NCBI RefSeq assembly: GCF_002797325.1
Contig: NZ_KZ454938.1
Span: forward strand, 1,810,267-1,874,266
Length of the DNA: 64,000 nucleotides
Source of the DNA: Bacillus sp. FJAT-45037
GTDB lineage: Bacteria > Bacillota > Bacilli > Bacillales > Bacillaceae_D
Direction of reading: 5' to 3'
In this document: one piece after another, positions 1 to 64,000 of the stretch
How the letters are laid out: every line of letters starts with the position of its first letter
Position numbering within the stretch: the stretch's first letter is position 1
The notes under the pieces: model-generated
Databases searched by the model: none
Seen by the model: only the letters and a program-made list of their open reading frames with translations
Told to the model about the DNA's origin: nothing
Program-made: the position numbers and the translations under genes

Positions 1-43
1 TTATTATCCATATCACAACTTATACTTAAAGCATTAAAACAAA

Positions 44-312
44 AAAGCCCCCTCATCCCTAAGTAGGGACGAGTTGACTTTACCCGTGGTACCACCCTAA
101 TGAAAAGAGGAACTAACCGCACTCCTTTTTCACTCAGCATTCGTAACGTGAACGAGCCGTTGCATCCTACTAGATAACCGTTCGGTGCAAAACTAAAGGG
201 GGATTTTCGATTATGACATCGTGTTCAGGCTCACACCGTCCCTGAATCGCTTTTCTGATTGTTCATAACTTACTGTCCCTTATCATTGTCATCTGCTATA
301 TAAGTAATCCTT
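44..312 (-). ncRNA. T-box riboswitch leader (probably of ileS)
   Basis: Read on the minus strand, this untranslated leader carries the T-box core (AGGGTGGTACCACGGG, plus positions 83-98) followed by a terminator hairpin (arms 52-60 and 65-73, then a run of Ts). Upstream is a long Stem I-like region. T-box leaders sense uncharged tRNA and let transcription read through when the cognate amino acid is scarce. The gene it controls lies beyond the left edge. In bacilli the gene after divIVA is ileS, and an AUC triplet (202-204) sits where a specifier codon could be, so isoleucine is likely. The specifier assignment is an inference from hand folding. Confidence 0.92.
52..73 (-). terminator. T-box leader terminator hairpin
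   Basis: A 9-bp perfect stem (ctcatccct / agggacgag on the plus strand) with a 4-base loop is followed on the minus strand by GGGGCTTTTTT. It is the attenuator of the T-box leader and competes with the antiterminator that uses the T-box core. Confidence 0.85.
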
Positions 313-342
313 ATTATATGCTACTTGATCGATCCCGTGCAA
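313..342 (-). promoter_or_regulatory. SigA-type promoter of the T-box transcript
   Basis: On the minus strand TTGCAC (337-342) is followed after 18 bases by a consensus TATAAT (313-318). It lies just upstream of the T-box leader and just downstream of the divIVA stop, so it should start the T-box-controlled transcript. Confidence 0.6.
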
Positions 343-376
343 GGTCGTCTTCTAAAAAAGCTCATTCACTGACCGC

Positions 377-871
377 TTAAGAACGCTCTTCTGAAAATTC
401 AGCTTCCTCACGTTCGACAAACTCATCCCAGTCATCCGTGTTTAACATTTCAAGTTGTGCTTCAATTAACATCTTAAAACGCATCTTATAAACAGAGGCT
501 TGTTTTTTCAGTTCCTCCATTTCAATCATCACTTTACGAGACTTTGAAAGAGAGTCATTGATAATTCGATCAGAATTTTTTTCAGCTTCCTTCACAATCA
601 GCTGTGCTTCCTTTTGAGCATTGCGTCGCACTTCTTCTGCAGTCTCTTGCGCAATAAGAATTGATTTATTTAATGTTTCTTCAATGTTTTTAAAATGCTC
701 TAATTTTTCATCAAGGTCTGTGACACGATCAAACAAATCTTTCTTCTCGCGTAAAATTGCTTCATAATCTTTAATGACTTGGTCAAGGAATTCATTGACC
801 TCATCTTCGTCATACCCACGAAACCCTCGCGTGAATTCTTTGTTGTGAATATCCAATGGTGTTAAAGGCAC
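377..871 (-). CDS. divIVA: Cell division/septum placement protein DivIVA
   Basis: DivIVA binds negatively curved membrane at septa and poles and recruits partners (in Bacillus the Min system and the sporulation chromosome anchor). The N-terminal membrane-binding domain (PLTPLDIHNKEF, residues 2-13, then the GYDEDEVNEFLD stretch) is followed by a long charged coiled coil, typical of the family. I place the start at the GTG at 871, giving 164 residues: GGGGGTGG stands 5 bases upstream and the protein then begins exactly like known DivIVA. The longer frame upstream, with several cysteines, is unlike the family. It is the last gene before the T-box leader. Confidence 0.95.
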   Translation of the reverse strand: MPLTPLDIHNKEFTRGFRGYDEDEVNEFLDQVIKDYEAILREKKDLFDRVTDLDEKLEHFKNIEETLNKSILIAQETAEEVRRNAQKEAQLIVKEAEKNSDRIINDSLSKSRKVMIEMEELKKQASVYKMRFKMLIEAQLEMLNTDDWDEFVEREEAEFSEERS

Positions 872-1021
872 AATTGCCACCCCCGATTTTCTATGGTTTG
901 CTGTCCGTCCGATTTGGCAGCTACATTGTTTTACAGTTCTTTTCGACAAAAACAGAGTAAACCCTTTAATTTCCCACTACTATTTTGTGGGTATTATGTA
1001 AAATAATTCATATGAACACAC

Positions 1022-1795
1022 TTAAGTGAGTTTACCATAACGAATGCGCACTTTGTCTTTTTTTGTCCGACCTTCAAGCGAATCAATTTTACTACGCCCA
1101 TATCCACGAACTGAGATGTAATCTCCTTCTTTAACAACAAAGTCTACTTGATCACATATTCTCCAATTCACTTTAACTAGTCCCTTTTCAATATAAGGTC
1201 TTACTTTCGCTCTAGATAAGTTATAGATTTCAGATAGAACCGTATCAATTCGAAGTGATGAAATAGTCGCTGCCTCATCAGACCATGTAGCTGGTGATGA
1301 CTTGTACTCTGAAAGGGGAAGTGGCTCCATCCGCACACTCGCTTTTCCAATCTTTGTAACATTCATTTCGACAAAGTCAGCGATTTCACTTGCTACGATC
1401 ACTTGAGCCGTATCTTGTTCTACTGTAATATCTCCAAACTTGTGCCGCACTAAACCTATATTCATTAAAGAGCCAAGAACATCTGAATGAGTAAGCGTCA
1501 CAAATTTCGCCGGAAAATGGATGCTAAATAATGTAAGATCGAATTTAGAGGGATCAATTTCAAGATACGGTGGACATATGTAAGCACGCTTTCGCTCAGT
1601 CGTTGGTCCGCCCCCAAAACATTGGACAATGACATCTTCATCATGGCCGATAATCGACTTGACGATTGCTTGTTCTCTCGGGTCAAGGAAGTCCGTTCTC
1701 CGCACTTGATGCATTAAACCGACTTCCTCCTTCCACGATACCACTTGTTCGACAAAGGGTCTTTCTTCTTCCCTATAGTGCTGAAAGATTGACAT
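1022..1795 (-). CDS. ylmH: S4-domain RNA-binding protein YlmH
   Basis: YlmH carries a C-terminal S4 RNA-binding domain (about residues 182-240, with RIDTVLSEIYNLSRAKVRPYIEKG as its core helix-loop region, split here by description only). The N-terminal half is the conserved YlmH domain. The family has been linked to rescue of stalled large ribosomal subunits, acting like RqcP; this is family knowledge and not visible here. It is 257 residues, the expected length. It sits 10 bases downstream of ylmG in the sepF-ylmG-ylmH-divIVA run, so it is probably cotranscribed with division genes. Confidence 0.93.
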   Translation of the reverse strand: MSIFQHYREEERPFVEQVVSWKEEVGLMHQVRRTDFLDPREQAIVKSIIGHDEDVIVQCFGGGPTTERKRAYICPPYLEIDPSKFDLTLFSIHFPAKFVTLTHSDVLGSLMNIGLVRHKFGDITVEQDTAQVIVASEIADFVEMNVTKIGKASVRMEPLPLSEYKSSPATWSDEAATISSLRIDTVLSEIYNLSRAKVRPYIEKGLVKVNWRICDQVDFVVKEGDYISVRGYGRSKIDSLEGRTKKDKVRIRYGKLT

Positions 1796-1805
1796 AATCT
1801 AACCC

Positions 1806-2060
1806 CTAACTAAAAATCGCTAATACACCGTTACTTGCTAGACGAAGCACGATAATGGCAACGATCGGAGAAAGGTCTATCATTCCAAGTGGCGGAACAA
1901 AGCGTCTAAATGGCTCTAAATACGGCTCAACGATACTCCCTAAAAACTGACCAAATGAGGATTCACGCGCATTCGGAAACCATGAGAGAAGGATATAACC
2001 AATAATTAAAAATGAGTAGATATACATAGCGTTATATAATAAATAACCTATAGTTTGCAC
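1806..2060 (-). CDS. ylmG: YggT-family membrane protein YlmG
   Basis: This 84-residue protein has two hydrophobic segments (about residues 5-28 and 62-82) flanking a conserved loop with SWFPNARESSFGQFL and EPYLEPFRRFVPP motifs, which defines the YggT/YlmG family. The family occurs beside sepF in many Gram-positives and cyanobacteria and is tied to division or envelope organisation, but its activity is unknown. The start is a GTG at 2060, with AGGTGGTG 8 bases upstream. It lies between sepF and ylmH. Confidence 0.92.
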   Translation of the reverse strand: MQTIGYLLYNAMYIYSFLIIGYILLSWFPNARESSFGQFLGSIVEPYLEPFRRFVPPLGMIDLSPIVAIIVLRLASNGVLAIFS

Positions 2061-2086
2061 GAATCATTCACCACCTTTACCATACC

Positions 2087-2530
2087 TTAACGATCAAATT
2101 GTTCTTGCAACATTTCTGATATGGAGCCTGTTACATCAACATTATCAGGTGTACATAAGAAGATATTTTGACCGAGTTTTTGAATGTCTCCTCCAATAGC
2201 ATACACTGTTCCACTTAAAAAATCGACTACTCTCTTTGCTTGGTCATACGAAACACGTTGCAAGTTGATAATGACAGCTTTTCGATTCTTTAAATGATCC
2301 GCAATATCTTGTGCTTCATCATATGTTCTCGGTTCGACAAGAATGACTTTTGCCCCTTTTTGAACACTCTGTAAACTAACAACATTTCCTTGTGCTTGTT
2401 GTTTTTTGGACCCCTTATTATCGTTTGAAACAGGATCTAGTTCCTCATCTTGTTCATCGACTACCTCTTCGTACTCACGAACATCATCCTCTAATTCGAA
2501 AAAACGTTTAAACTTCTTCTTCATGCCCAC
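2087..2530 (-). CDS. sepF: Cell division protein SepF
   Basis: SepF binds FtsZ, bundles its protofilaments into rings and anchors them to the membrane through an N-terminal amphipathic helix. The sequence shows that basic/aromatic N-terminus ([12 protein letters not shown]), an acidic linker, and the C-terminal SepF domain (about residues 55-140, with [20 protein letters not shown] and a [14 protein letters not shown]-type core). I choose the GTG at 2530, seven bases after AGGAGG, giving 147 residues. The protein then starts M-G-M-K-K, like known SepF. A nearer ATG two codons upstream abuts the ribosome site. Confidence 0.95.
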
Positions 2531-2559
2531 AACCATCCCTCCTTGTACTATTTAAACCT

Positions 2560-3252
2560 TTAATTACTCACGTCTTCTTTTCCCACTAAGGCAGTACCTA
2601 CTCGTATAAAGGTAGCTCCTTCTTCAATCGCTATTTGATAATCATTTGACATACCCATTGATAACTCTGTACATGGTGCGTGAACCCATTGTTTTGTAGC
2701 AATTTCCATTTGGAGTTGCTTTAACTTCTTAAATATCGGCCTCGTTTCTTCAACATCCGAAACAAACGGTGCCATCGTCATCAAACCAATCACTACGATA
2801 GACGGATATTTAACTAGCTTTTCAATAAATGGTATCACCTCATCTGGTGATAACCCTGACTTTGATTCTTCTGCAGATACATTCACTTGTACAAAGCACG
2901 GAAGCTTTTTATCGTCCGCTAAACGCTTGTCCACTTCACTCGCTAACGACAAGCGATCAAGTGAATGTAAATAGGAGATATCATTTACGACATGTTTCAC
3001 TTTCTTTGATTGAAGTGAACCGATAAAATGCCATTTGGGCAGAATCCCTAATTCTCTCCGTTTCTGCTCTAGCCCTTCATGTCTATTTTCTCCGAAATGG
3101 ACAATGCCTGCTTCAAGTGCTTCTTGCGCTCGCTGGACACTTACATATTTTGTAACAGCGACAATGTGAATGTTCTCAGGACTTCTCCCGACTCTTTCAC
3201 AAATTGCAGCTATCTCTGATTGAATGTGATCAAGATTATGTTTTACTGACAA
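2560..3252 (-). CDS. ylmE: PLP homeostasis protein, YggS/PROSC family (YlmE)
   Basis: This 230-residue single-domain alanine-racemase-like barrel binds pyridoxal phosphate and keeps free PLP and amino acid pools balanced; no catalytic turnover is established. The conserved lysine is in IVAVTKYVS (about residue 35). Other family marks are GENRHEGLEQK, HFIGSLQSKK and LSMGMSNDYQIAIEEG. The start is a TTG at 3252 with AGGTGG 7 bases upstream. It lies between ylmD and sepF, the usual order. Confidence 0.95.
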   Translation of the reverse strand: MSVKHNLDHIQSEIAAICERVGRSPENIHIVAVTKYVSVQRAQEALEAGIVHFGENRHEGLEQKRRELGILPKWHFIGSLQSKKVKHVVNDISYLHSLDRLSLASEVDKRLADDKKLPCFVQVNVSAEESKSGLSPDEVIPFIEKLVKYPSIVVIGLMTMAPFVSDVEETRPIFKKLKQLQMEIATKQWVHAPCTELSMGMSNDYQIAIEEGATFIRVGTALVGKEDVSN

Positions 3253-3284
3253 CGTATAACCACCTAACCTTCTCCGTGACTATT

Positions 3285-4103
3285 CTACTTAAGTCCGATA
3301 TAACTCATCATACGCCCTGTTAAACCTGATTCAGCGCGATATGAGTACATCCTTTCATCACTTGCTGTACAAATCGTAGAAATTAAGATGTTTTCTTTCT
3401 TCACACCTTGATTAATTAATAATTCTTGATTTAATTTACGTAAATCAAGCTGATAGCGACCTTGATTATTCGGATAGAAAATGTTTTTCTCTTCTGCTAG
3501 TGGACAGATCTTGCAAACTGCTTCGACCGGCCTTTCGTCGACTTCATATGCCTCTCCACTAATACAAGGGCCAATAGCAACCTTTATGTCTTCAATAGGA
3601 ATCTGCTCATCATTGACCCATGCATCGATCATTTTCGGGCCAATGGAGGCTACTGTGCCTTTCCACCCTGCATGTGCCAAACCAACTGCTTGATGCTTCG
3701 GGGCAAAAAACAAGAGAGGAACACAGTCTGCATATAAACTTGTTAACAAAATCCCATTCTCTCTCGTGTATAAACCATCTGTTCCCTTTATCGCTGTCTC
3801 GAGTGTTGTCGCGCCAAGACCTTTTTCTTGGTGTGAAATTTTTTGAATTGTAGCTTCGTGAATTTGTTCAGAGCTTACCCATCGTTCAAGTGGCATACGT
3901 AATTTTCGTGCTAAACGTACACGATTTTCACGCACATCTTGCTCATTATCTTGAACATGAAAACCCATATTTAGAGAGGAAAAAGGCGGCTGGCTGACTC
4001 CGCCATCTCTTGTAGAGATCCCAGCAAGGAGTGTTGGGTGCTCAGTTTGCCAACGATCTACGGATAAATGTGTGTCATCTTGTTGAATAAATGGTTCACC
4101 CAT
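3285..4103 (-). CDS. pgeF: Peptidoglycan editing factor PgeF (YlmD), laccase-like
   Basis: Members of this family (formerly multicopper oxidase-like YfiH/YlmD) remove wrongly incorporated L-serine from UDP-MurNAc precursors in E. coli; some act on purine nucleosides. The metal/active-site marks are visible: LYADCVPLLFF and GLAHAGWKGTV, with further GPCISGEAYEV. I start at the ATG at 4103 (272 residues), 7 bases after AGGTGG; a GTG two codons upstream is too close to that site. Position upstream of ylmE and sepF matches the bacillus order, linking it to wall synthesis. Confidence 0.92.
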   Translation of the reverse strand: MGEPFIQQDDTHLSVDRWQTEHPTLLAGISTRDGGVSQPPFSSLNMGFHVQDNEQDVRENRVRLARKLRMPLERWVSSEQIHEATIQKISHQEKGLGATTLETAIKGTDGLYTRENGILLTSLYADCVPLLFFAPKHQAVGLAHAGWKGTVASIGPKMIDAWVNDEQIPIEDIKVAIGPCISGEAYEVDERPVEAVCKICPLAEEKNIFYPNNQGRYQLDLRKLNQELLINQGVKKENILISTICTASDERMYSYRAESGLTGRMMSYIGLK

Positions 4104-4195
4104 CCACACTCCACCTGCTTCCTTTTGCTATCATTCATAGTTTGTTTCTAGTTTACCATAATTGACCGCTTGCAAGAAACGACTTTATTCCTTTT

Positions 4196-4489
4196 TCATC
4201 GCCTTCTTACTGTCGTCTGTTGACTTATATTCGGAAGTGGGGGCCTTAGACTTTCTGGGACCTCAACAAGAATCACATCGGATCCAATTTTTATAATGTT
4301 TTTCCAAGGAATGATTATTTCTTGTTCTTCCCGTCCAAATAAGCCCATCATTTTTCCTGTACTGTTAATCACCATCGCTTCAATGGCACCTGTATTTAAA
4401 TTGATATCTAGGTCGGTCAAATGTCCTAAGCGCTTTCCATTCTCCATGTTAACGATGTCTTTAGATTGTAGATCTGATATTTTCATCAT
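4196..4489 (-). CDS. ylmC: YlmC/YmxH-family sporulation protein (PRC-barrel)
   Basis: This 97-residue protein has a PRC-barrel fold signature: DLQSKDIVNMENGKRLGHL followed by a second half with FGREEQEIIIPWKNIIKIG. The family is found only in spore formers and is annotated as sporulation-related, without a known biochemical role. The start is the first of two adjacent ATGs, 8 bases after AGGTG. It lies between sigG and ylmD; a hairpin separates it from sigG. Confidence 0.88.
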   Translation of the reverse strand: MMKISDLQSKDIVNMENGKRLGHLTDLDINLNTGAIEAMVINSTGKMMGLFGREEQEIIIPWKNIIKIGSDVILVEVPESLRPPLPNISQQTTVRRR

Positions 4490-4590
4490 CGTCTATACAC
4501 CTCGCTTGTTTATTAGCCTTTCATTCATTGTATGCAAGTTGTACGATAGATTATGAACATCACTCATATTATTAAGTAAAAAAGAAAAAA

Positions 4591-4628
4591 ACGTAGAGCC
4601 TCTTCTGCATCGAGAGAGGGCTCTACGT
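4591..4628 (-). terminator. Terminator after sigG
   Basis: The plus strand has acgtagagcc (4591-4600) and ggctctacgt (4619-4628), a perfect 10-bp stem followed on the minus strand by a T-rich run. It starts right at the sigG stop codon and separates it from ylmC. Confidence 0.88.
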
Positions 4629-4630
4629 TT

Positions 4631-5416
4631 TCAACTTTGGGCGTGCTTATTCATTTGCTGAATCGCTGCTTTTTCAAGCCTTGATACTTGCGCTTGCGAA
4701 ATACCAATTTCATCAGCCACTTCCATCTGTGTCTTGCCTTGATAAAACCTCATATTCAAAATCATTTTCTCACGGTCATTCAATCTGACCATCGCTTCTT
4801 TTAACGCAATTTCTTCCACCCAGTTTACGTCTTTATTACGATCATCACTAATTTGATCCATGACGAAAATAGGATCTCCTCCGTCATTGTAAATTGGTTC
4901 AAATAATGAAACTGGATCTTGGATCGCATCTAGTGCAAACACGACATCTTCTTTTGGAACATCTAAGATTTTCGCAATTTCTTGAACCGTGGGCTCCGTT
5001 TCACGCTTTTTTTCAGCCATTAGTTGATCACGCACTTGTAATGCTTTGTAGGCAATATCTCGCAATGACCTTGATACACGAATAGGGTTATTATCTCGTA
5101 AATAACGTCTAATTTCACCAATGATCATTGGCACTGCATACGTTGAAAATTTAACATTTTGACCTAAATCGAAATTGTCAATCGACTTCATTAATCCAAT
5201 GCAACCGACTTGAAACAGATCATCGACGTATTCCCCGCGATTGTTGAAACGTTGAATGACGCTAAGTACTAAACGTAAATTCCCATTCACTAACACTTCT
5301 CTTGCACTGTAATCACCACTTTGAAGCTGAGTAAAAAGTACGCGCATTTCTGTGCTTTTTAATACTGGAAGCTTCGATGTATCCACACCACAAATTTCAA
5401 CTTTATTTCGTGTCAA
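4631..5416 (-). CDS. sigG: RNA polymerase sporulation sigma factor SigG
   Basis: SigG directs late transcription in the engulfed forespore. The protein (261 residues) contains the SigG-specific N-terminus NKVEICGVDTSKLP (bound by anti-sigma factors), region 2 (QRFNNRGEYVDDLFQVGCIGLM, quoted in two pieces elsewhere, and KFSTYAVPMIIGEIRRYLRD), and a region 4 helix-turn-helix near the end (GISQAQVSRLEKAA). It starts with TTG, 7 bases after an AGGAGGG site, which may keep translation modest. A SigF/SigG-type promoter stands upstream, and a strong terminator follows. It is downstream of sigE as in Bacillus. Confidence 0.98.
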   Translation of the reverse strand: MTRNKVEICGVDTSKLPVLKSTEMRVLFTQLQSGDYSAREVLVNGNLRLVLSVIQRFNNRGEYVDDLFQVGCIGLMKSIDNFDLGQNVKFSTYAVPMIIGEIRRYLRDNNPIRVSRSLRDIAYKALQVRDQLMAEKKRETEPTVQEIAKILDVPKEDVVFALDAIQDPVSLFEPIYNDGGDPIFVMDQISDDRNKDVNWVEEIALKEAMVRLNDREKMILNMRFYQGKTQMEVADEIGISQAQVSRLEKAAIQQMNKHAQS

Positions 5417-5454
5417 TTCTTTCCCTCCTAACGCGGGGAGATGATGTCAAGTAA

Positions 5455-5482
5455 AGTATCTCCTCCGAAGGGAAAAATATGC
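5455..5482 (-). promoter_or_regulatory. SigF/SigG-type forespore promoter of sigG
   Basis: On the minus strand GCATA (5478-5482) is followed after 14 bases by GGAGATACT (5455-5463). This fits the SigF consensus (GYWTA, GGNNANAHT) at every defined position, and the -35 also fits SigG. In B. subtilis spoIIIG is first read by SigF and then by SigG itself. The -10 lies 38 bases before the TTG start of sigG. Confidence 0.72.
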
Positions 5483-5558
5483 ACAAGCTAATATCAGTCA
5501 ATTTCGACTAAATCAATCGGTTGTTGGTATGAAAAGAAAAACATCTACGAAAAAAAAT

Positions 5559-6272
5559 TTAGACCATTTTGTTGAATTCTTTTTGTAATCGTTTAATAAT
5601 TCGTTTCTCTAGTCTCGATATATATGATTGGGAGATACCTAGCATGTCCGCGACATCTTTTTGCGTTTTTTCTTCTTCACCTGCCAATCCAAAGCGTAAT
5701 TCCATAATTTGCTTTTCTCTCTCATTTAACGTGTGGAGGGCTTTTACGAGAAGTTTTCTATCAACTTTTTCTTCTATACCTCGTGTAATGATATCCTCCT
5801 CTGTACCAAGTACATCGGACAAAAGAAGCTCATTCCCATCCCAATCAATATTTAGTGGCTCATCAAATGATACTTCTGAGCGGGTTTTGTTGTTTCTACG
5901 TAAATACATAAGAATTTCATTTTCTATACATCGTGAGGCATAGGTTGCAAGTTTTATTTTTTTTTCGGGATTAAATGTGTTTACGGCTTTAATTAATCCA
6001 ATCGTGCCAATACTAATCAAGTCTTCAATATTAATACCAGTATTTTCGAACTTTCTTGCAATATAGACGACTAGCCTTAAATTACGTTCGATTAGCATGG
6101 ATCGAACAGCTTTATCGCCTGAAGGTAGTTTTTTGAGGAGCACTGCTTCTTCTTCTTTTGAAAGAGGTGGTGGGAGCGCTTCGCTACCTCCAATATAATA
6201 GATTTCATCTGGTTTCATCCCCAAACGATCTAGAATACGAAACCACCATAGTCTGATCTTCAGCTTCAACAT
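5559..6272 (-). CDS. sigE: RNA polymerase sporulation sigma factor SigE (pro-SigE)
   Basis: SigE controls early mother-cell transcription. The 237-residue protein begins with a basic amphipathic pro-sequence (about 27 residues) that tethers it to the membrane until SpoIIGA cleaves it near the conserved [16 protein letters not shown] stretch. Region 2 ([25 protein letters not shown]-type core [12 protein letters not shown]) and the C-terminal helix-turn-helix ([14 protein letters not shown]) are intact. The start is the ATG at 6272, 9 bases after AGGAGG, rather than a TTG two codons earlier. It lies 26 bases after spoIIGA, its protease gene, in one operon. Confidence 0.98.
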
Positions 6273-6298
6273 TTGCAATCTCCTCCTTTGATGTCTCG

Positions 6299-7228
6299 TT
6301 AATTGGCAATTGTGCTTACTGACGGCCCTAGAACAAGCGATGGGTGAATAATGCTTCTGTACGCTTGTTCAGGTGATAACTCTTGATCTTGCAAACCAAC
6401 TAACACATGCTTTGTCTTAAACTCATGTCCGCCATGCTTCACTATCACATAATCAGGTTTGAGGGCCGTAAGAAATGGTGTCGATTGTCCAATCACTTTA
6501 TACGGAATCACTTTTGTGCGCTTTAATAATTCATCTGTAACATCATTCTCGTCGTCGGTCGTCATAGTTAAATTTAATAATTGTTGAATGCAATCTTGTC
6601 CAAAAGCATCATATAAGCATGATGCTTCTAAAATCATCACCGGAGCCTTAGTAATCGGATCGTGAAGTTTATTACCACTATCAATCAATCCATCTGTTCG
6701 TATCAGATGTCCATCAATGCAAATTTGTACAGTAGCTAATTGTTGGTATTCGATTCTCTTAACTTCCATTGTCTCGATTCGATGTTTTGAAAAGAACCAT
6801 ACAAGTGGAAAGCCTATCACGACAAAGACCCAACTAATGCCACTACCGTATCCCGCTGCTGCTGGGGAAGATACAGCCTCCAATAGATCAATTTCTGTTC
6901 GCCAAAAATAATGTAGAGCGAACAAGCCACCACCTGTCATAAAGGTAACAAAGTAAAACATAAAGAAACTTTGAAGAAAGTACTTCCACCTCTTAAATCC
7001 AAAGGCAATGAGAACAATCAAAATGGAATAAATTAATTTCATCCATGGTTGATAAAATAAACTACCAATAGGTGTGAACATTAAAAAGATAATCAATGAG
7101 GCAAATAAAGCGGCTAAAATAAATCTAACATGGAGAAACTTTCGCTTAAGAGCAATAGCTGTTAAAGCAATTAATAAATAGTCAATGCAAAGATTAAGAA
7201 ACCAGATCACATCGAGGTAAAGAGTCAT
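6299..7228 (-). CDS. spoIIGA: Sigma-E processing aspartyl peptidase SpoIIGA
   Basis: SpoIIGA is the septal membrane protease that removes the pro-sequence of SigE after a signal (SpoIIR) from the forespore. The N-terminal half has about five membrane helices (residues 5-145); the C-terminal half is the cytoplasmic aspartyl protease domain with the catalytic LIDSGN motif near residue 180. I start at the ATG at 7228 (309 residues), 5 bases after AGAAGGG, since the protein then begins MTLYLDVIW like known homologues. It is cotranscribed with sigE from a 22-bp-spaced promoter. Confidence 0.96.
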
Positions 7229-7258
7229 CGCATCCCTTCTTACCATTGTTTTGAACTA

Positions 7259-7292
7259 AGTATATAGTAAAGTCTATTAATTAGTCTGTCAG
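7259..7292 (-). promoter_or_regulatory. Candidate Spo0A-dependent spoIIG promoter (22-bp spacer)
   Basis: On the minus strand CTGACA (7287-7292) and TATACT (7259-7264) are separated by 22 bases. The B. subtilis spoIIG promoter is known for good SigA hexamers at this abnormal distance, which makes it depend on phosphorylated Spo0A. A tgtctga sequence (7340-7346) upstream is only a partial 0A-box (consensus TGTCGAA). The gene assignment is certain; the promoter is inferred. Confidence 0.6.
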
Positions 7293-7402
7293 TTCATGAC
7301 GAGCAACTAGAGGTTATTTTGAAAGATTTTCAGCTATTCTGTCTGAAAACTTTTTATTTCTAATTGCATAGAACATAACGCCTACTTAAACAAAAGTAAA
7401 AA

Positions 7403-7434
7403 AGCCTCGATACCAAATCGGTATCGAGGCTTTT
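7403..7434 (-). terminator. Terminator after ftsZ
   Basis: A 12-bp perfect stem (agcctcgatacc / ggtatcgaggct) with a 5-base loop is followed on the minus strand by TTTTTT. It ends the ftsA-ftsZ transcript, 9 bases or so past the ftsZ stop, and isolates spoIIGA. Confidence 0.92.
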
Positions 7435-7442
7435 GCTAATTA

Positions 7443-8591
7443 TTATCTTGTGCGGTTACGGCGGTTACGTAAAAATGTAGGGATGTCCAATGTGTCAGAA
7501 GAGTCTTGCGGCTGTTGAGATTGTTGTTGTTGTTGGAATTTCGACTCTTTTTGAGGCTCTTCTTGCATTGGCTTTACTTGTTGTTGTTGCTGTTGCTTCA
7601 TTTGGTTTTGAGGCGTTTGACGTTGTGGCTTATTCTCCGTGTCATCAAAACCTGTTGCAATAACCGTTACAATGATTTCATCTTTTAAATTTTCATTAAT
7701 AACAGAACCGAAGATCATGTTTACTTCTGCATCAGAAGCTGCTGAAACAATTTCTGCGGCTTCATGTACTTCATATAAACTTAAGTTTGATCCACCAGTA
7801 ATGTTCATTAGAACACCTTGAGCACCATCTACAGATGTTTCAAGTAATGGACTTGAAATGGCTTTTTTAGCCGCTTCTGATGCACGGTTTTCGCCAGTTG
7901 CAATGCCAATTCCCATTAATGCAGAACCTTTATCTGTCATAATTGTCTTTACATCTGCAAAGTCTAGGTTAATCAGACCAGGTACGGCAATTAAGTCAGA
8001 GATCCCCTGCACACCTTGACGAAGTACGTTGTCAGCTTCGCGGAATGCTTCAAGCATTGGTGTATTCTTATCAACAATTTCAAGTAGACGATCATTAGGA
8101 ATAACAATTAATGTATCTACTTTTTCTTTTAAAGCACCAATTCCTGTTGCTGCTTGATTTTGACGTTTACGACCTTCAAAGGTAAATGGACGTGTTACCA
8201 CCCCTACTGTTAGGGCCCCGATCTCTTTTGCCACTTCAGCAATAACAGGTGCTGCTCCAGTTCCTGTTCCACCACCCATTCCAGCTGTGATGAAGACCAT
8301 ATCTGCGCCTTGAAGAACTTCCTCTAATTGGTCACGACTTTCTTCTGCTGCTTTTTTTCCAATATCAGGATTAGCACCAGCACCTAAGCCACGAGTTAAT
8401 TTTCCACCAAGCTGTAACTTGATCTCTGCTTTTGACAGATGCAACGCTTGTGCATCCGTATTAACAGCTATAAATTCTACACCTTGCAAACCATTTTCAA
8501 TCATTCGGTTAACGGCATTACTACCTCCGCCACCTACACCAATTACTTTAATTTGTGCTAATTGATCCATATCCATTTCAAATTCTAACAT
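7443..8591 (-). CDS. ftsZ: Cell division GTPase FtsZ
   Basis: FtsZ is the tubulin-like GTPase that polymerises into the Z-ring at midcell. The GTP-binding [13 protein letters not shown] stretch (residues 18-30), the tubulin signature [10 protein letters not shown] (about 105-114), and the T7 loop region [11 protein letters not shown] are intact. The long C-terminal linker is very rich in glutamine (about residues 325-365), and the end [12 protein letters not shown] is the conserved peptide that binds FtsA, SepF and EzrA. It is 382 residues and lies 39 bases after ftsA in one operon. Confidence 0.99.
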
Positions 8592-8630
8592 TTAAGGTCC
8601 CCCTAATCAGACTGTGTGCATCATTTGCTA

Positions 8631-9923
8631 TTATTCAAAGAACACTTTAAACCAGTTCTTCATCTTAGATTTAGCTTTTGTTCCGTCTTCGACACCAGAT
8701 TTTTTCTTCTCTGCATTTTGCATTTTCTTTTCTTTGTGAGTTTTTTCTGGTGCTTCATATTCAGCTACTGAAGCAGCTATTTCTTTCCCTTGAATCTTCA
8801 CATTCTTATACGCAAATTGGATGAGCCCCACACTTGTTGTGTATTGTGGTTCGCGTACACCAATGTAGTCCGGGATCGCTACCCTTACGTTACCTTGTAA
8901 AAGATCCTTCCCAAGTTCAAGCACACCAGGAATCATTACTGTGCCCCCTGTCAGGACGTATCCACTAGGAAAATCACGATGCCCTAGGCGCATGATCTCT
9001 TTATAAATTAACTCATAGATCTCTTCCATCCTTGGTTCAATAATATGTGCTAAATCATATTGACTAAACTCATCCTTCTCTCCACTACCGATAGCCGAAA
9101 CATTAAAGCGCTCTTCATCAGAAGCTTCATCAATAAAAGAATGACCATATTTAATTTTTATTCGTTCCGCTTCTTCCGTTGAAACTCTTAGACCAATCGC
9201 AATGTCATTAGTGATATGTTCTCCACCAATTGGAATGACCGATGTCGACTGTAATGTGCCTTGTTCAAACACTGAAACGGTAGATGATCCTCCACCAATA
9301 TCTACAAGACACACACCTAAATTCTTTTCGTCTTTAGAAATAGCAACCGACCCAGCTGCAAGTGGTTGAAGACAAATATCGGCTATCTGTAATCCAGCTC
9401 TTTCAACACAACGCAACAAATTATGTAAGATGGTCTTAGAACCTGTAATGATTGTTCCTTCCATTTCAAGCCTTACACCAATCATGCCTCTAGGATCATT
9501 AATTTCTTCTAAACCGTCAACAACAAATTGCTTAGGTATAACATCAATGATTTCTCTTTCAGGTGGAATTGAGACAACTTGAGCTGCATCAATGACTCGT
9601 TGGATGTCTTCATCACCAATTTCTCTATCAGGACTTGAAACAGCCACTACACCGTGACAAGGTTGCAGTTGTACATGATTACCATTTACACCGACAATGA
9701 CTTGTTTGATAGAGAGGCCAACCATTCTCTCAGCTTGTTCAATCGCTTTTTTTATGGAGCGCACCGTTTCATCTATATCGACAATTGCTCCTTTACGAAT
9801 GCCTTCTGACAGAGAATTCCCTACTCCGACAATATTAATCGTACCGTTCGCCACTTCACCAATTATGACTCGGACATTGGATGTACCGATGTCTAGACTT
9901 ACATAAATCTCATTGTTGTTCAA
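8631..9923 (-). CDS. ftsA: Cell division protein FtsA
   Basis: FtsA is an actin-like ATPase that tethers FtsZ to the membrane through a C-terminal amphipathic helix (MKNWFKVFFE, last ten residues). The ATP-binding blocks VSLDIGTSNVRVI (residues 8-20) and VDIGGGSSTVSVF (about 207-219) are visible. The start is a TTG at 9923, 9 bases after AGGAGG; the protein then reads MNNNEIYVSLDIGTSN, as in Bacillus. A charged, lysine-rich spacer precedes the membrane helix. A SigH-type promoter and a palindrome precede it. Confidence 0.98.
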   Translation of the reverse strand: MNNNEIYVSLDIGTSNVRVIIGEVANGTINIVGVGNSLSEGIRKGAIVDIDETVRSIKKAIEQAERMVGLSIKQVIVGVNGNHVQLQPCHGVVAVSSPDREIGDEDIQRVIDAAQVVSIPPEREIIDVIPKQFVVDGLEEINDPRGMIGVRLEMEGTIITGSKTILHNLLRCVERAGLQIADICLQPLAAGSVAISKDEKNLGVCLVDIGGGSSTVSVFEQGTLQSTSVIPIGGEHITNDIAIGLRVSTEEAERIKIKYGHSFIDEASDEERFNVSAIGSGEKDEFSQYDLAHIIEPRMEEIYELIYKEIMRLGHRDFPSGYVLTGGTVMIPGVLELGKDLLQGNVRVAIPDYIGVREPQYTTSVGLIQFAYKNVKIQGKEIAASVAEYEAPEKTHKEKKMQNAEKKKSGVEDGTKAKSKMKNWFKVFFE

Positions 9924-9996
9924 ACTGTGGCACCTCCTTCTTAACTAATACCGATTCAATGATTCATAGTTTTTCGCTATTTGTACCCGACCCCAA

Positions 9997-10024
9997 ATGT
10001 TGAATATAATGAACTATTCAACAT
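9997..10024. promoter_or_regulatory. 28-bp perfect inverted repeat upstream of ftsA
   Basis: Arms atgttgaata (9997-10006) and tattcaacat (10015-10024) are perfect complements around an 8-base spacer. The arm overlaps the -10 element of the SigH-type promoter for ftsAZ. With no T-run it does not look like a terminator, so an operator for an unknown regulator, or an RNA hairpin in longer transcripts, are the likely options. Confidence 0.55.
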
Positions 10025-10042
10025 AGAGCGCTGTTTTCCTTT
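10016..10042 (-). promoter_or_regulatory. SigH-type promoter of ftsA-ftsZ
   Basis: On the minus strand AAAGGAAAA (10034-10042) and TGAAT (10016-10020) are separated by 13 bases, matching the SigH pattern (RWAGGANNT, then GAAT after 12-14). B. subtilis ftsAZ has a SigH promoter that boosts FtsZ at the onset of sporulation. The match was found by eye. Confidence 0.65.
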
Positions 10043-10087
10043 TAAAAACTCTCTTTTTCTTTTTTTTTCATTGATTTTGATTGTTTT

Positions 10088-10441
10088 TTACCCTTCAGTT
10101 CTTTTTGCTTGCCATTTAGATAATAACATACGTCTGATTACAGCGATATTGTTAAATAAACGAACACCGAAAGCAAAAATTGCCGCTAAGTACAAGTCTA
10201 CACCAAGATGAACACCTAGAAAAGCCAAACCTGCGGCTAATAAGATATTAAAGAAAAATCCAGTCACAAAAACTTGTGAGTCGAAGGTCTCCTGCAATTG
10301 AGCACGAATCCCTCCAAATAGAGTATCTAGTGCCGCGAGAACAGCGATTGATAAATAACTTGTATACTCAGCAGGCACCCTAAACTCGGTCATAATACCT
10401 AATAAAACCCCAAGTAATAACCCTATAATTGGAAGCCACAT
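10088..10441 (-). CDS. sbp: Small basic protein Sbp (DUF1290)
   Basis: A 117-residue membrane protein with three to four hydrophobic segments (starting WLPIIGLLLGVLLGI, then SIAVLAALDTLFGGI, FNILLAAGLAFLGVH and YLAAIFAFGVRLF) and a basic C-terminus. The DUF1290 family sits between the DUF881 genes and ftsA in most spore formers. Its function is unknown; the position suggests a role in the division envelope. It starts 6 bases after the upstream DUF881 stop, so it is translated from the same message. Confidence 0.9.
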   Translation of the reverse strand: MWLPIIGLLLGVLLGIMTEFRVPAEYTSYLSIAVLAALDTLFGGIRAQLQETFDSQVFVTGFFFNILLAAGLAFLGVHLGVDLYLAAIFAFGVRLFNNIAVIRRMLLSKWQAKRTEG

Positions 10442-10447
10442 CTCTAG

Positions 10448-11155
10448 CTACCCCTCCTTTATTTCTTCCATATACCTCACTCGAGGTGTTTGGTCATATC
10501 CTGGCAACACCAATTCAGCGGCTTCTTCTATCGTTAATAGAAAACCATCAATTTCAAAGTAATCTACTGACTCAGAAACAACCATTCGATTATGCAACCC
10601 TTCAGGATCATTTGTTAACACTTTAAGTTCAAGAGGTAGGGGAGGTAGACGACGATAATTTAAATGAGTAATCCCATTTACTTCACGAAAAGCAGAGGTG
10701 GTAATTAATCGTTCACCAGCTACGGAAATATTTGTCGCTCCATATAAATTCAATTCGTTGATCAAATAACGAAATCGCTCTGGAGAAGGCGTTCTTCTCA
10801 TTGGGCTAGTAGAGTACTCATCATAAAATGGCTCAATACGCACAATGATACCAGGTCCTCTAGCTTCTGTCAGACCAGCCTCAGAACGCAAGCTTTCTAT
10901 TTGTTGGTTTAGGACGATTAATAACTCATCTTGGTTCTCTTCAGATGTGGCAGCATATTGACTGATTAGCTCTTGAGTCTTCTGAATGTCGCCTGTTAAT
11001 TGTTTTTGTCTTTCTCTCTCTTGTTCCATTTCATTACGTAATTCTCTAATATCCCGAGTGTCTCTTAGAACAGGCTCTTGTGTCGTTTTAAATTGAATAG
11101 CAAGCATAAAGCCAATGATAAAGGCAACAAAAGCGAAGGTCCATTTTCGGTCCAT
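10448..11155 (-). CDS. ylxX: DUF881 protein, YlxX
   Basis: A membrane-anchored protein with one N-terminal hydrophobic segment (FAFVAFIIGFMLA, about residues 7-20), an external coiled coil (about 30-75) and the DUF881 domain (about 75-230). Key stretches are GPGIIVRIEP and ATNISVAGERLI. The family function is unknown. I prefer the ATG at 11155 (235 residues); a GTG three codons upstream would overlap the ylxW stop and touches the ribosome site. It is a tandem paralogue of ylxW. Confidence 0.88.
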   Translation of the reverse strand: MDRKWTFAFVAFIIGFMLAIQFKTTQEPVLRDTRDIRELRNEMEQERERQKQLTGDIQKTQELISQYAATSEENQDELLIVLNQQIESLRSEAGLTEARGPGIIVRIEPFYDEYSTSPMRRTPSPERFRYLINELNLYGATNISVAGERLITTSAFREVNGITHLNYRRLPPLPLELKVLTNDPEGLHNRMVVSESVDYFEIDGFLLTIEEAAELVLPGYDQTPRVRYMEEIKEG

Positions 11156-11160
11156 CTTAG

Positions 11161-11877
11161 TCACCCACCCCCTGATAAATACGGGTCTAACTCAATCAGT
11201 TGTTGCTGCTGAATTCTAACTGAAATCTCATCATTTAATAATTGATCTTTCACGCCACCTACTAAAGAAATAGCTTGCTCGAATTTTTCGCCATCTCCAA
11301 TGGCCGTAACAACAAACGGAGCATACGATGTATTCCCATCAACAATGATAACAGGACCCGCACATTGTATATAAGACTGCGGTGATAATCTATGTCCATT
11401 AATAGCTACTGCTTCTGCTCCTGCAACAAACAATTCATGAACGACCCTTTGAACATGAATCTCATGAACAATATAATCATTGGGGTTAGCACCTTCTGGC
11501 ACATATGAAGCATCTTCGAGTGAAACTTCTAGGCCAGGTCCTTTAACAGGTACATTCCCAACTACTTTACGCAAGCGATCAAGATCTTCTATTAGGTTCG
11601 TTGTACGGATTTCTTGTTCAACATTTTTTTCTGCCAACTCTTCTTCTAATTGTCTTACTTCACTTTGATAATTTCTTAACTCATCCTGGAGTATTTGGTT
11701 TCTTTCTTGGATGTTAGCAACCTGCTGTCGCAGCTCATCCTCATGCCTCCACTGCTTTTCATAACCAGGAGTTAATTCAGCCTGTCTTTCATTCGTGAGT
11801 TCATAGCTCAGTGCTAAAATAAAGCCTGTTACGAGTAGAACGAAGGATAAGATTGCTTGTTTACCCTTCAATTTCAC
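11161..11877 (-). CDS. ylxW: DUF881 protein, YlxW
   Basis: Second DUF881 protein, with an N-terminal membrane segment (ILSFVLLVTGFILAL), a long coiled coil (about residues 45-100 with many Glu/Gln/Arg) and the DUF881 domain (GPGLEVSLEDAS, then AEAVAINGHRLSPQS). The start is a GTG at 11877, 9 bases after GAGGAGG, giving 238 residues and a 17-base overlap with the end of divIB, which implies coupled translation. Function unknown; it is always near division genes. Confidence 0.88.
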   Translation of the reverse strand: MKLKGKQAILSFVLLVTGFILALSYELTNERQAELTPGYEKQWRHEDELRQQVANIQERNQILQDELRNYQSEVRQLEEELAEKNVEQEIRTTNLIEDLDRLRKVVGNVPVKGPGLEVSLEDASYVPEGANPNDYIVHEIHVQRVVHELFVAGAEAVAINGHRLSPQSYIQCAGPVIIVDGNTSYAPFVVTAIGDGEKFEQAISLVGGVKDQLLNDEISVRIQQQQLIELDPYLSGGG

Positions 11878-12640
11878 TTTCTTCTTCCTCCTCAAGGTCG
11901 AAATCCTCAAAATATGGACTCATTTTCATATGCAAAATGCCATTACGATCGGAATTCAGTTCTTTAACAATTGATGGATAAGGGAGCATTCTTTCTTTAA
12001 AGTTAGTAATCGTCGTATGAACTTCAAATCCATCATTCATATGTAAAATGACTTCATCAGATTCAGCTTCTTTTGGTACGTAAAACACTTCAGACATTCT
12101 TTCAATGAGTTGCTCTGGCGTCTCCATTAACTCCCTAGAAAAATCTGTTAACGCATCACCTTGCTCCCAATTAATTAAGATTGGTGCATCAGCCGGATGT
12201 TGATGCCTAGGTAGCTCATTTAAGAAGATACCACTAGTAAGAAGTGGATAATATTTTCCATTATCGTATAAATACCCAATACGTGTATGTTCAACAACCT
12301 CAATGATTACAGTTGTAGGAAATTTACGTTTTAGAGTTGCGTCTTTAATTTCGGGAGTCATGATTAGCTTATTTCGAATCACATCTTCTTCAAGATTCCA
12401 AATGCTTGTCCCTGTTTCAAGTTCAGCAAACTGGACGACTTTTTCATCACTTAACAAGAAATTTCCGTTAACCTCGAGTTGACGGATATGACTTAACGGA
12501 GATTGGAAATACACCATCGCTAATAGCAACAAAAAGAAAAGTGACAAAAAGAACAGTAACCGCCGATTTGCCCTCTGCTTTCGCTGCTCTTTTAGTGAAG
12601 GTATCCGCTCATTTATCGTGACTACTTTATTATTGCCCAT
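11861..12640 (-). CDS. divIB: Division protein DivIB/FtsQ
   Basis: DivIB forms a complex with FtsL and DivIC that governs septal peptidoglycan synthesis. The 259-residue protein has a basic cytoplasmic N-terminus, one membrane helix (about residues 29-45, FFLSLFFLLLLAMVYF), a POTRA domain (LSHIRQLEVNGNFLLSDEKV and following) and the FtsQ/DivIB beta domain. The acidic tail (DLEEEEESEIEG) overlaps the ylxW ribosome site. It follows murB by about 140 bases, with no clear terminator between them. Confidence 0.94.
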   Translation of the reverse strand: MGNNKVVTINERIPSLKEQRKQRANRRLLFFLSLFFLLLLAMVYFQSPLSHIRQLEVNGNFLLSDEKVVQFAELETGTSIWNLEEDVIRNKLIMTPEIKDATLKRKFPTTVIIEVVEHTRIGYLYDNGKYYPLLTSGIFLNELPRHQHPADAPILINWEQGDALTDFSRELMETPEQLIERMSEVFYVPKEAESDEVILHMNDGFEVHTTITNFKERMLPYPSIVKELNSDRNGILHMKMSPYFEDFDLEEEEESEIEG

Positions 12641-12779
12641 TTGATATCCCCCGATTATCGCCCTCTACGATATAATTATCGATCTCTGATTCTCCAATCT
12701 CTTTCAGACCTACGTAAAAAAGAAAGTTTCCTTAGATTTGTTTAATTATACCATAGACAGTCGATAGATACACTGTTGT

Positions 12780-13697
12780 TTAAGGGGTTTTAAGCTTTCT
12801 TCCAATCATTTCTACTTCCGTTTCCATTTCAATCCCTTTTGCTTGTTTAATTTTGTATTTAGCATGCTCAATCAAATTTAAAACATCACTCGCTTTAGCT
12901 TGATCAATATTCACAATAAAGTTCGCATGCAACTCCGAAATTTGCGCACCTCCAATTTGATACCCTTTAAGACCCGCTTCTTCAATCAACTGACCTGCAT
13001 GGTTAGGTAGTGGGTTTCTGAATACACTTCCACAAGTTGGGTGACTCCATGGTTGTGTTTCTCTTCGGTAGTCTTTGTTTTTTTGCATATGTGCTACAAT
13101 TTCTTCTTTTTCCCCTTTTTTTAATTGGAAAATAGCTTCGACACATATCCCTTCTTCACGTTGCAATCTAGATGTTCGGTAGGCGAACTCCATTTCTGAT
13201 CCATCAATCCATTCTAAGCGACCATCCGGATATAAAATATGGGCTTTTTTTAAGATCTGTGAAACATCTGCCCCATGAGCTCCCGCATTCATAAAGACCG
13301 CTCCACCGACAGAGCCAGGGATACCTCCTGCAAATTCAAGACCAGATAGCCCTTGACGACTAATTACCGTTACTAATTTAATCAGAGGATATCCTCCACC
13401 AACACGGATTTCTTCTTCTTCTACTTCTAAATGATCCATCCCGCGTCCGAGTTTAAGAACAACACCTTCGATGCCTTCATCTGATACGAGTAGATTCGAT
13501 CCCCGACCAATTGCTCGCCATGGTACCCCTTCTTCTTTTATGATAGACATTGCTTCTTTAAGACCTTCTAAATTTTTAGGCTCTATTAATACATCTGCAG
13601 GGCCACCAATCTTCCATGTTGTATGTTGGCTAAGTGGTTCGTTAATTTTTACAGTACCCACTTCTGCTTCTTTTAACTTTTGAATCAATTGATCCAT
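12780..13697 (-). CDS. murB: UDP-N-acetylenolpyruvoylglucosamine reductase MurB
   Basis: MurB is the FAD enzyme that reduces UDP-GlcNAc-enolpyruvate with NADPH to UDP-MurNAc. FAD-binding marks are [13 protein letters not shown] and [34 protein letters not shown] and the catalytic-serine region CGSVFRNP follow. The 305 residues and the absence of a long insert fit the type II (Gram-positive) class. It lies between murG and divIB, its usual place in bacilli. Confidence 0.98.
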
Positions 13698-13769
13698 TCC
13701 TACATCCCTCTCCCTGGCTGTTTAAGCATTTTGTTTATAAATCTTATTTTCGTATGTCTTGTCTTCAGT

Positions 13770-14861
13770 TTAGCTTGACACATCTTTAAGTAGTTGATAA
13801 ACATCATTCGCTGCTGTTGGAACACCTAACTTTAATGCTCCTTGATGCATCGACTCCCATGATTCTTTTTTGGATAAAACTGAATCAATATCCTCAAGTA
13901 ATCTTATTCCACTCATTTCGTTTTCTAAACGAACAATCGCCGCTCCGCCTTCTTCAAGTGAACGAGCATTTTTTACTTGGTGGTTATTTGTTACATAGGG
14001 GCTTGGTATTAAGATACTCGGCAGTCCTAGTGCTGTTATTTCGGCCAAAGTCGTCGCGCCTGCACGTGCTACAATCAAATCAACGGCGCCTAAGACATCA
14101 GGCATATTATGAATAAACGGTTTAATGATGACATTTCTAGGGCTCCCTGCTTCTTCCACCTTTTTTAAAACGGCGTCATAGTGAACAGACCCTGTGACAT
14201 AAAGAATTTGATAATCCTTTGATGAAACTTCATCAATGACACTTAAGAACGCATCATTTATTGGTTTTGCTCCACGACTTCCGCCAACAATTAAGACCGT
14301 TTTTTTGTTTTGATCAAGCCCTACAGAAGAAGCGCCAGCTTTTGCATCAACATTCATGACTTCTGTTGCTCGTGGATTTCCTGTAAAGACCACTTTTTCT
14401 TTTGGGAAATACGGAGCTGCTTGATCAAAACAAATGGCAACTTTATTTACATACTTGCTAAGGAATTTATTTGTTAGACCTGGCACACTATTTTGTTCAT
14501 GAATTACTGACGGTATCCCTAGTTTCGCAGCTGCATAGACAACTGGTCCACAGACATATCCTCCGGTTCCAATAACAACATCAGGATTAAATTCCTTTAA
14601 CATCTTCTTACTTACTCTTGTACCTTTTAAGAAGCGTAAGACTGTTTTCACATTTTCAGCTGAGATTTTACGTCTAAATCCAGTAATATGAATCGTCTTA
14701 AATGGAATCCCTTCTCTTGTCACAAGCTCACTTTCAAGTCCTTTTTCCGTTCCAATGTATAAGATCTCAGCATTTGGATTTTGCTTTTTAATTTCTTTTA
14801 TTAAAGATAGGGCAGGATAGATATGCCCACCTGTACCTCCACCACTCACTACAACTCTCAT
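13770..14861 (-). CDS. murG: Lipid II-forming GlcNAc transferase MurG
   Basis: MurG adds GlcNAc to lipid I at the inner membrane face and makes lipid II. The N-terminal glycine loop [13 protein letters not shown] (residues 6-18), a second loop [12 protein letters not shown], and the C-terminal donor site ([34 protein letters not shown]) are all seen. The 363 residues are full length. A hairpin lies between it and spoVE, so murG may also have its own promoter. Confidence 0.98.
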
Positions 14862-14982
14862 ATTGTACCTCCAGCCTTTGTTACATATTGTTCATTTTAT
14901 CACGAACAATGCTTGGTTTATACCGCATTTCTGTGTGATTTTTTGTAGATTAATACACTTAGACGCTTTCAAAGAAAAAAAG

Positions 14983-15002
14983 CTCTCCTACGAGTAGAAG
15001 AG
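14983..15002 (-). terminator. Terminator after spoVE
   Basis: Arms ctctcctac (14983-14991) and gtagaagag (14994-15002) pair with one wobble, and the minus strand continues with CTTTTTTT. It follows the spoVE stop directly and would limit read-through into murG. Confidence 0.75.
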
Positions 15003-15005
15003 TGG

Positions 15006-16106
15006 TCACATTCTTGCATGTCTGCTTATATTTAATAGTACCCCCACGGAAACAAGCATTAACGTCAAAGAAGATCCACCATAACTTAAGAACGGAAGTG
15101 TAATTCCAGTTACTGGCATCAACCCTGTAACTACACCGATATTAATCATCACTTGAATCGCGATCATGACAATAATCCCGACCGCCAAAAAACTACCAAA
15201 TAAATCAGGAGCACCAAGAGATATCTTAATCCCACGCCAAAGCATAATTCCAAATAAAAGAATAACGAACACCCCACCAATAAAACCTAATTCTTCAGAG
15301 AGTATGGCAAAGATAAAATCAGTTTGAGGCTCTGGTAAATAAAAATACTTTTGTCTACTTTCACCGAGTCCCATTCCCATCAATCCACCAGGACCAATGG
15401 CGTATAATGATTGAATGATTTGAAACCCACTCCCTAATGGATCAGACCATGGATCTAAAAAAGAGGTGATTCGTTTAATTCGATACGGAGCTGAGACAAT
15501 AAGACCAACGAAACCAACAACACCAATCATAGCGAGACCAACAAAATGACTAATCCTTGCTCCTGCAACAAAAATCATCGCTATACATGTCCCGACCATA
15601 ACAGCACCCGTTCCAAGATCTGGTTGCAGCATAATCATTCCGAATGCTAGCATGACTAATGATAGCGATGGGACCAGCCCTTTTTTAAAAAATACAATCT
15701 TCTTTTGGTTCTCAGATAAGTATTTGGCTAAAAATGCAATCATCGCCATTTTCATAAATTCTGACGGTTGAATCGAAAATGCGCCGACACCAAGCCAACT
15801 TCTTGCCCCTCCTCGAACCAATCCTACTCCCGGGATGAGGACAATGATTAGTAGCACAAAGCAAATGATGACAATTAATTTTGCCCATGTTCGCCAAGTC
15901 CAATAATCAACATTCATAATAAAAAGCATTAGAACTACGCCAACACTCGCAAAAAATAACTGCCTTTTCAAAAAGAAAAAAGAATCATCAAACCTGTAAG
16001 ACGCCCACGCCTCCGAAGCACTGTAGACCATAATTAAACCTATGGATAATAGAGCAATGGTCGTAAGTAGCAAGACATAATCTGGTGCATGCTTTTCTTT
16101 TTGCAA
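15006..16106 (-). CDS. spoVE: SpoVE, SEDS glycosyltransferase for spore cortex
   Basis: SpoVE is a SEDS-family (FtsW/RodA) polymerase with about ten membrane helices that works with SpoVD to build spore cortex peptidoglycan. Marks include IGLIMVYSAS, DDSFFFLKRQL, FSIQPSEFMK, QPDLGTG and SEELGFIGG. I start at the TTG at 16106, 8 bases after GAGG, giving 366 residues, the length I recall for B. subtilis SpoVE. A GTG three codons upstream is a weaker option. A SigE-type promoter upstream supports a mother-cell role. It sits between murD and murG. Confidence 0.94.
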   Translation of the reverse strand: MQKEKHAPDYVLLLTTIALLSIGLIMVYSASEAWASYRFDDSFFFLKRQLFFASVGVVLMLFIMNVDYWTWRTWAKLIVIICFVLLIIVLIPGVGLVRGGARSWLGVGAFSIQPSEFMKMAMIAFLAKYLSENQKKIVFFKKGLVPSLSLVMLAFGMIMLQPDLGTGAVMVGTCIAMIFVAGARISHFVGLAMIGVVGFVGLIVSAPYRIKRITSFLDPWSDPLGSGFQIIQSLYAIGPGGLMGMGLGESRQKYFYLPEPQTDFIFAILSEELGFIGGVFVILLFGIMLWRGIKISLGAPDLFGSFLAVGIIVMIAIQVMINIGVVTGLMPVTGITLPFLSYGGSSLTLMLVSVGVLLNISRHARM

Positions 16107-16159
16107 TCGAGACACCTCATTTTAGAACATATTTATCACCATGACTCACATCTCCTTAC

Positions 16160-16188
16160 ATTTTATGCGCTTGTCTTCTAAAACATGT
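16160..16188 (-). promoter_or_regulatory. SigE-type promoter of spoVE
   Basis: On the minus strand ACATGTT (16182-16188) and CATAAAAT (16160-16167) are separated by 14 bases, close to the SigE pattern (KMATATT, CATACAHT; 5 of 7 and 7 of 8). It lies in the murD-spoVE gap, after the murD terminator, which fits a separate sporulation transcript. Confidence 0.55.
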
Positions 16189-16213
16189 CCAAATCAAGTA
16201 ACACACAAAAAAA

Positions 16214-16241
16214 AGCTACTATTTCAAAAGAAACAGTAGCT
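16214..16241 (-). terminator. Terminator after murD
   Basis: A 12-bp stem with one wobble (agctactatttc / gaaacagtagct), 4-base loop, then TTTTTTTT on the minus strand. It ends the upstream mur transcript and separates the vegetative genes from spoVE. Confidence 0.88.
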
Positions 16242-16247
16242 TACCAC

Positions 16248-17603
16248 TTATGGATTAATTGCCTTTACAGCCTGTACAAATTCATTTCCTCTGTCTTCAA
16301 ACGTTTTGTACTGATCCCAACTTGCACAAGCTGGTGATAATAAAATGACATCACCCTCTTTGGAGAGATCAAAAGCTTTTTGAACGGCATCTTCTACTTT
16401 TATCGCAAACTCAATCGTCGCTACATTTGCACTTTTTGCCGTTTTCGCTAATTTTTCTTTCGTTTCTCCAAATGTGACAAGCGCCTTCACGTTTGCAAGA
16501 GAAGATGCCAGTTCGTCGAATTCATTTCCGCGATCAAGGCCTCCAGCGAGCAGAATGACCGGTTGCTCAAATGCTTCTAACGCTTTCTTCGCTGCTAGAA
16601 TATTTGTAGCTTTTGAGTCATTATAAAATAAACGGTCGTTCTTTTTTGTCACAAATTGCAAGCGATGCTCAACCCCACTAAAAGTTGAAAGTACATGCTC
16701 AATTTGGGGAACGGTCGCTCCCATCGTCAATGAAGCTCCAATTGCCGCTAAAATATTCTCTACATTATGAGCTCCTGGTAAAACAACATGTGCAAGATCT
16801 ATAACTTTCTGATCTTTAAAATAAATCGAACCATTTTCTACAAATACTCCATTGTGTACTGTACGCGTAGCTGAAAAAGGTATTAACGTTGCTTTGCTGG
16901 CTTTTGCCACTTTTTGAACGAGTAAATCATCCGCATTGTAGACAAAGTAATCGTCAGTCGTTTGATTTGCTGTTATTTTTGCTTTCGCCCGCACATACTC
17001 TTCTTTTGTTCCGTGATAATCAAGATGGGCATCAAAAAGATTTAGTAGCACACTGACTTTCGGGTGAAACATCTCGGTGCCTAAAAGTTGAAAACTTGAT
17101 GCTTCAAGCACGATGACATCATCTTTGGTCGCTCTTTTTGAAACTTCGCATGAAACCGTTCCGATGTTGCCGGCAATAAGCGGGTGCAGTGAACTATTTT
17201 TAAGCATTTCGTGAACTAATGTTGTCGTTGTTGTTTTCCCATTTGAGCCTGTGATGGCAATTATTTGCGCTTCGCTCAATGCTGATGTCAGCTCAACCTC
17301 TGTTACAACAGAGATTGAACGATGAAGTGCCTCTTTGACAAGTCCATTTGTGTAAGGGATACCTGGGTTTTTTACCACAAGCTCGATGTCATCATCTAAT
17401 AAAGTGAGCGGGTGTGAACCACATACAACCTTTATTCCCTTATGTTCTAATTGTTTCGCTTGCACGTTCTCTTCATAAGGGAGAGCGTCATTAACAGCCA
17501 CTTTAGCCCCTAGCTCATGGAGTAACAGAGCAGCAGCTTCTCCACTTTTTGCAAGACCAAGTACTAGAATATGTTTTCCTTCATACCAATCTTTGTTTTT
17601 CAT
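16248..17603 (-). CDS. murD: UDP-MurNAc-Ala D-glutamate ligase MurD
   Basis: MurD adds D-glutamate to UDP-MurNAc-L-Ala using ATP. The N-terminal Rossmann-like UDP-binding domain starts HILVLGLAKSG; the ATP site is [14 protein letters not shown] (about residues 116-129); the central domain has NLFDAHLDYHG, and NDSKATN marks the C-terminal junction. Ends with LLSPACASWDQYKTFEDRG, diagnostic of MurD. Length 451 is normal. Starts 1 base after the mraY stop. Confidence 0.98.
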   Translation of the reverse strand: MKNKDWYEGKHILVLGLAKSGEAAALLLHELGAKVAVNDALPYEENVQAKQLEHKGIKVVCGSHPLTLLDDDIELVVKNPGIPYTNGLVKEALHRSISVVTEVELTSALSEAQIIAITGSNGKTTTTTLVHEMLKNSSLHPLIAGNIGTVSCEVSKRATKDDVIVLEASSFQLLGTEMFHPKVSVLLNLFDAHLDYHGTKEEYVRAKAKITANQTTDDYFVYNADDLLVQKVAKASKATLIPFSATRTVHNGVFVENGSIYFKDQKVIDLAHVVLPGAHNVENILAAIGASLTMGATVPQIEHVLSTFSGVEHRLQFVTKKNDRLFYNDSKATNILAAKKALEAFEQPVILLAGGLDRGNEFDELASSLANVKALVTFGETKEKLAKTAKSANVATIEFAIKVEDAVQKAFDLSKEGDVILLSPACASWDQYKTFEDRGNEFVQAVKAINP

Positions 17604-17604
17604 A

Positions 17605-18579
17605 TTACATCCACACCTCTAAGTAAATTCCTAGAACAGCAAAAATCATCCCGACCAACCAAAAAGTTACAACGACTCTCCACTCAGACCAACCAGATAG
17701 TTCATAGTGATGATGCAGAGGGCTCATCTTGAAGACTCGTTTACCTCTTGTTTTAAATGAAATAACCTGAATAATCACCGATAGTGTTTCAATAACAAAC
17801 ACTCCACCAATTAATACGAGGAGAAGTTCTTGTTTTGTCATGATCGCAATAGCCGCAATCGCTCCACCTAATGCAAGTGATCCAGTATCTCCCATAAATA
17901 CTTTTGCGGGATGGGCATTAAACACAAGAAAGCCAAGAACAGCCCCGACAATTGCTGCACTAAAGATAGCCACATCAATTAAATCAACATACCAAGCTAA
18001 AATAGCAAATGCACCAAAGGCAATCGCTCCTGTTCCTGCTAGAAGACCATCCAGTCCATCTGTTAAATTGACCGCATTTGACGCACCAACTAACATGACG
18101 ATGACAAGCGGTAAGTATAGCCAACCTAAATCAAACGAAAGGTTAGTCGCGGGAATGTTCAATTCGGTTGAAATACCTAATTGCATAATTCCTGCATAAA
18201 ACAATCCTGCAATAACCAATTGACCTACTAATTTCTGTTTAGATGTTAACCCTAGATTTCTCTTTTTAACGACTTTAATATAGTCATCTAAAAATCCAAC
18301 TAGACCGAATCCAACTGTGACCAGAAGTAAAAGTAAAATTTCTCGACTAAAGGATATGTATTGAAAAGAAATAAATAAAGACGTAACTAGAACAGAAAGA
18401 ACAATCACAATACCGCCCATTGTCGGTGTCCCACTTTTCTTTTGATGAGATTCAGGACCTTCCTCTCTAATACTTTGACCAAATTTCAATTTTCTTAAAA
18501 ACGGAATAAATAATGGTGATAAAATGACAGCAATTCCAAATGATAAAAGTAAGGTAATAAGTAACACTCTCTCTAACAT
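17605..18579 (-). CDS. mraY: Phospho-MurNAc-pentapeptide translocase MraY
   Basis: MraY transfers phospho-MurNAc-pentapeptide to undecaprenyl phosphate, making lipid I. Ten membrane helices are predicted by eye. The family motifs [17 protein letters not shown] (catalytic DD), [22 protein letters not shown] and the PLHHHYE loop are intact. Length 324 is normal. It lies between murF and murD with 1-3 base gaps, so translation is probably coupled. Confidence 0.98.
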
Positions 18580-18581
18580 TG

Positions 18582-19955
18582 CTAATCATTCCTCCCTTCT
18601 ATTATATTTTGATAATCTTTGATCACTTCTTCTAGTTTCATTCCTCTTGATGCTTTAAATAAAACGACGGTGTCTTTGTCAACAACAGTTGGCAACCACT
18701 TCGCTGCTTCATCCTTTGTATCCCCATGAAAGAGAGTTGGAGTAACGTTCATTTGAGTTTTCTTGAGAGCATCGGTAATCCATTTTGCTCGTTCGCCTAT
18801 CGTGATGACATGAGTAATTGGTGCTTCAATGACCTTTGCTACTGACTCGTGCAATGATTTCTCGTCGCTTCCTAACTCAAACATGTCGCCTAGCACAATG
18901 ATCCGCTTTGTATAGTTTGGAATCATTTTAACCGCTTCAATCGCAGCAATCATTGATGTTGGGCTTGCGTTATATGCATCATTGACAATTAATTCACCGA
19001 TTGATCCACTCACTCGTTCAAGTCGCATCGAGGTTAGAGACAGATTTGAAAGACCTTGTTTGATCTTTTCGGAACTCATCCCTAATTTTTTCGCAACAGC
19101 TATACAATATGCAGCATTTTTTACGTTATGTTTACCTAACATAGAAAGTTTAAAATGTTCCCCATCCATTACAAATTGATAACCATCACTTGTTGCTACT
19201 ACTTGATCAACTGAAAGGTCAGCTTGCTGAAAACCAACTCTTACAATTTCAGGGGAATTCCACGACTCAAGCAATGGTTCATCACTATCGATAAAGACCT
19301 TCCCATTTCTCCTCAAACCCTCTTTAATCTCCATTTTCGCTTTTGCAATACCCGAACGGCTACCGAGTTGTTCCATATGAGATTCACCGATATTTGTCAC
19401 AATCGCTAAATCTGGTTCCGCTAGCTTGGTTAGTAATTCAATTTCACCAAACCCACTCATACCCATCTCTAAAATTAAATATTGACAAGTACTTGGCATT
19501 GCTAAAATGGTCAATGGGAGACCAATATGATTGTTAAAATTACCTTGAGTTTTAAATGTCTTACCACTAACTGAGAGAATAGATGCAAGAATATCTTTAG
19601 TTGTTGTCTTTCCGTTGCTCCCTGTAATTCCGATCACTTTCGGATTGACTTCTATGCGATACGCTTTAGCCATTTGTTGCAAGGCACTAAGTGTATCCTT
19701 AACAATATACAACTGAAAATCTATTGGCAGATCACTTGGAATAGGTTGTCCTTCTTGCCACAATGATGCTGTTGAGCCGTTTTTCGCTGCTACATTCACA
19801 TAATCATGTCCATTAAAACGCTCTCCGATTAACGGGACAAATAAGTCGTCTTTTTTTATCGTACGTGTATCTGTTGAGACCGCTGTAAACGACTGCTCCT
19901 GTTGAGCAAACCTTTTGCTCTTAATCACGCCGTTCAATAAGGATGATGATAGCAT
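18582..19955 (-). CDS. murF: UDP-MurNAc-tripeptide D-Ala-D-Ala ligase MurF
   Basis: MurF adds D-Ala-D-Ala to the UDP-MurNAc-tripeptide. Seen are the N-terminal UDP-binding domain ([27 protein letters not shown]), the ATP loop [27 protein letters not shown] and [15 protein letters not shown]. Length 457 is normal. It lies between murE and mraY with 2-base gaps. In B. subtilis murF is elsewhere beside ddl, so its position here is the arrangement of other phyla and some other bacilli. Confidence 0.98.
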
Positions 19956-19957
19956 TT

Positions 19958-21421
19958 CTATAACCTCTCCTCCTTAATAGCTTCTCGTGCAACTTCTCTG
20001 TCATCAAAATGTATCGTACGTGAGCCTAAGATTTGGTATGTTTCATGTCCTTTTCCAGCTATGACAATAATATCGTCTTTTTTTGCTTCTCCTATTGCTT
20101 GGTAGATCGCTTCTTTCCGATCTAGAATCACCGTATAGTTTTCTGCATCAAGTCCTTCAACCATATCATCAAGGATTTGCTTCGGATCTTCTGACCTCGG
20201 ATTATCCGACGTCAAGATCGCTTGATCGGCATATTTCGTTGCAATGCTAGCCATAACCGGTCGTTTTGAACGATCACGATCTCCTCCACATCCAACAACT
20301 ACAGAAATACTCCCCTTGGCAAATTCTTTAACTGTTGTAAGTACATTTTCCAAGCTATCAGACGTATGAGCGTAATCAACAATGACCGTAAAGTCTTGAC
20401 CACTATCAACAGATTCAAATCGTCCTGATACGCCCTCCACTCGTTCTAAGCTGTCTTTAATATCCTTAAGTGAAACACCTGAAGCAAGTGCAGCCGATGC
20501 AGCTGCTAAGGCATTATAGACACTAAACATCCCGATTAATTTCATCTCAATATCAATTTGTTCACCCATTGCTTCTAATATAAATGTTGTGCCGGCAGCT
20601 GCAATGTTAATTTGTTTGGCCATCACATCCGCTTTTATTTTAATGCCGTAAGTAAGAACATCGACCGTCGTCATCTTTAATAACTCTTCAGATGCTTGAT
20701 CATCAACATTAATCACGGCGACCTTATCAGAGAATGAATTCCCTAACTGAGCAAACAACAGCCCTTTCGCATAGAGATAGCTTTCCATCGTCTTGTGATA
20801 GTTCAGATGATCTGGTGTTAGGTTTGTAAAAACAGCTACATCAAAATCACACCCTCTTACACGACCTAAATGAAGGGCATGAGATGAAACTTCCATTAAT
20901 GCTGTGTCAACTCCCGCATCGACCATTTCTTTGAAACGTTTTTGCAAGGTAATCGACTCTGGTGTTGTGTTCAGTGTTTTTAGCTCGACGTCACCAATCT
21001 TTGTGTACATCGTACCAATGAGCCCCGTTTTTTTCTTCACATCTTTCATCATTTGTTCTAACAAATGTGTGACGGTTGTTTTTCCATTTGTCCCAGTTAC
21101 ACCTATAAGATGCATGTTGGACGTTGGATTCCCATAAAAATACGTCGAAAGTTTTGCCATCGCACGCTTAGTATCACGCACAATAATGACTGGCACATCA
21201 ATAGACGGAAGCACTCGATTCGCAACAATAGCGACGGCTCCTTTTTCAACCGCTTGTGCGGCATAATCATGCCCGTCGACAGTGTATCCTTCTACACAGA
21301 AAAACAAAGTACCACTTTGCACTTCCCGTGAGTCCATTTCGATTTGATGAATGGTTGGATTCCCTTCATTCTTCCATTCAAATCCTCTTAATACATTTGC
21401 TAATTCTTGAAGCTTTATCAT
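19958..21421 (-). CDS. murE: UDP-MurNAc-tripeptide synthetase MurE (meso-DAP type)
   Basis: MurE adds the third stem-peptide residue. The ATP loop is [16 protein letters not shown] (about residues 110-125), [10 protein letters not shown] and [12 protein letters not shown] follow, and DNPRSEDP (about residue 408) is the motif that selects meso-diaminopimelate rather than lysine. So the wall is predicted to be of the A1-gamma, DAP type as in most bacilli. Length 487 is normal. It is first in the tight murE-murF-mraY-murD run after spoVD. Confidence 0.97.
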
Positions 21422-21646
21422 GTCATAACCCTCGCATTCAGATTACCATTTTTTATCATCGTTACTCATATCGTTGCATAGTATAGAGCTTTTTAATCAT
21501 ATAAACGATGATATGCACTTAAAAAAGTTTATTTTTGTGCTTACTACATTATTAGTCAAAAGCCTCTTCCCTACTTTTTCGAAAAGAGGCAAATAATAAG
21601 ACTTTAAATTAAAGCCAAAGAGCACATAAAATCTATTTTAGACGGA

Positions 21647-23572
21647 TCATTCGTTTTTGTCACCCATATAAAGGCGGATTGTTGATCCCGTTGTTACTTT
21701 CACTCCTGGTTCTGGTGATTGTGCTAAAACATGTTGTCCCTCACCTGTTGCATTTACTTGCAATTCGTAGTAGGACTCATGAATCTCACGCTTCGTTCTT
21801 CCAACGAGATCAGGAACTTCGATTAATGGCTGATCATTCCACGCAAGTTCTTTTTCAATTTGATCACTACGAGGTTGAACCCCCATCGCTCTTAAGCTCT
21901 CACCAATTATATTCCCAACAATAGGTGCAGCTACAATTCCACCAAATTGTAACGTGTCTTTTGGATTATCAACCGCAACATAGACAACAATTTGTGGGTC
22001 ATCTGCTGGGGCAAACCCTATAAATGAGACAATGTGATTATTTTCTAAATACCTACCGTCTTTTGCTTTCTGGGCAGTCCCAGTTTTCCCACCAACTCGG
22101 TAGCCATCTACAAAAGCTCCTTTTCCAGTACCTTGAGCTACCACACTTTCTAATGCATGGCGAACGGTTTCAGACGTTTTTTCGGAAATAACTTGACGTT
22201 TCATAATAGGCGCTTGACTGTCAACGATATCTCCAGTCATCGGATCTACCCATTCCTTCGCCAGAAAAGGCTGGTATAAATAGCCACCATTAATGGCTGC
22301 TGATACAGCTGTCACTTGTTGAAGTGGCGTTACAGCCACCCCTTGACCAAATGCTGTAGTAGCAAGCTCAAGCGGCCCTACCCTGTCACGGTTAAACAAT
22401 ATTCCTTTCCCTTCTCCTTGCAAATCGATCCCAGTCTTTTGACCAAAACCGAAATTATCAATGTAATCAAACAACCGATCCTTACCAAGTCGCTCGCCTA
22501 ATACAACAAAACCTGGGTTACAAGAGTTCTGGACGACTTCAAGAAAGGTTTGCGAACCGTGACCGCCTTTTTTCCAACATCGTAAACGGTGACCCGCTAC
22601 TTCAATATGTCCAGGATCATGGAATGTATCTTTTTCTAAGTCAACCTCTCCTTCTTCGAGAGCGGCTGCCAATGTAATAATCTTAAAAGTAGAACCTGGC
22701 TCATATTGCATCCATACTGGTTTGTTTTGATTGTATATTTCAGGAGGCACATCTCGGAAGTTTTCTGGGTCATAATGCGGACGACTACTCATACCTAATA
22801 CTTCACCTGTATTTGGATTCATTGCTATAGCAATGGCACCGTCAGGATTATATGTAGCCTCTGCAATATCAAGGTGATTTTCCATGATAGTTTGCACCTT
22901 GCTATCCACTGTTAAACGTAGATCAAATCCATTGTTCGGAGCTGTATATTCATCTGCGAGGTTGGGCATTCGATTGCCTTTGGCTGTTGAGAAAAATGAC
23001 ACATGTCCCTTCTCTCCCTTTAACTCTTTATCATAATACTGTTCTAGTCCTGTCAATCCTTGATTATCAATTCCTGCAAATCCAAGTACATGTGATAAAT
23101 AACTACCAAAAGGATAATGACGTTTACTGTCTTCTGCAATGTACACTCCAGGTAAACGTAAGGATCTTACTTCACTTGCAACCTCTTTGCTAATCTTTCT
23201 ACCTTCTGGATTTAACCTGACAATTGATTCTGATTTTGTTAGGAGTTGATAGGCTTTTTCCACATTCATGCCAAGAGCGGATGCTAGTTTCTCCGAAGTA
23301 TCTGCTGGGTCCTTGACTTGTCTAGGGACAACTAAAACAGACGGAGCACTTACATTCGTCGCAAGAACAACGTCATTTCGATCTTTGATTTCTCCACGTT
23401 TTGCTTCAAAGGGTACATCTCGACTCCATGAATCTTCTGCTCGATCTGTCAGCCAATCTCCCATCGCAAATTGTACATACCCTAGCCTTAATGCAATGAT
23501 GCTAAAAACAGCAAGTCCTAAAAAAAGTAATAATACTAGCCGTTTTCTCACTGTAACATTAGAAACTCGCAC
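21647..23572 (-). CDS. spoVD: SpoVD, sporulation class B penicillin-binding protein
   Basis: SpoVD is the transpeptidase partner of SpoVE in cortex synthesis. It has one N-terminal membrane helix, a PBP dimerisation domain, the transpeptidase (STFK with serine 294, S-C-N motif at 350-352, KTGTA) and one C-terminal PASTA domain. With the GTG at 23572 as start (641 residues) the active serine is 294 and two cysteines are 332 and 351, the numbering I recall for B. subtilis, where these cysteines form a disulfide reduced by StoA. A SigE-type promoter precedes it. A GTG one codon earlier is an alternative. Confidence 0.96.
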   Translation of the reverse strand: MRVSNVTVRKRLVLLLFLGLAVFSIIALRLGYVQFAMGDWLTDRAEDSWSRDVPFEAKRGEIKDRNDVVLATNVSAPSVLVVPRQVKDPADTSEKLASALGMNVEKAYQLLTKSESIVRLNPEGRKISKEVASEVRSLRLPGVYIAEDSKRHYPFGSYLSHVLGFAGIDNQGLTGLEQYYDKELKGEKGHVSFFSTAKGNRMPNLADEYTAPNNGFDLRLTVDSKVQTIMENHLDIAEATYNPDGAIAIAMNPNTGEVLGMSSRPHYDPENFRDVPPEIYNQNKPVWMQYEPGSTFKIITLAAALEEGEVDLEKDTFHDPGHIEVAGHRLRCWKKGGHGSQTFLEVVQNSCNPGFVVLGERLGKDRLFDYIDNFGFGQKTGIDLQGEGKGILFNRDRVGPLELATTAFGQGVAVTPLQQVTAVSAAINGGYLYQPFLAKEWVDPMTGDIVDSQAPIMKRQVISEKTSETVRHALESVVAQGTGKGAFVDGYRVGGKTGTAQKAKDGRYLENNHIVSFIGFAPADDPQIVVYVAVDNPKDTLQFGGIVAAPIVGNIIGESLRAMGVQPRSDQIEKELAWNDQPLIEVPDLVGRTKREIHESYYELQVNATGEGQHVLAQSPEPGVKVTTGSTIRLYMGDKNE

Positions 23573-23634
23573 CACATATACCTCCCGCCTTCTATTTAAA
23601 TCAAGTACGTCTACTTATGACGTAGGCTTGTTTA

Positions 23635-23663
23635 AATGTATGCATTAGCGGTTTGGAATAGAA
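23635..23663 (-). promoter_or_regulatory. SigE-type promoter of spoVD
   Basis: On the minus strand TTCTATT (23657-23663) is followed after 14 bases by CATACATT (23635-23642). The -10 matches the SigE consensus CATACAHT perfectly and the -35 keeps 5 of 7 positions. It lies between the pbpB stop and spoVD start and would restrict extra spoVD expression to the mother cell. Confidence 0.72.
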
Positions 23664-23709
23664 CATTGGTGCGAGTCCAAAGCCTTATTCAATTGTACGT
23701 TCCGTCTAA

Positions 23710-25899
23710 TTATTCCCCAACTTGTTCTTCTATTTCTTCTTCCTCGTCTAATCGATCATCAATTGTTTCATGAATTTCTCTTAAACTAGCAAATTCAAAA
23801 ACAATATAATCACCAGCACGAACTTCTTCTCCTGCTGCTACCTCTTGGCTAATTGCATAACCATTTCCAAACAGATTTGGATTGATACTAGCGGCATTGG
23901 CAAACTTTAAAATATCACGGTTAGACCATCCGGTTACATCAGGCATCGCAAACGTTTCTGAGTCAGTATTCAAGAAGATGTTCTCACCTTCAAGTAAACC
24001 TTGTCCAGATCTCGGCTCTTGAGCTTTTATTTTGCTACCTTCCCCTAAGACGTGTACGTTAAACCCTTCTGCCTCTAATTTTTCTTGAACATCTATTGTA
24101 TTTTTCCCAACATAATCTTCCGTAACGAATCCTTCTTTAGCTTCAGCGGTGATTTCTTCAAAGTCTGGCGTAATATTCAAATACTGCAAACTCTGTTTCA
24201 TTATCGTATTGAAGATCTTCGCAGACGGTTCTGATCCAGATTCAAACGACTGTAATTTTGGTCTTTCAACCGCCACGTAGACGACCAAACTTGGATCATC
24301 TTTAGGCGCCATCCCTAAGAATGAGAAAATGTTCTCACCATGCCCACGGATGTAACCTCTTGCATTTGGATTAGGAATTTGAGCTGTTCCAGTTTTACCA
24401 GCCACATCAAATCCTTCAATATGATAAGGTCTACCTGTTCCAACAGGTGAGGTAACCACTTCTCCTAGAAGATTTCTCACTTGTTTTGCGGTCTCACTAG
24501 AAATTGGGGTACCGACTTCTTCGGGTTCTGTTTTTTCCACAATAGCATCTGTTTCTGAATTGACAATTCGATCAATAAGATAAGGCTTCATCATTTTTCC
24601 GTCATTTGCAATGGCTGTTGCCGCTTGAATCTGTTGGATTGGCGTCACCGCAGTCCCTTGACCAAACGATGTAACAGCTGCATCAAAGCGATTTTGCTTT
24701 GCAATTAAACTTGTTGCTTCATTAGGCAAATCTATTCCCGTCGGCTGATTAAAACCGAACTTGTTCATGTAGTCATATAATTTTTCTGGACCCAGTTGAT
24801 CTAACGCAATTTTTGTGAAGGCAACATTCGATGACCGTAACATACCCTCATCGAATGTAATCTGACCCCAGCCTTCACCACGGTTATGATCACTTACTAC
24901 GTTCTCGCCTACATTCAATTGCCCAGACATAAATTGATCATTGCCTTTATAGACTCCTTCTTCAATGGCAGCAGCCATCGTAAAGACCTTCATTGTCGAG
25001 CCTGGTTCAAAATGATCTGATACGGCATAATTCATATAATTAGAAATTTCTTGGTAGCGATTCGGGTTAAAGCTAGGTCGATTGCTCATCGCCAAAATTT
25101 CCCCTGTTTTCGGATCAGCAACAATCGCTATCATTCGTTCAGGATCATATTCTTCGTCAACTTGGGTCATTACCTGTTCAAGCGCCGTTTGTATATTGGA
25201 ATCTAAGGTTAAATACACATCATGACCATTTTTAGGAGCTGTAACATGTTGTGCAGCATCAGGAAGAGGAACACCACGACGATCGCTCTGATATTGTACC
25301 AACCCATCTTCTGCTCGCAAAAAGTCATCTAAACTTCTCTCTAGACCCATCCTCGCTGTGTCCATATTTGTATCTGTATACCCAATCACATGAGAGGCAT
25401 ACGTTTGTTTAGGGTAATACCTTCTAGGTTCCTCTATAAAGCGAATTCCGTCTAATTCTAGATCTTTAATTTCGAGCATTTCAGAGTAGGTTAAATTTTT
25501 TGCTCCTGCTCCGAGTTCGACCTGAAATCGATCTTCGCTGCTTAGCAGTCTTTCTAACTGAATTGGTTGCATAGAAATAAGTGGCGCTAGCTGTGCGGCT
25601 GTTTCTTGTGGATTTGTTACGTGATGCGGATAGGTTGTATCTAAAATCGCAAAAATACTATATGAGTTTAATTCTTCCGCAACCGCACTCCCTCTTCGAT
25701 CATAGATCGTTCCTCGTTTCCCCTCTATCACTTGCTCTTTCGACCACCGTTCTTCTCCCATTGCTTTGAGCTCTTTACCTTGCACTTCTTGAGTCACTTG
25801 GATGTATGTAAATCGCCCGGTTAGGAGGACAAAACAAGTAAGAAATAGCGCCAAGACCAAAACGGCACGCTTATTCGTTGATGCACGTTTAATTTCCAT
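23710..25899 (-). CDS. pbpB: Septal penicillin-binding protein 2B (class B PBP)
   Basis: PBP2B is the essential septal transpeptidase and divisome member (FtsI equivalent). N-terminal membrane helix (AVLVLALFLTCFVLLTG), dimerisation region, transpeptidase with STMK, SSN (in RSSNVAFTK) and KTGTA, then two C-terminal PASTA domains (about residues 590-715) and an acidic tail. I start at the ATG at 25899 (729 residues), since the upstream TTG and GTG options sit on the ribosome site. It follows ftsL by about 80 bases. Confidence 0.96.
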   Translation of the reverse strand: MEIKRASTNKRAVLVLALFLTCFVLLTGRFTYIQVTQEVQGKELKAMGEERWSKEQVIEGKRGTIYDRRGSAVAEELNSYSIFAILDTTYPHHVTNPQETAAQLAPLISMQPIQLERLLSSEDRFQVELGAGAKNLTYSEMLEIKDLELDGIRFIEEPRRYYPKQTYASHVIGYTDTNMDTARMGLERSLDDFLRAEDGLVQYQSDRRGVPLPDAAQHVTAPKNGHDVYLTLDSNIQTALEQVMTQVDEEYDPERMIAIVADPKTGEILAMSNRPSFNPNRYQEISNYMNYAVSDHFEPGSTMKVFTMAAAIEEGVYKGNDQFMSGQLNVGENVVSDHNRGEGWGQITFDEGMLRSSNVAFTKIALDQLGPEKLYDYMNKFGFNQPTGIDLPNEATSLIAKQNRFDAAVTSFGQGTAVTPIQQIQAATAIANDGKMMKPYLIDRIVNSETDAIVEKTEPEEVGTPISSETAKQVRNLLGEVVTSPVGTGRPYHIEGFDVAGKTGTAQIPNPNARGYIRGHGENIFSFLGMAPKDDPSLVVYVAVERPKLQSFESGSEPSAKIFNTIMKQSLQYLNITPDFEEITAEAKEGFVTEDYVGKNTIDVQEKLEAEGFNVHVLGEGSKIKAQEPRSGQGLLEGENIFLNTDSETFAMPDVTGWSNRDILKFANAASINPNLFGNGYAISQEVAAGEEVRAGDYIVFEFASLREIHETIDDRLDEEEEIEEQVGE

Positions 25900-25976
25900 G
25901 TTTCTCACTTCCCTCAAGATATAAGTAAATCGTAAAAAGTACTTTAATGTGTGAAAAAACTAGTCCAGAAAATGAA

Positions 25977-26330
25977 CTAGTTTTGTACGACCTTCACTTT
26001 TTGATCATCTAATGACATACCTAGTTCACCTGTTGCAATGTCGAGAATTCGATCTGGTGCACTTAATTCTATAACTTGAAGTGAAAGTCCTTCATTTACT
26101 TGTGTTTGATTATTAATGGACCCTTCTAAAACATGAACATCTTTGTTCAAACTATAAATAGTAGCGTAATTATGCAACATAAAGCTAACAATGGCAAAAG
26201 CCGCTACCACCATCATTAATCCAAGTACTTTCTCACCTAAGGTAATACCAGCTCGACGATGCTTTATGACCTTTCTTGTCTTGACTTCCGTTTGCTCTTG
26301 ACGCTTTATTTGGCGGGCAACCATACTCAT
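25977..26330 (-). CDS. ftsL: Cell division protein FtsL
   Basis: FtsL is a short-lived bitopic divisome protein that pairs with DivIC. The 117 residues show a basic cytoplasmic tail, one membrane helix (about residues 36-54, VLGLMMVVAAFAIVSFML) and an extracellular leucine-zipper-like coiled coil. The ITLGEKVLG stretch before the helix is typical of Bacillus FtsL. AGGAGG stands 8 bases before the ATG. It lies between rsmH and pbpB. Confidence 0.93.
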   Translation of the reverse strand: MSMVARQIKRQEQTEVKTRKVIKHRRAGITLGEKVLGLMMVVAAFAIVSFMLHNYATIYSLNKDVHVLEGSINNQTQVNEGLSLQVIELSAPDRILDIATGELGMSLDDQKVKVVQN

Positions 26331-26343
26331 GATAACGACCTCC

Positions 26344-27279
26344 TTATTTTTGTTTTTCTGCGATACGTAACTTAGCCGAACGTGAACGATTATTCGCCGT
26401 TAGTTCTTGATCTCCAGCAATGATCGGCTTCCGTGTAATAAGAGAAAGTTCAGGTTCAAACCCTTCTGGAATAATCGGTAAACCTTTAGGAAGATCAGGC
26501 CTTTTGCTCTTTTCCTTAAAGATTTCCTTACAAAGGCGATCTTCTAGAGAATGGAATGTTATGACACAAACCCGTCCTTTAAGATTCGTGATTGCAATCG
26601 CATCCTCCAATGCTTCTTCAAATGCCCCTAATTCATCATTTACAGCAATACGAATCGCTTGAAACGTTCTTTTAGCTGGATGTCCGCCTGTTCTTCGTGC
26701 TGGTGCTGGGATCGCTTCTTTGATGATCTCAACGAGCTCTCCAGTTGTTTCGATCGGTTTCTTTTCACGGTGAGCTTCAATCTTTCTTGCAATTTGCTTT
26801 GCGAACTTTTCTTCTCCGTATCTTGCGATGATGGAAACGAGTCGATTGAACTCCCACTCATTGACTACTTGAAAAGCAGTTAGTGGCGCTGTTTGGTCCA
26901 TTCTCATATCAAGAGCTGCATCCTGGTGGTAGCTAAACCCACGCTCCGCTTCATCTAGTTGCGGGGACGACACACCTAAATCAAATAATACGCCATCTAC
27001 TTTCGAGACACCGTGCTTGGCTAATTCTTCACGCAAGAAACGAAAATTACTTCTGACGAGGGTGAATTTCCCTTCAAACGGGGCTAGTACTTCTTTCGCG
27101 TGATTTAGTGCTGTATCATCTTGGTCAAACGCGTATAAGTGACCTTCTTCACTTAATTGCTCTAAAATTAGTGAAGAATGTCCAGCTCCACCTAACGTAC
27201 AGTCTACGTATATTCCCTCAGGCTTAATTGCTAAACCTTTCACAGACTCTTCTTTCAACACCGTAATATGGGTGAACAT
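26344..27279 (-). CDS. rsmH: 16S rRNA (cytosine-1402-N4)-methyltransferase RsmH
   Basis: RsmH (MraW) methylates N4 of C1402 in 16S rRNA using S-adenosylmethionine. Marks: SAM loop [12 protein letters not shown] (residues 24-35), [24 protein letters not shown], and the C-terminal ITFHSLEDR. Length 311 is normal. It lies between mraZ and ftsL, its invariant place at the head of dcw clusters. Confidence 0.98.
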
Positions 27280-27315
27280 GTTCTCACCTTCGCTTTCCTA
27301 AATGTAGCTATATTT

Positions 27316-27747
27316 CTATAAATCAAAATCAAGTAAATTCTCAGCAATATCGGCAAATGAGTCCTCAGATTCAGCAAAGTATTCTTCCCATTTAGACTTG
27401 CTCCATACCTCTACTCGGTTTGAGACACCAATTATCACACATTCTTTCTCAATCTCAGCGTAATGACGCAACGTAGAGGCAATATTTACTCTTCCCTGCT
27501 TATCAAGTTCACATTCAGTCGCACCTGAAAAGAAAAACCGAGTAAAAGCACGCGCGTCTTTCTTAGTAAAAGGGAGGGCCTTTAACTGTTCTTCGAGACG
27601 ACTCCATTCATCAAGTGGGTAAACGAATAAGCAACGATCCATTCCACGGGTAACAACAAACGATGCACCAAGAGCTTCACGAAACTTCGCTGGTACGATC
27701 ATTCTGCCTTTTTCATCCACATTGTGGCGATACTCCCCCATGAACAT
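27316..27747 (-). CDS. mraZ: Transcriptional regulator MraZ
   Basis: MraZ is an AbrB-like DNA-binding protein that forms a ring and controls its own dcw operon. Two repeated half-domains each contain the signature: [20 protein letters not shown] near the N-terminus and [12 protein letters not shown] near residue 75. I start at the ATG at 27747, giving 143 residues and MFMGEYRHN as in homologues; upstream in-frame starts read through the ribosome site. Three GTGG repeats upstream are its likely binding sites. Confidence 0.97.
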
Positions 27748-27785
27748 CGTGCATCCATCTCCCCCCACTTACTACCCTTAAGTTA

Positions 27786-27813
27786 CCACAACCCTCCACT
27801 TTGTACCACTATA
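27786..27813 (-). promoter_or_regulatory. MraZ-box repeats and -10 region of the dcw promoter
   Basis: On the minus strand GTGG occurs at 27806-27809, 27796-27799 and 27786-27789, exactly every 10 bases, with an AAAGTGG context for the middle one. Known MraZ sites are GTG-containing direct repeats at 10-base spacing just after the mraZ promoter. TATAGT (minus, 27808-27813) overlaps the first repeat and may be the -10 box, so MraZ binding would block initiation. A further CCCAC at 27764-27768 is off phase. Confidence 0.7.
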
Positions 27814-27839
27814 AATTAAATTTCCTTTAAACAAAAAAA

Positions 27840-27859
27840 ATCCTGCCAAATGGCAGGAT
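27840..27859 (-). terminator. Terminator after bshC
   Basis: A 9-bp perfect stem (atcctgcca / tggcaggat, loop aa) with T-runs on both sides. It follows bshC and precedes the dcw promoter, insulating mraZ. Confidence 0.9.
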
Positions 27860-27900
27860 TTTTCGTTCTCATTCTTTCGACGGGGTCATCAAACAGTTTT

Positions 27901-29520
27901 TTACAAGAAAACAAGCTTATGGCGTGCATCAAGCGACATGTCTAGGTTCATCATTCGTCTAAAAGCATCAGGACCAGCTATGTTTAGTAAAAGTATGGGA
28001 TGAACCACGCGTTCTTGCGGTCGACTTAAGGGGAAGAGCCACGCATCAGCCTCGTCAAATTTTGATAACGTTACTTCGTGCTTTTCCTTCAAATAATTGA
28101 CCATTTTTTTCTCCATAAATTCCAATTGATCAAAAATCTTCGTTTCATTTTTTTTGGCTAGCGTGTAAATGGTAGGATCCATTGATTGTGCGAGTTGTTG
28201 GATATCCAAATGAGAGACTGCAATGGACTGTTTTACTTGCGCCATAACCTCATGAATTGGATAATCCTCTGCTTCATTTAACCAAGAACCTTTCATGCTT
28301 GACCCTTCTCCACGCATAAACCTCTCATATGAACATTCATGCTCATTAAACCACTTCGCAAGCGAACGGGGCACAACTGTCAAATGTATTCTAGGTGAGA
28401 GTGGCGGAATGTGTAAATCAAACAACTTAAACACAGGTTTTAGCGTAGCCCAATAAGCTAACTCCCCCGGTCCAGCGACAAACGTTAACACGGGTAGTAG
28501 TAGTTCTTGCATAAGCGGTCTTGTCACAACATTATTGCTAAATCGCTCCGGGTGAACATCGACCAATTCAAGCAGTTCTTTTTTGGAGAATCGAATACCC
28601 TCCCCTTTTATAGTGAATATTCCTTCACTATAATCTAATCTTTTTCTATTACCGTTCAACGTATAAAAAAGATGTGCATTATTAAGGTCCGTTGCAATTG
28701 GCTCTCCGTAACCTAGCTGCTTGAAAAAATCTTCTCCTTGTTGTTGAGCAGACTGTAAACGATCGACCTGTTCGATCATCTTCTTAAAATATTCCCGTTC
28801 AATTTTTCTTAGATTCGGATGATCAGAATCGAGCAAGATTAATCCTTCATCTTTAAAGATCCAATTCATCACTCTTGAAAAGAAATCAACAAACGTCTCC
28901 GACTGAGTTGCTAGCTCTTTTATCGATGTGACTAATGATTCGGTGTGGTCAGTTTCTGGTAACGTTTTAAATACATCATCTAACCACAAATCAAAGGTTG
29001 CTTTTGGAAGTAGAGTCTTAGATAGAGAAGTCGAGGAATCAATCATATCAATCCCCTTCTTCTTCCAAGTTTTCCCCTTTTTCGTATAAACAAAACGAAC
29101 TTCCTCTAAATCATGATCTTCCCCAGCCACCCAAAAGACTGGCACAACAGGTATACCTAATTGTTCTTCTTGCTCTTTAGCAAGTAAAACCACACTCATT
29201 GCTTTATAAACCGTATAAAGAGGGCCTGTTAGAAGTCCTGCTTGTTGTCCTCCTACAACCACGACGGATTGTGTATCTTGTAATTTATCAATATTGTTTT
29301 GGACGGCTTCTGTATTAGGCAAATCGTTATGTGTATTATGTAAATGTTTAATTAGTTCTTCTCTAGGGAACGAGCGAGATTGGAGCTCACTTACTCTTTG
29401 TTTATAACGTGTTTCGTCCGTTAGGTCATAATCAAAACAGGCAAGTGTATTCGGATGCCCAACCAAATAATCCGAGAGAAAGTCAGGCTTTTTGACAAGG
29501 TCCATTTCTTTGACTTCCAT
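27901..29520 (-). CDS. bshC: Bacillithiol synthesis cysteine-adding enzyme BshC
   Basis: BshC catalyses the last step of bacillithiol synthesis, joining cysteine to glucosaminyl-malate. The Rossmann-like core has VVVGGQQAGLLTGPLYT and VFWVAGEDHDLEEV, followed by a long coiled-coil region and a C-terminal domain ending near HPILLLNIAGPDAF. I start at the ATG at 29520, giving 539 residues, the family length; the longer frame lacks a ribosome site. It is upstream of mraZ, as yllA is in B. subtilis. Confidence 0.95.
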   Translation of the reverse strand: MEVKEMDLVKKPDFLSDYLVGHPNTLACFDYDLTDETRYKQRVSELQSRSFPREELIKHLHNTHNDLPNTEAVQNNIDKLQDTQSVVVVGGQQAGLLTGPLYTVYKAMSVVLLAKEQEEQLGIPVVPVFWVAGEDHDLEEVRFVYTKKGKTWKKKGIDMIDSSTSLSKTLLPKATFDLWLDDVFKTLPETDHTESLVTSIKELATQSETFVDFFSRVMNWIFKDEGLILLDSDHPNLRKIEREYFKKMIEQVDRLQSAQQQGEDFFKQLGYGEPIATDLNNAHLFYTLNGNRKRLDYSEGIFTIKGEGIRFSKKELLELVDVHPERFSNNVVTRPLMQELLLPVLTFVAGPGELAYWATLKPVFKLFDLHIPPLSPRIHLTVVPRSLAKWFNEHECSYERFMRGEGSSMKGSWLNEAEDYPIHEVMAQVKQSIAVSHLDIQQLAQSMDPTIYTLAKKNETKIFDQLEFMEKKMVNYLKEKHEVTLSKFDEADAWLFPLSRPQERVVHPILLLNIAGPDAFRRMMNLDMSLDARHKLVFL

Positions 29521-29601
29521 TGAGCGACATCCCTTCATCATATGTAATCAAACTCAATCATAGCAAAGTATGGACTTAGCAACAAATCATATGACTCCTA
29601 G

Positions 29602-29988
29602 CTAAAGTCCACCAATTACTCGTGTGACAATTCCGTATCCACTTAAGATCAAGTATAAAAAAAAGAATAAAAGAAAATTAAAGCGCCAAATTCCTCGAAA
29701 TAATTTACGTACATGAATGTCTCCTGCTACTTTCCAATGGATAATTGTAAAAATAAGTGCAATTAAAAAGAAGATCGTTAATAATAGCCAGAAAAATGAG
29801 CGAGACCAAAGTTCTAAAATAATAAAATAAACAGCTGCGATTAAGAAGATCACCGATGCATCCGATGCTAATCGAATCGCCCTAGATTTATTTTTAGTTA
29901 GTTTAACCGTAATAATATAAACAACATACCATCCCAGCAAAGGAATGGTTATAACCGTTGCGATGAGCCAAGTAAGTGCCGTTGTCAA
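29602..29988 (-). CDS. DUF3397 membrane protein
   Basis: A 128-residue integral membrane protein with four hydrophobic helices (about residues 4-28, 42-65, 68-88, 102-125). It resembles the DUF3397 family of bacilli, of unknown function. The start is a TTG at 29988 overlapping the panE stop (TTGA), with GGAGGGG 7 bases upstream inside panE, so the two are translationally coupled. Domain assignment is by eye. Confidence 0.78.
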   Translation of the reverse strand: MTTALTWLIATVITIPLLGWYVVYIITVKLTKNKSRAIRLASDASVIFLIAAVYFIILELWSRSFFWLLLTIFFLIALIFTIIHWKVAGDIHVRKLFRGIWRFNFLLFFFLYLILSGYGIVTRVIGGL

Positions 29989-30902
29989 TTCTTCTCCCCT
30001 CCTTTTTCTTTGCCTTTAATGGCTTCATGAAGGAACTGTACCGTAGGAACTTGGCTACCCACAGCCTCAGCTCGCTTGATCAAGTATCCTGTCATACTAT
30101 CAATTTCTGTTTGTCGATTTTGTTTGATATCCACAAGCATTGAAGATTGATTTCTAGAAGTTTTATTGCAAATTGCACATACAAGTGACCAAAGATATTC
30201 TTGATCTTTTTTGCGCTCTAAAATTCCAATCACCTCTGAAAACACTTGCTTCATTAAAAGACGATAGTGAGAATTCACTATCAGAACCCCATTTTCTGTA
30301 TCAAGTAGTGCTGTTAACGGATTAATACAGACATTCACTATCAGTTTTTCCTCAAGCATGTCCAGCCATTTGTCATGTCGAGTTAAAGGGAAGCAACTAT
30401 CGTGTATGTTCCTGCTCAAATGTAAAAATACCCCTTTTGCATTTGTCACATTCGCCCACCGTATCCTCCCAACACCTGTATGATATACCGTATTTGCATT
30501 CTGTCGCTTAGCTCCATGCTCGACGACGCCAACACATACCTCTGCCTTGCTTTGAAATTTCTCTATTAGTGGCACATGCCCCATTCCATTTGATAAAAAC
30601 ATTATCGCCTCATAGATTAGATCTTCTTTTTGAATAAAGTCGAGAATTGGTTCTAACTGATAGGATTTGACAGTAACGCATAGGACCTCTGTTTTTTCGG
30701 AGGGCAGTTCATCAAAAGTAATTGCATGACAAGCTACATAATCCCTTAAATGTCGCTTGCTTTCTAGTACAATTCCATCTTTTTTAATTTGGTTCGCTTG
30801 TTCTTGTGTTCTTGTGACTAAAGTGACTTCTTGATTTGACTTTCGCATGTAATAAGCAACCAGTAATCCAATCGCACCTGCACCAATAATATGTACGTTC
30901 AT
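29985..30902 (-). CDS. panE: 2-dehydropantoate 2-reductase (ketopantoate reductase)
   Basis: PanE reduces ketopantoate to pantoate with NADPH, on the way to pantothenate and coenzyme A. The dinucleotide loop IIGAGAIGLLVAYY starts at residue 4, the catalytic lysine is in LIVNVCINPLTALLD-type context (KLIVNVCINP), and the ending region has SSMLVDIKQNRQTEID. I start at the ATG at 30902 with AAGGAG 6 bases upstream, giving 305 residues. It corresponds to B. subtilis ylbQ; coaD, another CoA gene, is also in this window. Confidence 0.9.
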   Translation of the reverse strand: MNVHIIGAGAIGLLVAYYMRKSNQEVTLVTRTQEQANQIKKDGIVLESKRHLRDYVACHAITFDELPSEKTEVLCVTVKSYQLEPILDFIQKEDLIYEAIMFLSNGMGHVPLIEKFQSKAEVCVGVVEHGAKRQNANTVYHTGVGRIRWANVTNAKGVFLHLSRNIHDSCFPLTRHDKWLDMLEEKLIVNVCINPLTALLDTENGVLIVNSHYRLLMKQVFSEVIGILERKKDQEYLWSLVCAICNKTSRNQSSMLVDIKQNRQTEIDSMTGYLIKRAEAVGSQVPTVQFLHEAIKGKEKGGEKN

Positions 30903-31096
30903 AAGCTTCTCCTTTTTCACACAGCTTTTCAAATTGTACCATATTAACCCAGATAGGAGACAAGGTTTTATTTATCAGAAAATTATAACTTTTATAATAT
31001 CGGTTAGTATTTTTAGTTTTCTTAACGCTTCCATTATAATTTGTAGTAGAATAGAGTAAGAACATCAATGTAGCATTTACAAGGAGGAGTTTGATT

Positions 31097-31615
31097 ATGG
31101 CTCAACACGAAGTTAAGCGCTTACTTACTAATTATAAAACTCTTGAGGAATTTAAAAACTTTCGTGAATTCGGCGCTGCCGAACTTTCTATGAAGGATGA
31201 CTTAAAAGCAAATATCATCGAAAATGATAGCGAGTCCCCGTTTTACGGGATCTATTTTGGAAAGAAGCTCGTGGCACGAATGAGTCTTTATCGAATTGAA
31301 GGTAAATATGACCGTTATTTCGAGCCACAACAAGACTACCTTGAGCTTTGGAAGTTAGAAGTGTTAGAGCCTTACCGTGGAAAAGGATACGGATCATCAC
31401 TTGTCGATTTCGCTAAAAGTTTTAAATTACCAATAAAAACAAATGCTCGCCAAGCTTCTAGTGAATTTTGGGAGAGAATGGGGTTTGAATCATCCACTTA
31501 CCAACCAAGTCGAGATCGTGGTGAAAGCCCTTATGTTTGGTATCCAGTGGGCGTTCATGAACAAATAAGTTTAACAAACGACACACCGACCATTGAGTCT
31601 CATGACACGATTTAA
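31097..31615 (+). CDS. ylbP: GNAT N-acetyltransferase YlbP
   Basis: A GNAT-fold protein of 172 residues. The acetyl-CoA loop is EPYRGKGYGSSLVDFAKS (about residues 93-110). Substrate unknown; the family is conserved in bacilli and annotated as an uncharacterised N-acetyltransferase. Start ATG at 31097, with AAGGAGGAG 7 bases or so upstream; an in-frame TTG two codons earlier is less likely. It is divergent from panE, and a strong terminator follows. Confidence 0.88.
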   Translation: MAQHEVKRLLTNYKTLEEFKNFREFGAAELSMKDDLKANIIENDSESPFYGIYFGKKLVARMSLYRIEGKYDRYFEPQQDYLELWKLEVLEPYRGKGYGSSLVDFAKSFKLPIKTNARQASSEFWERMGFESSTYQPSRDRGESPYVWYPVGVHEQISLTNDTPTIESHDTI

Positions 31616-31622
31616 CCAAAAG

Positions 31623-31655
31623 CTACTAGATGATCTATACTCATCTAGTAGTTTT
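31623..31655 (+). terminator. Terminator after ylbP
   Basis: An 11-bp perfect stem (ctactagatga / tcatctagtag) with a 7-base loop, followed by TTTTTT on the plus strand. Confidence 0.9.
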
Positions 31656-31694
31656 TTCTCTCTCGCAGAACATTTTCTTCATAAAAACATACTA

Positions 31695-31733
31695 AAAGCC
31701 CTGCACCATAAATGGGCGCAAGGACTTTTAATT
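31695..31733 (-). terminator. Probable terminator after rsfA
   Basis: An imperfect stem (aaagccctgcacc pairing with ggcgcaaggacttt with a bulge and wobbles) follows the rsfA stop on the minus strand, with a T-rich end. The ylbP and rsfA genes converge here, so each strand has its own hairpin. Confidence 0.5.
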
Positions 31734-31739
31734 TTTCCG

Positions 31740-32339
31740 TTATTTTGATGACTGAGCAACACTTTTGTTATCTTGCTCGTAAAACGATAATTGCCTCGCA
31801 CGATCCATAATGCCAATTAACGCTTTATAATCTTCTGCAATAATTTGCTTTTCTCGTTCGAGTTTTTCTACTCGTTTTGTTAATGCTTCATTTTCTTGTT
31901 CCAGCTGTGTTACAAGTTCTTTCTTCACTTGTGTCCCGTGTTCTTTATGGTACTCGGCTAAAAACTCGATCACATGCTCCATTGTTAGCGCAGGAGTTTC
32001 TAACTGACTTTGCACAACCGCCGCTCCTTGTTCTTCAGACAGTGTAGGACGTTCTTCCTTCCATTCTGCATCCTCGTATGCTTGGTTAACGACTGTCGTT
32101 ACCTCCACAGCTTTTCCCTTCGCTCTCTGCTTTTTCGCTAAAGCGATCGCAGATTCATACTTTTTTCGAATGGCAGAATTCCAACGAAACCCACAAGCTG
32201 CATTGGTTCTTGACAATCGCTGCCCCACTTCTTCAAATGCTGCAAGTTGCGTACTGCCTTCACGAATATGACGCAACACTACCTCTGCTAATATCAAATC
32301 CTCATCTGTACTCCAAGCATCTTGACGAATTGTTGTCAT
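31740..32339 (-). CDS. rsfA: Prespore transcription regulator RsfA (YlbO)
   Basis: RsfA fine-tunes SigF-dependent genes in the prespore. The N-terminal SANT/Myb-like helix-turn-helix is seen ([20 protein letters not shown], residues 5-24, and [16 protein letters not shown]), followed by an acidic linker and a C-terminal leucine-zipper coiled coil (about residues 145-185). Start ATG at 32339, 5 bases after AAGGAGGG, giving 199 residues. The upstream gap has a GCATA but no convincing SigF -10. Confidence 0.9.
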
Positions 32340-32456
32340 ATAGACCCTCCTTCTCACTCTTTGTTCATACGTATGCAACTACTAGAGGAGATAGACTTTG
32401 TTCTAGTAAGAGATTATAACCTTCTTACATGAACTCTATTCGTCAGACTTCATTTA

Positions 32457-33215
32457 TTATGTACGACTAATAAAACGCTCAACTGCTCTATGATGCTCAT
32501 CAGACTCCCATAGCTTGGCACATTCAGCAACTTCATCCTTCATCCGTTGCGATAATTGTTCACGTGGGACTTTATCAATGTAGCGGAGTTTGTATGCCTC
32601 TAGTACCGCGTTCTCTAGCTTGACATAAGGAGTTAACCACTCTTTGACACCTTGGCGAAACGGCTCTTTTAATACAATTCCTTGCAAAAAGCCCAAAGCT
32701 CTCGCTTCATCTGCACGATAAACAGTAGAGCTCATTAACATATCCATTGCAATAGGCTGTGCTAGTCTTTCATAAAGCATCGATGCACCACCCCACCCTG
32801 TGGTAATTCCTAGTGTACCTTGGATAAAACCTACCTTCACGTGAGGGGCAGCTAATCGAAGGTCACAAGCCGTTGCAATCTCGCACCCACCGCCGACAGC
32901 TACTCCATTTAGTGCGGCGATCGTAAGTTTTGGAAAATAAAATAATTCTTCTAGCACATTCCTCATCTTACTAAGCATCGACCAGGCTTCACTTTCTGTT
33001 TTCAAATTGCGAAATACAGATAGGTCTCCACCTGAACAAAATGCAACTTCCCCCGCACCAGTTATGATCACTGCTTTAGATTCATCTTGCTTCGCTTTTC
33101 CTAGCGCCTCTAGCAATTGATCCATCACATCATCATCTATAGCATTTCTAACCTTCTCGCGGTTAATAACAATCCACGTTAACTCTTTTTCTTGGATAAG
33201 TGATATTTTTTCCAT
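32457..33215 (-). CDS. Enoyl-CoA hydratase/isomerase family protein
   Basis: A crotonase-fold protein of 252 residues. The oxyanion-hole segments are FCSGGDLSVFRN (about residues 59-70) and NGVAVGGGCEIATACDLRLA (about 104-123). Where typical hydratases have one of two catalytic glutamates, the sequence reads FIQGTLGITTGWGGASML, so activity as a true hydratase is uncertain; members act as hydratases, isomerases or decarboxylases. Start ATG at 33215, AGGGGG 7 bases upstream. It stands between rsfA and rpmF, where I recall no gene in B. subtilis. Confidence 0.85.
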   Translation of the reverse strand: MEKISLIQEKELTWIVINREKVRNAIDDDVMDQLLEALGKAKQDESKAVIITGAGEVAFCSGGDLSVFRNLKTESEAWSMLSKMRNVLEELFYFPKLTIAALNGVAVGGGCEIATACDLRLAAPHVKVGFIQGTLGITTGWGGASMLYERLAQPIAMDMLMSSTVYRADEARALGFLQGIVLKEPFRQGVKEWLTPYVKLENAVLEAYKLRYIDKVPREQLSQRMKDEVAECAKLWESDEHHRAVERFISRT

Positions 33216-33273
33216 CGTCAGTCCCCCTTTTCGATACATTATTCGACAAAGGCTATCTGTTTTCCTGTATAAA

Positions 33274-33305
33274 AATAAGCAAGGAGCCTAGGCTCCTTGC
33301 TTATT
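33274..33305 (-). terminator. Terminator after rpmF (perfect 32-bp palindrome)
   Basis: Arms of 16 bases (aataagcaaggagcct, 33274-33289, and its exact complement 33290-33305) meet without spacer, so the RNA hairpin has a 4-base loop. Both flanks are A/T-rich. It follows the ribosomal gene rpmF and should be very strong. Confidence 0.88.
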
Positions 33306-33324
33306 AAAAGTTATCACGTCAATA

Positions 33325-33498
33325 TTAATTGCTGATTACGTTTTGGCCTTTGTAAGATCCACACTCTTTACATATGCGGTGAGCAAGTTTCAATTCTCCA
33401 CACTCAGGACACTTAGTCATGCCGGGTACTGCTAACTTGTAGTGAGTACGACGCTTATTTTTGCGAGCTTTAGAAGTTCTTCTAGCAGGTACTGCCAT
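33325..33498 (-). CDS. rpmF: 50S ribosomal protein L32 (zinc-binding form)
   Basis: L32 of 57 residues. The N-terminus [21 protein letters not shown] is basic and typical, and four cysteines in [17 protein letters not shown] form the zinc ribbon, so this is the zinc (C+) form. Start ATG at 33498, 8 bases after AAGGAGG, at the M of MAVP; other in-frame ATGs lie one and three codons upstream. It follows ylbN by about 105 bases in one operon, as in Bacillus. Confidence 0.97.
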
Positions 33499-33603
33499 CA
33501 TTCCCACCTCCTTATAGAATTTAGTTTGTTACTAGTTCATATTTAAACGAAAGCTAGCTTGTATGAAATGAAGGGCCGAACAAGTGTCGGTGCTTCGATT
33601 TTC

Positions 33604-34119
33604 TTAGTTCTTGTCAAAAAACTTAGCAAGATCCGCAAGTCTTGGATCTACGCGCTTTTCTTGATCTTCTTCCGTAATAAAGTCCCATCCTTTTCCAGAA
33701 GGCGGCGCCTCAGGGTTTTCTTGATTCTCTGCATAAACTTGCAAAGGAATATCAAGTAAGATGTACTCTTTAACTGCAGGAGTTAAGTCAACAAAATCTC
33801 CTTCAATGACTGTTGTCTCTTCAAAATCTTCTTTTGAGAGATGATAGGCATTTTCCGGTCTATACTGCTCAGTTACATATAGATCAAGTGGATATGAAAC
33901 ATCGACTAATGTTCTAGAGCATGCCAGAGTAAGTTCACCCGTAATATGAAGATCAAAAGTGAGCACCTGACCTGAAAACGTTAACTTCCCTTCCACTCGT
34001 ATCGGTGATACGTGACGAATCTCAGCATTAAGTTCCTTTAAGTCAGATAAATCAATAACTTGATCAAATGTAAAAGGCTTATGCTTTCCAATTTGTAATT
34101 GTTGCAATGTCCATTTCAT
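33604..34119 (-). CDS. ylbN: DUF177/YceD-family protein YlbN
   Basis: YlbN belongs to the DUF177 (YceD) family, small proteins encoded before rpmF in most bacteria; in plants and E. coli members are tied to 23S rRNA accumulation. The 171 residues include the conserved LTFDLHITGELTLACSRTLV block (about residues 55-74) and the end FADLAKFFDKN-like tail DLAKFFDKN. A near-perfect SigA promoter (34149-34177) drives it with rpmF. Confidence 0.92.
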   Translation of the reverse strand: MKWTLQQLQIGKHKPFTFDQVIDLSDLKELNAEIRHVSPIRVEGKLTFSGQVLTFDLHITGELTLACSRTLVDVSYPLDLYVTEQYRPENAYHLSKEDFEETTVIEGDFVDLTPAVKEYILLDIPLQVYAENQENPEAPPSGKGWDFITEEDQEKRVDPRLADLAKFFDKN

Positions 34120-34148
34120 AATAAATCACCTCTTGGGCAACAAAAGTA

Positions 34149-34177
34149 ATTATAGACTTACGCTATTTGTTTGTCAA
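34149..34177 (-). promoter_or_regulatory. Consensus SigA promoter of ylbN-rpmF
   Basis: On the minus strand TTGACA (34172-34177) and TATAAT (34149-34154) with a 17-base spacer: both hexamers and spacing are the consensus. This fits strong expression of a ribosomal protein operon. Confidence 0.9.
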
Positions 34178-34204
34178 CCTTTTTTCTTTACACAGTTTTG
34201 TCTA

Positions 34205-34230
34205 TAATATAGGGTAATTACCCTATATTA
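34205..34230. promoter_or_regulatory. 26-bp perfect palindrome between ylbN and tmcAL
   Basis: The half site taatatagggtaa (34205-34217) is followed at once by its exact complement (34218-34230). On the plus strand a TATAAT (34203-34208) overlaps its left end. It lies 28 bases upstream of the ylbN -35 box. No T-run follows, so it looks like a dimeric repressor operator rather than a terminator. No regulator is known to me for this site. Confidence 0.6.
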
Positions 34231-34338
34231 ATACATAGATAGGCAAGTCCATTTCTTTCTGTGTGCATAGGTTCTATTGTAGCATGTTGTAAGAGTCGAG
34301 TAAAGCAAGCAAGTTAGATTACAGAAATGAGGGATAAC

Positions 34339-35559
34339 ATGAAGTCCGTTGGAGTCGTTGTAGAGTACAATCCGTTACATAATGGCCACAGTTATCACAT
34401 TAATGAAGCCAAGCGCCAAACCGGAGCAGATGTAGTCATCGCTGTTATGAGTGGGTACTTCCTACAAAGAGGTGAACCCGCGTTTGTTTCAAAATGGGAA
34501 CGAACAGCGATGGCTCTTGATGCGGGAGTCGATCTCGTTGTCGAACTTCCATATATTTATTCAACACAAAAAGCACAATATTTTGCTGAAGGTGCGATTG
34601 AAGTTTTATCTTCTCTTCAAGTCAATTATTTGAACTTTGGAAGTGAAGTAGGTGACATTGACCCTTTTAATAAATTAATGTCTTTTATGAACCAAAATCA
34701 AGATCAGTGGGATTCTCTTGTTAAATCTTATATGGAAACAGGTTGTAGTTACCCTAAAGCAACAACGCAAGCTTTTCATCAGTTGGCCCCTAAGGACACC
34801 ATGCTTTCTTTGACTGAACCGAACAATATTCTTGGATATCATTATATGAGAGCCATCTGTGACCTCCGTGTGTCTATGCTTGCAACCACTACAAAACGCA
34901 CAGTTGCTCAGTATCATGATGAATCCGTTACACCTGAATCGATTGCCAGCGCGACGAGCATTCGAAAGTCGATCACAACAGATAAGACGATTGACTCGAT
35001 TCAGCATGTCGTCCCTAAAAACACCTATACACAGCTCGTAAAATATAAACAGACGTACGGTACCTACCATACGTGGAATCTATATTTTCCACTGCTACAA
35101 TATGAAATCATTAGGAGCACACCCGAACAACTGCGAAACATTTATGAATGTGAGGAAGGGCTTGAATACAGATTAAAAGATACGATCACCCAAGCCTCAA
35201 ACTTCCAAGAGTGGATGACAAAATTAAAAACGAAGCGTTACACATGGACCAGATTACAAAGACTTGCCACACACATCTTAACTAATACACAAAAAGATGA
35301 GATGAACCAGCTAATGAAAGGGCCGCTTCCATATATTCGCTTACTAGGAATGAACGAGAAAGGTCAGTCATATTTAAGTCAAATAAAAAAAACATTACCC
35401 TGTCCTCTGATCAGTCGTTTTGCTAAAGCGAGTGGGCCGATGGCAGACGTTGATGAACGTGTCTCGAAAATCTATGCAACGCCACTTATCCCAACGCTCG
35501 GTGCAGAGATTTTAAAACGTGAATTCACGATGACCCCTATACGTCATAATCATCATTGA
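34339..35559 (+). CDS. tmcAL: tRNA(Met) cytidine acetate ligase TmcAL (YlbM)
   Basis: TmcAL makes N4-acetylcytidine at the wobble base of elongator tRNA(Met), using ATP and acetate through acetyl-adenylate. The nucleotidyltransferase motif EYNPLHNGHSYHINEAKR (residues 9-26, HNGH core) and MSGYFLQRGEPAFVSKWERT follow the family. Length 406 is normal. Start ATG at 34339, 5 bases after AGGG; an ATG four codons upstream overlaps that site. It diverges from ylbN across a region with a 26-bp palindrome. Confidence 0.95.
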   Translation: MKSVGVVVEYNPLHNGHSYHINEAKRQTGADVVIAVMSGYFLQRGEPAFVSKWERTAMALDAGVDLVVELPYIYSTQKAQYFAEGAIEVLSSLQVNYLNFGSEVGDIDPFNKLMSFMNQNQDQWDSLVKSYMETGCSYPKATTQAFHQLAPKDTMLSLTEPNNILGYHYMRAICDLRVSMLATTTKRTVAQYHDESVTPESIASATSIRKSITTDKTIDSIQHVVPKNTYTQLVKYKQTYGTYHTWNLYFPLLQYEIIRSTPEQLRNIYECEEGLEYRLKDTITQASNFQEWMTKLKTKRYTWTRLQRLATHILTNTQKDEMNQLMKGPLPYIRLLGMNEKGQSYLSQIKKTLPCPLISRFAKASGPMADVDERVSKIYATPLIPTLGAEILKREFTMTPIRHNHH

Positions 35560-35560
35560 A

Positions 35561-35599
35561 AAAAAGAAGCTTCAACGTCGATGACTGAAGCTTCTTTTT
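35561..35599. terminator. Bidirectional terminator between tmcAL and ylbL
   Basis: A 14-bp perfect stem (aaaaagaagcttca / tgaagcttcttttt) around an 11-base loop, with A-run and T-run at the two ends so that it works for both converging genes. Confidence 0.92.
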
Positions 35600-35605
35600 C
35601 TACTA

Positions 35606-36646
35606 TTATAAAGATTCGAGGAACGCAACGGCATCTTCAAAACGATCAATCGGAATGATCAACATGTCTGTTCCAATGTCTTCAGCAGCCAAAACCGCCT
35701 CATTATAATTGGAGTCTTCAGCTCCCTCTTCATGAGGTGCTAAGAAATAACTAGCACCAGCACGATCTGCAGCCACTACTTTTTGTCCCGCCCCACCAAT
35801 ACGTCCGACAGTGCCATCTTCTCGAATGGTTCCTGTGCCTGCTATGTTATAACCATTTGTTAAATCTTCTTCTAACAATTGATCATAAATTTCAAGAGAG
35901 AACATTAAACCAGCGGAAGGTCCACCTATTTTACTAGTGTCGATATGTACAGGAGGATCAAACGTCACATGACGATCTGTCACAGGCGCTTGAATGCCTA
36001 TTCCTACTCGATCAGAGGGGGCATTCATCTCTGCTGGGAACGGAGAGAATCCAACAGATACGCCCATCATTTCATCATCTCTTTCAAGTTCAAGCTCTAC
36101 TGTATCTCCCTCAATGTATCCCGCTAACAACTCAATTAATTGTTCAGCCGTTTGAATCGAATCTCCATTTACGGCTTGGATTCGGTCTCCTACTTTCAGA
36201 ACCTCATAGGCTGGCATTCCTTCAATGAGTGACGTCACAAGTACACCAAAATATTCATAGCTAACTGATTTATTTGCATGTTCGTACGCAACAATTTTGG
36301 CGACTTCTTGAGAATCATTCATCATCATTAACTGACGATGTTCATAATCTTCATCTGTTTCGTTTTCAAAGCGAATTTGCCCCTCTGGGTGTAGCACGCG
36401 GTAAGGACTGAGCTGAGCCCATGCATAGAAAATCGGGTTGGCCTTCCCCATCCGGATCGTTGTAAGCATAAGAGCACCTTCACCGTCTGTCGTTGCACCT
36501 TCTACTTCAATGACATCATCTAATGAAAGCGCATCTCCAGGTTGCGAATAATAATATGGTAATTGAATGAAATACAGTGCTAATAAAATAATTATCAATA
36601 TAGGCCATCTAAATCGGATCCATTTACTCTGACTTTTTTGATTCAT
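35606..36646 (-). CDS. ylbL: PDZ-Lon serine protease YlbL (SepM family)
   Basis: A membrane-anchored protease: one N-terminal helix (about residues 13-28), a PDZ domain (about 125-205, GVLVTSLIEGMPAYEVLKVGD) and a Lon-type S16 protease domain with the catalytic serine in GGPSAGLMFSL and lysine in GAGQKVVAAD. In B. subtilis it cleaves the DNA-damage division inhibitor YneA; that is family knowledge. Length 346. The start overlaps the end of ylbK by 23 bases, so they are coupled. Confidence 0.93.
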   Translation of the reverse strand: MNQKSQSKWIRFRWPILIIILLALYFIQLPYYYSQPGDALSLDDVIEVEGATTDGEGALMLTTIRMGKANPIFYAWAQLSPYRVLHPEGQIRFENETDEDYEHRQLMMMNDSQEVAKIVAYEHANKSVSYEYFGVLVTSLIEGMPAYEVLKVGDRIQAVNGDSIQTAEQLIELLAGYIEGDTVELELERDDEMMGVSVGFSPFPAEMNAPSDRVGIGIQAPVTDRHVTFDPPVHIDTSKIGGPSAGLMFSLEIYDQLLEEDLTNGYNIAGTGTIREDGTVGRIGGAGQKVVAADRAGASYFLAPHEEGAEDSNYNEAVLAAEDIGTDMLIIPIDRFEDAVAFLESL

Positions 36647-37436
36647 CTGTTTGTCCCTTCCAATCTCTAATGGTTTCCTTAATCTTCGGAATTTGTTCGT
36701 ATGTTGCTTCTTCTCCTCTTTTTATTAATAAGTCCACACTCGTAAAATCTAGCGGACTCGTATGATTGACGATTGGTCGTATGATAAATGAGGAATCTAC
36801 TTCCTTCGGTTTCATGCCTTCACGGGCCATAATATCCATGCTTTGCATAATGACGTCAAATATCGATGTAAATTCAAGCTCTTGCCTGAAATAAGAGACA
36901 TCTACAGCGATTGTTAAATCCGCCCCCATCTCTTTAACGACTGATACTGGTACTCGATCAATCACTCCGCCATCGACGAGTATTTGCTCGCCTCGTTTTT
37001 CTGGAACGAAGATCCCAGGGATGCTGATACTCGCTCGAACTGCTTCGGCGATAGGTCCTGTGTTAATTACCACACGCTCACCCTTTTTTAGATCAGTTGC
37101 AACTACGGACACAGGGATTAATGCCTCTTCCAATTGCTTTGATTTAGCAAGTAACCGAATGAGTTCTTTTATCCGGTTTCCGACAATAAATCCTTGTTTT
37201 GGCACAGTAAAATCTAGATAGTATTTCCGTTTAAACAGTTTGGCGAATCGCTCCAATGCTTCCGTCGACTGCCCAATCCCGTAAAGACTAGCAACAAGCG
37301 AGCCCATACTACTTCCTGCCAAATAATCAATAGGAATATTTTCTTTCTCGAGTGCTTTAATGACCCCAATATGAGCGAACCCTCTCGCACCACCAGAACC
37401 GAGCGCCAGGCCGATTTTAGGACGTGTCTGCGGCAT
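36624..37436 (-). CDS. ylbK: Patatin-like phospholipase YlbK
   Basis: A patatin-family serine hydrolase of 270 residues. The oxyanion loop GSGGARGFAHIG (residues 13-24), the nucleophile elbow GSSMG (serine about 43) and the DGG aspartate (VDGGVIDRVP, about 155) form the Ser-Asp dyad. Natural substrate unknown; probably a lipid acyl ester. RBS GGGAGG is 6 bases before ATG. It is the first gene of a two-gene unit with ylbL. Confidence 0.92.
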   Translation of the reverse strand: MPQTRPKIGLALGSGGARGFAHIGVIKALEKENIPIDYLAGSSMGSLVASLYGIGQSTEALERFAKLFKRKYYLDFTVPKQGFIVGNRIKELIRLLAKSKQLEEALIPVSVVATDLKKGERVVINTGPIAEAVRASISIPGIFVPEKRGEQILVDGGVIDRVPVSVVKEMGADLTIAVDVSYFRQELEFTSIFDVIMQSMDIMAREGMKPKEVDSSFIIRPIVNHTSPLDFTSVDLLIKRGEEATYEQIPKIKETIRDWKGQTDESKKSE

Positions 37437-37515
37437 GTAAATCCTCCCTTATCTTACGGCTTCCTTTGTTCATTTTCAATCATATGGTCTAAACCAAGCC
37501 TCTATACGTATATTT

Positions 37516-37544
37516 AAATATGGACAAGATGCGAAACGTATAAT
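37516..37544 (+). promoter_or_regulatory. Possible SigE-type promoter of ylbJ
   Basis: AAATATG (37516-37522) and CGTATAAT (37537-37544) are separated by 14 bases. The match to SigE (KMATATT, CATACAHT) is partial (5 of 7 and 6 of 8), but ylbJ is a mother-cell sporulation gene in B. subtilis. Confidence 0.42.
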
Positions 37545-37611
37545 CATCTTTGATTAAACTACAACTTAAAATAACCTACGATCTACGACATAAAAGGAGG
37601 CTGCTTTTTTC

Positions 37612-38835
37612 ATGTATTCCGCTAAAATAAAAACCATCCTACTAGCAACGATGGCCACCTTCTTAGCAGGTTCCTTAATGGTTTTTCCAAAAGAATCATT
37701 TGAAGCATCCATACGAGGGATGACGATGTGGTGGGAGGTCGTCTTTCCTTCCTTACTGCCATTTTTTATTGTGTCCGAACTTCTGATTGGCTTTGGCGTC
37801 GTTACCTTCATTGGTGCCATCTTAGAACCTTTGATGCGCCCGCTCTTTCGCGTCCCTGGTGTCGGTGGGTTTGTGTGGGCAATGGGGCTTGCTTCTGGAA
37901 ATCCAGCGGGAGCCAAGTTTACCGCTCGTTTACGCCAAGATGGCAGTGTCACACAAATCGAGGCCGAACGCCTTGTCGCTTTCACCAATTCTTCCAACCC
38001 ACTTTTTATCTTTGGAGCCATCGCTGTTGGCTTCTTTCATAATCCTGCGTTAGGAATTGTCTTAGCTTTAGCTCACTACTTAGGTAACCTTTGTGTTGGA
38101 TTACTTTTTCGTTTTCATGGACGAGAAGAGGAAGCACTCGAATCTACTGAGATAAAAAAAAGAATTTCTGTTCGAGAAGCTTTACGTATGCTCCATCATG
38201 AACGATTAAAAGATGGTCGACCGATCGGTAAACTACTAGGTGATGCTGTCCAATCATCGGTCAAAACATTATTAATGATTGGCGGGTTTATTATTTTATT
38301 TTCTGTTTTAAATCAATTACTCCTGTTAATTGGTCTAACAACCATTCTTGCTGGACTTATTTCAATCCTATTAACGCTCTTTAAGTTACCGAGTGATTTA
38401 AGCATTCCGTTTATCTCAGGAATTTTTGAAATCACTCTTGGTGCAAAACGAACAAGCGAAGCAACAAATGTGACTCTACTTGATCAAGTCATTATTACGA
38501 GCTTTTTTCTTGCTTTTAGCGGCTTCTCTATTCAAGCCCAAGTCGCAAGCATCCTCGCTGAAACAGATATTCGATTTAGACCATTCTTTATTGCCCGCCT
38601 AATGCATGGATTCTTTGCAGCAGTGATTGCCTTATTACTCTTTGAACCATTATATGTCAATCAACAATCTGGAGGCGAATGGGGCGTGATTCCTGTTTTT
38701 TTAAAAGAACAAACGGCAACGACTTTTCATCCCTTATGGCAATGGATCACGCAATACGGTTCACTGTTCACCTTAGTGATGCTGATCATTTTTATTTTTC
38801 TCTTCACAAAAAGAAGTTTACGTAATTCTCTATAG
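37612..38835 (+). CDS. ylbJ: Sporulation integral membrane protein YlbJ
   Basis: A 407-residue membrane protein with about eight helices and two Gate-type (nucleoside recognition) halves: VFPSLLPFFIVSELLIGFGVV near residue 45 and MIGGFIILFSVLNQLL near 222. The signature GLASGNPAGAKFTARLRQDG (about 90-109) is typical of YlbJ. B. subtilis mutants form spores with weak heat resistance. AAGGAGG stands 11 bases before the ATG. It diverges from ylbK, with a stable hairpin after it. Confidence 0.94.
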   Translation: MYSAKIKTILLATMATFLAGSLMVFPKESFEASIRGMTMWWEVVFPSLLPFFIVSELLIGFGVVTFIGAILEPLMRPLFRVPGVGGFVWAMGLASGNPAGAKFTARLRQDGSVTQIEAERLVAFTNSSNPLFIFGAIAVGFFHNPALGIVLALAHYLGNLCVGLLFRFHGREEEALESTEIKKRISVREALRMLHHERLKDGRPIGKLLGDAVQSSVKTLLMIGGFIILFSVLNQLLLLIGLTTILAGLISILLTLFKLPSDLSIPFISGIFEITLGAKRTSEATNVTLLDQVIITSFFLAFSGFSIQAQVASILAETDIRFRPFFIARLMHGFFAAVIALLLFEPLYVNQQSGGEWGVIPVFLKEQTATTFHPLWQWITQYGSLFTLVMLIIFIFLFTKRSLRNSL

Positions 38836-38839
38836 TAAA

Positions 38840-38871
38840 GAGACCTAGTTTCAGTGCTGAAACTAGGTCTC
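38840..38871. terminator. Hairpin between converging ylbJ and coaD
   Basis: A 15-bp perfect stem (gagacctagtttcag / ctgaaactaggtctc) with a 2-base spacer. T-runs are poor, but the position between convergent genes and the stability point to a bidirectional terminator. Confidence 0.78.
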
Positions 38872-38876
38872 AATCT

Positions 38877-39365
<489 letters not shown>

Positions 39366-39395
39366 TTATTCATCCTCCCTTATTCATTTTACTAT

Positions 39396-39947
39396 TTATT
39401 CGTGCTTAAATATTGATATTGTTGTATCTCCATATGTTTCTGCACGTACTTTTGCTAGATGACTGATGGTCTCCGGTAATGACACGGCTGCATCATGTTC
39501 AGCCACAATCATTCCATCACTTGTAAGCAAGTCATGATCTGCGATGATGCTAATTTCTGCAGTGAGTTTTTGTTTTGCATAAGGAGGATCAAGAAAAATG
39601 AGTGAAAAAGATAACTCTCGCTTAATTAATGCTTTCATCGCTCGATCTGAGTCATTCCTATAGACTTCTGCTTTCTCTTGAAATCCACAATGTGTTAAAT
39701 TTGCTTTCACGGTACTAACGGCTTTCTTATCTTGATCGACAAAAACCACTTGATTGACACCTCGACTTAACGCCTCAATCCCAAGACCACCACTACCAGC
39801 ATAAAGATCGAGTACTAGACCCCCATCAAAATACGGGCCAATCATATTAAAGATCGATTCTTTTACTTTATCTGTTGTTGGTCTTGTAGATGAACCAGGT
39901 ACAGCCTTTAACGACAAGCCCTTTTTTTCACCAGATATCACTCTCAT
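39396..39947 (-). CDS. rsmD: 16S rRNA (guanine-966-N2)-methyltransferase RsmD
   Basis: RsmD (YlbH) methylates G966 of 16S rRNA. Marks are the N-terminal MRVISGEKKGLSL, VLDLYAGSGGLGIEALSRG (SAM motif I, about residues 44-62) and the catalytic LIFLDPPYAKQ (about 118-128). Start ATG at 39947, 6 bases after AGGTG, 183 residues. It heads the rsmD-coaD pair. A probable small RNA is encoded on the opposite strand just upstream. Confidence 0.97.
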   Translation of the reverse strand: MRVISGEKKGLSLKAVPGSSTRPTTDKVKESIFNMIGPYFDGGLVLDLYAGSGGLGIEALSRGVNQVVFVDQDKKAVSTVKANLTHCGFQEKAEVYRNDSDRAMKALIKRELSFSLIFLDPPYAKQKLTAEISIIADHDLLTSDGMIVAEHDAAVSLPETISHLAKVRAETYGDTTISIFKHE

Positions 39948-40059
39948 ACATAACACCTATCTTTCTTCAGAACCATTATCCTCATCCTACCACAAATTGC
40001 CCGTATGACGCACTAGGACATCCTTCAATTCTTTTTTTAAAAGGGTGTATAATGTTGAA
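39948..40059. other. Gap with small RNA promoter region
   Basis: Between rsmD and the small RNA there are about 110 bases. The plus strand has a T-rich stretch and TATAAT at 40048-40053, the -10 of the small RNA; the -35 region is weak (TTCAAT-like). The minus strand must also hold the rsmD promoter, which I could not identify. Confidence 0.5.
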
Positions 40060-40229
40060 TTTTTTTGTTCATAATGACAACTAGCGGCATTGATTCAATG
40101 TTGCAACAACCGCGGAGAAGGCTTACGTTTCCCCATAAGTTCTTCCTCCGGTTTCTCCTCTCCCATAGCCTCAGTCATACTTCGGTATGCAATAAGGCAC
40201 CTCGTAAGGATATCTTACGAGGTTTTTTT
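40060..40229 (+). ncRNA. Probable small RNA between rsmD and the next gene
   Basis: This stretch has the layout of an independent RNA gene: TATAAT at 40048-40053, no plausible coding frame, a stable cUUCGg-type hairpin (catac TTCG gtatg, 40176-40189), and a strong terminator (40199-40229). A C/T-rich segment with two CCTCC/CTCC runs (40141-40164) could pair with ribosome binding sites. A further 5' hairpin (gcgg...ccgc, near 40084-40113) is possible. The place beside rsmD (ylbH) recalls the Rfam element called ylbH leader, but the terminator shows transcription away from rsmD. Confidence 0.65.
40199..40229 (+). terminator. Terminator of the small RNA
   Basis: A 10-bp perfect stem (acctcgtaag / cttacgaggt) around gatat, then TTTTTT on the plus strand. 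No coding gene ends upstream on this strand within 1 kb, so it must serve a non-coding transcript. Confidence 0.9.
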
Positions 40230-40292
40230 CTGTCGACATCCATGAAAGAAGATGCTACATTTTGGTGAGTCCCACAAAAGGAGAGATCATCT

Positions 40293-40685
40293 ATGATTCA
40301 ACGTTTTATAGAGTTAGGCGAAGGATATTCCGATATTTACGAGCTTGTAGAGCTTATTCGTGTCAATCAAACACGTATTCACCGCTTGCTTCGTCTTGAT
40401 ACAACAATAGGCGGTAATGAACGTACGTCTTTAGCTGTTTGCTTAAATCCTGCAACACCAGGTAAATTGATGCCCATCTACATATGTAAAGAAGGAATTT
40501 CAAACCCTGACACCCTCAAAAATCAGCGCTATAACCTTTTTGAACAAATCGCTAATGAAGTGCCTGGTGTCACCATTCATCAACTCCATGTCAAAGATTC
40601 AAAGCAATTTGAAGAAACCGATCTTTACTATCAATATTTAATTGGGATCCTTAGGTTAAATCGTTACATTCCACCTCTCCAATAA
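40293..40685 (+). CDS. Conserved Bacillaceae protein, function unknown
   Basis: A soluble 130-residue protein beginning MIQRFIELGEGYSDIYELVEL, a well-formed start with AGGAG 9 bases upstream. I believe it belongs to a small Bacillaceae family (DUF7147-like), but this is from memory of similar N-termini, and some entries carry misleading enzyme names. No catalytic motif is visible; the C-terminal end YYQYLIGILRLNRYIPPLQ is hydrophobic-aromatic. It lies between the small RNA terminator and a shared terminator. Confidence 0.7.
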   Translation: MIQRFIELGEGYSDIYELVELIRVNQTRIHRLLRLDTTIGGNERTSLAVCLNPATPGKLMPIYICKEGISNPDTLKNQRYNLFEQIANEVPGVTIHQLHVKDSKQFEETDLYYQYLIGILRLNRYIPPLQ

Positions 40686-40698
40686 TAGATCTAAAAAA

Positions 40699-40725
40699 AA
40701 CAGCAACTCTTATTGAGTCGCTGTT
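40699..40725. terminator. Bidirectional terminator between 40293-40685 and the MFS gene
   Basis: An 11-bp stem with one mismatch (aacagcaactc / gagtcgctgtt), with an A-run before and a T-run after. It overlaps the last codons of the MFS gene on the minus strand. Confidence 0.85.
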
Positions 40726-41951
40726 TTTTTTCTTTTCTGAAATCGTTTCATAAATAACCGTTCAGCTGGTGGAAGTACTTTAAATTTCACAATCGCCACA
40801 TTAATCAACAGAACAATCGCACTGATTAAAAATAAACCCCGTACGCCTACATTTGCAATAATCCATCCGCCAATGATTGGTCCAATCATCGTTCCTAAGT
40901 ACATCGCACTATTAGAAAATCCATACGTACGACTTTCCATCCCACTAGGAGCGTGGAGTCGAATTAAAGTATTGGCTGCAGGTAACAACCCACCTAGGCA
41001 TAGTCCTACCATAAACCTCAGAGCAATTAATTGCCAGATCTCCGTTACAAAAGCCTGTGGAATGGTAAACACCGCGACCCCAAGCATGGAATAAATCAAT
41101 ACATGATGAGCGCCTTTTTTATCACTGACCTTTCCAAGTATTGGAGATGTAACCATATTCGCAAAGCCCATCACCGAAATCGCTAGCCCCGCAAAAAAGG
41201 CTACATGTTGACCTGGTGTTAACTCTGCGACAAACAGTGACAAGAGCGGATTGATGCCCATGACTGCCAATTGAATAAGGAAAATCACAACGTATATAGC
41301 TAAGACTGGTCGTTGTTTTGTTACCGTCAGGAATTCTTGTTTTGTACTTGATTTCTCTTGTTGATCTGCTGGAGTAAACGATTCCTTTACGAAAAATAAC
41401 ACGCCTAGAGCGGCAATGAAAATACAAAGCCCTGTTAAGAAGAAGACCATTTGATAACTAAATGCTTGGGCAAGCAACCCACCAATAAGCGGTCCACATA
41501 TCGCTCCAGCTACCGTACCAGATTGCAAAACACCAAGCGCGTAGCCCACTTTCTCTTTTGGTGTATTCGTAGACAGAAGCCCAATCGAAGCTGGGATAAA
41601 ACCTGAGATCACACCGTTTAGCAATCTTAAAATCAATAAAGAGATCGGACCTGTAGCAAAACCTGTTAATCCTATAATTAAAGCCATTCCAAATCCAGAA
41701 CGCAAAATCATCATTTTTCTACCGTGTCTGTCTGCCATCCTCCCCCAAAAAGGTGAAAATAAAAAGGCGGTCAAAAAATTGGCTCCAAATATTACACCAG
41801 CCCACAAACTTAACGTCTCTGGGTTCGTCACACCTAATTCAATTAAGTACAAAGGGAGAAAAGGAATAATCATTGTCATCGCACTCATCACAATGAATTG
41901 ACAGACTACTAGAATACGTAAATTTCGTTTCCATCCGTCCAAACGTATCAC
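40710..41951 (-). CDS. MFS multidrug-type exporter
   Basis: A 12-helix major facilitator protein of 413 residues. The loop 2-3 signature reads FWGRMADRHGRKMMILR (about residues 65-81), and motif C for antiporters is near LGVLQSGTVAGAICGPLIGG (about 140-159). These features group it with drug:proton antiporters of the DHA1 type (MdtG/NorA-like). Substrate unknown. The GTG at 41951 is the first possible start; a SigA-type promoter with TATAAT stands just upstream. It is an accessory gene set between ylbG and rsmD. Confidence 0.88.
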   Translation of the reverse strand: MIRLDGWKRNLRILVVCQFIVMSAMTMIIPFLPLYLIELGVTNPETLSLWAGVIFGANFLTAFLFSPFWGRMADRHGRKMMILRSGFGMALIIGLTGFATGPISLLILRLLNGVISGFIPASIGLLSTNTPKEKVGYALGVLQSGTVAGAICGPLIGGLLAQAFSYQMVFFLTGLCIFIAALGVLFFVKESFTPADQQEKSSTKQEFLTVTKQRPVLAIYVVIFLIQLAVMGINPLLSLFVAELTPGQHVAFFAGLAISVMGFANMVTSPILGKVSDKKGAHHVLIYSMLGVAVFTIPQAFVTEIWQLIALRFMVGLCLGGLLPAANTLIRLHAPSGMESRTYGFSNSAMYLGTMIGPIIGGWIIANVGVRGLFLISAIVLLINVAIVKFKVLPPAERLFMKRFQKRKKTATQ

Positions 41952-41970
41952 GTTCCCTTCTGTCCCCTTA

Positions 41971-42000
41971 ATTATATATTTCGCTTTACGAATTATTCAA
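41971..42000 (-). promoter_or_regulatory. SigA-type promoter of the MFS gene
   Basis: On the minus strand TTGAAT (41995-42000), an 18-base spacer and TATAAT (41971-41976), 20 bases before the proposed GTG start. Confidence 0.6.
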
Positions 42001-42108
42001 CCTGACAGAGAACCAGCTTCACCTAATAAAAGGATGTATACCGTATAGCTATCTCAACTTCCCGCTTTTTTTCTCCGTATTTCAATCTCTTTTTATAAAC
42101 AAATAAAA

Positions 42109-42130
42109 AACCAGGTATGTATACCTGGTT
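42109..42130 (-). terminator. Terminator after ylbG
   Basis: A 9-bp perfect stem (aaccaggta / tacctggtt) with 4-base loop and TTTTTT following on the minus strand. Confidence 0.88.
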
Positions 42131-42407
42131 AGATTCCCATTTTGTAATCATATTCTTTTGCTTTATCTGGTTTTGTATTTTGAAACTCTGTTTTAATAAA
42201 AGGTCTCATTGACGGCTGGACATCACGAACAAAATGGAAAGAACGTAGCTTTTTTGTGACTTCTTCTACTTTATCTTGGTCACAATAGAAAATGACATAT
42301 TTCATTTTCTTTGATACATACTGCACATTTCCAAAACGTCTCAGTTGCCTAGCAAACTTTAAGGAAGTCAGCCACACAGCGATTCCTTGACGATTCCCGT
42401 TCATCAT
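42129..42407 (-). CDS. ylbG: YlbG-family protein (UPF0298)
   Basis: A small cytosolic protein of 92 residues. The family pattern is clear: RQGIAVWLTSLKFARQLRRFG near the N-terminus, YVIFYCDQD and KKLRSFHFVRDVQPSMRP. Function unknown; conserved in bacilli next to ricF (ylbF) and rsmD (ylbH). Here it is separated from both by accessory genes. GGGG is 9 bases before the first of two ATGs. Confidence 0.92.
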   Translation of the reverse strand: MMNGNRQGIAVWLTSLKFARQLRRFGNVQYVSKKMKYVIFYCDQDKVEEVTKKLRSFHFVRDVQPSMRPFIKTEFQNTKPDKAKEYDYKMGI

Positions 42408-42581
42408 ATCTCGTTACCCCTTTTTTTTCATCTCTAATTAGTCTAGCATGCTCCTACTTCTAGAGCAACTTCCTTACGATACAATGTCTCTATGATTGCT
42501 AAAGAGTCCATCAAACTATTCGCTTCTCCGCAACAACTATTATACAATACTTATACAAAAAGTAAACGGAGTGATTCATTT

Positions 42582-44069
42582 ATGAATGAAGATGTTATCG
42601 TAGTCGGTGGAGGCTTTGGTGGACTAACTACGGCCGCCCTTCTCACAAAAGCCGGTTACCACGTTACCGTTTTAGAAGCCTCTAAGGAATGGGGAGGTTG
42701 CGCTGGGAAGTTTCAACATAATGGATTCACCTTCCCTGTAGGAGCAACACTTGGGATGGGATTTGAAAAAGAAGGAATACATGCAAGAATTTTAAATCAC
42801 CTTGGTCTATCTATTCACACAACCCTTTTAGAGCATGTCATGACCATAAATAAACCGCATCAGTCAGCCATTCACATCTACCGCGATCGTCAAATGTATT
42901 TACAAGAATTAAAACGTGCTTTTCCAATCCATGCAAGTTCCATAGAATCCTTTTATACAGAAGTTTGGGGTATTGCACAAGTTGTACAAAGTTTCATGAA
43001 ATCTTTACCAGCTGTCCCCTTAACGCATCTTGCCGATAGTAAACCGCTTATTCAAGGTGCCTCGCTGCGCATGTTTAAAGTCCTGCCTTATTTAAATAAA
43101 ACATTAAAACATCTTCTAAAGAAGCATCGATTACATCAAGCAACAGACTTTATTCATTTTATTGATGGGTTACTAATTGATAGTATGCAAACAACTAGTA
43201 AGCATTGTTCCGCATTGATCGGGTCAGTAGCATTGGATATATATCATCGTGGCGCTTATTATGTAGAAGGTGGACTTTATAAAGTCGCTGAAGCACTAGC
43301 CTCTTATTGTAATGAAAACGGTGGAGAAGCTCGATTAAACCGGAAAGTTGTAACGATCGAAAAGCATGGAAGTGAGTGGAAAGTAATTGATCGTCGCGGA
43401 GATGAACGAATCTGCAAGCATCTTGTATTGAATGTCCCACTCTCGTCTTTACCGTCTCTACTTGGGGACTCATATTCTAATTTATCATCAAAATTAAAGA
43501 TAAAAGCACGTATTGATACATGGGCAGCTTTTTCGGTGTACGGGGTATTAAAAGAAGAACATATCGATCCGAGTGCTCCATTATTTCAACAAGTGATTCA
43601 ATCTACTCATACACTCTCGGAAGCTGATCACCTTTTTATATCGTTGTCAAAGCGAAACGATCGATTTCGTGCACCTGCTGGGTATCGTACGTTTACAGCC
43701 TCCACTCATACCGAAGCGAGAAACTGGCAAGTTGAAGGAGCCTACGATACACTAAAAGAAAAACTATCGAAAAAAATGGAGACCGGATTGCAACTAGCCT
43801 TTCCAAACTATCAAGATGCATTGCACTCATCAATGCTTGGAGCACCTTTTGCTTGGGAGCGTTTTACAAGTCGGGCGGGTGGTATGGTTGGCGGCTTTCC
43901 GCAAACTTTAGATCATAGTTTATTTAATAGTCTTTCTCACCGTACACCTTTAACTAATCTATGGTTGACAGGAGATCATGTCTTTCCAGGAGCAAGCACA
44001 CTTGGGGTTTCGGTTAGTGGATACCATGTTTTTCGCTCGATCACAAAGCACGCTATTCCGATCGATTAA
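42582..44069 (+). CDS. FAD-dependent oxidoreductase, CrtI/phytoene desaturase-like
   Basis: A 495-residue flavoprotein of the amine oxidase/phytoene desaturase superfamily. The N-terminal dinucleotide fold VIVVGGGFGGLTTAALLTKAG starts at residue 5, then the second contact VLEASKEWGGCAGKF. The C-terminal FAD-binding end reads NLWLTGDHVFPGASTLGVSVSG (about 460-481), as in CrtI/CrtN proteins. No crtM or other carotenoid gene is nearby, so the substrate is open. Start ATG at 42582, GGAG 10 bases upstream. It is followed after 13 bases by a small cysteine-motif protein. Confidence 0.88.
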   Translation: MNEDVIVVGGGFGGLTTAALLTKAGYHVTVLEASKEWGGCAGKFQHNGFTFPVGATLGMGFEKEGIHARILNHLGLSIHTTLLEHVMTINKPHQSAIHIYRDRQMYLQELKRAFPIHASSIESFYTEVWGIAQVVQSFMKSLPAVPLTHLADSKPLIQGASLRMFKVLPYLNKTLKHLLKKHRLHQATDFIHFIDGLLIDSMQTTSKHCSALIGSVALDIYHRGAYYVEGGLYKVAEALASYCNENGGEARLNRKVVTIEKHGSEWKVIDRRGDERICKHLVLNVPLSSLPSLLGDSYSNLSSKLKIKARIDTWAAFSVYGVLKEEHIDPSAPLFQQVIQSTHTLSEADHLFISLSKRNDRFRAPAGYRTFTASTHTEARNWQVEGAYDTLKEKLSKKMETGLQLAFPNYQDALHSSMLGAPFAWERFTSRAGGMVGGFPQTLDHSLFNSLSHRTPLTNLWLTGDHVFPGASTLGVSVSGYHVFRSITKHAIPID

Positions 44070-44082
44070 AGGGGGACCGACT

Positions 44083-44403
44083 TTGGATCTCACTCACATC
44101 TGGACATTATTTATCCGTTTGATCGAATCCGACAAAAGGATTGAACAACTTTCAAGACGTACTTATAGTGGGTTTCCCTTTCTATACATTCAAACAAAGT
44201 ATTCTAAGGATGAAATGGAATCCCTCTTACGTCAAGCAGCCTCTGCGGTTATGAAAGGAAAAAGATTACAAGCAGACATTGTTTATGTTAGAAAACAATC
44301 AGATGCTCTCGTGTACCGTATGCGTTTTTATGTTCCTAATGAAAAGCTCGTCTGCTGTGGGAGAGGGTGTAGAGATTGTATCCGTTACCGCTCCAGTATG
44401 TAA
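44083..44403 (+). CDS. Small protein with CCxxxCxxC C-terminal motif
   Basis: A 106-residue basic protein started by TTG at 44083, 7 bases after AAAGGGGG and 13 bases past the stop of the CrtI-like gene. The C-terminus carries CCGRGCRDCIRYRS, four cysteines resembling the CCGxGCxxC motif of oxidoreductase-like N-terminal domains. I do not recognise the family. The tight spacing suggests a joint role with the flavoprotein, for example metal or electron-carrier binding; that is inference. A longer frame opening at 43978 overlaps the upstream gene and has no ribosome site. Confidence 0.72.
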   Translation: MDLTHIWTLFIRLIESDKRIEQLSRRTYSGFPFLYIQTKYSKDEMESLLRQAASAVMKGKRLQADIVYVRKQSDALVYRMRFYVPNEKLVCCGRGCRDCIRYRSSM

Positions 44404-44449
44404 GTGATTTTTTTCCGTTTCAAATTTTTTGGACGTATATCGACACAAT

Positions 44450-44486
44450 AAAGGAGGCAGAGTCAAAAGATGACTTTGCCTCCTTT
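44450..44486. terminator. Hairpin between converging accessory pair and ricF
   Basis: A 16-bp stem with one mismatch (aaaggaggcagagtca / tgactttgcctccttt) around a 5-base loop. T-runs are short, but the location between convergent genes supports a bidirectional terminator. Confidence 0.68.
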
Positions 44487-44532
44487 ATGTGACCAATGAA
44501 ACTAGACTAGCTCATGATTTTCTTTCCTTAGT

Positions 44533-44973
44533 TTATCCGCAACTACATCCGCCACCTGATCCACAACCACCGCTACATGACATTTGGTCAAAATACGGGT
44601 TTCCCGTCGGCACTTTGATCGTTTTAGATACGGCGTGAGCAATCACTTCACTGACTTCATTTAGAAGCATCTCTAGTTCTCGTTCCGCCTTTTTAAATGT
44701 CGCCACACATTCATGTAAATCTAGCTCGCGCTTGACCTTGCGGATGTCTGTCGAAACAGTGTCGTAATCGGGATGATACCTTCCGAAGCGTTGAACTTCC
44801 TCATGTCGTTCTTTTATATAATTAAAACGACGTATTGTGTCTTGTGCACTCGCATCTTTTTCAAGTGACTTCTTTGCAAGAATATAATCTATATATACAT
44901 CAGACTGCGTAATTGATTTCGCTAATTCTTCAGACTGATCCATTAATTCCATAGTTGACATCGTAAGAAGCAT
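44533..44973 (-). CDS. ricF: RicF (YlbF), subunit of the RicA-RicF-RicT complex
   Basis: RicF with RicA (YmcA) and RicT (YaaT) forms a complex carrying iron-sulfur clusters that speeds RNase Y mRNA processing and supports sporulation, competence and biofilm. The 146 residues show the helical YlbF domain (AQDTIRRFNYIKERHEEVQRFG and VPTGNPYFDQM) and a cysteine tail CSGGCGSGGGCSC for cluster binding. Start ATG at 44973, 7 bases after AGGAGG. Partner genes are not in the window. Confidence 0.95.
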   Translation of the reverse strand: MLLTMSTMELMDQSEELAKSITQSDVYIDYILAKKSLEKDASAQDTIRRFNYIKERHEEVQRFGRYHPDYDTVSTDIRKVKRELDLHECVATFKKAERELEMLLNEVSEVIAHAVSKTIKVPTGNPYFDQMSCSGGCGSGGGCSCG

Positions 44974-45025
44974 GATGACACCTCCTAGCTGATATTATAT
45001 CATGTCTTCGATCGAAACTCATCCT

Positions 45026-46039
45026 CTAGAGATGATTCGCTATCTCGTTTTGATAGAAGTCTATTTCTGACCCTGAAACGTGATGAACGGAGGAGTAGGT
45101 AGAAAGTTCATTTAGCAAACGTTCTAACGCCAAATCTTTTTGCTTTGCCTCAATCATGACATCCAGTTGATCCACAGAGCCATCTATCATTTTTAAAAAT
45201 TCAACAAATCTTTCTGTGTCGATATATTCCGCATGAGCTCGATCACCAGGGCCATCTTTTGGGCTTGATATATGCATCTTTACGGGAAGTGGGCTCTCTT
45301 TCCAAGTAGCAACGACACGATTCCATAATTCAGGTAAGTAAGAATCGTTCTGATGAACATCATAATGATGAAGATCAAACACAATCGGTATCCCTAACTT
45401 TTCTCCTAAATAAAGAGCATCTTCGATCGTATAATTTTTATCGTCATTCTCTAAAATCAGCATGTTTGAAAGAGCAGACGGAATATCTGAAAAGTTTTCA
45501 ATAAAACGTTCTAGCCCCCCTTCTGTCCCTTCTTTTTTTCCACCAATATGAAGCACACAACGATGCACGGGATCAATATGTAATCCTTTTAGTAATTTAT
45601 AATGGTACAACAGTTGCTGTAACGCCTGTTGCGTGACTTGCTTCGATTTAGAATTTAACACAACAAAATGATCAGGATGAAAATCGACTCTCATCTTATT
45701 TTCATTAATGAATTGACCCAATTCACCCAGTTCAGCGGCAATCGCTCGTTCGTATTTCCACCCCTCTGTTAAAGGGTGGTTCGCAAGCGGAACGAGACGT
45801 GATGATAACCGAAAAAAGGTCACGTCACTTGCTTTATTGTGTTTAACAAGTCGCAAACAATTCTTGATGTTTTCTTTCGCGATTCGTTCTAATTTTCGAA
45901 TAGCTGCTTCAGGATGATCCAGTTCAGTAAATTGCTTCACGGTCATCGTCTTAGATGGTGATGCATTGACTAGCTGCTGACTCATCGCTACATAGCCAAA
46001 TCGTATTCGCATCGAGCCTGTTTTAGCTAGCATTGACAT
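45026..46039 (-). CDS. uvsE: UV damage endonuclease UvsE
   Basis: UvsE nicks DNA directly 5' to UV photoproducts, an alternative to nucleotide excision. The TIM-barrel family signature begins MRIRFGYVAMSQQL (residues 10-23); metal-binding stretches are VDFHPDHFVVL, CVLHIGGKKEG, LILENDDKNYT, VFDLHHYDVH and VKMHISSPKDG. Start at the ATG at 46039 (337 residues) has AAGGGG 5 bases upstream; the ATG at residue 10 matches most homologues but lacks a site. It is an accessory gene between ylbE and ricF, divergent from an ATP-grasp gene. Confidence 0.92.
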   Translation of the reverse strand: MSMLAKTGSMRIRFGYVAMSQQLVNASPSKTMTVKQFTELDHPEAAIRKLERIAKENIKNCLRLVKHNKASDVTFFRLSSRLVPLANHPLTEGWKYERAIAAELGELGQFINENKMRVDFHPDHFVVLNSKSKQVTQQALQQLLYHYKLLKGLHIDPVHRCVLHIGGKKEGTEGGLERFIENFSDIPSALSNMLILENDDKNYTIEDALYLGEKLGIPIVFDLHHYDVHQNDSYLPELWNRVVATWKESPLPVKMHISSPKDGPGDRAHAEYIDTERFVEFLKMIDGSVDQLDVMIEAKQKDLALERLLNELSTYSSVHHVSGSEIDFYQNEIANHL

Positions 46040-46104
46040 CCAATCCCCTTCCCATTATAATTCTTTCGACTACCAATACGCCCAAAAGAAAAGGTGAACG
46101 CATC

Positions 46105-46884
46105 GTGAATTTTGTAACATTTAACCCATTCCGCACCATCGGTATTCCAGGTATTAAATACGTAAAGCCTGAGCATATGTTTGAAGATCGTGAAAAGATT
46201 GATCATGCCGATGTTTGTCTTTTCCCTGAGAACTGGCAAGTAAATGCTCTTGTACATGGTATGAAAAAAACCATCTTTCCTAGCATCCAATCTATTCAAC
46301 TTGGTCACAATAAAATAGAGGTTACTCGCGCCCTTTGGAGTGTCTGTAAGGAGCATGTTCCATACACCCAAATTTTAGGTCGAAGCGAAGAAAGCATTAA
46401 GAAAGTGTTAACAGACTTTTCCTTTCCTTTTGTCGCTAAAGAAATTCGTAGTTCGATGGGTAAAGGTGTTTTTCTAATTGAATCAGAAGAAGCTTTTAGA
46501 GAATACGCGGAAAACAATTCTACCTTTTACGTCCAAGAGTACTTAAAGATTGATCGCGATCTGCGTGTTTGTTTCGTAGGCGATGAAGTCATCGCTAGCT
46601 ATTGGAGAATTAATGATCATAATAGCTTCCACAACAATGTGGCACAAGGTGGGAGAATCTCGTATGAAAACATTCCCCAAGAAGCGATTGACCTCGTTTG
46701 TCAAACGGCTCGCTCACTAGGCATTGATCATGCTGGCTTTGACCTTGTCTATGCGAACGATCAATTTTACTTTTTAGAATTCAACACACTCTTTGGCAAC
46801 CAAGGCTTTCAAGCTCTAGGCGTGTCTGTTGAACAAAAAATTTATCAATATTTACAAGAGAAATCTAAGGAATCGTCACGTTAA
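46105..46884 (+). CDS. ATP-grasp enzyme, RimK-like
   Basis: A 259-residue protein with the ATP-grasp fold: KEIRSSMGKGVFLIESEE (about residues 112-129) as the glycine-rich lysine loop, FYVQEYLKIDRDLRVCFVGDE (about 150-170), and FYFLEFNTLFGNQGF with the metal-binding E-F-N (about 232-246). RimK-like members ligate amino acids to proteins or small molecules. The substrate is unknown. Start GTG at 46105, AAGGTG 8 bases upstream. Its last 20 bases overlap the convergent secreted-protein gene. Confidence 0.83.
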   Translation: MNFVTFNPFRTIGIPGIKYVKPEHMFEDREKIDHADVCLFPENWQVNALVHGMKKTIFPSIQSIQLGHNKIEVTRALWSVCKEHVPYTQILGRSEESIKKVLTDFSFPFVAKEIRSSMGKGVFLIESEEAFREYAENNSTFYVQEYLKIDRDLRVCFVGDEVIASYWRINDHNSFHNNVAQGGRISYENIPQEAIDLVCQTARSLGIDHAGFDLVYANDQFYFLEFNTLFGNQGFQALGVSVEQKIYQYLQEKSKESSR

Positions 46885-47299
46885 AGACGTCTTCACTATC
46901 ATATGAACTGCGATCATTCTTTACTAGTTCTACTTTGATTGTATGCTCACCACTAGCTAATCCTTCAATAACAAAACTTGGTTGAAATAAAGTGTCTATA
47001 TGTTGGTCGTTGAGATAAAGTCGGTAATGCCCTTCCCCTTCATGGTGAGTTGCTCCGGCTTTTTCTTGTTTCAATTCTACCCCTCGAATCAAACAGTCAA
47101 CATACACATCCTTCCCATTCACGAGAAACACAGTCTTGATAGCTGGATCTTGTTCTCCTGCGAGTACACCGATTGGCAACTGCCGGTATAAAGGCTTAAT
47201 CATCACCTCTTGATTTTTTTCACTTGCTACCACTGTGACTGGCAACAGATAAAGACCTACAAGAAAAACTACTAGCAATACTTGCTTGATCCTCCTCAT
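46865..47299 (-). CDS. Secreted small protein, DUF6130/DUF4399-like
   Basis: A 144-residue exported protein with a signal peptide (QVLLVVFLVGLYLLPVTVVA, about residues 5-24). The C-terminal half is a beta-sandwich pattern with GEGHYRLYLNDQHID and LASGEHTIKVELVKND, which recalls DUF4399/DUF6130 proteins. Function unknown. Start ATG at 47299, GGAGG 6 bases upstream; an ATG 14 codons earlier has none. The 3' end overlaps the ATP-grasp gene. Confidence 0.72.
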   Translation of the reverse strand: MRRIKQVLLVVFLVGLYLLPVTVVASEKNQEVMIKPLYRQLPIGVLAGEQDPAIKTVFLVNGKDVYVDCLIRGVELKQEKAGATHHEGEGHYRLYLNDQHIDTLFQPSFVIEGLASGEHTIKVELVKNDRSSYDSEDVFNVTIP

Positions 47300-47409
47300 T
47301 CTACACCTCCAACTTCCAAGTTGATTATCTTTAGTTTGCAAGATTTCTCCAATTTTATGTACAGATTTAATAATTGTCTGCTTTTATCACAAAAAGCACA
47401 TTGACCGCA

Positions 47410-47673
47410 TTACTGCAGCGGCCCCTGTGCTTGAGCGACAGTTTGTTGACCCATTTTCAACATCTCAATCATCATCATAGCGAGCCCAAGTTGATTTTGC
47501 ATTTTTTCTACACGTTGAGGAATCGTTTTTCCATAAAAATAATTCGCTTCTTTCTCCATCTCTGGAACGAGACTAGGATCCCTGCCTAATTTACGATACC
47601 AAGCAGGGTGCTGACGGATATACTGTCTTAACTCTGGCTTTTCATTTAATAATTGCTGTACTTCCAATCGCAT
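47410..47673 (-). CDS. ylbE: YlbE-like protein
   Basis: An 87-residue protein of the YlbE family: ELRQYIRQHPAWYRKLGRDP (residues 14-33) and FYGKTIPQRVEKMQNQL. Function unknown; restricted to bacilli. It follows ylbD by 18 bases, so the two are cotranscribed. Confidence 0.9.
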   Translation of the reverse strand: MRLEVQQLLNEKPELRQYIRQHPAWYRKLGRDPSLVPEMEKEANYFYGKTIPQRVEKMQNQLGLAMMMIEMLKMGQQTVAQAQGPLQ

Positions 47674-47691
47674 GACTCATCCTCCTACTGT

Positions 47692-48129
47692 TTAGTCTCG
47701 ACGAAACGAGAACGGATGATCCGAATTCGGTCTTGATTTTGGCGTTGTTGGTTGTTGAAAGGTTTGCATGACATTTTGAACATTCGAGAGAACCGAACTA
47801 AATTGGGCAAGGTGATTCTGCAAATCTTGAACGTTAAAACGCTTCATCATGTTCATCACTTGACCTAACGTATCTGTTGCCTCCTCGTTATTGGTATGAT
47901 TTTTTGCACCTTGACTTGCACCTGTTGCCCCTTCACTCGGTGATGTTTGTTCTTTTTGGACACGGTATGCCTGCCATTGTTCATGCTGAGCGCCTAAGAT
48001 CGACCACTCTTCATAAAATTGCTGAAGTGTTTTTTGTTCCGATTTAATCTCTTCAATGATTAATGAGTGTTCGCGAACAAATTGTTTAAATTGCTCAACG
48101 GAGGGATGTGCATTTTGATGCTTATCCAT
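47692..48129 (-). CDS. ylbD: YlbD family spore coat-associated protein
   Basis: YlbD proteins are annotated as putative coat proteins in bacilli. The 145 residues show the conserved N-terminus HPSVEQFKQFVREHSL, a WSILGAQHEQWQAYR block, a glutamine/asparagine-rich middle and the ending HPFSFRRD. Start is the ATG at 48129, 9 bases after AAGGAGG; another ATG two codons upstream touches that site. It is the first gene of the ylbD-ylbE pair. Confidence 0.9.
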   Translation of the reverse strand: MDKHQNAHPSVEQFKQFVREHSLIIEEIKSEQKTLQQFYEEWSILGAQHEQWQAYRVQKEQTSPSEGATGASQGAKNHTNNEEATDTLGQVMNMMKRFNVQDLQNHLAQFSSVLSNVQNVMQTFQQPTTPKSRPNSDHPFSFRRD

Positions 48130-48289
48130 CCTCATCTGCCTCCTTCTCTCTGATAATGCCGTTAATTAATCATCCTTCCCTACTATCCTATCCATTAGCC
48201 TAGTCCGGTGTGCAATGATTTTTATTGCGTAATTGAATTTTTTTTTGCTACAATGAGGAATGCCAAATGACGCATACTGGAGGAAACTT

Positions 48290-48796
48290 ATGACCACTAC
48301 ATCGAAAAAAAGAATGACTGAAACATTTCAGGAGCTACTAAATAATGCAAATGATGAAGAACTACATGTACTAGAGTCTATGTTAAAAGGGCTTCATGAC
48401 AAGCAACAGGGTCGATATGCAACATATCTTTCTGCCTTAACTCAGATCAAAACAAAATTTTTAGACAATGACGATTACGAAGTTCTTCTTCCCATTCAAC
48501 CACTCATTAATAACCCTCTTCAAATGGTTCATGGAGGGATCACTGCAACGCTTCTTGATACAGCAATGGGCTCGATGATCAATAGACGTCTACCCGAAGA
48601 CCAAGCAGCCGTTACAGCAGAGATGAACGTTCACTACATTAAGCCAGGTGTAGGACAAGCATTACGCTGCGTGGCTCATCTCTCACATAAAGGGAATAGT
48701 CTATGCGTAGCAGAAGCGAAAGTGTACGATGACAGAGAGAAATTAATGGCGATGGCCACTGCAACATTCGCTATCATCAAACGTCCGACAAAATAA
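48290..48796 (+). CDS. PaaI-like hotdog thioesterase
   Basis: A 168-residue hotdog-fold protein with an N-terminal helical extension (residues 1-45). The PaaI signature NNPLQMVHGGITATLLDTAMG (about 82-101, HGG with the downstream aspartate) marks acyl-CoA thioesterases. Substrate unknown. Start ATG at 48290, with GGAGG 7 bases upstream. A terminator follows. It diverges from ylbD; no close B. subtilis counterpart at this place comes to mind. Confidence 0.86.
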   Translation: MTTTSKKRMTETFQELLNNANDEELHVLESMLKGLHDKQQGRYATYLSALTQIKTKFLDNDDYEVLLPIQPLINNPLQMVHGGITATLLDTAMGSMINRRLPEDQAAVTAEMNVHYIKPGVGQALRCVAHLSHKGNSLCVAEAKVYDDREKLMAMATATFAIIKRPTK

Positions 48797-48839
48797 AAAA
48801 GATCGGTGGACTGAGTAGTTGCGCAGCCCCCGATCTTTT
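48795..48839. terminator. Terminator after the thioesterase gene
   Basis: Stem aaaaagatcgg / ccgatcttttt with an inner branched loop. A-run and T-run lie at the two ends; it can serve both converging genes. Confidence 0.82.
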
Positions 48840-48843
48840 TCTT

Positions 48844-49950
48844 TTAAAAAAAGAAGGGTGTCATAAAGTTCTGAGTATAATAATCCCGGTACACCCCAAC
48901 ACCTAACTCTGTAAACTCTTCATGTAATACGTTCACACGATGCCCTTCACTATTCAACCAACCCTCAACTGATGCGAGACCATCTACATACTTAGCCGCG
49001 ATATTTTCACCAGCTAAACGATACTTAACATCTCTCCGATCTAAGCGATCAGATAACTCTCCATACGTTGGTGATGTATGAGAGAAATAACTTTCTTGCT
49101 CCATATCAAGACTGTGCAAATAAGCGACACTTGATACAGGTTCGTTCCATACTAGTGACTCAAGCCCATGTCGCTCTCGCAAAACATTCGTAAATGTGAA
49201 AATTTGCTTCGCTTGTCCTTTTTCAACCATTTCCCATTCTGAATCTGACAATGACTCTACTTCTGGCAAGCTCCCTCTGTATGAAAGAGAATACGGTCGT
49301 TGCTTCATAAGTGTTTCATCATCTAAAAAGCGAATACTTGAAAGTTGATTTGTGTGAACATCAAAGTAGAGCTGTGCCCATGCTTCATCAATTTTAACTA
49401 ATGGGCGCATCGCTAAATCACCTGCGGTTAATTCATAGTTATATTGCCCGCGTTCAACTTTCACTTCTACTTGTGGTTTAATATCGAATATTTCATTCAT
49501 TGCTTGGTAAGTCTGTCCAAAATACGTGTCTTCTTTCGTCAAATCGGCTGAGGTCGTAAACGTTGTAACGACTACACCTTCGTCTATTCCAATTAATATA
49601 TAATACGAACCTTTTTCATACACCCACCATTCATACCCATACGGTGAGGGATCTATGCGACTTGGCTCCCCGTAATTCTCTTTAATTAATGCTTTATTTG
49701 CCCCTATGGTGAGTGCGGTTGGATACGGCCCGTCTTCTGTGCTTTCAAGCTCTTCAGTCGGTGTAGGCGCCGGCTCTACTGACTCCATACGTTGGTTCTC
49801 CTCTAACTCTTCTGACTCTATTTCATTATATACAATGAGACCTTCCTCTCCTTGAAACCATGTCTTTATTTCGTCATTAAATATATATTCAAATAGAGAT
49901 ACACACAAAAATAACACTATGATGCTACTTATTACGAGCTTTGTTTTCAT
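48844..49950 (-). CDS. ylbC: CAP-domain protein YlbC
   Basis: A 368-residue membrane-anchored exported protein: signal/anchor (LVISSIIVLFLCVSLF), a proline/glutamate-rich linker, a CAP-associated N-terminal domain (about residues 85-230, with GYEWWVYEKGSYYILIG) and a C-terminal CAP/SCP domain (NVLRERHGLESL, SYFSHTSPTYGELSDR, AGENIA, GHRVNVLHEEF). Its substrate is unknown. Start ATG at 49950, 9 bases after GAGGAG. Gene order with ylbD-ylbE matches B. subtilis. Confidence 0.92.
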   Translation of the reverse strand: MKTKLVISSIIVLFLCVSLFEYIFNDEIKTWFQGEEGLIVYNEIESEELEENQRMESVEPAPTPTEELESTEDGPYPTALTIGANKALIKENYGEPSRIDPSPYGYEWWVYEKGSYYILIGIDEGVVVTTFTTSADLTKEDTYFGQTYQAMNEIFDIKPQVEVKVERGQYNYELTAGDLAMRPLVKIDEAWAQLYFDVHTNQLSSIRFLDDETLMKQRPYSLSYRGSLPEVESLSDSEWEMVEKGQAKQIFTFTNVLRERHGLESLVWNEPVSSVAYLHSLDMEQESYFSHTSPTYGELSDRLDRRDVKYRLAGENIAAKYVDGLASVEGWLNSEGHRVNVLHEEFTELGVGVYRDYYTQNFMTPFFF

Positions 49951-50199
49951 AAGCATCCACTCCTCACATCTCATACTAAGTTAAGTTCGAATCAAGACCT
50001 GTCTTTTCCTCTCTCTAATTATGTAAGCTTCTGTCTACTTAATGACTAGTATTGTCGAGTTCAATCAAACAAGCTCTTGCCAAGATACCCGATTCAGATG
50101 TCCATAAAACATTCATCAATACACATTGCAACAAAAGCCTTTTCATACTATCATTAGGAAGGTATAGTAAAGATGTAGTTGAAATGAGGAGGGTTCCTA

Positions 50200-50550
50200 G
50201 TGAGATTTGATGAAATGAACATCGCAGATAAAGAAATGAAATTTGAAAACTTACGCCATGCAGCTGAATCTGTTGGATTGATCCATGCTGGCCAGTGGGA
50301 CTACGAACGCGTAACCTTTGATTACAAAATTGTTAATCAAGGCGACATCTATTATTTACGTGTCCCTGCATATGCTATTGAAGGTGACATCCCTAAAGAT
50401 GATGCGATTGTAAAACTAATGACTCCGATTTTAGGTAAGCATTACTATCCACACGGTGTAGAGTATGAGGGAGAAACATTCCCTAAAACAATCGTAGACA
50501 AGTGCAAAAAGAAACTTGAACTACTACAAAAGAATCTAGAAGCAAAATAA
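50200..50550 (+). CDS. YugN-like family protein
   Basis: A cytosolic protein of 116 residues with the YugN pattern GQWDYERVTFDYKI and ILGKHYYPHGVEYEGETFP. The family occurs in bacilli, function unknown. Start GTG at 50200, 6 bases after AGGAGGG. It converges on a lipoprotein gene across a shared terminator. Confidence 0.85.
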   Translation: MRFDEMNIADKEMKFENLRHAAESVGLIHAGQWDYERVTFDYKIVNQGDIYYLRVPAYAIEGDIPKDDAIVKLMTPILGKHYYPHGVEYEGETFPKTIVDKCKKKLELLQKNLEAK

Positions 50551-50551
50551 A

Positions 50552-50580
50552 AAAGGATAGCCAGCCGGCTATTCTTTTTT
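50552..50580. terminator. Terminator after the YugN-like gene
   Basis: Stem with one mismatch (aaaggatagcc / ggctattcttt), 4-base loop, T-run on the plus strand and A-run before. It overlaps the last codons of the convergent lipoprotein gene. Confidence 0.85.
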
Positions 50581-51039
50581 TTCACTCATGTTTCGAATCG
50601 TAATAATTTTTATTGAACCTTCATCATACCTTGTTAACTCAAAGCGAACGTCACGTTCAATTTCTTGCGATACTCCTCGTTCAGTTAACAACACTTTTTC
50701 TGCAGTATCGACAAATAATTCTCCACTTTCATTTTCATACACAGTATCTACTTCAAATGAGAGCAATTCTTTTGATTGTCCCTCACCTGGAGCATCTGTG
50801 ATATACCTTCTTAATGAATGATAGAAGCTATTATTTGTGATTAAATATGGTTCCAATGCGTTGAAATTTCCAGAATCAAATGCGTCAACCATTTTCTCTT
50901 TATAGTCAGTGACAAATTCACTTGCCATTTCTGAACGTTCATCTGTGACAACCTTTAATTCTTGATCATTCGATTGACAACTAGCCAAAAGAATTGTTAC
51001 TACAAACAAACTAATCGCTAACCAGTAACTTTTTTTCAT
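50569..51039 (-). CDS. Putative lipoprotein, NTF2-like
   Basis: A 156-residue exported protein with a lipoprotein signal (lipobox LLASC, cysteine near residue 21). The mature domain starts with a helical segment (EMASEFVTDYKEKMVDAFDSG) followed by beta strands, as in the NTF2-like domain of TcaA-type membrane proteins. Function unknown. Its stop lies inside the shared terminator. Confidence 0.8.
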   Translation of the reverse strand: MKKSYWLAISLFVVTILLASCQSNDQELKVVTDERSEMASEFVTDYKEKMVDAFDSGNFNALEPYLITNNSFYHSLRRYITDAPGEGQSKELLSFEVDTVYENESGELFVDTAEKVLLTERGVSQEIERDVRFELTRYDEGSIKIITIRNMSEKKE

Positions 51040-51167
51040 TTATTCTCACCTTCATATCAAAGTACTCTTTCTTCCTTGTAAAGTACATTATAACATAGAC
51101 TATAATAAGAAAATTTTTACCGGCTAGAAGGATTTGTGAACAAACTAAAAGAATTAGTCGTATACAC

Positions 51168-51197
51168 TTGTTCATGTTTTCCTGTTCGTACTATAAT
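51168..51197 (+). promoter_or_regulatory. Possible promoter of the AI-2E family gene
   Basis: TTGTTC (51168-51173), 18 bases, then a consensus TATAAT (51192-51197), with the TTG start at 51234. The -35 is weak. Confidence 0.45.
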
Positions 51198-51233
51198 GTA
51201 GATAGCTTTTATGTAGTAGAGAGGGGTTTCAAA

Positions 51234-52292
51234 TTGGCAGCTTTCTTCACTAGACGCACAATATGGATATTAATATCTCTGTTTTTACTTATTGTTGCTT
51301 CATATTTTATTTTACCGGTATCACTTCCATTAATGGTCGCACTGATCACAGCGTTAGTTTTAACACCTGCTGTTAATGCCCTGCAAAAAAAGACCAGCAT
51401 CAAGCGAAATGTAGCTGTCATGCTCGTTTTTACTGTGTTCGTCGTTTTTATTGGTCTAACAGGTTATTACCTTGTCACCAAAGTCATCACACAAGGTACA
51501 CAGATTGTCGAAAATAGCCCTCAATATATTAGTGACATTAATCGAGCTTGGCTTAATTTCCAGAGAAACTTAGAAGAAAAGTATGAGAATCTCCCTCCCG
51601 AACTCGTCTATGAAATTAATGTTACTGTTACCAATACGTTGAGCGACCTTCGCTCAAACATTAGTGATCGCAACTTAATTCAAGATATTACATCGGTTAT
51701 CTCAAGTATACCAGGCTATCTCGTCACCTTCTTAGTGTACTTAATTGCCTTATTCTTATTTATGCTTGAACTGCCAAGATTGAAAGAAAAGATTTATAGC
51801 TACCTTTCTGAGCGTACAAAAGAAAAAGTAAACTTTATGACGTCTCGACTTTCGTACGTCATTTGGGGATTTTTTAAAGCTCAGTTCTTAGTTAGTATCA
51901 TTATTTTCTTCGTTACACTTATTGGCTTATTATTTATCGCACCAGAAGTTGCACTATTGATGGCTTTCATTATTTGGCTGATCGACTTCGTACCGATTAT
52001 TGGATCTATTGTCATTCTAGCGCCATGGGCCATTTTTCAATTAATTGTTGGTGATGTAAGCACAGGTTCTAAGTTACTCATACTAGCAGCGATTCTCCTA
52101 ATTATAAGAAGAACCGTTGAACCAAAAGTTATGGGGAAACATATTGGCCTTTCACCGCTAGCTACGTTAATTGCAATGTATCTAGGTTTAATGCTCTTCG
52201 GTGTCATCGGCTTTATCGTCGGTCCTCTTCTTGTGATTGCTTTTACATCTGCAAAAGAAGCGGGCATTATTAAGCTCAACTTCAAACTATAA
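51234..52292 (+). CDS. AI-2E/PerM family transporter (YtvI-like)
   Basis: A 352-residue membrane protein with about eight helices and an external helical middle (about residues 75-160). The C-terminal family signature IWLIDFVPIIGSIVILAPW and GLSPLATLIAMYLGLMLFG fits the AI-2E transporter superfamily (UPF0118), which includes sporulation protein YtvI and some sodium/proton antiporters. The substrate cannot be deduced. Start TTG at 51234, 7 bases after AGAGGGG; the longer frame begins inside the promoter. Confidence 0.85.
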   Translation: MAAFFTRRTIWILISLFLLIVASYFILPVSLPLMVALITALVLTPAVNALQKKTSIKRNVAVMLVFTVFVVFIGLTGYYLVTKVITQGTQIVENSPQYISDINRAWLNFQRNLEEKYENLPPELVYEINVTVTNTLSDLRSNISDRNLIQDITSVISSIPGYLVTFLVYLIALFLFMLELPRLKEKIYSYLSERTKEKVNFMTSRLSYVIWGFFKAQFLVSIIIFFVTLIGLLFIAPEVALLMAFIIWLIDFVPIIGSIVILAPWAIFQLIVGDVSTGSKLLILAAILLIIRRTVEPKVMGKHIGLSPLATLIAMYLGLMLFGVIGFIVGPLLVIAFTSAKEAGIIKLNFKL

Positions 52293-52293
52293 A

Positions 52294-52325
52294 AAAAAGC
52301 ATCATGCTTCGCATGATGCTTTTTT
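52294..52325. terminator. Bidirectional terminator between AI-2E gene and DUF420 gene
   Basis: A long perfect stem (aaaaagcatcatgc / gcatgatgcttttt) with a 3-base loop and flanking A- and T-runs, between convergent genes. Confidence 0.93.
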
Positions 52326-52334
52326 TTACTTTTT

Positions 52335-52892
52335 CTAATAGTATGGTGAGATCATAAGATAAACTAGAACACCCGTTAAACTAACATATAACCAAATAGG
52401 CATCGTCCATCGTGCAATTTTACGGTGTCGTTCATTTTCCATATTCCAAGCACGTGCAACCGATGTGAGTGCTAGTGGTACGATGATCGCCGCTAAGACA
52501 ATATGAGTAATTAATATAAAGTAGTATAATCCAGCCATAAAGCCAGTTCCACCGTATGGTGTAGAAGCTGATAAGAAATGATGACCCACATAGGTCACTA
52601 AAAATAGCGTTGTCATAATAAATGCGGCATAAATAAACCGACGATGAACTTTAACATTTTTCTTCAAAATCGCAATAAGCGCTGCGAGTAAGAATAAGAA
52701 TGTAAAGCTATTAAAAATGGCATTCATCATTGGTAAAATTTTAACGTCAAAGGCATTAAAATTGTCATAACCAGGCAAACCTGATAATAGGACAACTAGC
52801 CCGTTAATCACAATCGTTACAATTATAATAAAAGGCTTATAATTTCGCTTTTTAAATGTTGGGTTATTTACAGTTTGGTCTTGTTGGTTCAA
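52335..52892 (-). CDS. DUF420 membrane protein (CtaM/YozB type)
   Basis: A 185-residue membrane protein with five helices and conserved histidines (KVHRRFIYAAF, YVGHHFLSA, THIVLAAI, HRKIARWTMP). DUF420 proteins include CtaM, needed for heme A-type oxidase maturation in Staphylococcus, and YozB of B. subtilis. Its position right after the oxidase operon fits an assembly role. Start TTG at 52892, AGGAG 8 bases upstream. It has a terminator between it and ctaF, so it may be separately transcribed. Confidence 0.87.
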   Translation of the reverse strand: MNQQDQTVNNPTFKKRNYKPFIIIVTIVINGLVVLLSGLPGYDNFNAFDVKILPMMNAIFNSFTFLFLLAALIAILKKNVKVHRRFIYAAFIMTTLFLVTYVGHHFLSASTPYGGTGFMAGLYYFILITHIVLAAIIVPLALTSVARAWNMENERHRKIARWTMPIWLYVSLTGVLVYLMISPYY

Positions 52893-53001
52893 TGGATGAA
52901 CTCCTCTCTTTTGAACTAAGGTTCTTTGTATAGTATACAATAAAAGACAAACCTTTTCTTAACTTGTAATGTCACAATCTCATGAACAAAATAGAAAAAG
53001 T

Positions 53002-53035
53002 AAAAGGCTCTCATTCTAAGGAATGAGAGCCTTTT
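53002..53035 (-). terminator. Terminator after ctaF
   Basis: A 15-bp perfect stem (aaaaggctctcattc and its complement) with a 4-base loop. It closes the ctaB-ctaF operon and precedes the DUF420 gene. Confidence 0.9.
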
Positions 53036-53042
53036 GTCGTTT

Positions 53043-53387
53043 CTAGTATTTCGTTACCCCAAGTAACAGCATAAGGGCTGCAATCGTCGGAACTGTAATG
53101 AAAATACCAGAGATCATGAACGCATTTGCCCAACCATGATCTTTATCCTTCATGTGCATAAAGAAGAATAACTGTAGAGCAAATTGAATCATGGCAAGAA
53201 TCAAGATGAATGGAACAGCGAACGAACGTGGAACAATGTCCGCAGCTACAGCCATGAATGACATGAGTGTCAAGAAAATCATAAGAGCAAAAACAACAAT
53301 TTGCTTACGAATTTCTTTTTTAATCTGGCGTTTCTCTTCATCTGTCATCGCACTTTTGTCAAACGATTGACTCAAATTATCTGCCAT
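53043..53387 (-). CDS. ctaF: Cytochrome c oxidase subunit IVB (CtaF)
   Basis: A 114-residue subunit of the caa3 oxidase with three membrane helices (about residues 30-52, 58-76, 86-110). The QFALQLFFFMHMKDKDHGW segment is typical of subunit IV of bacterial heme-copper oxidases. It begins 4 bases after the ctaE stop and ends the operon. Confidence 0.95.
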   Translation of the reverse strand: MADNLSQSFDKSAMTDEEKRQIKKEIRKQIVVFALMIFLTLMSFMAVAADIVPRSFAVPFILILAMIQFALQLFFFMHMKDKDHGWANAFMISGIFITVPTIAALMLLLGVTKY

Positions 53388-53391
53388 GTGA

Positions 53392-54012
53392 TCAACCTCC
53401 TACTCCCATAAGATAAACGACAGTGAAGATAAATACCCACACTACGTCGATAAAATGCCAGTAAAGTCCAGCAACATAAAACTTAGGAGCATTTGTTAAA
53501 GTAATCCCGCTTTTTCTATAACGAACGAGCAGAACAATAATCCAGCTTAAACCAAATACTACGTGAGCACCGTGCAATCCAACAAGCGAATAGAATGCTG
53601 ATGAAAATGCACTAGTTGAGAAGCCAAAATCATAATCAGTAACATAATGATGGAATTCATAGATCTCCATACCAAGGAAACCTAGACCTAATAATACGGT
53701 AATCCACATCCAAATCATCATCGCTTTGAAATTGTTTTTCTTCATGGCAAACATCGCCAACACACTTGTCAAACTACTTGTTAGTAGGAGCATCGTCATG
53801 ATGAACACAAGTGGTAGTGCAACAATATCAGCTGCCGTTGGACCATCTGCAGTTCCGCCACGTAAGCCTAAGTAAGTACCAAAGAATGTTGCGAAAAGAA
53901 TGGTTTCACCACCAAGGAAGAACCAGAAACCTAGGAATTTATTTTTCCCTTCAAGTGTAGCCCTCTCTGGGTGAGAAGGAAGACCTTTAGATGTATCTAC
54001 TGCACCTGCCAT
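53392..54012 (-). CDS. ctaE: Cytochrome c oxidase subunit III (CtaE)
   Basis: Subunit III of 206 residues with five helices. Family marks: FLGGETILFATFFGTYL (about residues 33-49, with the conserved glutamate), and SLVGLHGAHVVFGL plus LYWHFIDVVWVFIFT near the end. It stabilises the proton-pumping core. It starts 3 bases after ctaD, so translation is probably coupled. Confidence 0.98.
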   Translation of the reverse strand: MAGAVDTSKGLPSHPERATLEGKNKFLGFWFFLGGETILFATFFGTYLGLRGGTADGPTAADIVALPLVFIMTMLLLTSSLTSVLAMFAMKKNNFKAMMIWMWITVLLGLGFLGMEIYEFHHYVTDYDFGFSTSAFSSAFYSLVGLHGAHVVFGLSWIIVLLVRYRKSGITLTNAPKFYVAGLYWHFIDVVWVFIFTVVYLMGVGG

Positions 54013-54015
54013 TTC

Positions 54016-55893
54016 TTAGTTCCCTCCTTTCTTTAATTCCGCTAAATCAGCTTTCACTTGCTCAGCTGGAATGTGGTAACCATGATCTTCTTTCACAGAA
54101 CGAACGAACATACAACCAAATGTAAGAGCTAAACCACCAATCGCAACGATCCATGGGCTAATGATTGGGTTATCCATTCCTAACATAATGAAACCAAAAC
54201 CAGCGAAGAATAATCCAATAGACATAATTAAAGGCAAGATTGAACCGTTTGGCATATGAATATCCGTAACTGGTTCAGCAGGCTTCATTGTGCCATCGCC
54301 ATGGATTTTTTCGTAGAATAATGGATCAAGTGAACGAACTTGCGGTGTTTGAGCAAAGTTGTACTCAGGTACCGGTGTTGGTGTTGCCCACTCAAGCGTA
54401 CGAGCATCCCATGGGTCTGCTACCGTTACACGTTCACCCTTGAATGCAGAGTAGATAACGTTAACCACAAGAATGATTACAGCTACAGACATAAAGAATG
54501 TACCAATTGTACTGATAAAGTTAAACGCATCTAAACCTTGGTCGCCAAGGTATGTGTATACACGACGAGGCATACCCATTAAACCTAGGAAATGTTGAAC
54601 AAAGAATGTTAAGTGGAAACCGATATAGAAGACCCAGAAGAAGATCTTACCAAGTGTTTCATTTAACATATGTCCAAACATTTTCGGATACCAATAGAAT
54701 AGTCCTGCGAATAATGAAAGAACGATACCACCAACAATAATGTAGTGGAAGTGAGCTACAACAAAGTACGTATCATGGTACAAGTAATCAACAGGTGCCA
54801 TAGCAAGCATGACCCCAGTAACCCCACCAAGAACGAACGTCGGAACGAATGAAGAAGCAAATAACATCGCTGTGTTAAATGTGATCTTCCCGCCCCACAT
54901 TGTAAATAGCCAGTTGAATATTTTAATACCGGTCGGAACAGCAATGGTCATTGTTGCAATCGCAAAGATTGAGTTTGCAACAGGCCCCATACCAACTGTA
55001 AACATATGGTGAGCCCAAACCATGAATCCTAGGAAAGCAATGATCATCGTAGCGAATACCATCGCTGTGTAACCAAATAGACGCTTTCTTGAGAACGCTG
55101 GGATAACCTCAGAGATAATACCAAAAGCAGGTAACACTAGAATATATACCTCAGGGTGACCGAAAATCCAGAAAATATGTTGCCATAAAACGACGTTACC
55201 ACCCATGCTTGGAATGAAGAATTGACCGTCAAACAGTCGATCGAGCATTAATAATGCAAGACCTGCAGCAAGTGGTGTAAAAGCAAATAAAATTAATGTA
55301 GATGAAATAAATGATGTCCATACGAATAATGGTAGGCGCATCATCGTCATACCAGGCGCACGCATATTTACGATTGTCACTAAGAAGTTAATCGCAGAAA
55401 TTAGCGTACCAATACCAGAAACTTGAAGACCTAATACATAGAAATCAAGTCCTACTCCAGCATAATCACGACTCGAAAGTGGCACATACGCTGTCCATCC
55501 AGCATCTGGTGCACCACCAAAGAACCAACTCATACTTAGTAAAAGTCCACCAGAGAAGAAGATCCAGAACCCAAGCGCGTTGACAAATGGAAATGCAACG
55601 TCACGGGCACCGATTTGTAGTGGAATGACATAGTTCATAAATGCAAATAATAACGGTGTGGCTGCTAAAAATAGCATGATCGTACCGTGCATCGTAATGA
55701 ATTCATTAAATGTTTGACCACTTAAGAAGTTCATTTCAGGATACATCAGCTGAATACGCATAAATAGCGCCATCACACCAGCTTTGACAAAGAAAAGTGT
55801 CCCCGCAATTAAATACATAATCGCAATCTTTTTGTGGTCAACTGTTGTTAACCAGTCCCAGATGACACTTTTTTCTTGTTTCTGTGTAGCCAA
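54016..55893 (-). CDS. ctaD: Cytochrome c oxidase subunit I (CtaD)
   Basis: The catalytic subunit, 625 residues, about 14 helices. Ligands are visible: heme a histidine in TMHGTIMLFLA, CuB histidine and the cross-linked tyrosine in GHPEVYILVLPAFG, the HHMFTVG pair, and heme histidines in HDTYFVVAHFHYI. The E of GHPEVYI is the K/D-channel region mark of A-type oxidases. The long C-terminal extension fits caa3 types. It lies between ctaC and ctaE. Confidence 0.99.
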   Translation of the reverse strand: MATQKQEKSVIWDWLTTVDHKKIAIMYLIAGTLFFVKAGVMALFMRIQLMYPEMNFLSGQTFNEFITMHGTIMLFLAATPLLFAFMNYVIPLQIGARDVAFPFVNALGFWIFFSGGLLLSMSWFFGGAPDAGWTAYVPLSSRDYAGVGLDFYVLGLQVSGIGTLISAINFLVTIVNMRAPGMTMMRLPLFVWTSFISSTLILFAFTPLAAGLALLMLDRLFDGQFFIPSMGGNVVLWQHIFWIFGHPEVYILVLPAFGIISEVIPAFSRKRLFGYTAMVFATMIIAFLGFMVWAHHMFTVGMGPVANSIFAIATMTIAVPTGIKIFNWLFTMWGGKITFNTAMLFASSFVPTFVLGGVTGVMLAMAPVDYLYHDTYFVVAHFHYIIVGGIVLSLFAGLFYWYPKMFGHMLNETLGKIFFWVFYIGFHLTFFVQHFLGLMGMPRRVYTYLGDQGLDAFNFISTIGTFFMSVAVIILVVNVIYSAFKGERVTVADPWDARTLEWATPTPVPEYNFAQTPQVRSLDPLFYEKIHGDGTMKPAEPVTDIHMPNGSILPLIMSIGLFFAGFGFIMLGMDNPIISPWIVAIGGLALTFGCMFVRSVKEDHGYHIPAEQVKADLAELKKGGN

Positions 55894-55928
55894 TGGGTTA
55901 ACCTCCTTCTAAATCGAGTTCGCTAGTC

Positions 55929-56957
55929 TTATTCCATTACTTTTAAAGAATCAAGATAAGCAATTAAAGCTTCCATGTCTTCATCGCTCATTTCAGGGAA
56001 CGCAGGCATGTTATTACCTTGTTTAATAGATTCAGGATCACGAATCCACGCTTCAAGGTTCTCAGCATTGTACTCCAAGTAACCAGCAATTACTTCACGC
56101 TCACCAAAGTTTGTAAGTGTTGGACCAAGGTCTGATCCCATTCCACCGACAGCGTGACATCCGATACAGCTTTGCTCTTCGAATACTTCACGACCTTGAT
56201 TTGCAAGCGTTTCTGTTGGTGCTTCGACTTCTTCTTGCATGCCAGCAACCCATGCATCATACTCATCACGCTCAAGCGCAATTAGTTTAAAGTCCATTAA
56301 TGCATGTGAAGGACCACATAACTCCGCACACTTACCTTTAAATGTTCCAGGCTCGTCTGCTTCTAACCACATGTGGTTTGTAATTCCAGGAACCGTATCA
56401 AGCTTACCACCTAATGCTGGTACCCAGAATGAGTGTTGAACGTCTGAAGCATGAAGTTCAAAAATAACTTTCTCCCCTACTGGAATGTAAACATCTTGCC
56501 CAGCAGTGAATCCTTCATCTTCATAGTCAAACTGCCACCAATATTGATGACCTGTTACTGTGATATAGACAGTATCATCACCAATTTCTGGATCTGGCTC
56601 CTTATCTGCAAACATAAATGTACCTGTAATCGTAGGTACAGCTAAAATTACTAGAAGGAGAATCGGGATGACTGTCCATGTGATTTCAAGTGCCGTGCTC
56701 CCGTGAACTTGCTTAGGGATCTCATCGTCACCAGGCTTGCGACGGTATTTTGCAAGAATGATGAAAAAGATTGCAAATACGACAATACTCACAAGGGCCA
56801 TGACAATTAAAGAAAGAATCATATTATCATAAATCCATTGTGACTGTGGACCCTTGGGATCAAGAGCCGTTAGGTTTTCTTCCCCTAAACACCCCGTCAA
56901 AAATAGGGCTAAAAAGGAAAGAGGTAGAAAACGCGATGCTGTTTTCCAAAGTTTCAT
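55929..56957 (-). CDS. ctaC: Cytochrome c oxidase subunit II with cytochrome c domain (CtaC)
   Basis: Subunit II of a caa3 oxidase, 342 residues. N-terminal lipoprotein signal (LFLTGC, cysteine near residue 23), two membrane helices, the CuA domain (QYWWQFDYEDEGF, HSFWVPALGG, CAELCGPSHALM) and a fused C-terminal cytochrome c domain with CIGCH (about residue 264) and methionine ligand in NNMPAFPEM. So electrons enter through an attached cytochrome c. I start at the ATG at 56957 rather than the upstream TTG. Confidence 0.97.
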   Translation of the reverse strand: MKLWKTASRFLPLSFLALFLTGCLGEENLTALDPKGPQSQWIYDNMILSLIVMALVSIVVFAIFFIILAKYRRKPGDDEIPKQVHGSTALEITWTVIPILLLVILAVPTITGTFMFADKEPDPEIGDDTVYITVTGHQYWWQFDYEDEGFTAGQDVYIPVGEKVIFELHASDVQHSFWVPALGGKLDTVPGITNHMWLEADEPGTFKGKCAELCGPSHALMDFKLIALERDEYDAWVAGMQEEVEAPTETLANQGREVFEEQSCIGCHAVGGMGSDLGPTLTNFGEREVIAGYLEYNAENLEAWIRDPESIKQGNNMPAFPEMSDEDMEALIAYLDSLKVME

Positions 56958-57045
56958 CTGACAATCCAACCTCACTTTCGTCAAGTAGTCATAACTACAT
57001 AAAAATATTTATCATCAAAAATTCATTTTTCAAACGCATACACGT

Positions 57046-57984
57046 TTAAAGATGAACAATGACCATAAGAACAAATAGAATCGTTAAATAATTTAACGAA
57101 TACACAAACATTAGCCTTGCCCACTTAATGTCATCTTTCATCTTAAATCCTGCGATTCCGAGTGCTAACCAACCTACACCAAGAATAGCTGCGACGACTG
57201 TGTAGACAATTCCAAAAGGATAAAGCATCAACGAAACTGGTAATAAGGCCGCAACATAGACCACCATTTGTCGTTTCGTCATTTCAAACCCTGCCACAAC
57301 TGGTAACATTGGAATCCCAGCTGCTCGGTACTCTTCCACACGCTTCATAGCTAGAGCTAAGAAATGTGGTGGTTGCCAGAAAAACATAATAAAGAAAAGC
57401 AACCAAGCATACATATGCAGACTTCCATCAATAGCTGCCCAACCAATTAATGGCGGAACGGCACCTGAGAAACTTCCGACAATCGTGTTAAGCGTTGTCG
57501 TTCTCTTTGTCCACATCGTATAGAGTACGACGTAAATAAATAATCCAATGATCCCAATAACAGCTGCAGTTGGCGTTGTAAGCGCTAAGAAGAATATCCC
57601 TAAAGCAGCCTGAGAAAGACCAACTAACAACACATGCTTTGCACTGAAACGTCCTGTAACTGTTGGACGCTCTTTTGTCCGCTCCATCAAATGATCGATA
57701 TCGCGGTCAATGTAATTGTTCAACGTGCAACCACCAGCCATGACAAGTGCAGCTCCTAAAAGCCCAAATATCATTGTGCCTAGGTGCATCGTAAACACAG
57801 TGCCTGTATAAACAATTGCCAAATAGATACCGGCAAAGGTTGTAATTAAGTTAGATGTAACAATCCCCTGCTTCGCTAACACGAGATAGTCTTTCCATGA
57901 TTTTTGCTGATCGTCAGCAACTGATGAATCTGGACCAGCTTCGATTACATCTGAAACATCGATGACTGAGTTCGTCTTATTCAT
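57046..57984 (-). CDS. ctaB: Protoheme IX farnesyltransferase CtaB
   Basis: CtaB turns heme B into heme O by adding a farnesyl group. The prenyltransferase motif [20 protein letters not shown] (about residues 90-109) and a second aspartate-rich loop are present, with about nine helices. Start ATG at 57984 with GGGGGTG 8 bases upstream (312 residues). It is the first gene of the oxidase operon. Confidence 0.97.
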
Positions 57985-58084
57985 CAAATCTTCACCCCCT
58001 TTGTAGAATGAAACAAATACTATAGACATTTCTACAAAAATAAAATTAGGTTCGTTTACCTCACCTAATATCTGTCACATACAC

Positions 58085-58113
58085 ATTATATCTCAAAATC
58101 TACTTTGTTTCAG
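58085..58113 (-). promoter_or_regulatory. SigA-type promoter of the ctaB-ctaF operon
   Basis: On the minus strand CTGAAA (58108-58113), 17 bases, TATAAT (58085-58090). It lies about 100 bases before ctaB in the 300-base gap shared with divergent ctaA. I see no clear CcpA or ResD site by eye. Confidence 0.6.
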
Positions 58114-58179
58114 CATTTTCACGAGTTTCACATTTTCTTCACATTTACTATGAGTCATAAAATATTCACTCGGATGAAA

Positions 58180-58208
58180 TTGACTTTTATTTGCTTTGTT
58201 TTTAAGAT
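58180..58208 (+). promoter_or_regulatory. Possible SigA-type promoter of ctaA
   Basis: TTGACT (58180-58185), 17 bases, TAAGAT (58203-58208), about 80 bases before the ctaA start. The -35 is good and the -10 moderate. Confidence 0.5.
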
Positions 58209-58286
58209 CAAGTAGAGACTAATGCTTATTTACTTGCTTACTCTAGCATAAATTTCGACATTTTTATAGAAGGAAAGGTGAATAAA

Positions 58287-59186
58287 GTGCACAAATGGTT
58301 AAAAATTTATAGTGTCATCACCTCAATTGGCCTCCTCATTGTACTTATACAAGGTGCCCTCGTCACTAAGACAGGCTCAGGAGAAGGGTGTGGAGCAACG
58401 TGGCCACTTTGCTTTGGTGAGGTTATTCCTACCACCCCTGCCATTGAAACAATCATTGAATACAGTCACAGAATTGTTTCTGGACTAGTAGGGGCGATGA
58501 TTATTGTTCTAGCTTTTTGGGCTTGGAAGCAACTCAAGCATATTCGAGAAACAAAAACGTTCTCGATCGCATCTGTTATCTTAATTATTTTCCAAGGGTT
58601 ACTCGGAGCTGGAGCCGTCGTATTCGGTCAATCAAAAGCGATTTTAGCCCTACATTTCGGTATCTCAGCGATGTCTTTAGCTTCCGTTGTTTTACTCACG
58701 ATTCTTGCATTTGAAGATGGTAAGGAACAAAAAGTAGCACCTAGAGTCACAAAGGGTTACAAATATTATCTCTTCTTTGTTATCACTTATTGTTACGCAG
58801 TTATTTATTCAGGAGCGTACGTAAAACATTCAGAAGCGACTCTAGCCTGCTCTGGTTTCCCTTTATGTAACGGACAACTATTTCCGGGATTATCTGGTCC
58901 AATCGGTGCTCATTATTTCCATAGAGTCGTTGGAACGATTCTCTTAGTTTTCCTTATCATCCTAATGACTTGGACAATCAAGCGTTACAAACATGAACAT
59001 GTACTCTTATGGACAAGCATTCTAGCGGTCGTTTTGGTCATTGGACAATTTGCGAGTGGAATCTCTGTTGTATTTACTCAAAATGCCTTATCTGTTGGAC
59101 TCATCCACGCGTTAATTATTTCTGTTCTTTTTTCCACACTCTCTTATATGGCGATGATTCTGACAAGAGCAAAGTCAATTTCATAA
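58287..59186 (+). CDS. ctaA: Heme A synthase CtaA
   Basis: CtaA oxidises the methyl group of heme O to give heme A for the caa3 oxidase. Eight helices, with the paired halves typical of COX15/CtaA: LVTKTGSGEGCGATWPLC (about residues 26-43, two cysteines), EYSHRIVSGL, LHFGISAMSL, CSGFPLCNGQ and HYFHRVVGT. I choose the GTG at 58287 (299 residues), which aligns with B. subtilis CtaA; another GTG is three codons upstream. It diverges from ctaB. Confidence 0.97.
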   Translation: MHKWLKIYSVITSIGLLIVLIQGALVTKTGSGEGCGATWPLCFGEVIPTTPAIETIIEYSHRIVSGLVGAMIIVLAFWAWKQLKHIRETKTFSIASVILIIFQGLLGAGAVVFGQSKAILALHFGISAMSLASVVLLTILAFEDGKEQKVAPRVTKGYKYYLFFVITYCYAVIYSGAYVKHSEATLACSGFPLCNGQLFPGLSGPIGAHYFHRVVGTILLVFLIILMTWTIKRYKHEHVLLWTSILAVVLVIGQFASGISVVFTQNALSVGLIHALIISVLFSTLSYMAMILTRAKSIS

Positions 59187-59188
59187 AA

Positions 59189-59216
59189 AAAATGACAGCA
59201 AAATTGCTGTCATTTT
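59189..59216 (+). terminator. Terminator after ctaA
   Basis: A 12-bp perfect stem (aaaatgacagca / tgctgtcatttt) with loop aaat and a following T-run on the plus strand. Confidence 0.9.
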
Positions 59217-59247
59217 TTTATTTTAACCAGTTTCACTAACTATATAC

Positions 59248-60672
59248 TTACTCTCCATCCTTAAAGAGTGAAATAGCTTTTTTTCTTTGAATACTATGAT
59301 CTACTGTTGGTGCTGGATAGTCTTCGTTTATAACGCAATGATAGTTTTCCTGCTCATCTCTATCCATTTTCCAAGGTTCATGAATATATTTATCAGGAAC
59401 TTTATTTAATTCTGGGAGGTAGTGGCGAATGTACACACCTTGTTCGTCAAAACGCTTTGACTGTGTAATCGGGTTAAAGATTCGAAAGTAAGGTACAGGA
59501 TCAGTACCTACAGAGGCTGCCCACTGCCAGCCCCCGATGTTTGAAGAGGCATCATAATCAATCAGCATTTCTTCAAAATAACGTTCACCTAAGCGCCAGT
59601 CTAATAGGTAATCTTTTGTTAAGAATGACGCTGTAATCATTCTCATTCGGTTATGCATCCAACCTTCTTTTCTTAATTGTCGCATCGCTGCATCAACGAT
59701 CGGAAAACCAGTCTGGCCCAACTTCCATTGTTCGAGTCGCTCTTCCTCTTGTCCCCATTTGATCTCCCGGTAGCGGCTCATCACTTCTTTTTCCTTGCTC
59801 TTTGGATGATAAAAATGAATCATTCGGTAAAAGTCTCTCCACGCTAATTCGCTTATGTAAACATCAGCACTATGACTATTCGCCTCAGATTCTATCACAT
59901 GATGAAAGACTGACCGTACCGATAACACACCTGTTTTTAAGTATGGAGATAGTCGACTCGTTCCCACGATGCCTGGATAATCACGATGGCGCTCATACTC
60001 ACTTAATCTCTCATCAATAAAAGTTTGAAGCCGTTGGATCGCATGACTTTCTCCGATTGCACCCCACGTACACTTACACGATGAAACGATTAGATTAAAT
60101 AATTCCTCTGCTTTGTCGTCAATCACCTCAGATTTTAGTAGATAAGCTTGAATAATTTTAGTAGAGAGACTACGTGGCACTCTCTTTTGCTCACTTCTCC
60201 ATGCTTTATAATAAGGCGTAAACACTTTATATGGGTGACCGTCTTTTTTTAATACTTGATCTGGAGTCGTCAAATAAGCATCTTCAAAACGATAGATCGG
60301 AATATTACGCGTTGCTAAATACTCTTCTGCCGCATCATCACGCTTACATCCCTCGCCTACTCGATCGTCATTAACAAACACTCCATCAAGATCATTATGT
60401 TTATAGAGGACTGCCTCTAGTGCTTCTTCAATCTCCCCTGTTACAATATGAAGGTCTCCTCCGAGCTCTTGTAGCTTTTTCTTAAAGTCCAAGACTGTCT
60501 GAAAAAAATAATCATGATGTATCGGTGTCGCGTCAGCTGTTTTAGGATCTAAATAAAAAAAGGCAAACCATTTGCCATTCGCTAGTTTGACTTGTTCAAC
60601 TGCTTCATTTAATGCTGTTTGATCATGAAAGCGAAAATCTCTTCTAAACCAAACCGCTACTTTCTTATGCAT
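59248..60672 (-). CDS. phrB: Deoxyribodipyrimidine photolyase
   Basis: A class I cyclobutane pyrimidine dimer photolyase of 474 residues. N-terminal antenna domain (VAVWFRRDFRFHDQTALNEA), then FAD-binding domain with TSRLSPYLKTGVLSVR, LAWRDFYRMI, the NRMRMITASFLTKD loop and the diagnostic NIGGWQWAASVGTDPVPYFR region (quoted here in part). It uses light energy to split dimers. Start ATG at 60672, GGAG 8 bases upstream. It stands between ctaA and pyc, where B. subtilis has no such gene as far as I recall. Confidence 0.96.
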   Translation of the reverse strand: MHKKVAVWFRRDFRFHDQTALNEAVEQVKLANGKWFAFFYLDPKTADATPIHHDYFFQTVLDFKKKLQELGGDLHIVTGEIEEALEAVLYKHNDLDGVFVNDDRVGEGCKRDDAAEEYLATRNIPIYRFEDAYLTTPDQVLKKDGHPYKVFTPYYKAWRSEQKRVPRSLSTKIIQAYLLKSEVIDDKAEELFNLIVSSCKCTWGAIGESHAIQRLQTFIDERLSEYERHRDYPGIVGTSRLSPYLKTGVLSVRSVFHHVIESEANSHSADVYISELAWRDFYRMIHFYHPKSKEKEVMSRYREIKWGQEEERLEQWKLGQTGFPIVDAAMRQLRKEGWMHNRMRMITASFLTKDYLLDWRLGERYFEEMLIDYDASSNIGGWQWAASVGTDPVPYFRIFNPITQSKRFDEQGVYIRHYLPELNKVPDKYIHEPWKMDRDEQENYHCVINEDYPAPTVDHSIQRKKAISLFKDGE

Positions 60673-60751
60673 AACAATCACTCCGTATAGTACAAAATAA
60701 GTACAATATCTACACAAACATCATACAATAAGGGAGTAAGCAGCACAAGAT

Positions 60752-60789
60752 TAAGAGGCTGAATTGTAAGTAATTACAATTCAGCCTCT
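60752..60789 (-). terminator. Terminator after pyc
   Basis: A 17-bp perfect stem (aagaggctgaattgtaa and its complement) with a 4-base loop, just past the pyc stop. It isolates pyc from the photolyase gene. Confidence 0.9.
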
Positions 60790-60797
60790 TATAATTA

Positions 60798-63700
60798 TTA
60801 TTCCTTCATCTCAATCAGTAAATCACCTGTTAAAATTGGTTCTCCATCTTGTACGAAGACTTCTTTTATCTCTCCATCAAACACTGCCTGAACTGTTGTT
60901 TCCATTTTCATCGCTTCGGTAATCATTAAATGATCACCCTTTTTAACTTTAGCACCCTTTTTCACAAGAGTTTTTACGACGGTTCCAGGCATCGATGCAC
61001 CAATTTGATTCGGATTGTCTTTGTCCACTTTTGGCCGTGCAATAGTCGTTGTAGCTACGTTTAAATCTTTAATCACAACTTCACGTGGTTGACCATTTAA
61101 TTCAAAGTAGACAATTCTTGTCCCATCTTCATGGGGTTTAGAGAGAGAAATAAATTTCACAATTAACGTCTTCCCTTTTTCAATCTCTACTTCAATCTCT
61201 TCCCCTAGTCGCATACCGTAGAAGAATGTTAACGTATCCAGAACGGACACATCTCCAAATTGACTACGGAAACTTTCAAAATCTGTAAATACTTTCGGAT
61301 ACAGAGCATATGAAAGCATGTCATGACTTGTCACTTGTCGATCAAGCTGCTTAAAGAGTTTTTCTTTGATCTCTTGGAAATCAACTGGATCCATACTCTC
61401 ACTCGGTCTACCTTCTATCGGTGTTCGACCTTTTAAGATTAATTTCTGAAGCTTCTCAGGGAAACCTTGATACGGTTGTCCTAATTGACCTTCAAAAAAT
61501 TCAACGACGGAATCAGGAAAATCAAGCGACTCACCACGAGTATATACAGCTTCTTCATTTAAATCATTTTGAACCATGTACAATGCCATATCACCGACAA
61601 TTTTAGATGATGGAGTGACTTTTACAACATCTCCAAACATGTCATTAACAGTACGGTACATCTTCTTTACTTCATTCCATCGAGCTTCTAAGCCAACTGC
61701 TTTCGCTTGCTGTTGAAGATTGCTATATTGACCGCCGGGCATTTCATGTTCGTATACTTCTGTGTGGGGTGCGTTCATGCCACTTTCAAACCCAGCATAA
61801 TATTTACGTGTACCTTCCCAGAATTCCCCAAGCTCTTCTAACGCTTTAATGTCTACGTTCGGCTTACGCGCCGAATCACTTAAAGCGTAGTAAAGACTGT
61901 TTGCACTTGGCTGAGATGTTAGGCCAGCCATAGAGCCTACCGCAACATCGACAATGTCGACTCCTGCATCAATCGCTCTAGCATAGGTAAATAAGCCATT
62001 TCCACTCGTGTCATGGGTATGCAAATGAATTGGAATATCAATTGTTTCTTTAAGAGTTGAAATAAGTTGGTACGCTGCTTCAGGCTTTAACAGTCCAGCC
62101 ATATCTTTAATTCCAAGTATATGGGCACCCGAATTTTCTAATTCTTTAGCAAGCTTTTTATAGTATTCTAAATCATATTTAGGCCGCGCAGAATCTAAAA
62201 TGTCACCTGTATAGCACATAGCTGCTTCAGCAATCTTGTTTTGATTACGTACTGATTCAATCGTCAGCTTCATGCCCTCGACCCAGTTTAAACTATCAAA
62301 GATCCTGAATACATCAATGCCTGCATGGCTTGACTTAGCTACAAATTCCTCTATCACATTGTCTGGATAGTTCTTATATCCGACAGCATTGGACGCACGA
62401 AGTAGCATTTGGAACAATACATTTGGAGATTGTTTACGAAGCGTTAGCAATCGTTCCCAAGGATCTTCATGTAAAAAGCGCATCGCCACATCAAAAGTTG
62501 CGCCACCCCACATTTCCATTGAGAACAGATTTGGAACCATACGTGAAGTTGGTTCTGCGATTCTTTTTAAATCATGTGTTCGAACGCGTGTTGCAAGCAA
62601 CGATTGGTGAGCATCGCGGAATGTCGTATCCGTTAATAATACTTCTTTTTGTTCCTTTACCCATTTCGCTAATGCAACTGGTCCTTCTTGGTCTAGCATT
62701 TGCTTTGTGCCACTTGGGATAGGATCTGTTAATTTTAATTTAGGGACAGGAGGCAGATCAAGAACAGGCTTGTTTCCTTTTTCGAGTCCTGGGTAACCAT
62801 TAACAATCGTTTCACCAATAAAGGATAGCATTTTCGTTCCACGGTCTTTTCGTTTCGGGAAAACAAAGAGTTCAGGTGTCGTATCAATAAATGATGTATT
62901 ATATTGTCCATTTAGAAAACGCGGATGCTGAACAACATTTTCTAAGAATGCAATATTCGTCATAATTCCACGAATTCGGAACTCCCGTAAATTGCGTAGC
63001 ATTTTTGCTGCTGCATTTTCAAATGTTAGTGCCCATGTCGATACTTTCACTAATAAAGAGTCGTAATAAGGAGTGATGACAGCGCCTTGGAATCCGTTAC
63101 CAGCATCCAGTCGCACGCCAAACCCTCCACCTGTACGATAAGCATTAATTCGACCAGTGTCAGGCATAAATCCATTGCTAGGATCTTCTGTCGTCACACG
63201 TGATTGGATCGCATACCCGTTACAAACGACATCTTCTTGCTTTGGTATACCTAATAAAGGACTATGTAGCTCTTCTCCATTTGCAATCATTAATTGTGAT
63301 TGAACAATGTCTACACCAGTGACCATTTCAGTAATGGTATGTTCCACTTGAACGCGAGGGTTTACTTCAATAAAGTAAAATTCTCCATCATCAGTCACTA
63401 AAAACTCGACCGTTCCAGCATTAACATATCCTACATTCACCATCAATTGAACTGCTGCCGCACAAATGCGCTCGCGAAGCTCTATGTCTAATGACACACT
63501 CGGAGCAATTTCAACGACTTTCTGATGTCTTCGTTGAACAGAACAATCTCGATCATATAAGTGAATCGTATGACCATGCTTGTCTGCTAGAATCTGAACT
63601 TCAATATGTTTTGGATTCTCAATGAATTTCTCGACATAGACTTCATCATTCCCGAAGGCTGATTTCGCTTCTGACTTTGCTCGCTCATAGGATTCTTTCA

Positions 63701-64000
63701 TTTCTGATTCGGAGCGAACAATACGCATTCCTCGGCCGCCTCCACCTAAGGATGCCTTAATAATAAATGGATACCCATTCTCATCACCGAATTGTTTCAC
63801 GTCTTCTAAACTTAATACAGTTCCATCACTTCCGGGGATGACAGGAAGATTCGCTTTAATGGCTTGTTCTCTAGCCTGAACCTTATCACCGAACATTATG
63901 AGGTGCTCGAGTTCTGGGCCAATAAAAATGATGCCTTCCTCGCTACAACGAGTCGCAAAATCAATATTTTCAGATAAGAAACCATAGCCTGGATGAATCG
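60798..64000 (-). CDS. pyc: Pyruvate carboxylase (5' end cut by window edge)
   Basis: Pyruvate carboxylase makes oxaloacetate from pyruvate, bicarbonate and ATP. The reading frame runs on to the window edge (34 further codons, encoding IHPGYGFLSENIDF and IFIGPELEHL, before the first in-frame ATG at 63896), so the true start lies beyond 64000. Visible domains in order are biotin carboxylase (GGGGRGMRIVRSESE, HYDR-type HLYDRDCSVQRRHQKV), carboxyltransferase (LLTDTTFRDAHQSLLATRV, HTHDTSGNG) and biotin carrier (TEAMKMET, biotinylated lysine). The terminator at 60752-60789 ends it. Confidence 0.98.
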   Translation of the reverse strand, partial: IHPGYGFLSENIDFATRCSEEGIIFIGPELEHLIMFGDKVQAREQAIKANLPVIPGSDGTVLSLEDVKQFGDENGYPFIIKASLGGGGRGMRIVRSESEMKESYERAKSEAKSAFGNDEVYVEKFIENPKHIEVQILADKHGHTIHLYDRDCSVQRRHQKVVEIAPSVSLDIELRERICAAAVQLMVNVGYVNAGTVEFLVTDDGEFYFIEVNPRVQVEHTITEMVTGVDIVQSQLMIANGEELHSPLLGIPKQEDVVCNGYAIQSRVTTEDPSNGFMPDTGRINAYRTGGGFGVRLDAGNGFQGAVITPYYDSLLVKVSTWALTFENAAAKMLRNLREFRIRGIMTNIAFLENVVQHPRFLNGQYNTSFIDTTPELFVFPKRKDRGTKMLSFIGETIVNGYPGLEKGNKPVLDLPPVPKLKLTDPIPSGTKQMLDQEGPVALAKWVKEQKEVLLTDTTFRDAHQSLLATRVRTHDLKRIAEPTSRMVPNLFSMEMWGGATFDVAMRFLHEDPWERLLTLRKQSPNVLFQMLLRASNAVGYKNYPDNVIEEFVAKSSHAGIDVFRIFDSLNWVEGMKLTIESVRNQNKIAEAAMCYTGDILDSARPKYDLEYYKKLAKELENSGAHILGIKDMAGLLKPEAAYQLISTLKETIDIPIHLHTHDTSGNGLFTYARAIDAGVDIVDVAVGSMAGLTSQPSANSLYYALSDSARKPNVDIKALEELGEFWEGTRKYYAGFESGMNAPHTEVYEHEMPGGQYSNLQQQAKAVGLEARWNEVKKMYRTVNDMFGDVVKVTPSSKIVGDMALYMVQNDLNEEAVYTRGESLDFPDSVVEFFEGQLGQPYQGFPEKLQKLILKGRTPIEGRPSESMDPVDFQEIKEKLFKQLDRQVTSHDMLSYALYPKVFTDFESFRSQFGDVSVLDTLTFFYGMRLGEEIEVEIEKGKTLIVKFISLSKPHEDGTRIVYFELNGQPREVVIKDLNVATTTIARPKVDKDNPNQIGASMPGTVVKTLVKKGAKVKKGDHLMITEAMKMETTVQAVFDGEIKEVFVQDGEPILTGDLLIEMKE

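Follow-up and report, generated by a model that had tools for sequence, protein, structure and literature searches.

CsfG is a small RNA of Bacillus subtilis that is said to have been described by Marchais et al. in 2011. Its reported properties, as far as the available portion of PMC3574147 goes, are the following: the northern signal in B. subtilis comes from the reverse strand only and is assigned to CsfG, the peak corresponds to 136 nt, and the RNA associates with Hfq. Control by sigma F/G is likewise taken from published work available in part, and for B. licheniformis an excerpt of PMC3871023 lists CsfG alongside ylbG and ylbH. The Rfam family RF00516, the ‘ylbH leader’, covers the same DNA, namely the core, the third hairpin and the terminator hairpin, and lacks the 5' hairpin; Rfam treats it as a cis leader and models it on the complementary strand. 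CsfG and the ‘ylbH leader’ are one already known element. Two RNA-seq studies have treated it as a leader: in the portions at hand it is undetected in PMC4634765 and listed in PMC4342826. Two further small RNAs, RoxS (RsaE) and FsrA, are likened to CsfG for their C-rich regions and grouped with it in the available parts of PMC8216469 and PMC4409812; their regulators, ResDE for RoxS/RsaE and Fur for FsrA (PMC8216469), differ from those of CsfG. According to PMC4409812, again in part, CsfG has three such C-rich regions in predicted single-stranded parts. The available text of PMC9147052 and PMC8216469 states that CsfG has no known mRNA targets, with which an excerpt of PMC12456014, counting it among the factors that regulate mRNAs, is at odds.

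The locus reported here lies in a window of 64,000 nucleotides (the whole stretch of DNA analysed) from Bacillus sp. FJAT-45037. The intergenic region 39948-40292 parts rsmD on the minus strand from a gene for a DUF7147 protein on the plus strand, and its plus strand very probably carries csfG, the local copy of the CsfG small RNA of spore formers (Table 1). The setting resembles that in B. subtilis in several respects: the element lies between ylbG and rsmD on the strand opposite to rsmD, has a sigma F/G-type promoter, C-rich regions and a terminator, and belongs to endospore formers. Unlike in B. subtilis, an MFS gene and the DUF7147 gene also sit between csfG and ylbG. A search of both strands with the Rfam covariance models, as proposed in the original prediction, recovered RF00516 on the minus strand (E 5.4e-16, gathering score 50) and no other family at or above its gathering score in the csfG region. 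That prediction had been made from the letters of the window alone, and much of it is borne out: the site between rsmD and an uncharacterised gene, the plus-strand terminator facing away from rsmD, the TTCG-capped stem and the C/T-rich tract, a type of sequence known to pair with ribosome binding sites, are all present. Its description of the small RNA as ‘unannotated’ gives way to the identification with CsfG, of which RF00516 models the complementary strand. Elsewhere in the window we observed a T-box leader at 62-295 on the minus strand (96.2 bits) and, just outside the coaD gene, a 14-pair stem at 38840-38871 that is terminator-like on both strands.

Table 1. The csfG element and its neighbours, in window coordinates
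Feature	Position	Strand	Basis or remark
-35 element GTATA, sigma F/G-type promoter	40047-40051	+	GYATR here in 89/94 distinct loci
-10-like element CATAATG, spacer 18	40070-40076	+	5/7 matches to CATACTA
csfG small RNA, ~147 nt	~40083-40229	+	start inferred from promoter, end from terminator
5' hairpin, not covered by Rfam model	40084-40104	+	fold; pairs kept in relatives
Core hairpin, UUUCCCC in loop, CUUCCUCCGGUU in 3' side	40108-40153	+	fold of window sequence
C/U-rich stretch CTTCCTCCGGTTTCTCCTCTCCC, most conserved part	40142-40164	+	40154-40164 unpaired in fold
Third hairpin, including TTCG-capped stem 40176-40189	40168-40198	+	fold; sequence varies among relatives
Intrinsic terminator	40199-40229	+	stem 40199-40223, T-run 40223-40229
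RF00516 match, complementary to csfG	40110-40231	-	83.5 bits
rsmD (ylbH), diverging from csfG; 39947 taken as start codon	39396-39947	-	TIGR00095, 186.8 bits
DUF7147 gene, downstream of csfG	40293-40685	+	PF23648, E 4.4e-52

RF00516 served to collect related loci: the family contributed 30, a further 30 were among the best of a class sample, and 36 were picked by hand from additional, mostly lower-scoring hits. Of these 96, 94 are distinct over the stretch compared. Neither the promoter nor the 5' hairpin is part of the RF00516 model. The pattern GYATR, followed by CATACTA, is the consensus of promoters read by sigma F and sigma G. Upstream of csfG such a promoter is present by sequence as GTATA, 18 bases and CATAATG; among the relatives, GYATR with room for a -10 element at 16-20 bases is found in 89 loci vs about 28% of dinucleotide shuffles, and a CATACTA-like -10 scoring at least 5 of 7 in 63/94 loci vs about 3%. 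As about 28% of shuffles also have GYATR, the case for the promoter rests on the -10 scores together with the near-fixed spacing, which is mostly 18 (57 loci) or 17 (21 loci). The csfG promoter appears to fit a forespore-type element, recognized by sigma F/sigma G. The host genome has sigF, sigG and hfq over their cut-offs, sigG lying inside the window at 4643-5407 on the minus strand. The original prediction had instead taken TATAAT (40048-40053) as the -10 box; the letters are there, but they overlap the -35 GTATA, and only 8/94 loci have TATAAT at this place. With the start set by the placement of the -35 and -10 elements, and TATAAT no longer serving as the latter, the transcript probably begins near 40083, and the previously proposed length of about 170 bases is therefore better replaced by about 147 nt.

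The predicted fold of the window sequence leaves UUUCCCC in the loop of the core hairpin and UCUCCUCUCCC unpaired after it, while CUUCCUCCGGUU is inside the hairpin. All three C-rich regions, UUUCCCC, CUUCCUCC and CUCCUCUCCC, are present, the first and third unpaired in this fold and the second within the core hairpin. Of the 94 distinct loci, 93 retain the 18-base core TCCGGTTTCTCCTCTCCC unchanged and all 94 have TTTCTCCTCTCCC, a conservation to be expected in a set selected with RF00516; the predicted core hairpin is near-invariant in the family alignment.

The C-rich parts of RoxS and FsrA pair with the ribosome-binding regions of mRNAs, whereby translation is blocked. A comparable course can be proposed for csfG: its RNA, given the sigma F/sigma G-type promoter, would be made chiefly in the forespore and end at its own terminator; it would fold into the 5', core and third hairpins with the loop UUUCCCC and UCUCCUCUCCC left free; and its C-rich parts would pair in trans with purine-rich ribosome-binding regions, the pairing blocking translation of the mRNAs concerned. 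Arguing from these features, we consider expression of csfG in the host species together with this mode of pairing somewhat better than an even bet. Target prediction with the C-rich tract, another suggestion of the original prediction, returned csfG alone: the host genome was searched for the 18-base complement GGRGRGGRGRRRYYGGRG, tolerating G-U and at most one mismatch. Any target in this genome would therefore pair over less than that length. The near-invariance of the core also seems to exceed what ordinary Shine-Dalgarno pairing would need, and this counts against the mechanism.

A different partner, the ribosome itself, is suggested by CUUCCUCCGGUUU, whose 13 bases are perfectly complementary to 16S rRNA. 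In the host genome the corresponding AAACCGGAGGAAG is present once at csfG and in eight other places, all on one strand; the one copy checked lies inside a match to SSU rRNA, and 34/5000 shuffled cores reach a complement of at least 13 bases within the 6.5-kb rRNA stretch concerned. Across lineages, however, the correspondence breaks down: the 13-mer is absent in 13/94 loci; among the genomes so affected, G003, G005, G043 and G180 keep the 13-base target in 6 to 11 copies (rRNA, judging by copy number), so that no matching changes preserve the pairing in them, and several others (such as G001, G004, G152 and G269) do not have the exact target either. Moreover, the piece kept in 94/94 loci lies mostly outside the complement, and the idea arose after the fact. 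Action of CsfG on the ribosome is thus very improbable, and 16S rRNA was rejected as its partner since the 13-base complement is not kept in all lineages. Pairing with mRNAs remains the mechanism that we favor for csfG.

The label that Rfam gives to the element implies a further reading, in which the minus strand would carry a cis-acting leader controlling rsmD. In its favor are the orientation of the RF00516 model, its score of 83.5 bits here, and the place of rsmD, downstream on the minus strand in most relatives: it is divergent from csfG in 56/60 loci (same strand in 3, not found in 1, where the contig ends early) and, in a scan of public genomes, in 103 of the 122 units among the matches listed (at least 117 stretches plus 4 viral ones), one of these at more than 2.5 kb. 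In that scan 2 units have rsmD on the same strand and 17, including the 4 viral ones, are without rsmD in the stretch. Promoter and terminator, however, point the other way. By our own criteria, a plus-sense terminator follows the core in 88/94 loci, and in at least some of the 6 exceptions there seems to be a terminator whose T-run is shortened or interrupted; an opposite-sense one within 125 bases beyond the core is found in 1/94. In the window, the scan that located the csfG terminator gave 3 terminator-like sites in 3 kb, which is not significant by itself because shuffles reach a mean of 1.7 (sd 1.4).

The 5' hairpin bears on the same question. Its mean fold energy is -10.8 kcal/mol on the plus strand, -7.6 for the reverse complement and -3.3 for mononucleotide shuffles, and 107 of the 827 pairs in its folds across loci are G-U. 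In the family alignment (35 distinct sequences out of 39 family loci) seven aligned pairs are kept in 35/35 sequences, one of the pairs being G-U in 29/35. Such G-U pairs exist on the plus strand only and turn into A-C mismatches on the minus strand. The covariation of hairpins that had been proposed as a check is found in part: both-sided changes occur at three pairs, in 5, 3 and 14 sequences, but three such pairs do not exceed what shuffles give (160/500 reach 3), whereas the 22 cells with both-sided changes compare with 7.1 in shuffles, of which 0/500 reach 22, with the score likewise at 0/500. The shuffle control was run on the whole structure, in which helix 2 is out of register, and we rely on helix 1 alone.

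Finally, the arrangement differs in one genus. The 3 same-strand loci belong to it, and 7/7 of its genomes (L036-L038, L108-L111) have the element on the rsmD strand, the modelled ‘leader’ therefore pointing away from rsmD. By eye, GTATA, GATAATG and a T-tailed terminator stem lie on the csfG strand in all seven; with respect to rsmD neither DUF7147 nor ylbG has changed orientation, and csfG is inverted against all three. One of the same-strand units of the public-genome scan, L114 from Bacillus sp. PAMC26568, is very likely the same locus as L108, one of the seven. Together with the B. subtilis evidence in the available part of PMC3574147, the promoter, the terminator, the G-U polarity and the inverted genus argue against a leader on the rsmD strand, and we regard a leader of rsmD as very unlikely. 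They agree with the original prediction of a separate plus-strand RNA with a promoter and terminator of its own, in the form of a homologous sequence at the rsmD-ylbG locus directed away from rsmD, a direction given by promoter, terminator and hairpin. On sequence grounds, the strand of csfG, its 5' hairpin, the type of its promoter, its terminator and its distribution are all supported.

That the element is a short protein gene or a dual-function RNA is the least likely of all: a conserved minus-strand ATG stands behind an SD-like GGAGG (ATGGGGAA in 87/94 loci), but the frames end at scattered lengths of 3 to 51 residues, core gaps of 1 to 4 bases between relatives (by eye) break them and argue against a conserved frame, the two plus-strand frames tested have no Pfam match, and the minus-strand mini-ORF (MGKR...) was rejected as a gene for want of a conserved end.

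The distribution of csfG follows sigma G, and the element occurs in endospore formers. In the family, 41/41 genomes are positive for RF00516; in the class sample the figure is 157/250 at E <= 0.001, of which 131 are over the cut-off. Splitting the class genomes by the best E-value to TIGR02850 gives three groups: 165 with strong sigma G (<1e-130), 13 intermediate (1e-97 to 1e-120) and 72 with no specific match; by the curated cut-off, sigma G is present in 160/250. RF00516 is present in 156/165 of the strong group vs 1/85 of those with a weaker or no specific match, i.e. in 0/13 intermediate genomes and in 1/72 of the remainder (G261, E 2e-4, below the RF00516 cut-off). Under strict filters, nine of the 165 strong genomes (G050, G055, G119, G158, G165, G211, G219, G249, G285) gave no element. 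The 13 intermediate genomes, all of them without csfG, carry one family label (f12; G066, G085, G100 and others), and it is possible that this is a spore-former lineage that lost or replaced csfG. A second weak RF00516 hit in G204 was judged not to be csfG. Exact matches to the 18-base core in the public-genome scan, among those listed, are mostly from Bacilli, with some from Clostridia, Bacillota MAGs and Fuchsiella; MAGs carrying the labels Acetobacteraceae (L194) and Desulfovibrio (L195) also have the core and may be misbinned. Plasmid records yielded one match, a real csfG on an 807-kb replicon of Bacillus velezensis. Two MAGs, of Thermoanaerobacterales (L138) and of a Firmicutes member (L165), have csfG-like sequences whose 5' part is altered; their stretches hold no rsmD, and RF00516 matches them below threshold, at 32.5 and 33.8 bits, respectively. 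In Paenibacillus alkalitolerans a second csfG core (L173:3413-3430) stands near a PF14069 gene, for stage VI sporulation protein F; another second core, in Paenibacillus oleatilyticus (L113:3696-3713), has no GYATR promoter match.

CsfG-like modules are also observed on viral contigs from IMG/VR. On one (L231:1415-1560, plus strand) the module lies just downstream of a whole tyrosine integrase gene (PF00589); on another (L230:5870-6015, minus strand) a similar module follows a C-terminal integrase remnant of 138 residues. Each has 34 bases identical to a host csfG among the loci compared, and both modules show an outer stem together with a terminator-like hairpin, with about four pairs changed on both sides between the two when the folds are compared. 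Against RF00516 both match at full length but below threshold (38.7 and 31 bits). Among the viral stretches with related patterns (37 and 15), only these two aligned well to the whole csfG core. A third, a 26.6-kb viral contig (L232:1-90), is cut at the contig end: its first bases already belong to a csfG core and an amidase gene lies close by, as would be seen at the end of a prophage. The presence of a CsfG-like module next to an integrase may be a new observation. As a tentative reading, to which we give distinctly less than even weight, phages could have captured the C/U-rich stretch of CsfG, either as a CsfG-like RNA that would act on host mRNAs or as an attachment site inside csfG that would restore the 3' end of the latter.

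The notion of csfG as a frequent prophage site was tried and rejected: 164/398 class genomes have the 18-base pattern and 211/298 order genomes the 21-base pattern, none has two copies in these two scans, and therefore no integrated pair was seen there. In the two Paenibacillus genomes with two 18-base cores (L173; L113 and L132) the stretches examined hold no similar integrase. A search for phages related by their integrase brought back only the query contig itself, and the relatives that turned up in phage protein searches all lay below 60% identity. Annotated phages gave weak 26-base matches, which were discarded: 45/45 records in one search were of Enterococcus phages, as were 32/34 in a second, the others being of Escherichia and Salmonella. 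The portions of the literature available on phages and csfG, or on prophage integration at rsmD in Bacillus, contain nothing that points to such a module.

The sequences of many relatives support both the strand of the element and its identity as csfG, although in Rfam it still carries the label of a leader; in one genus, promoter, RNA and terminator are inverted as a unit. CsfG occurs widely among spore formers, but has no known target according to two sources cited at the outset (PMC9147052, PMC8216469). Concrete starting points for finding its partner are the 18 near-invariant bases and the module carried by viral contigs.
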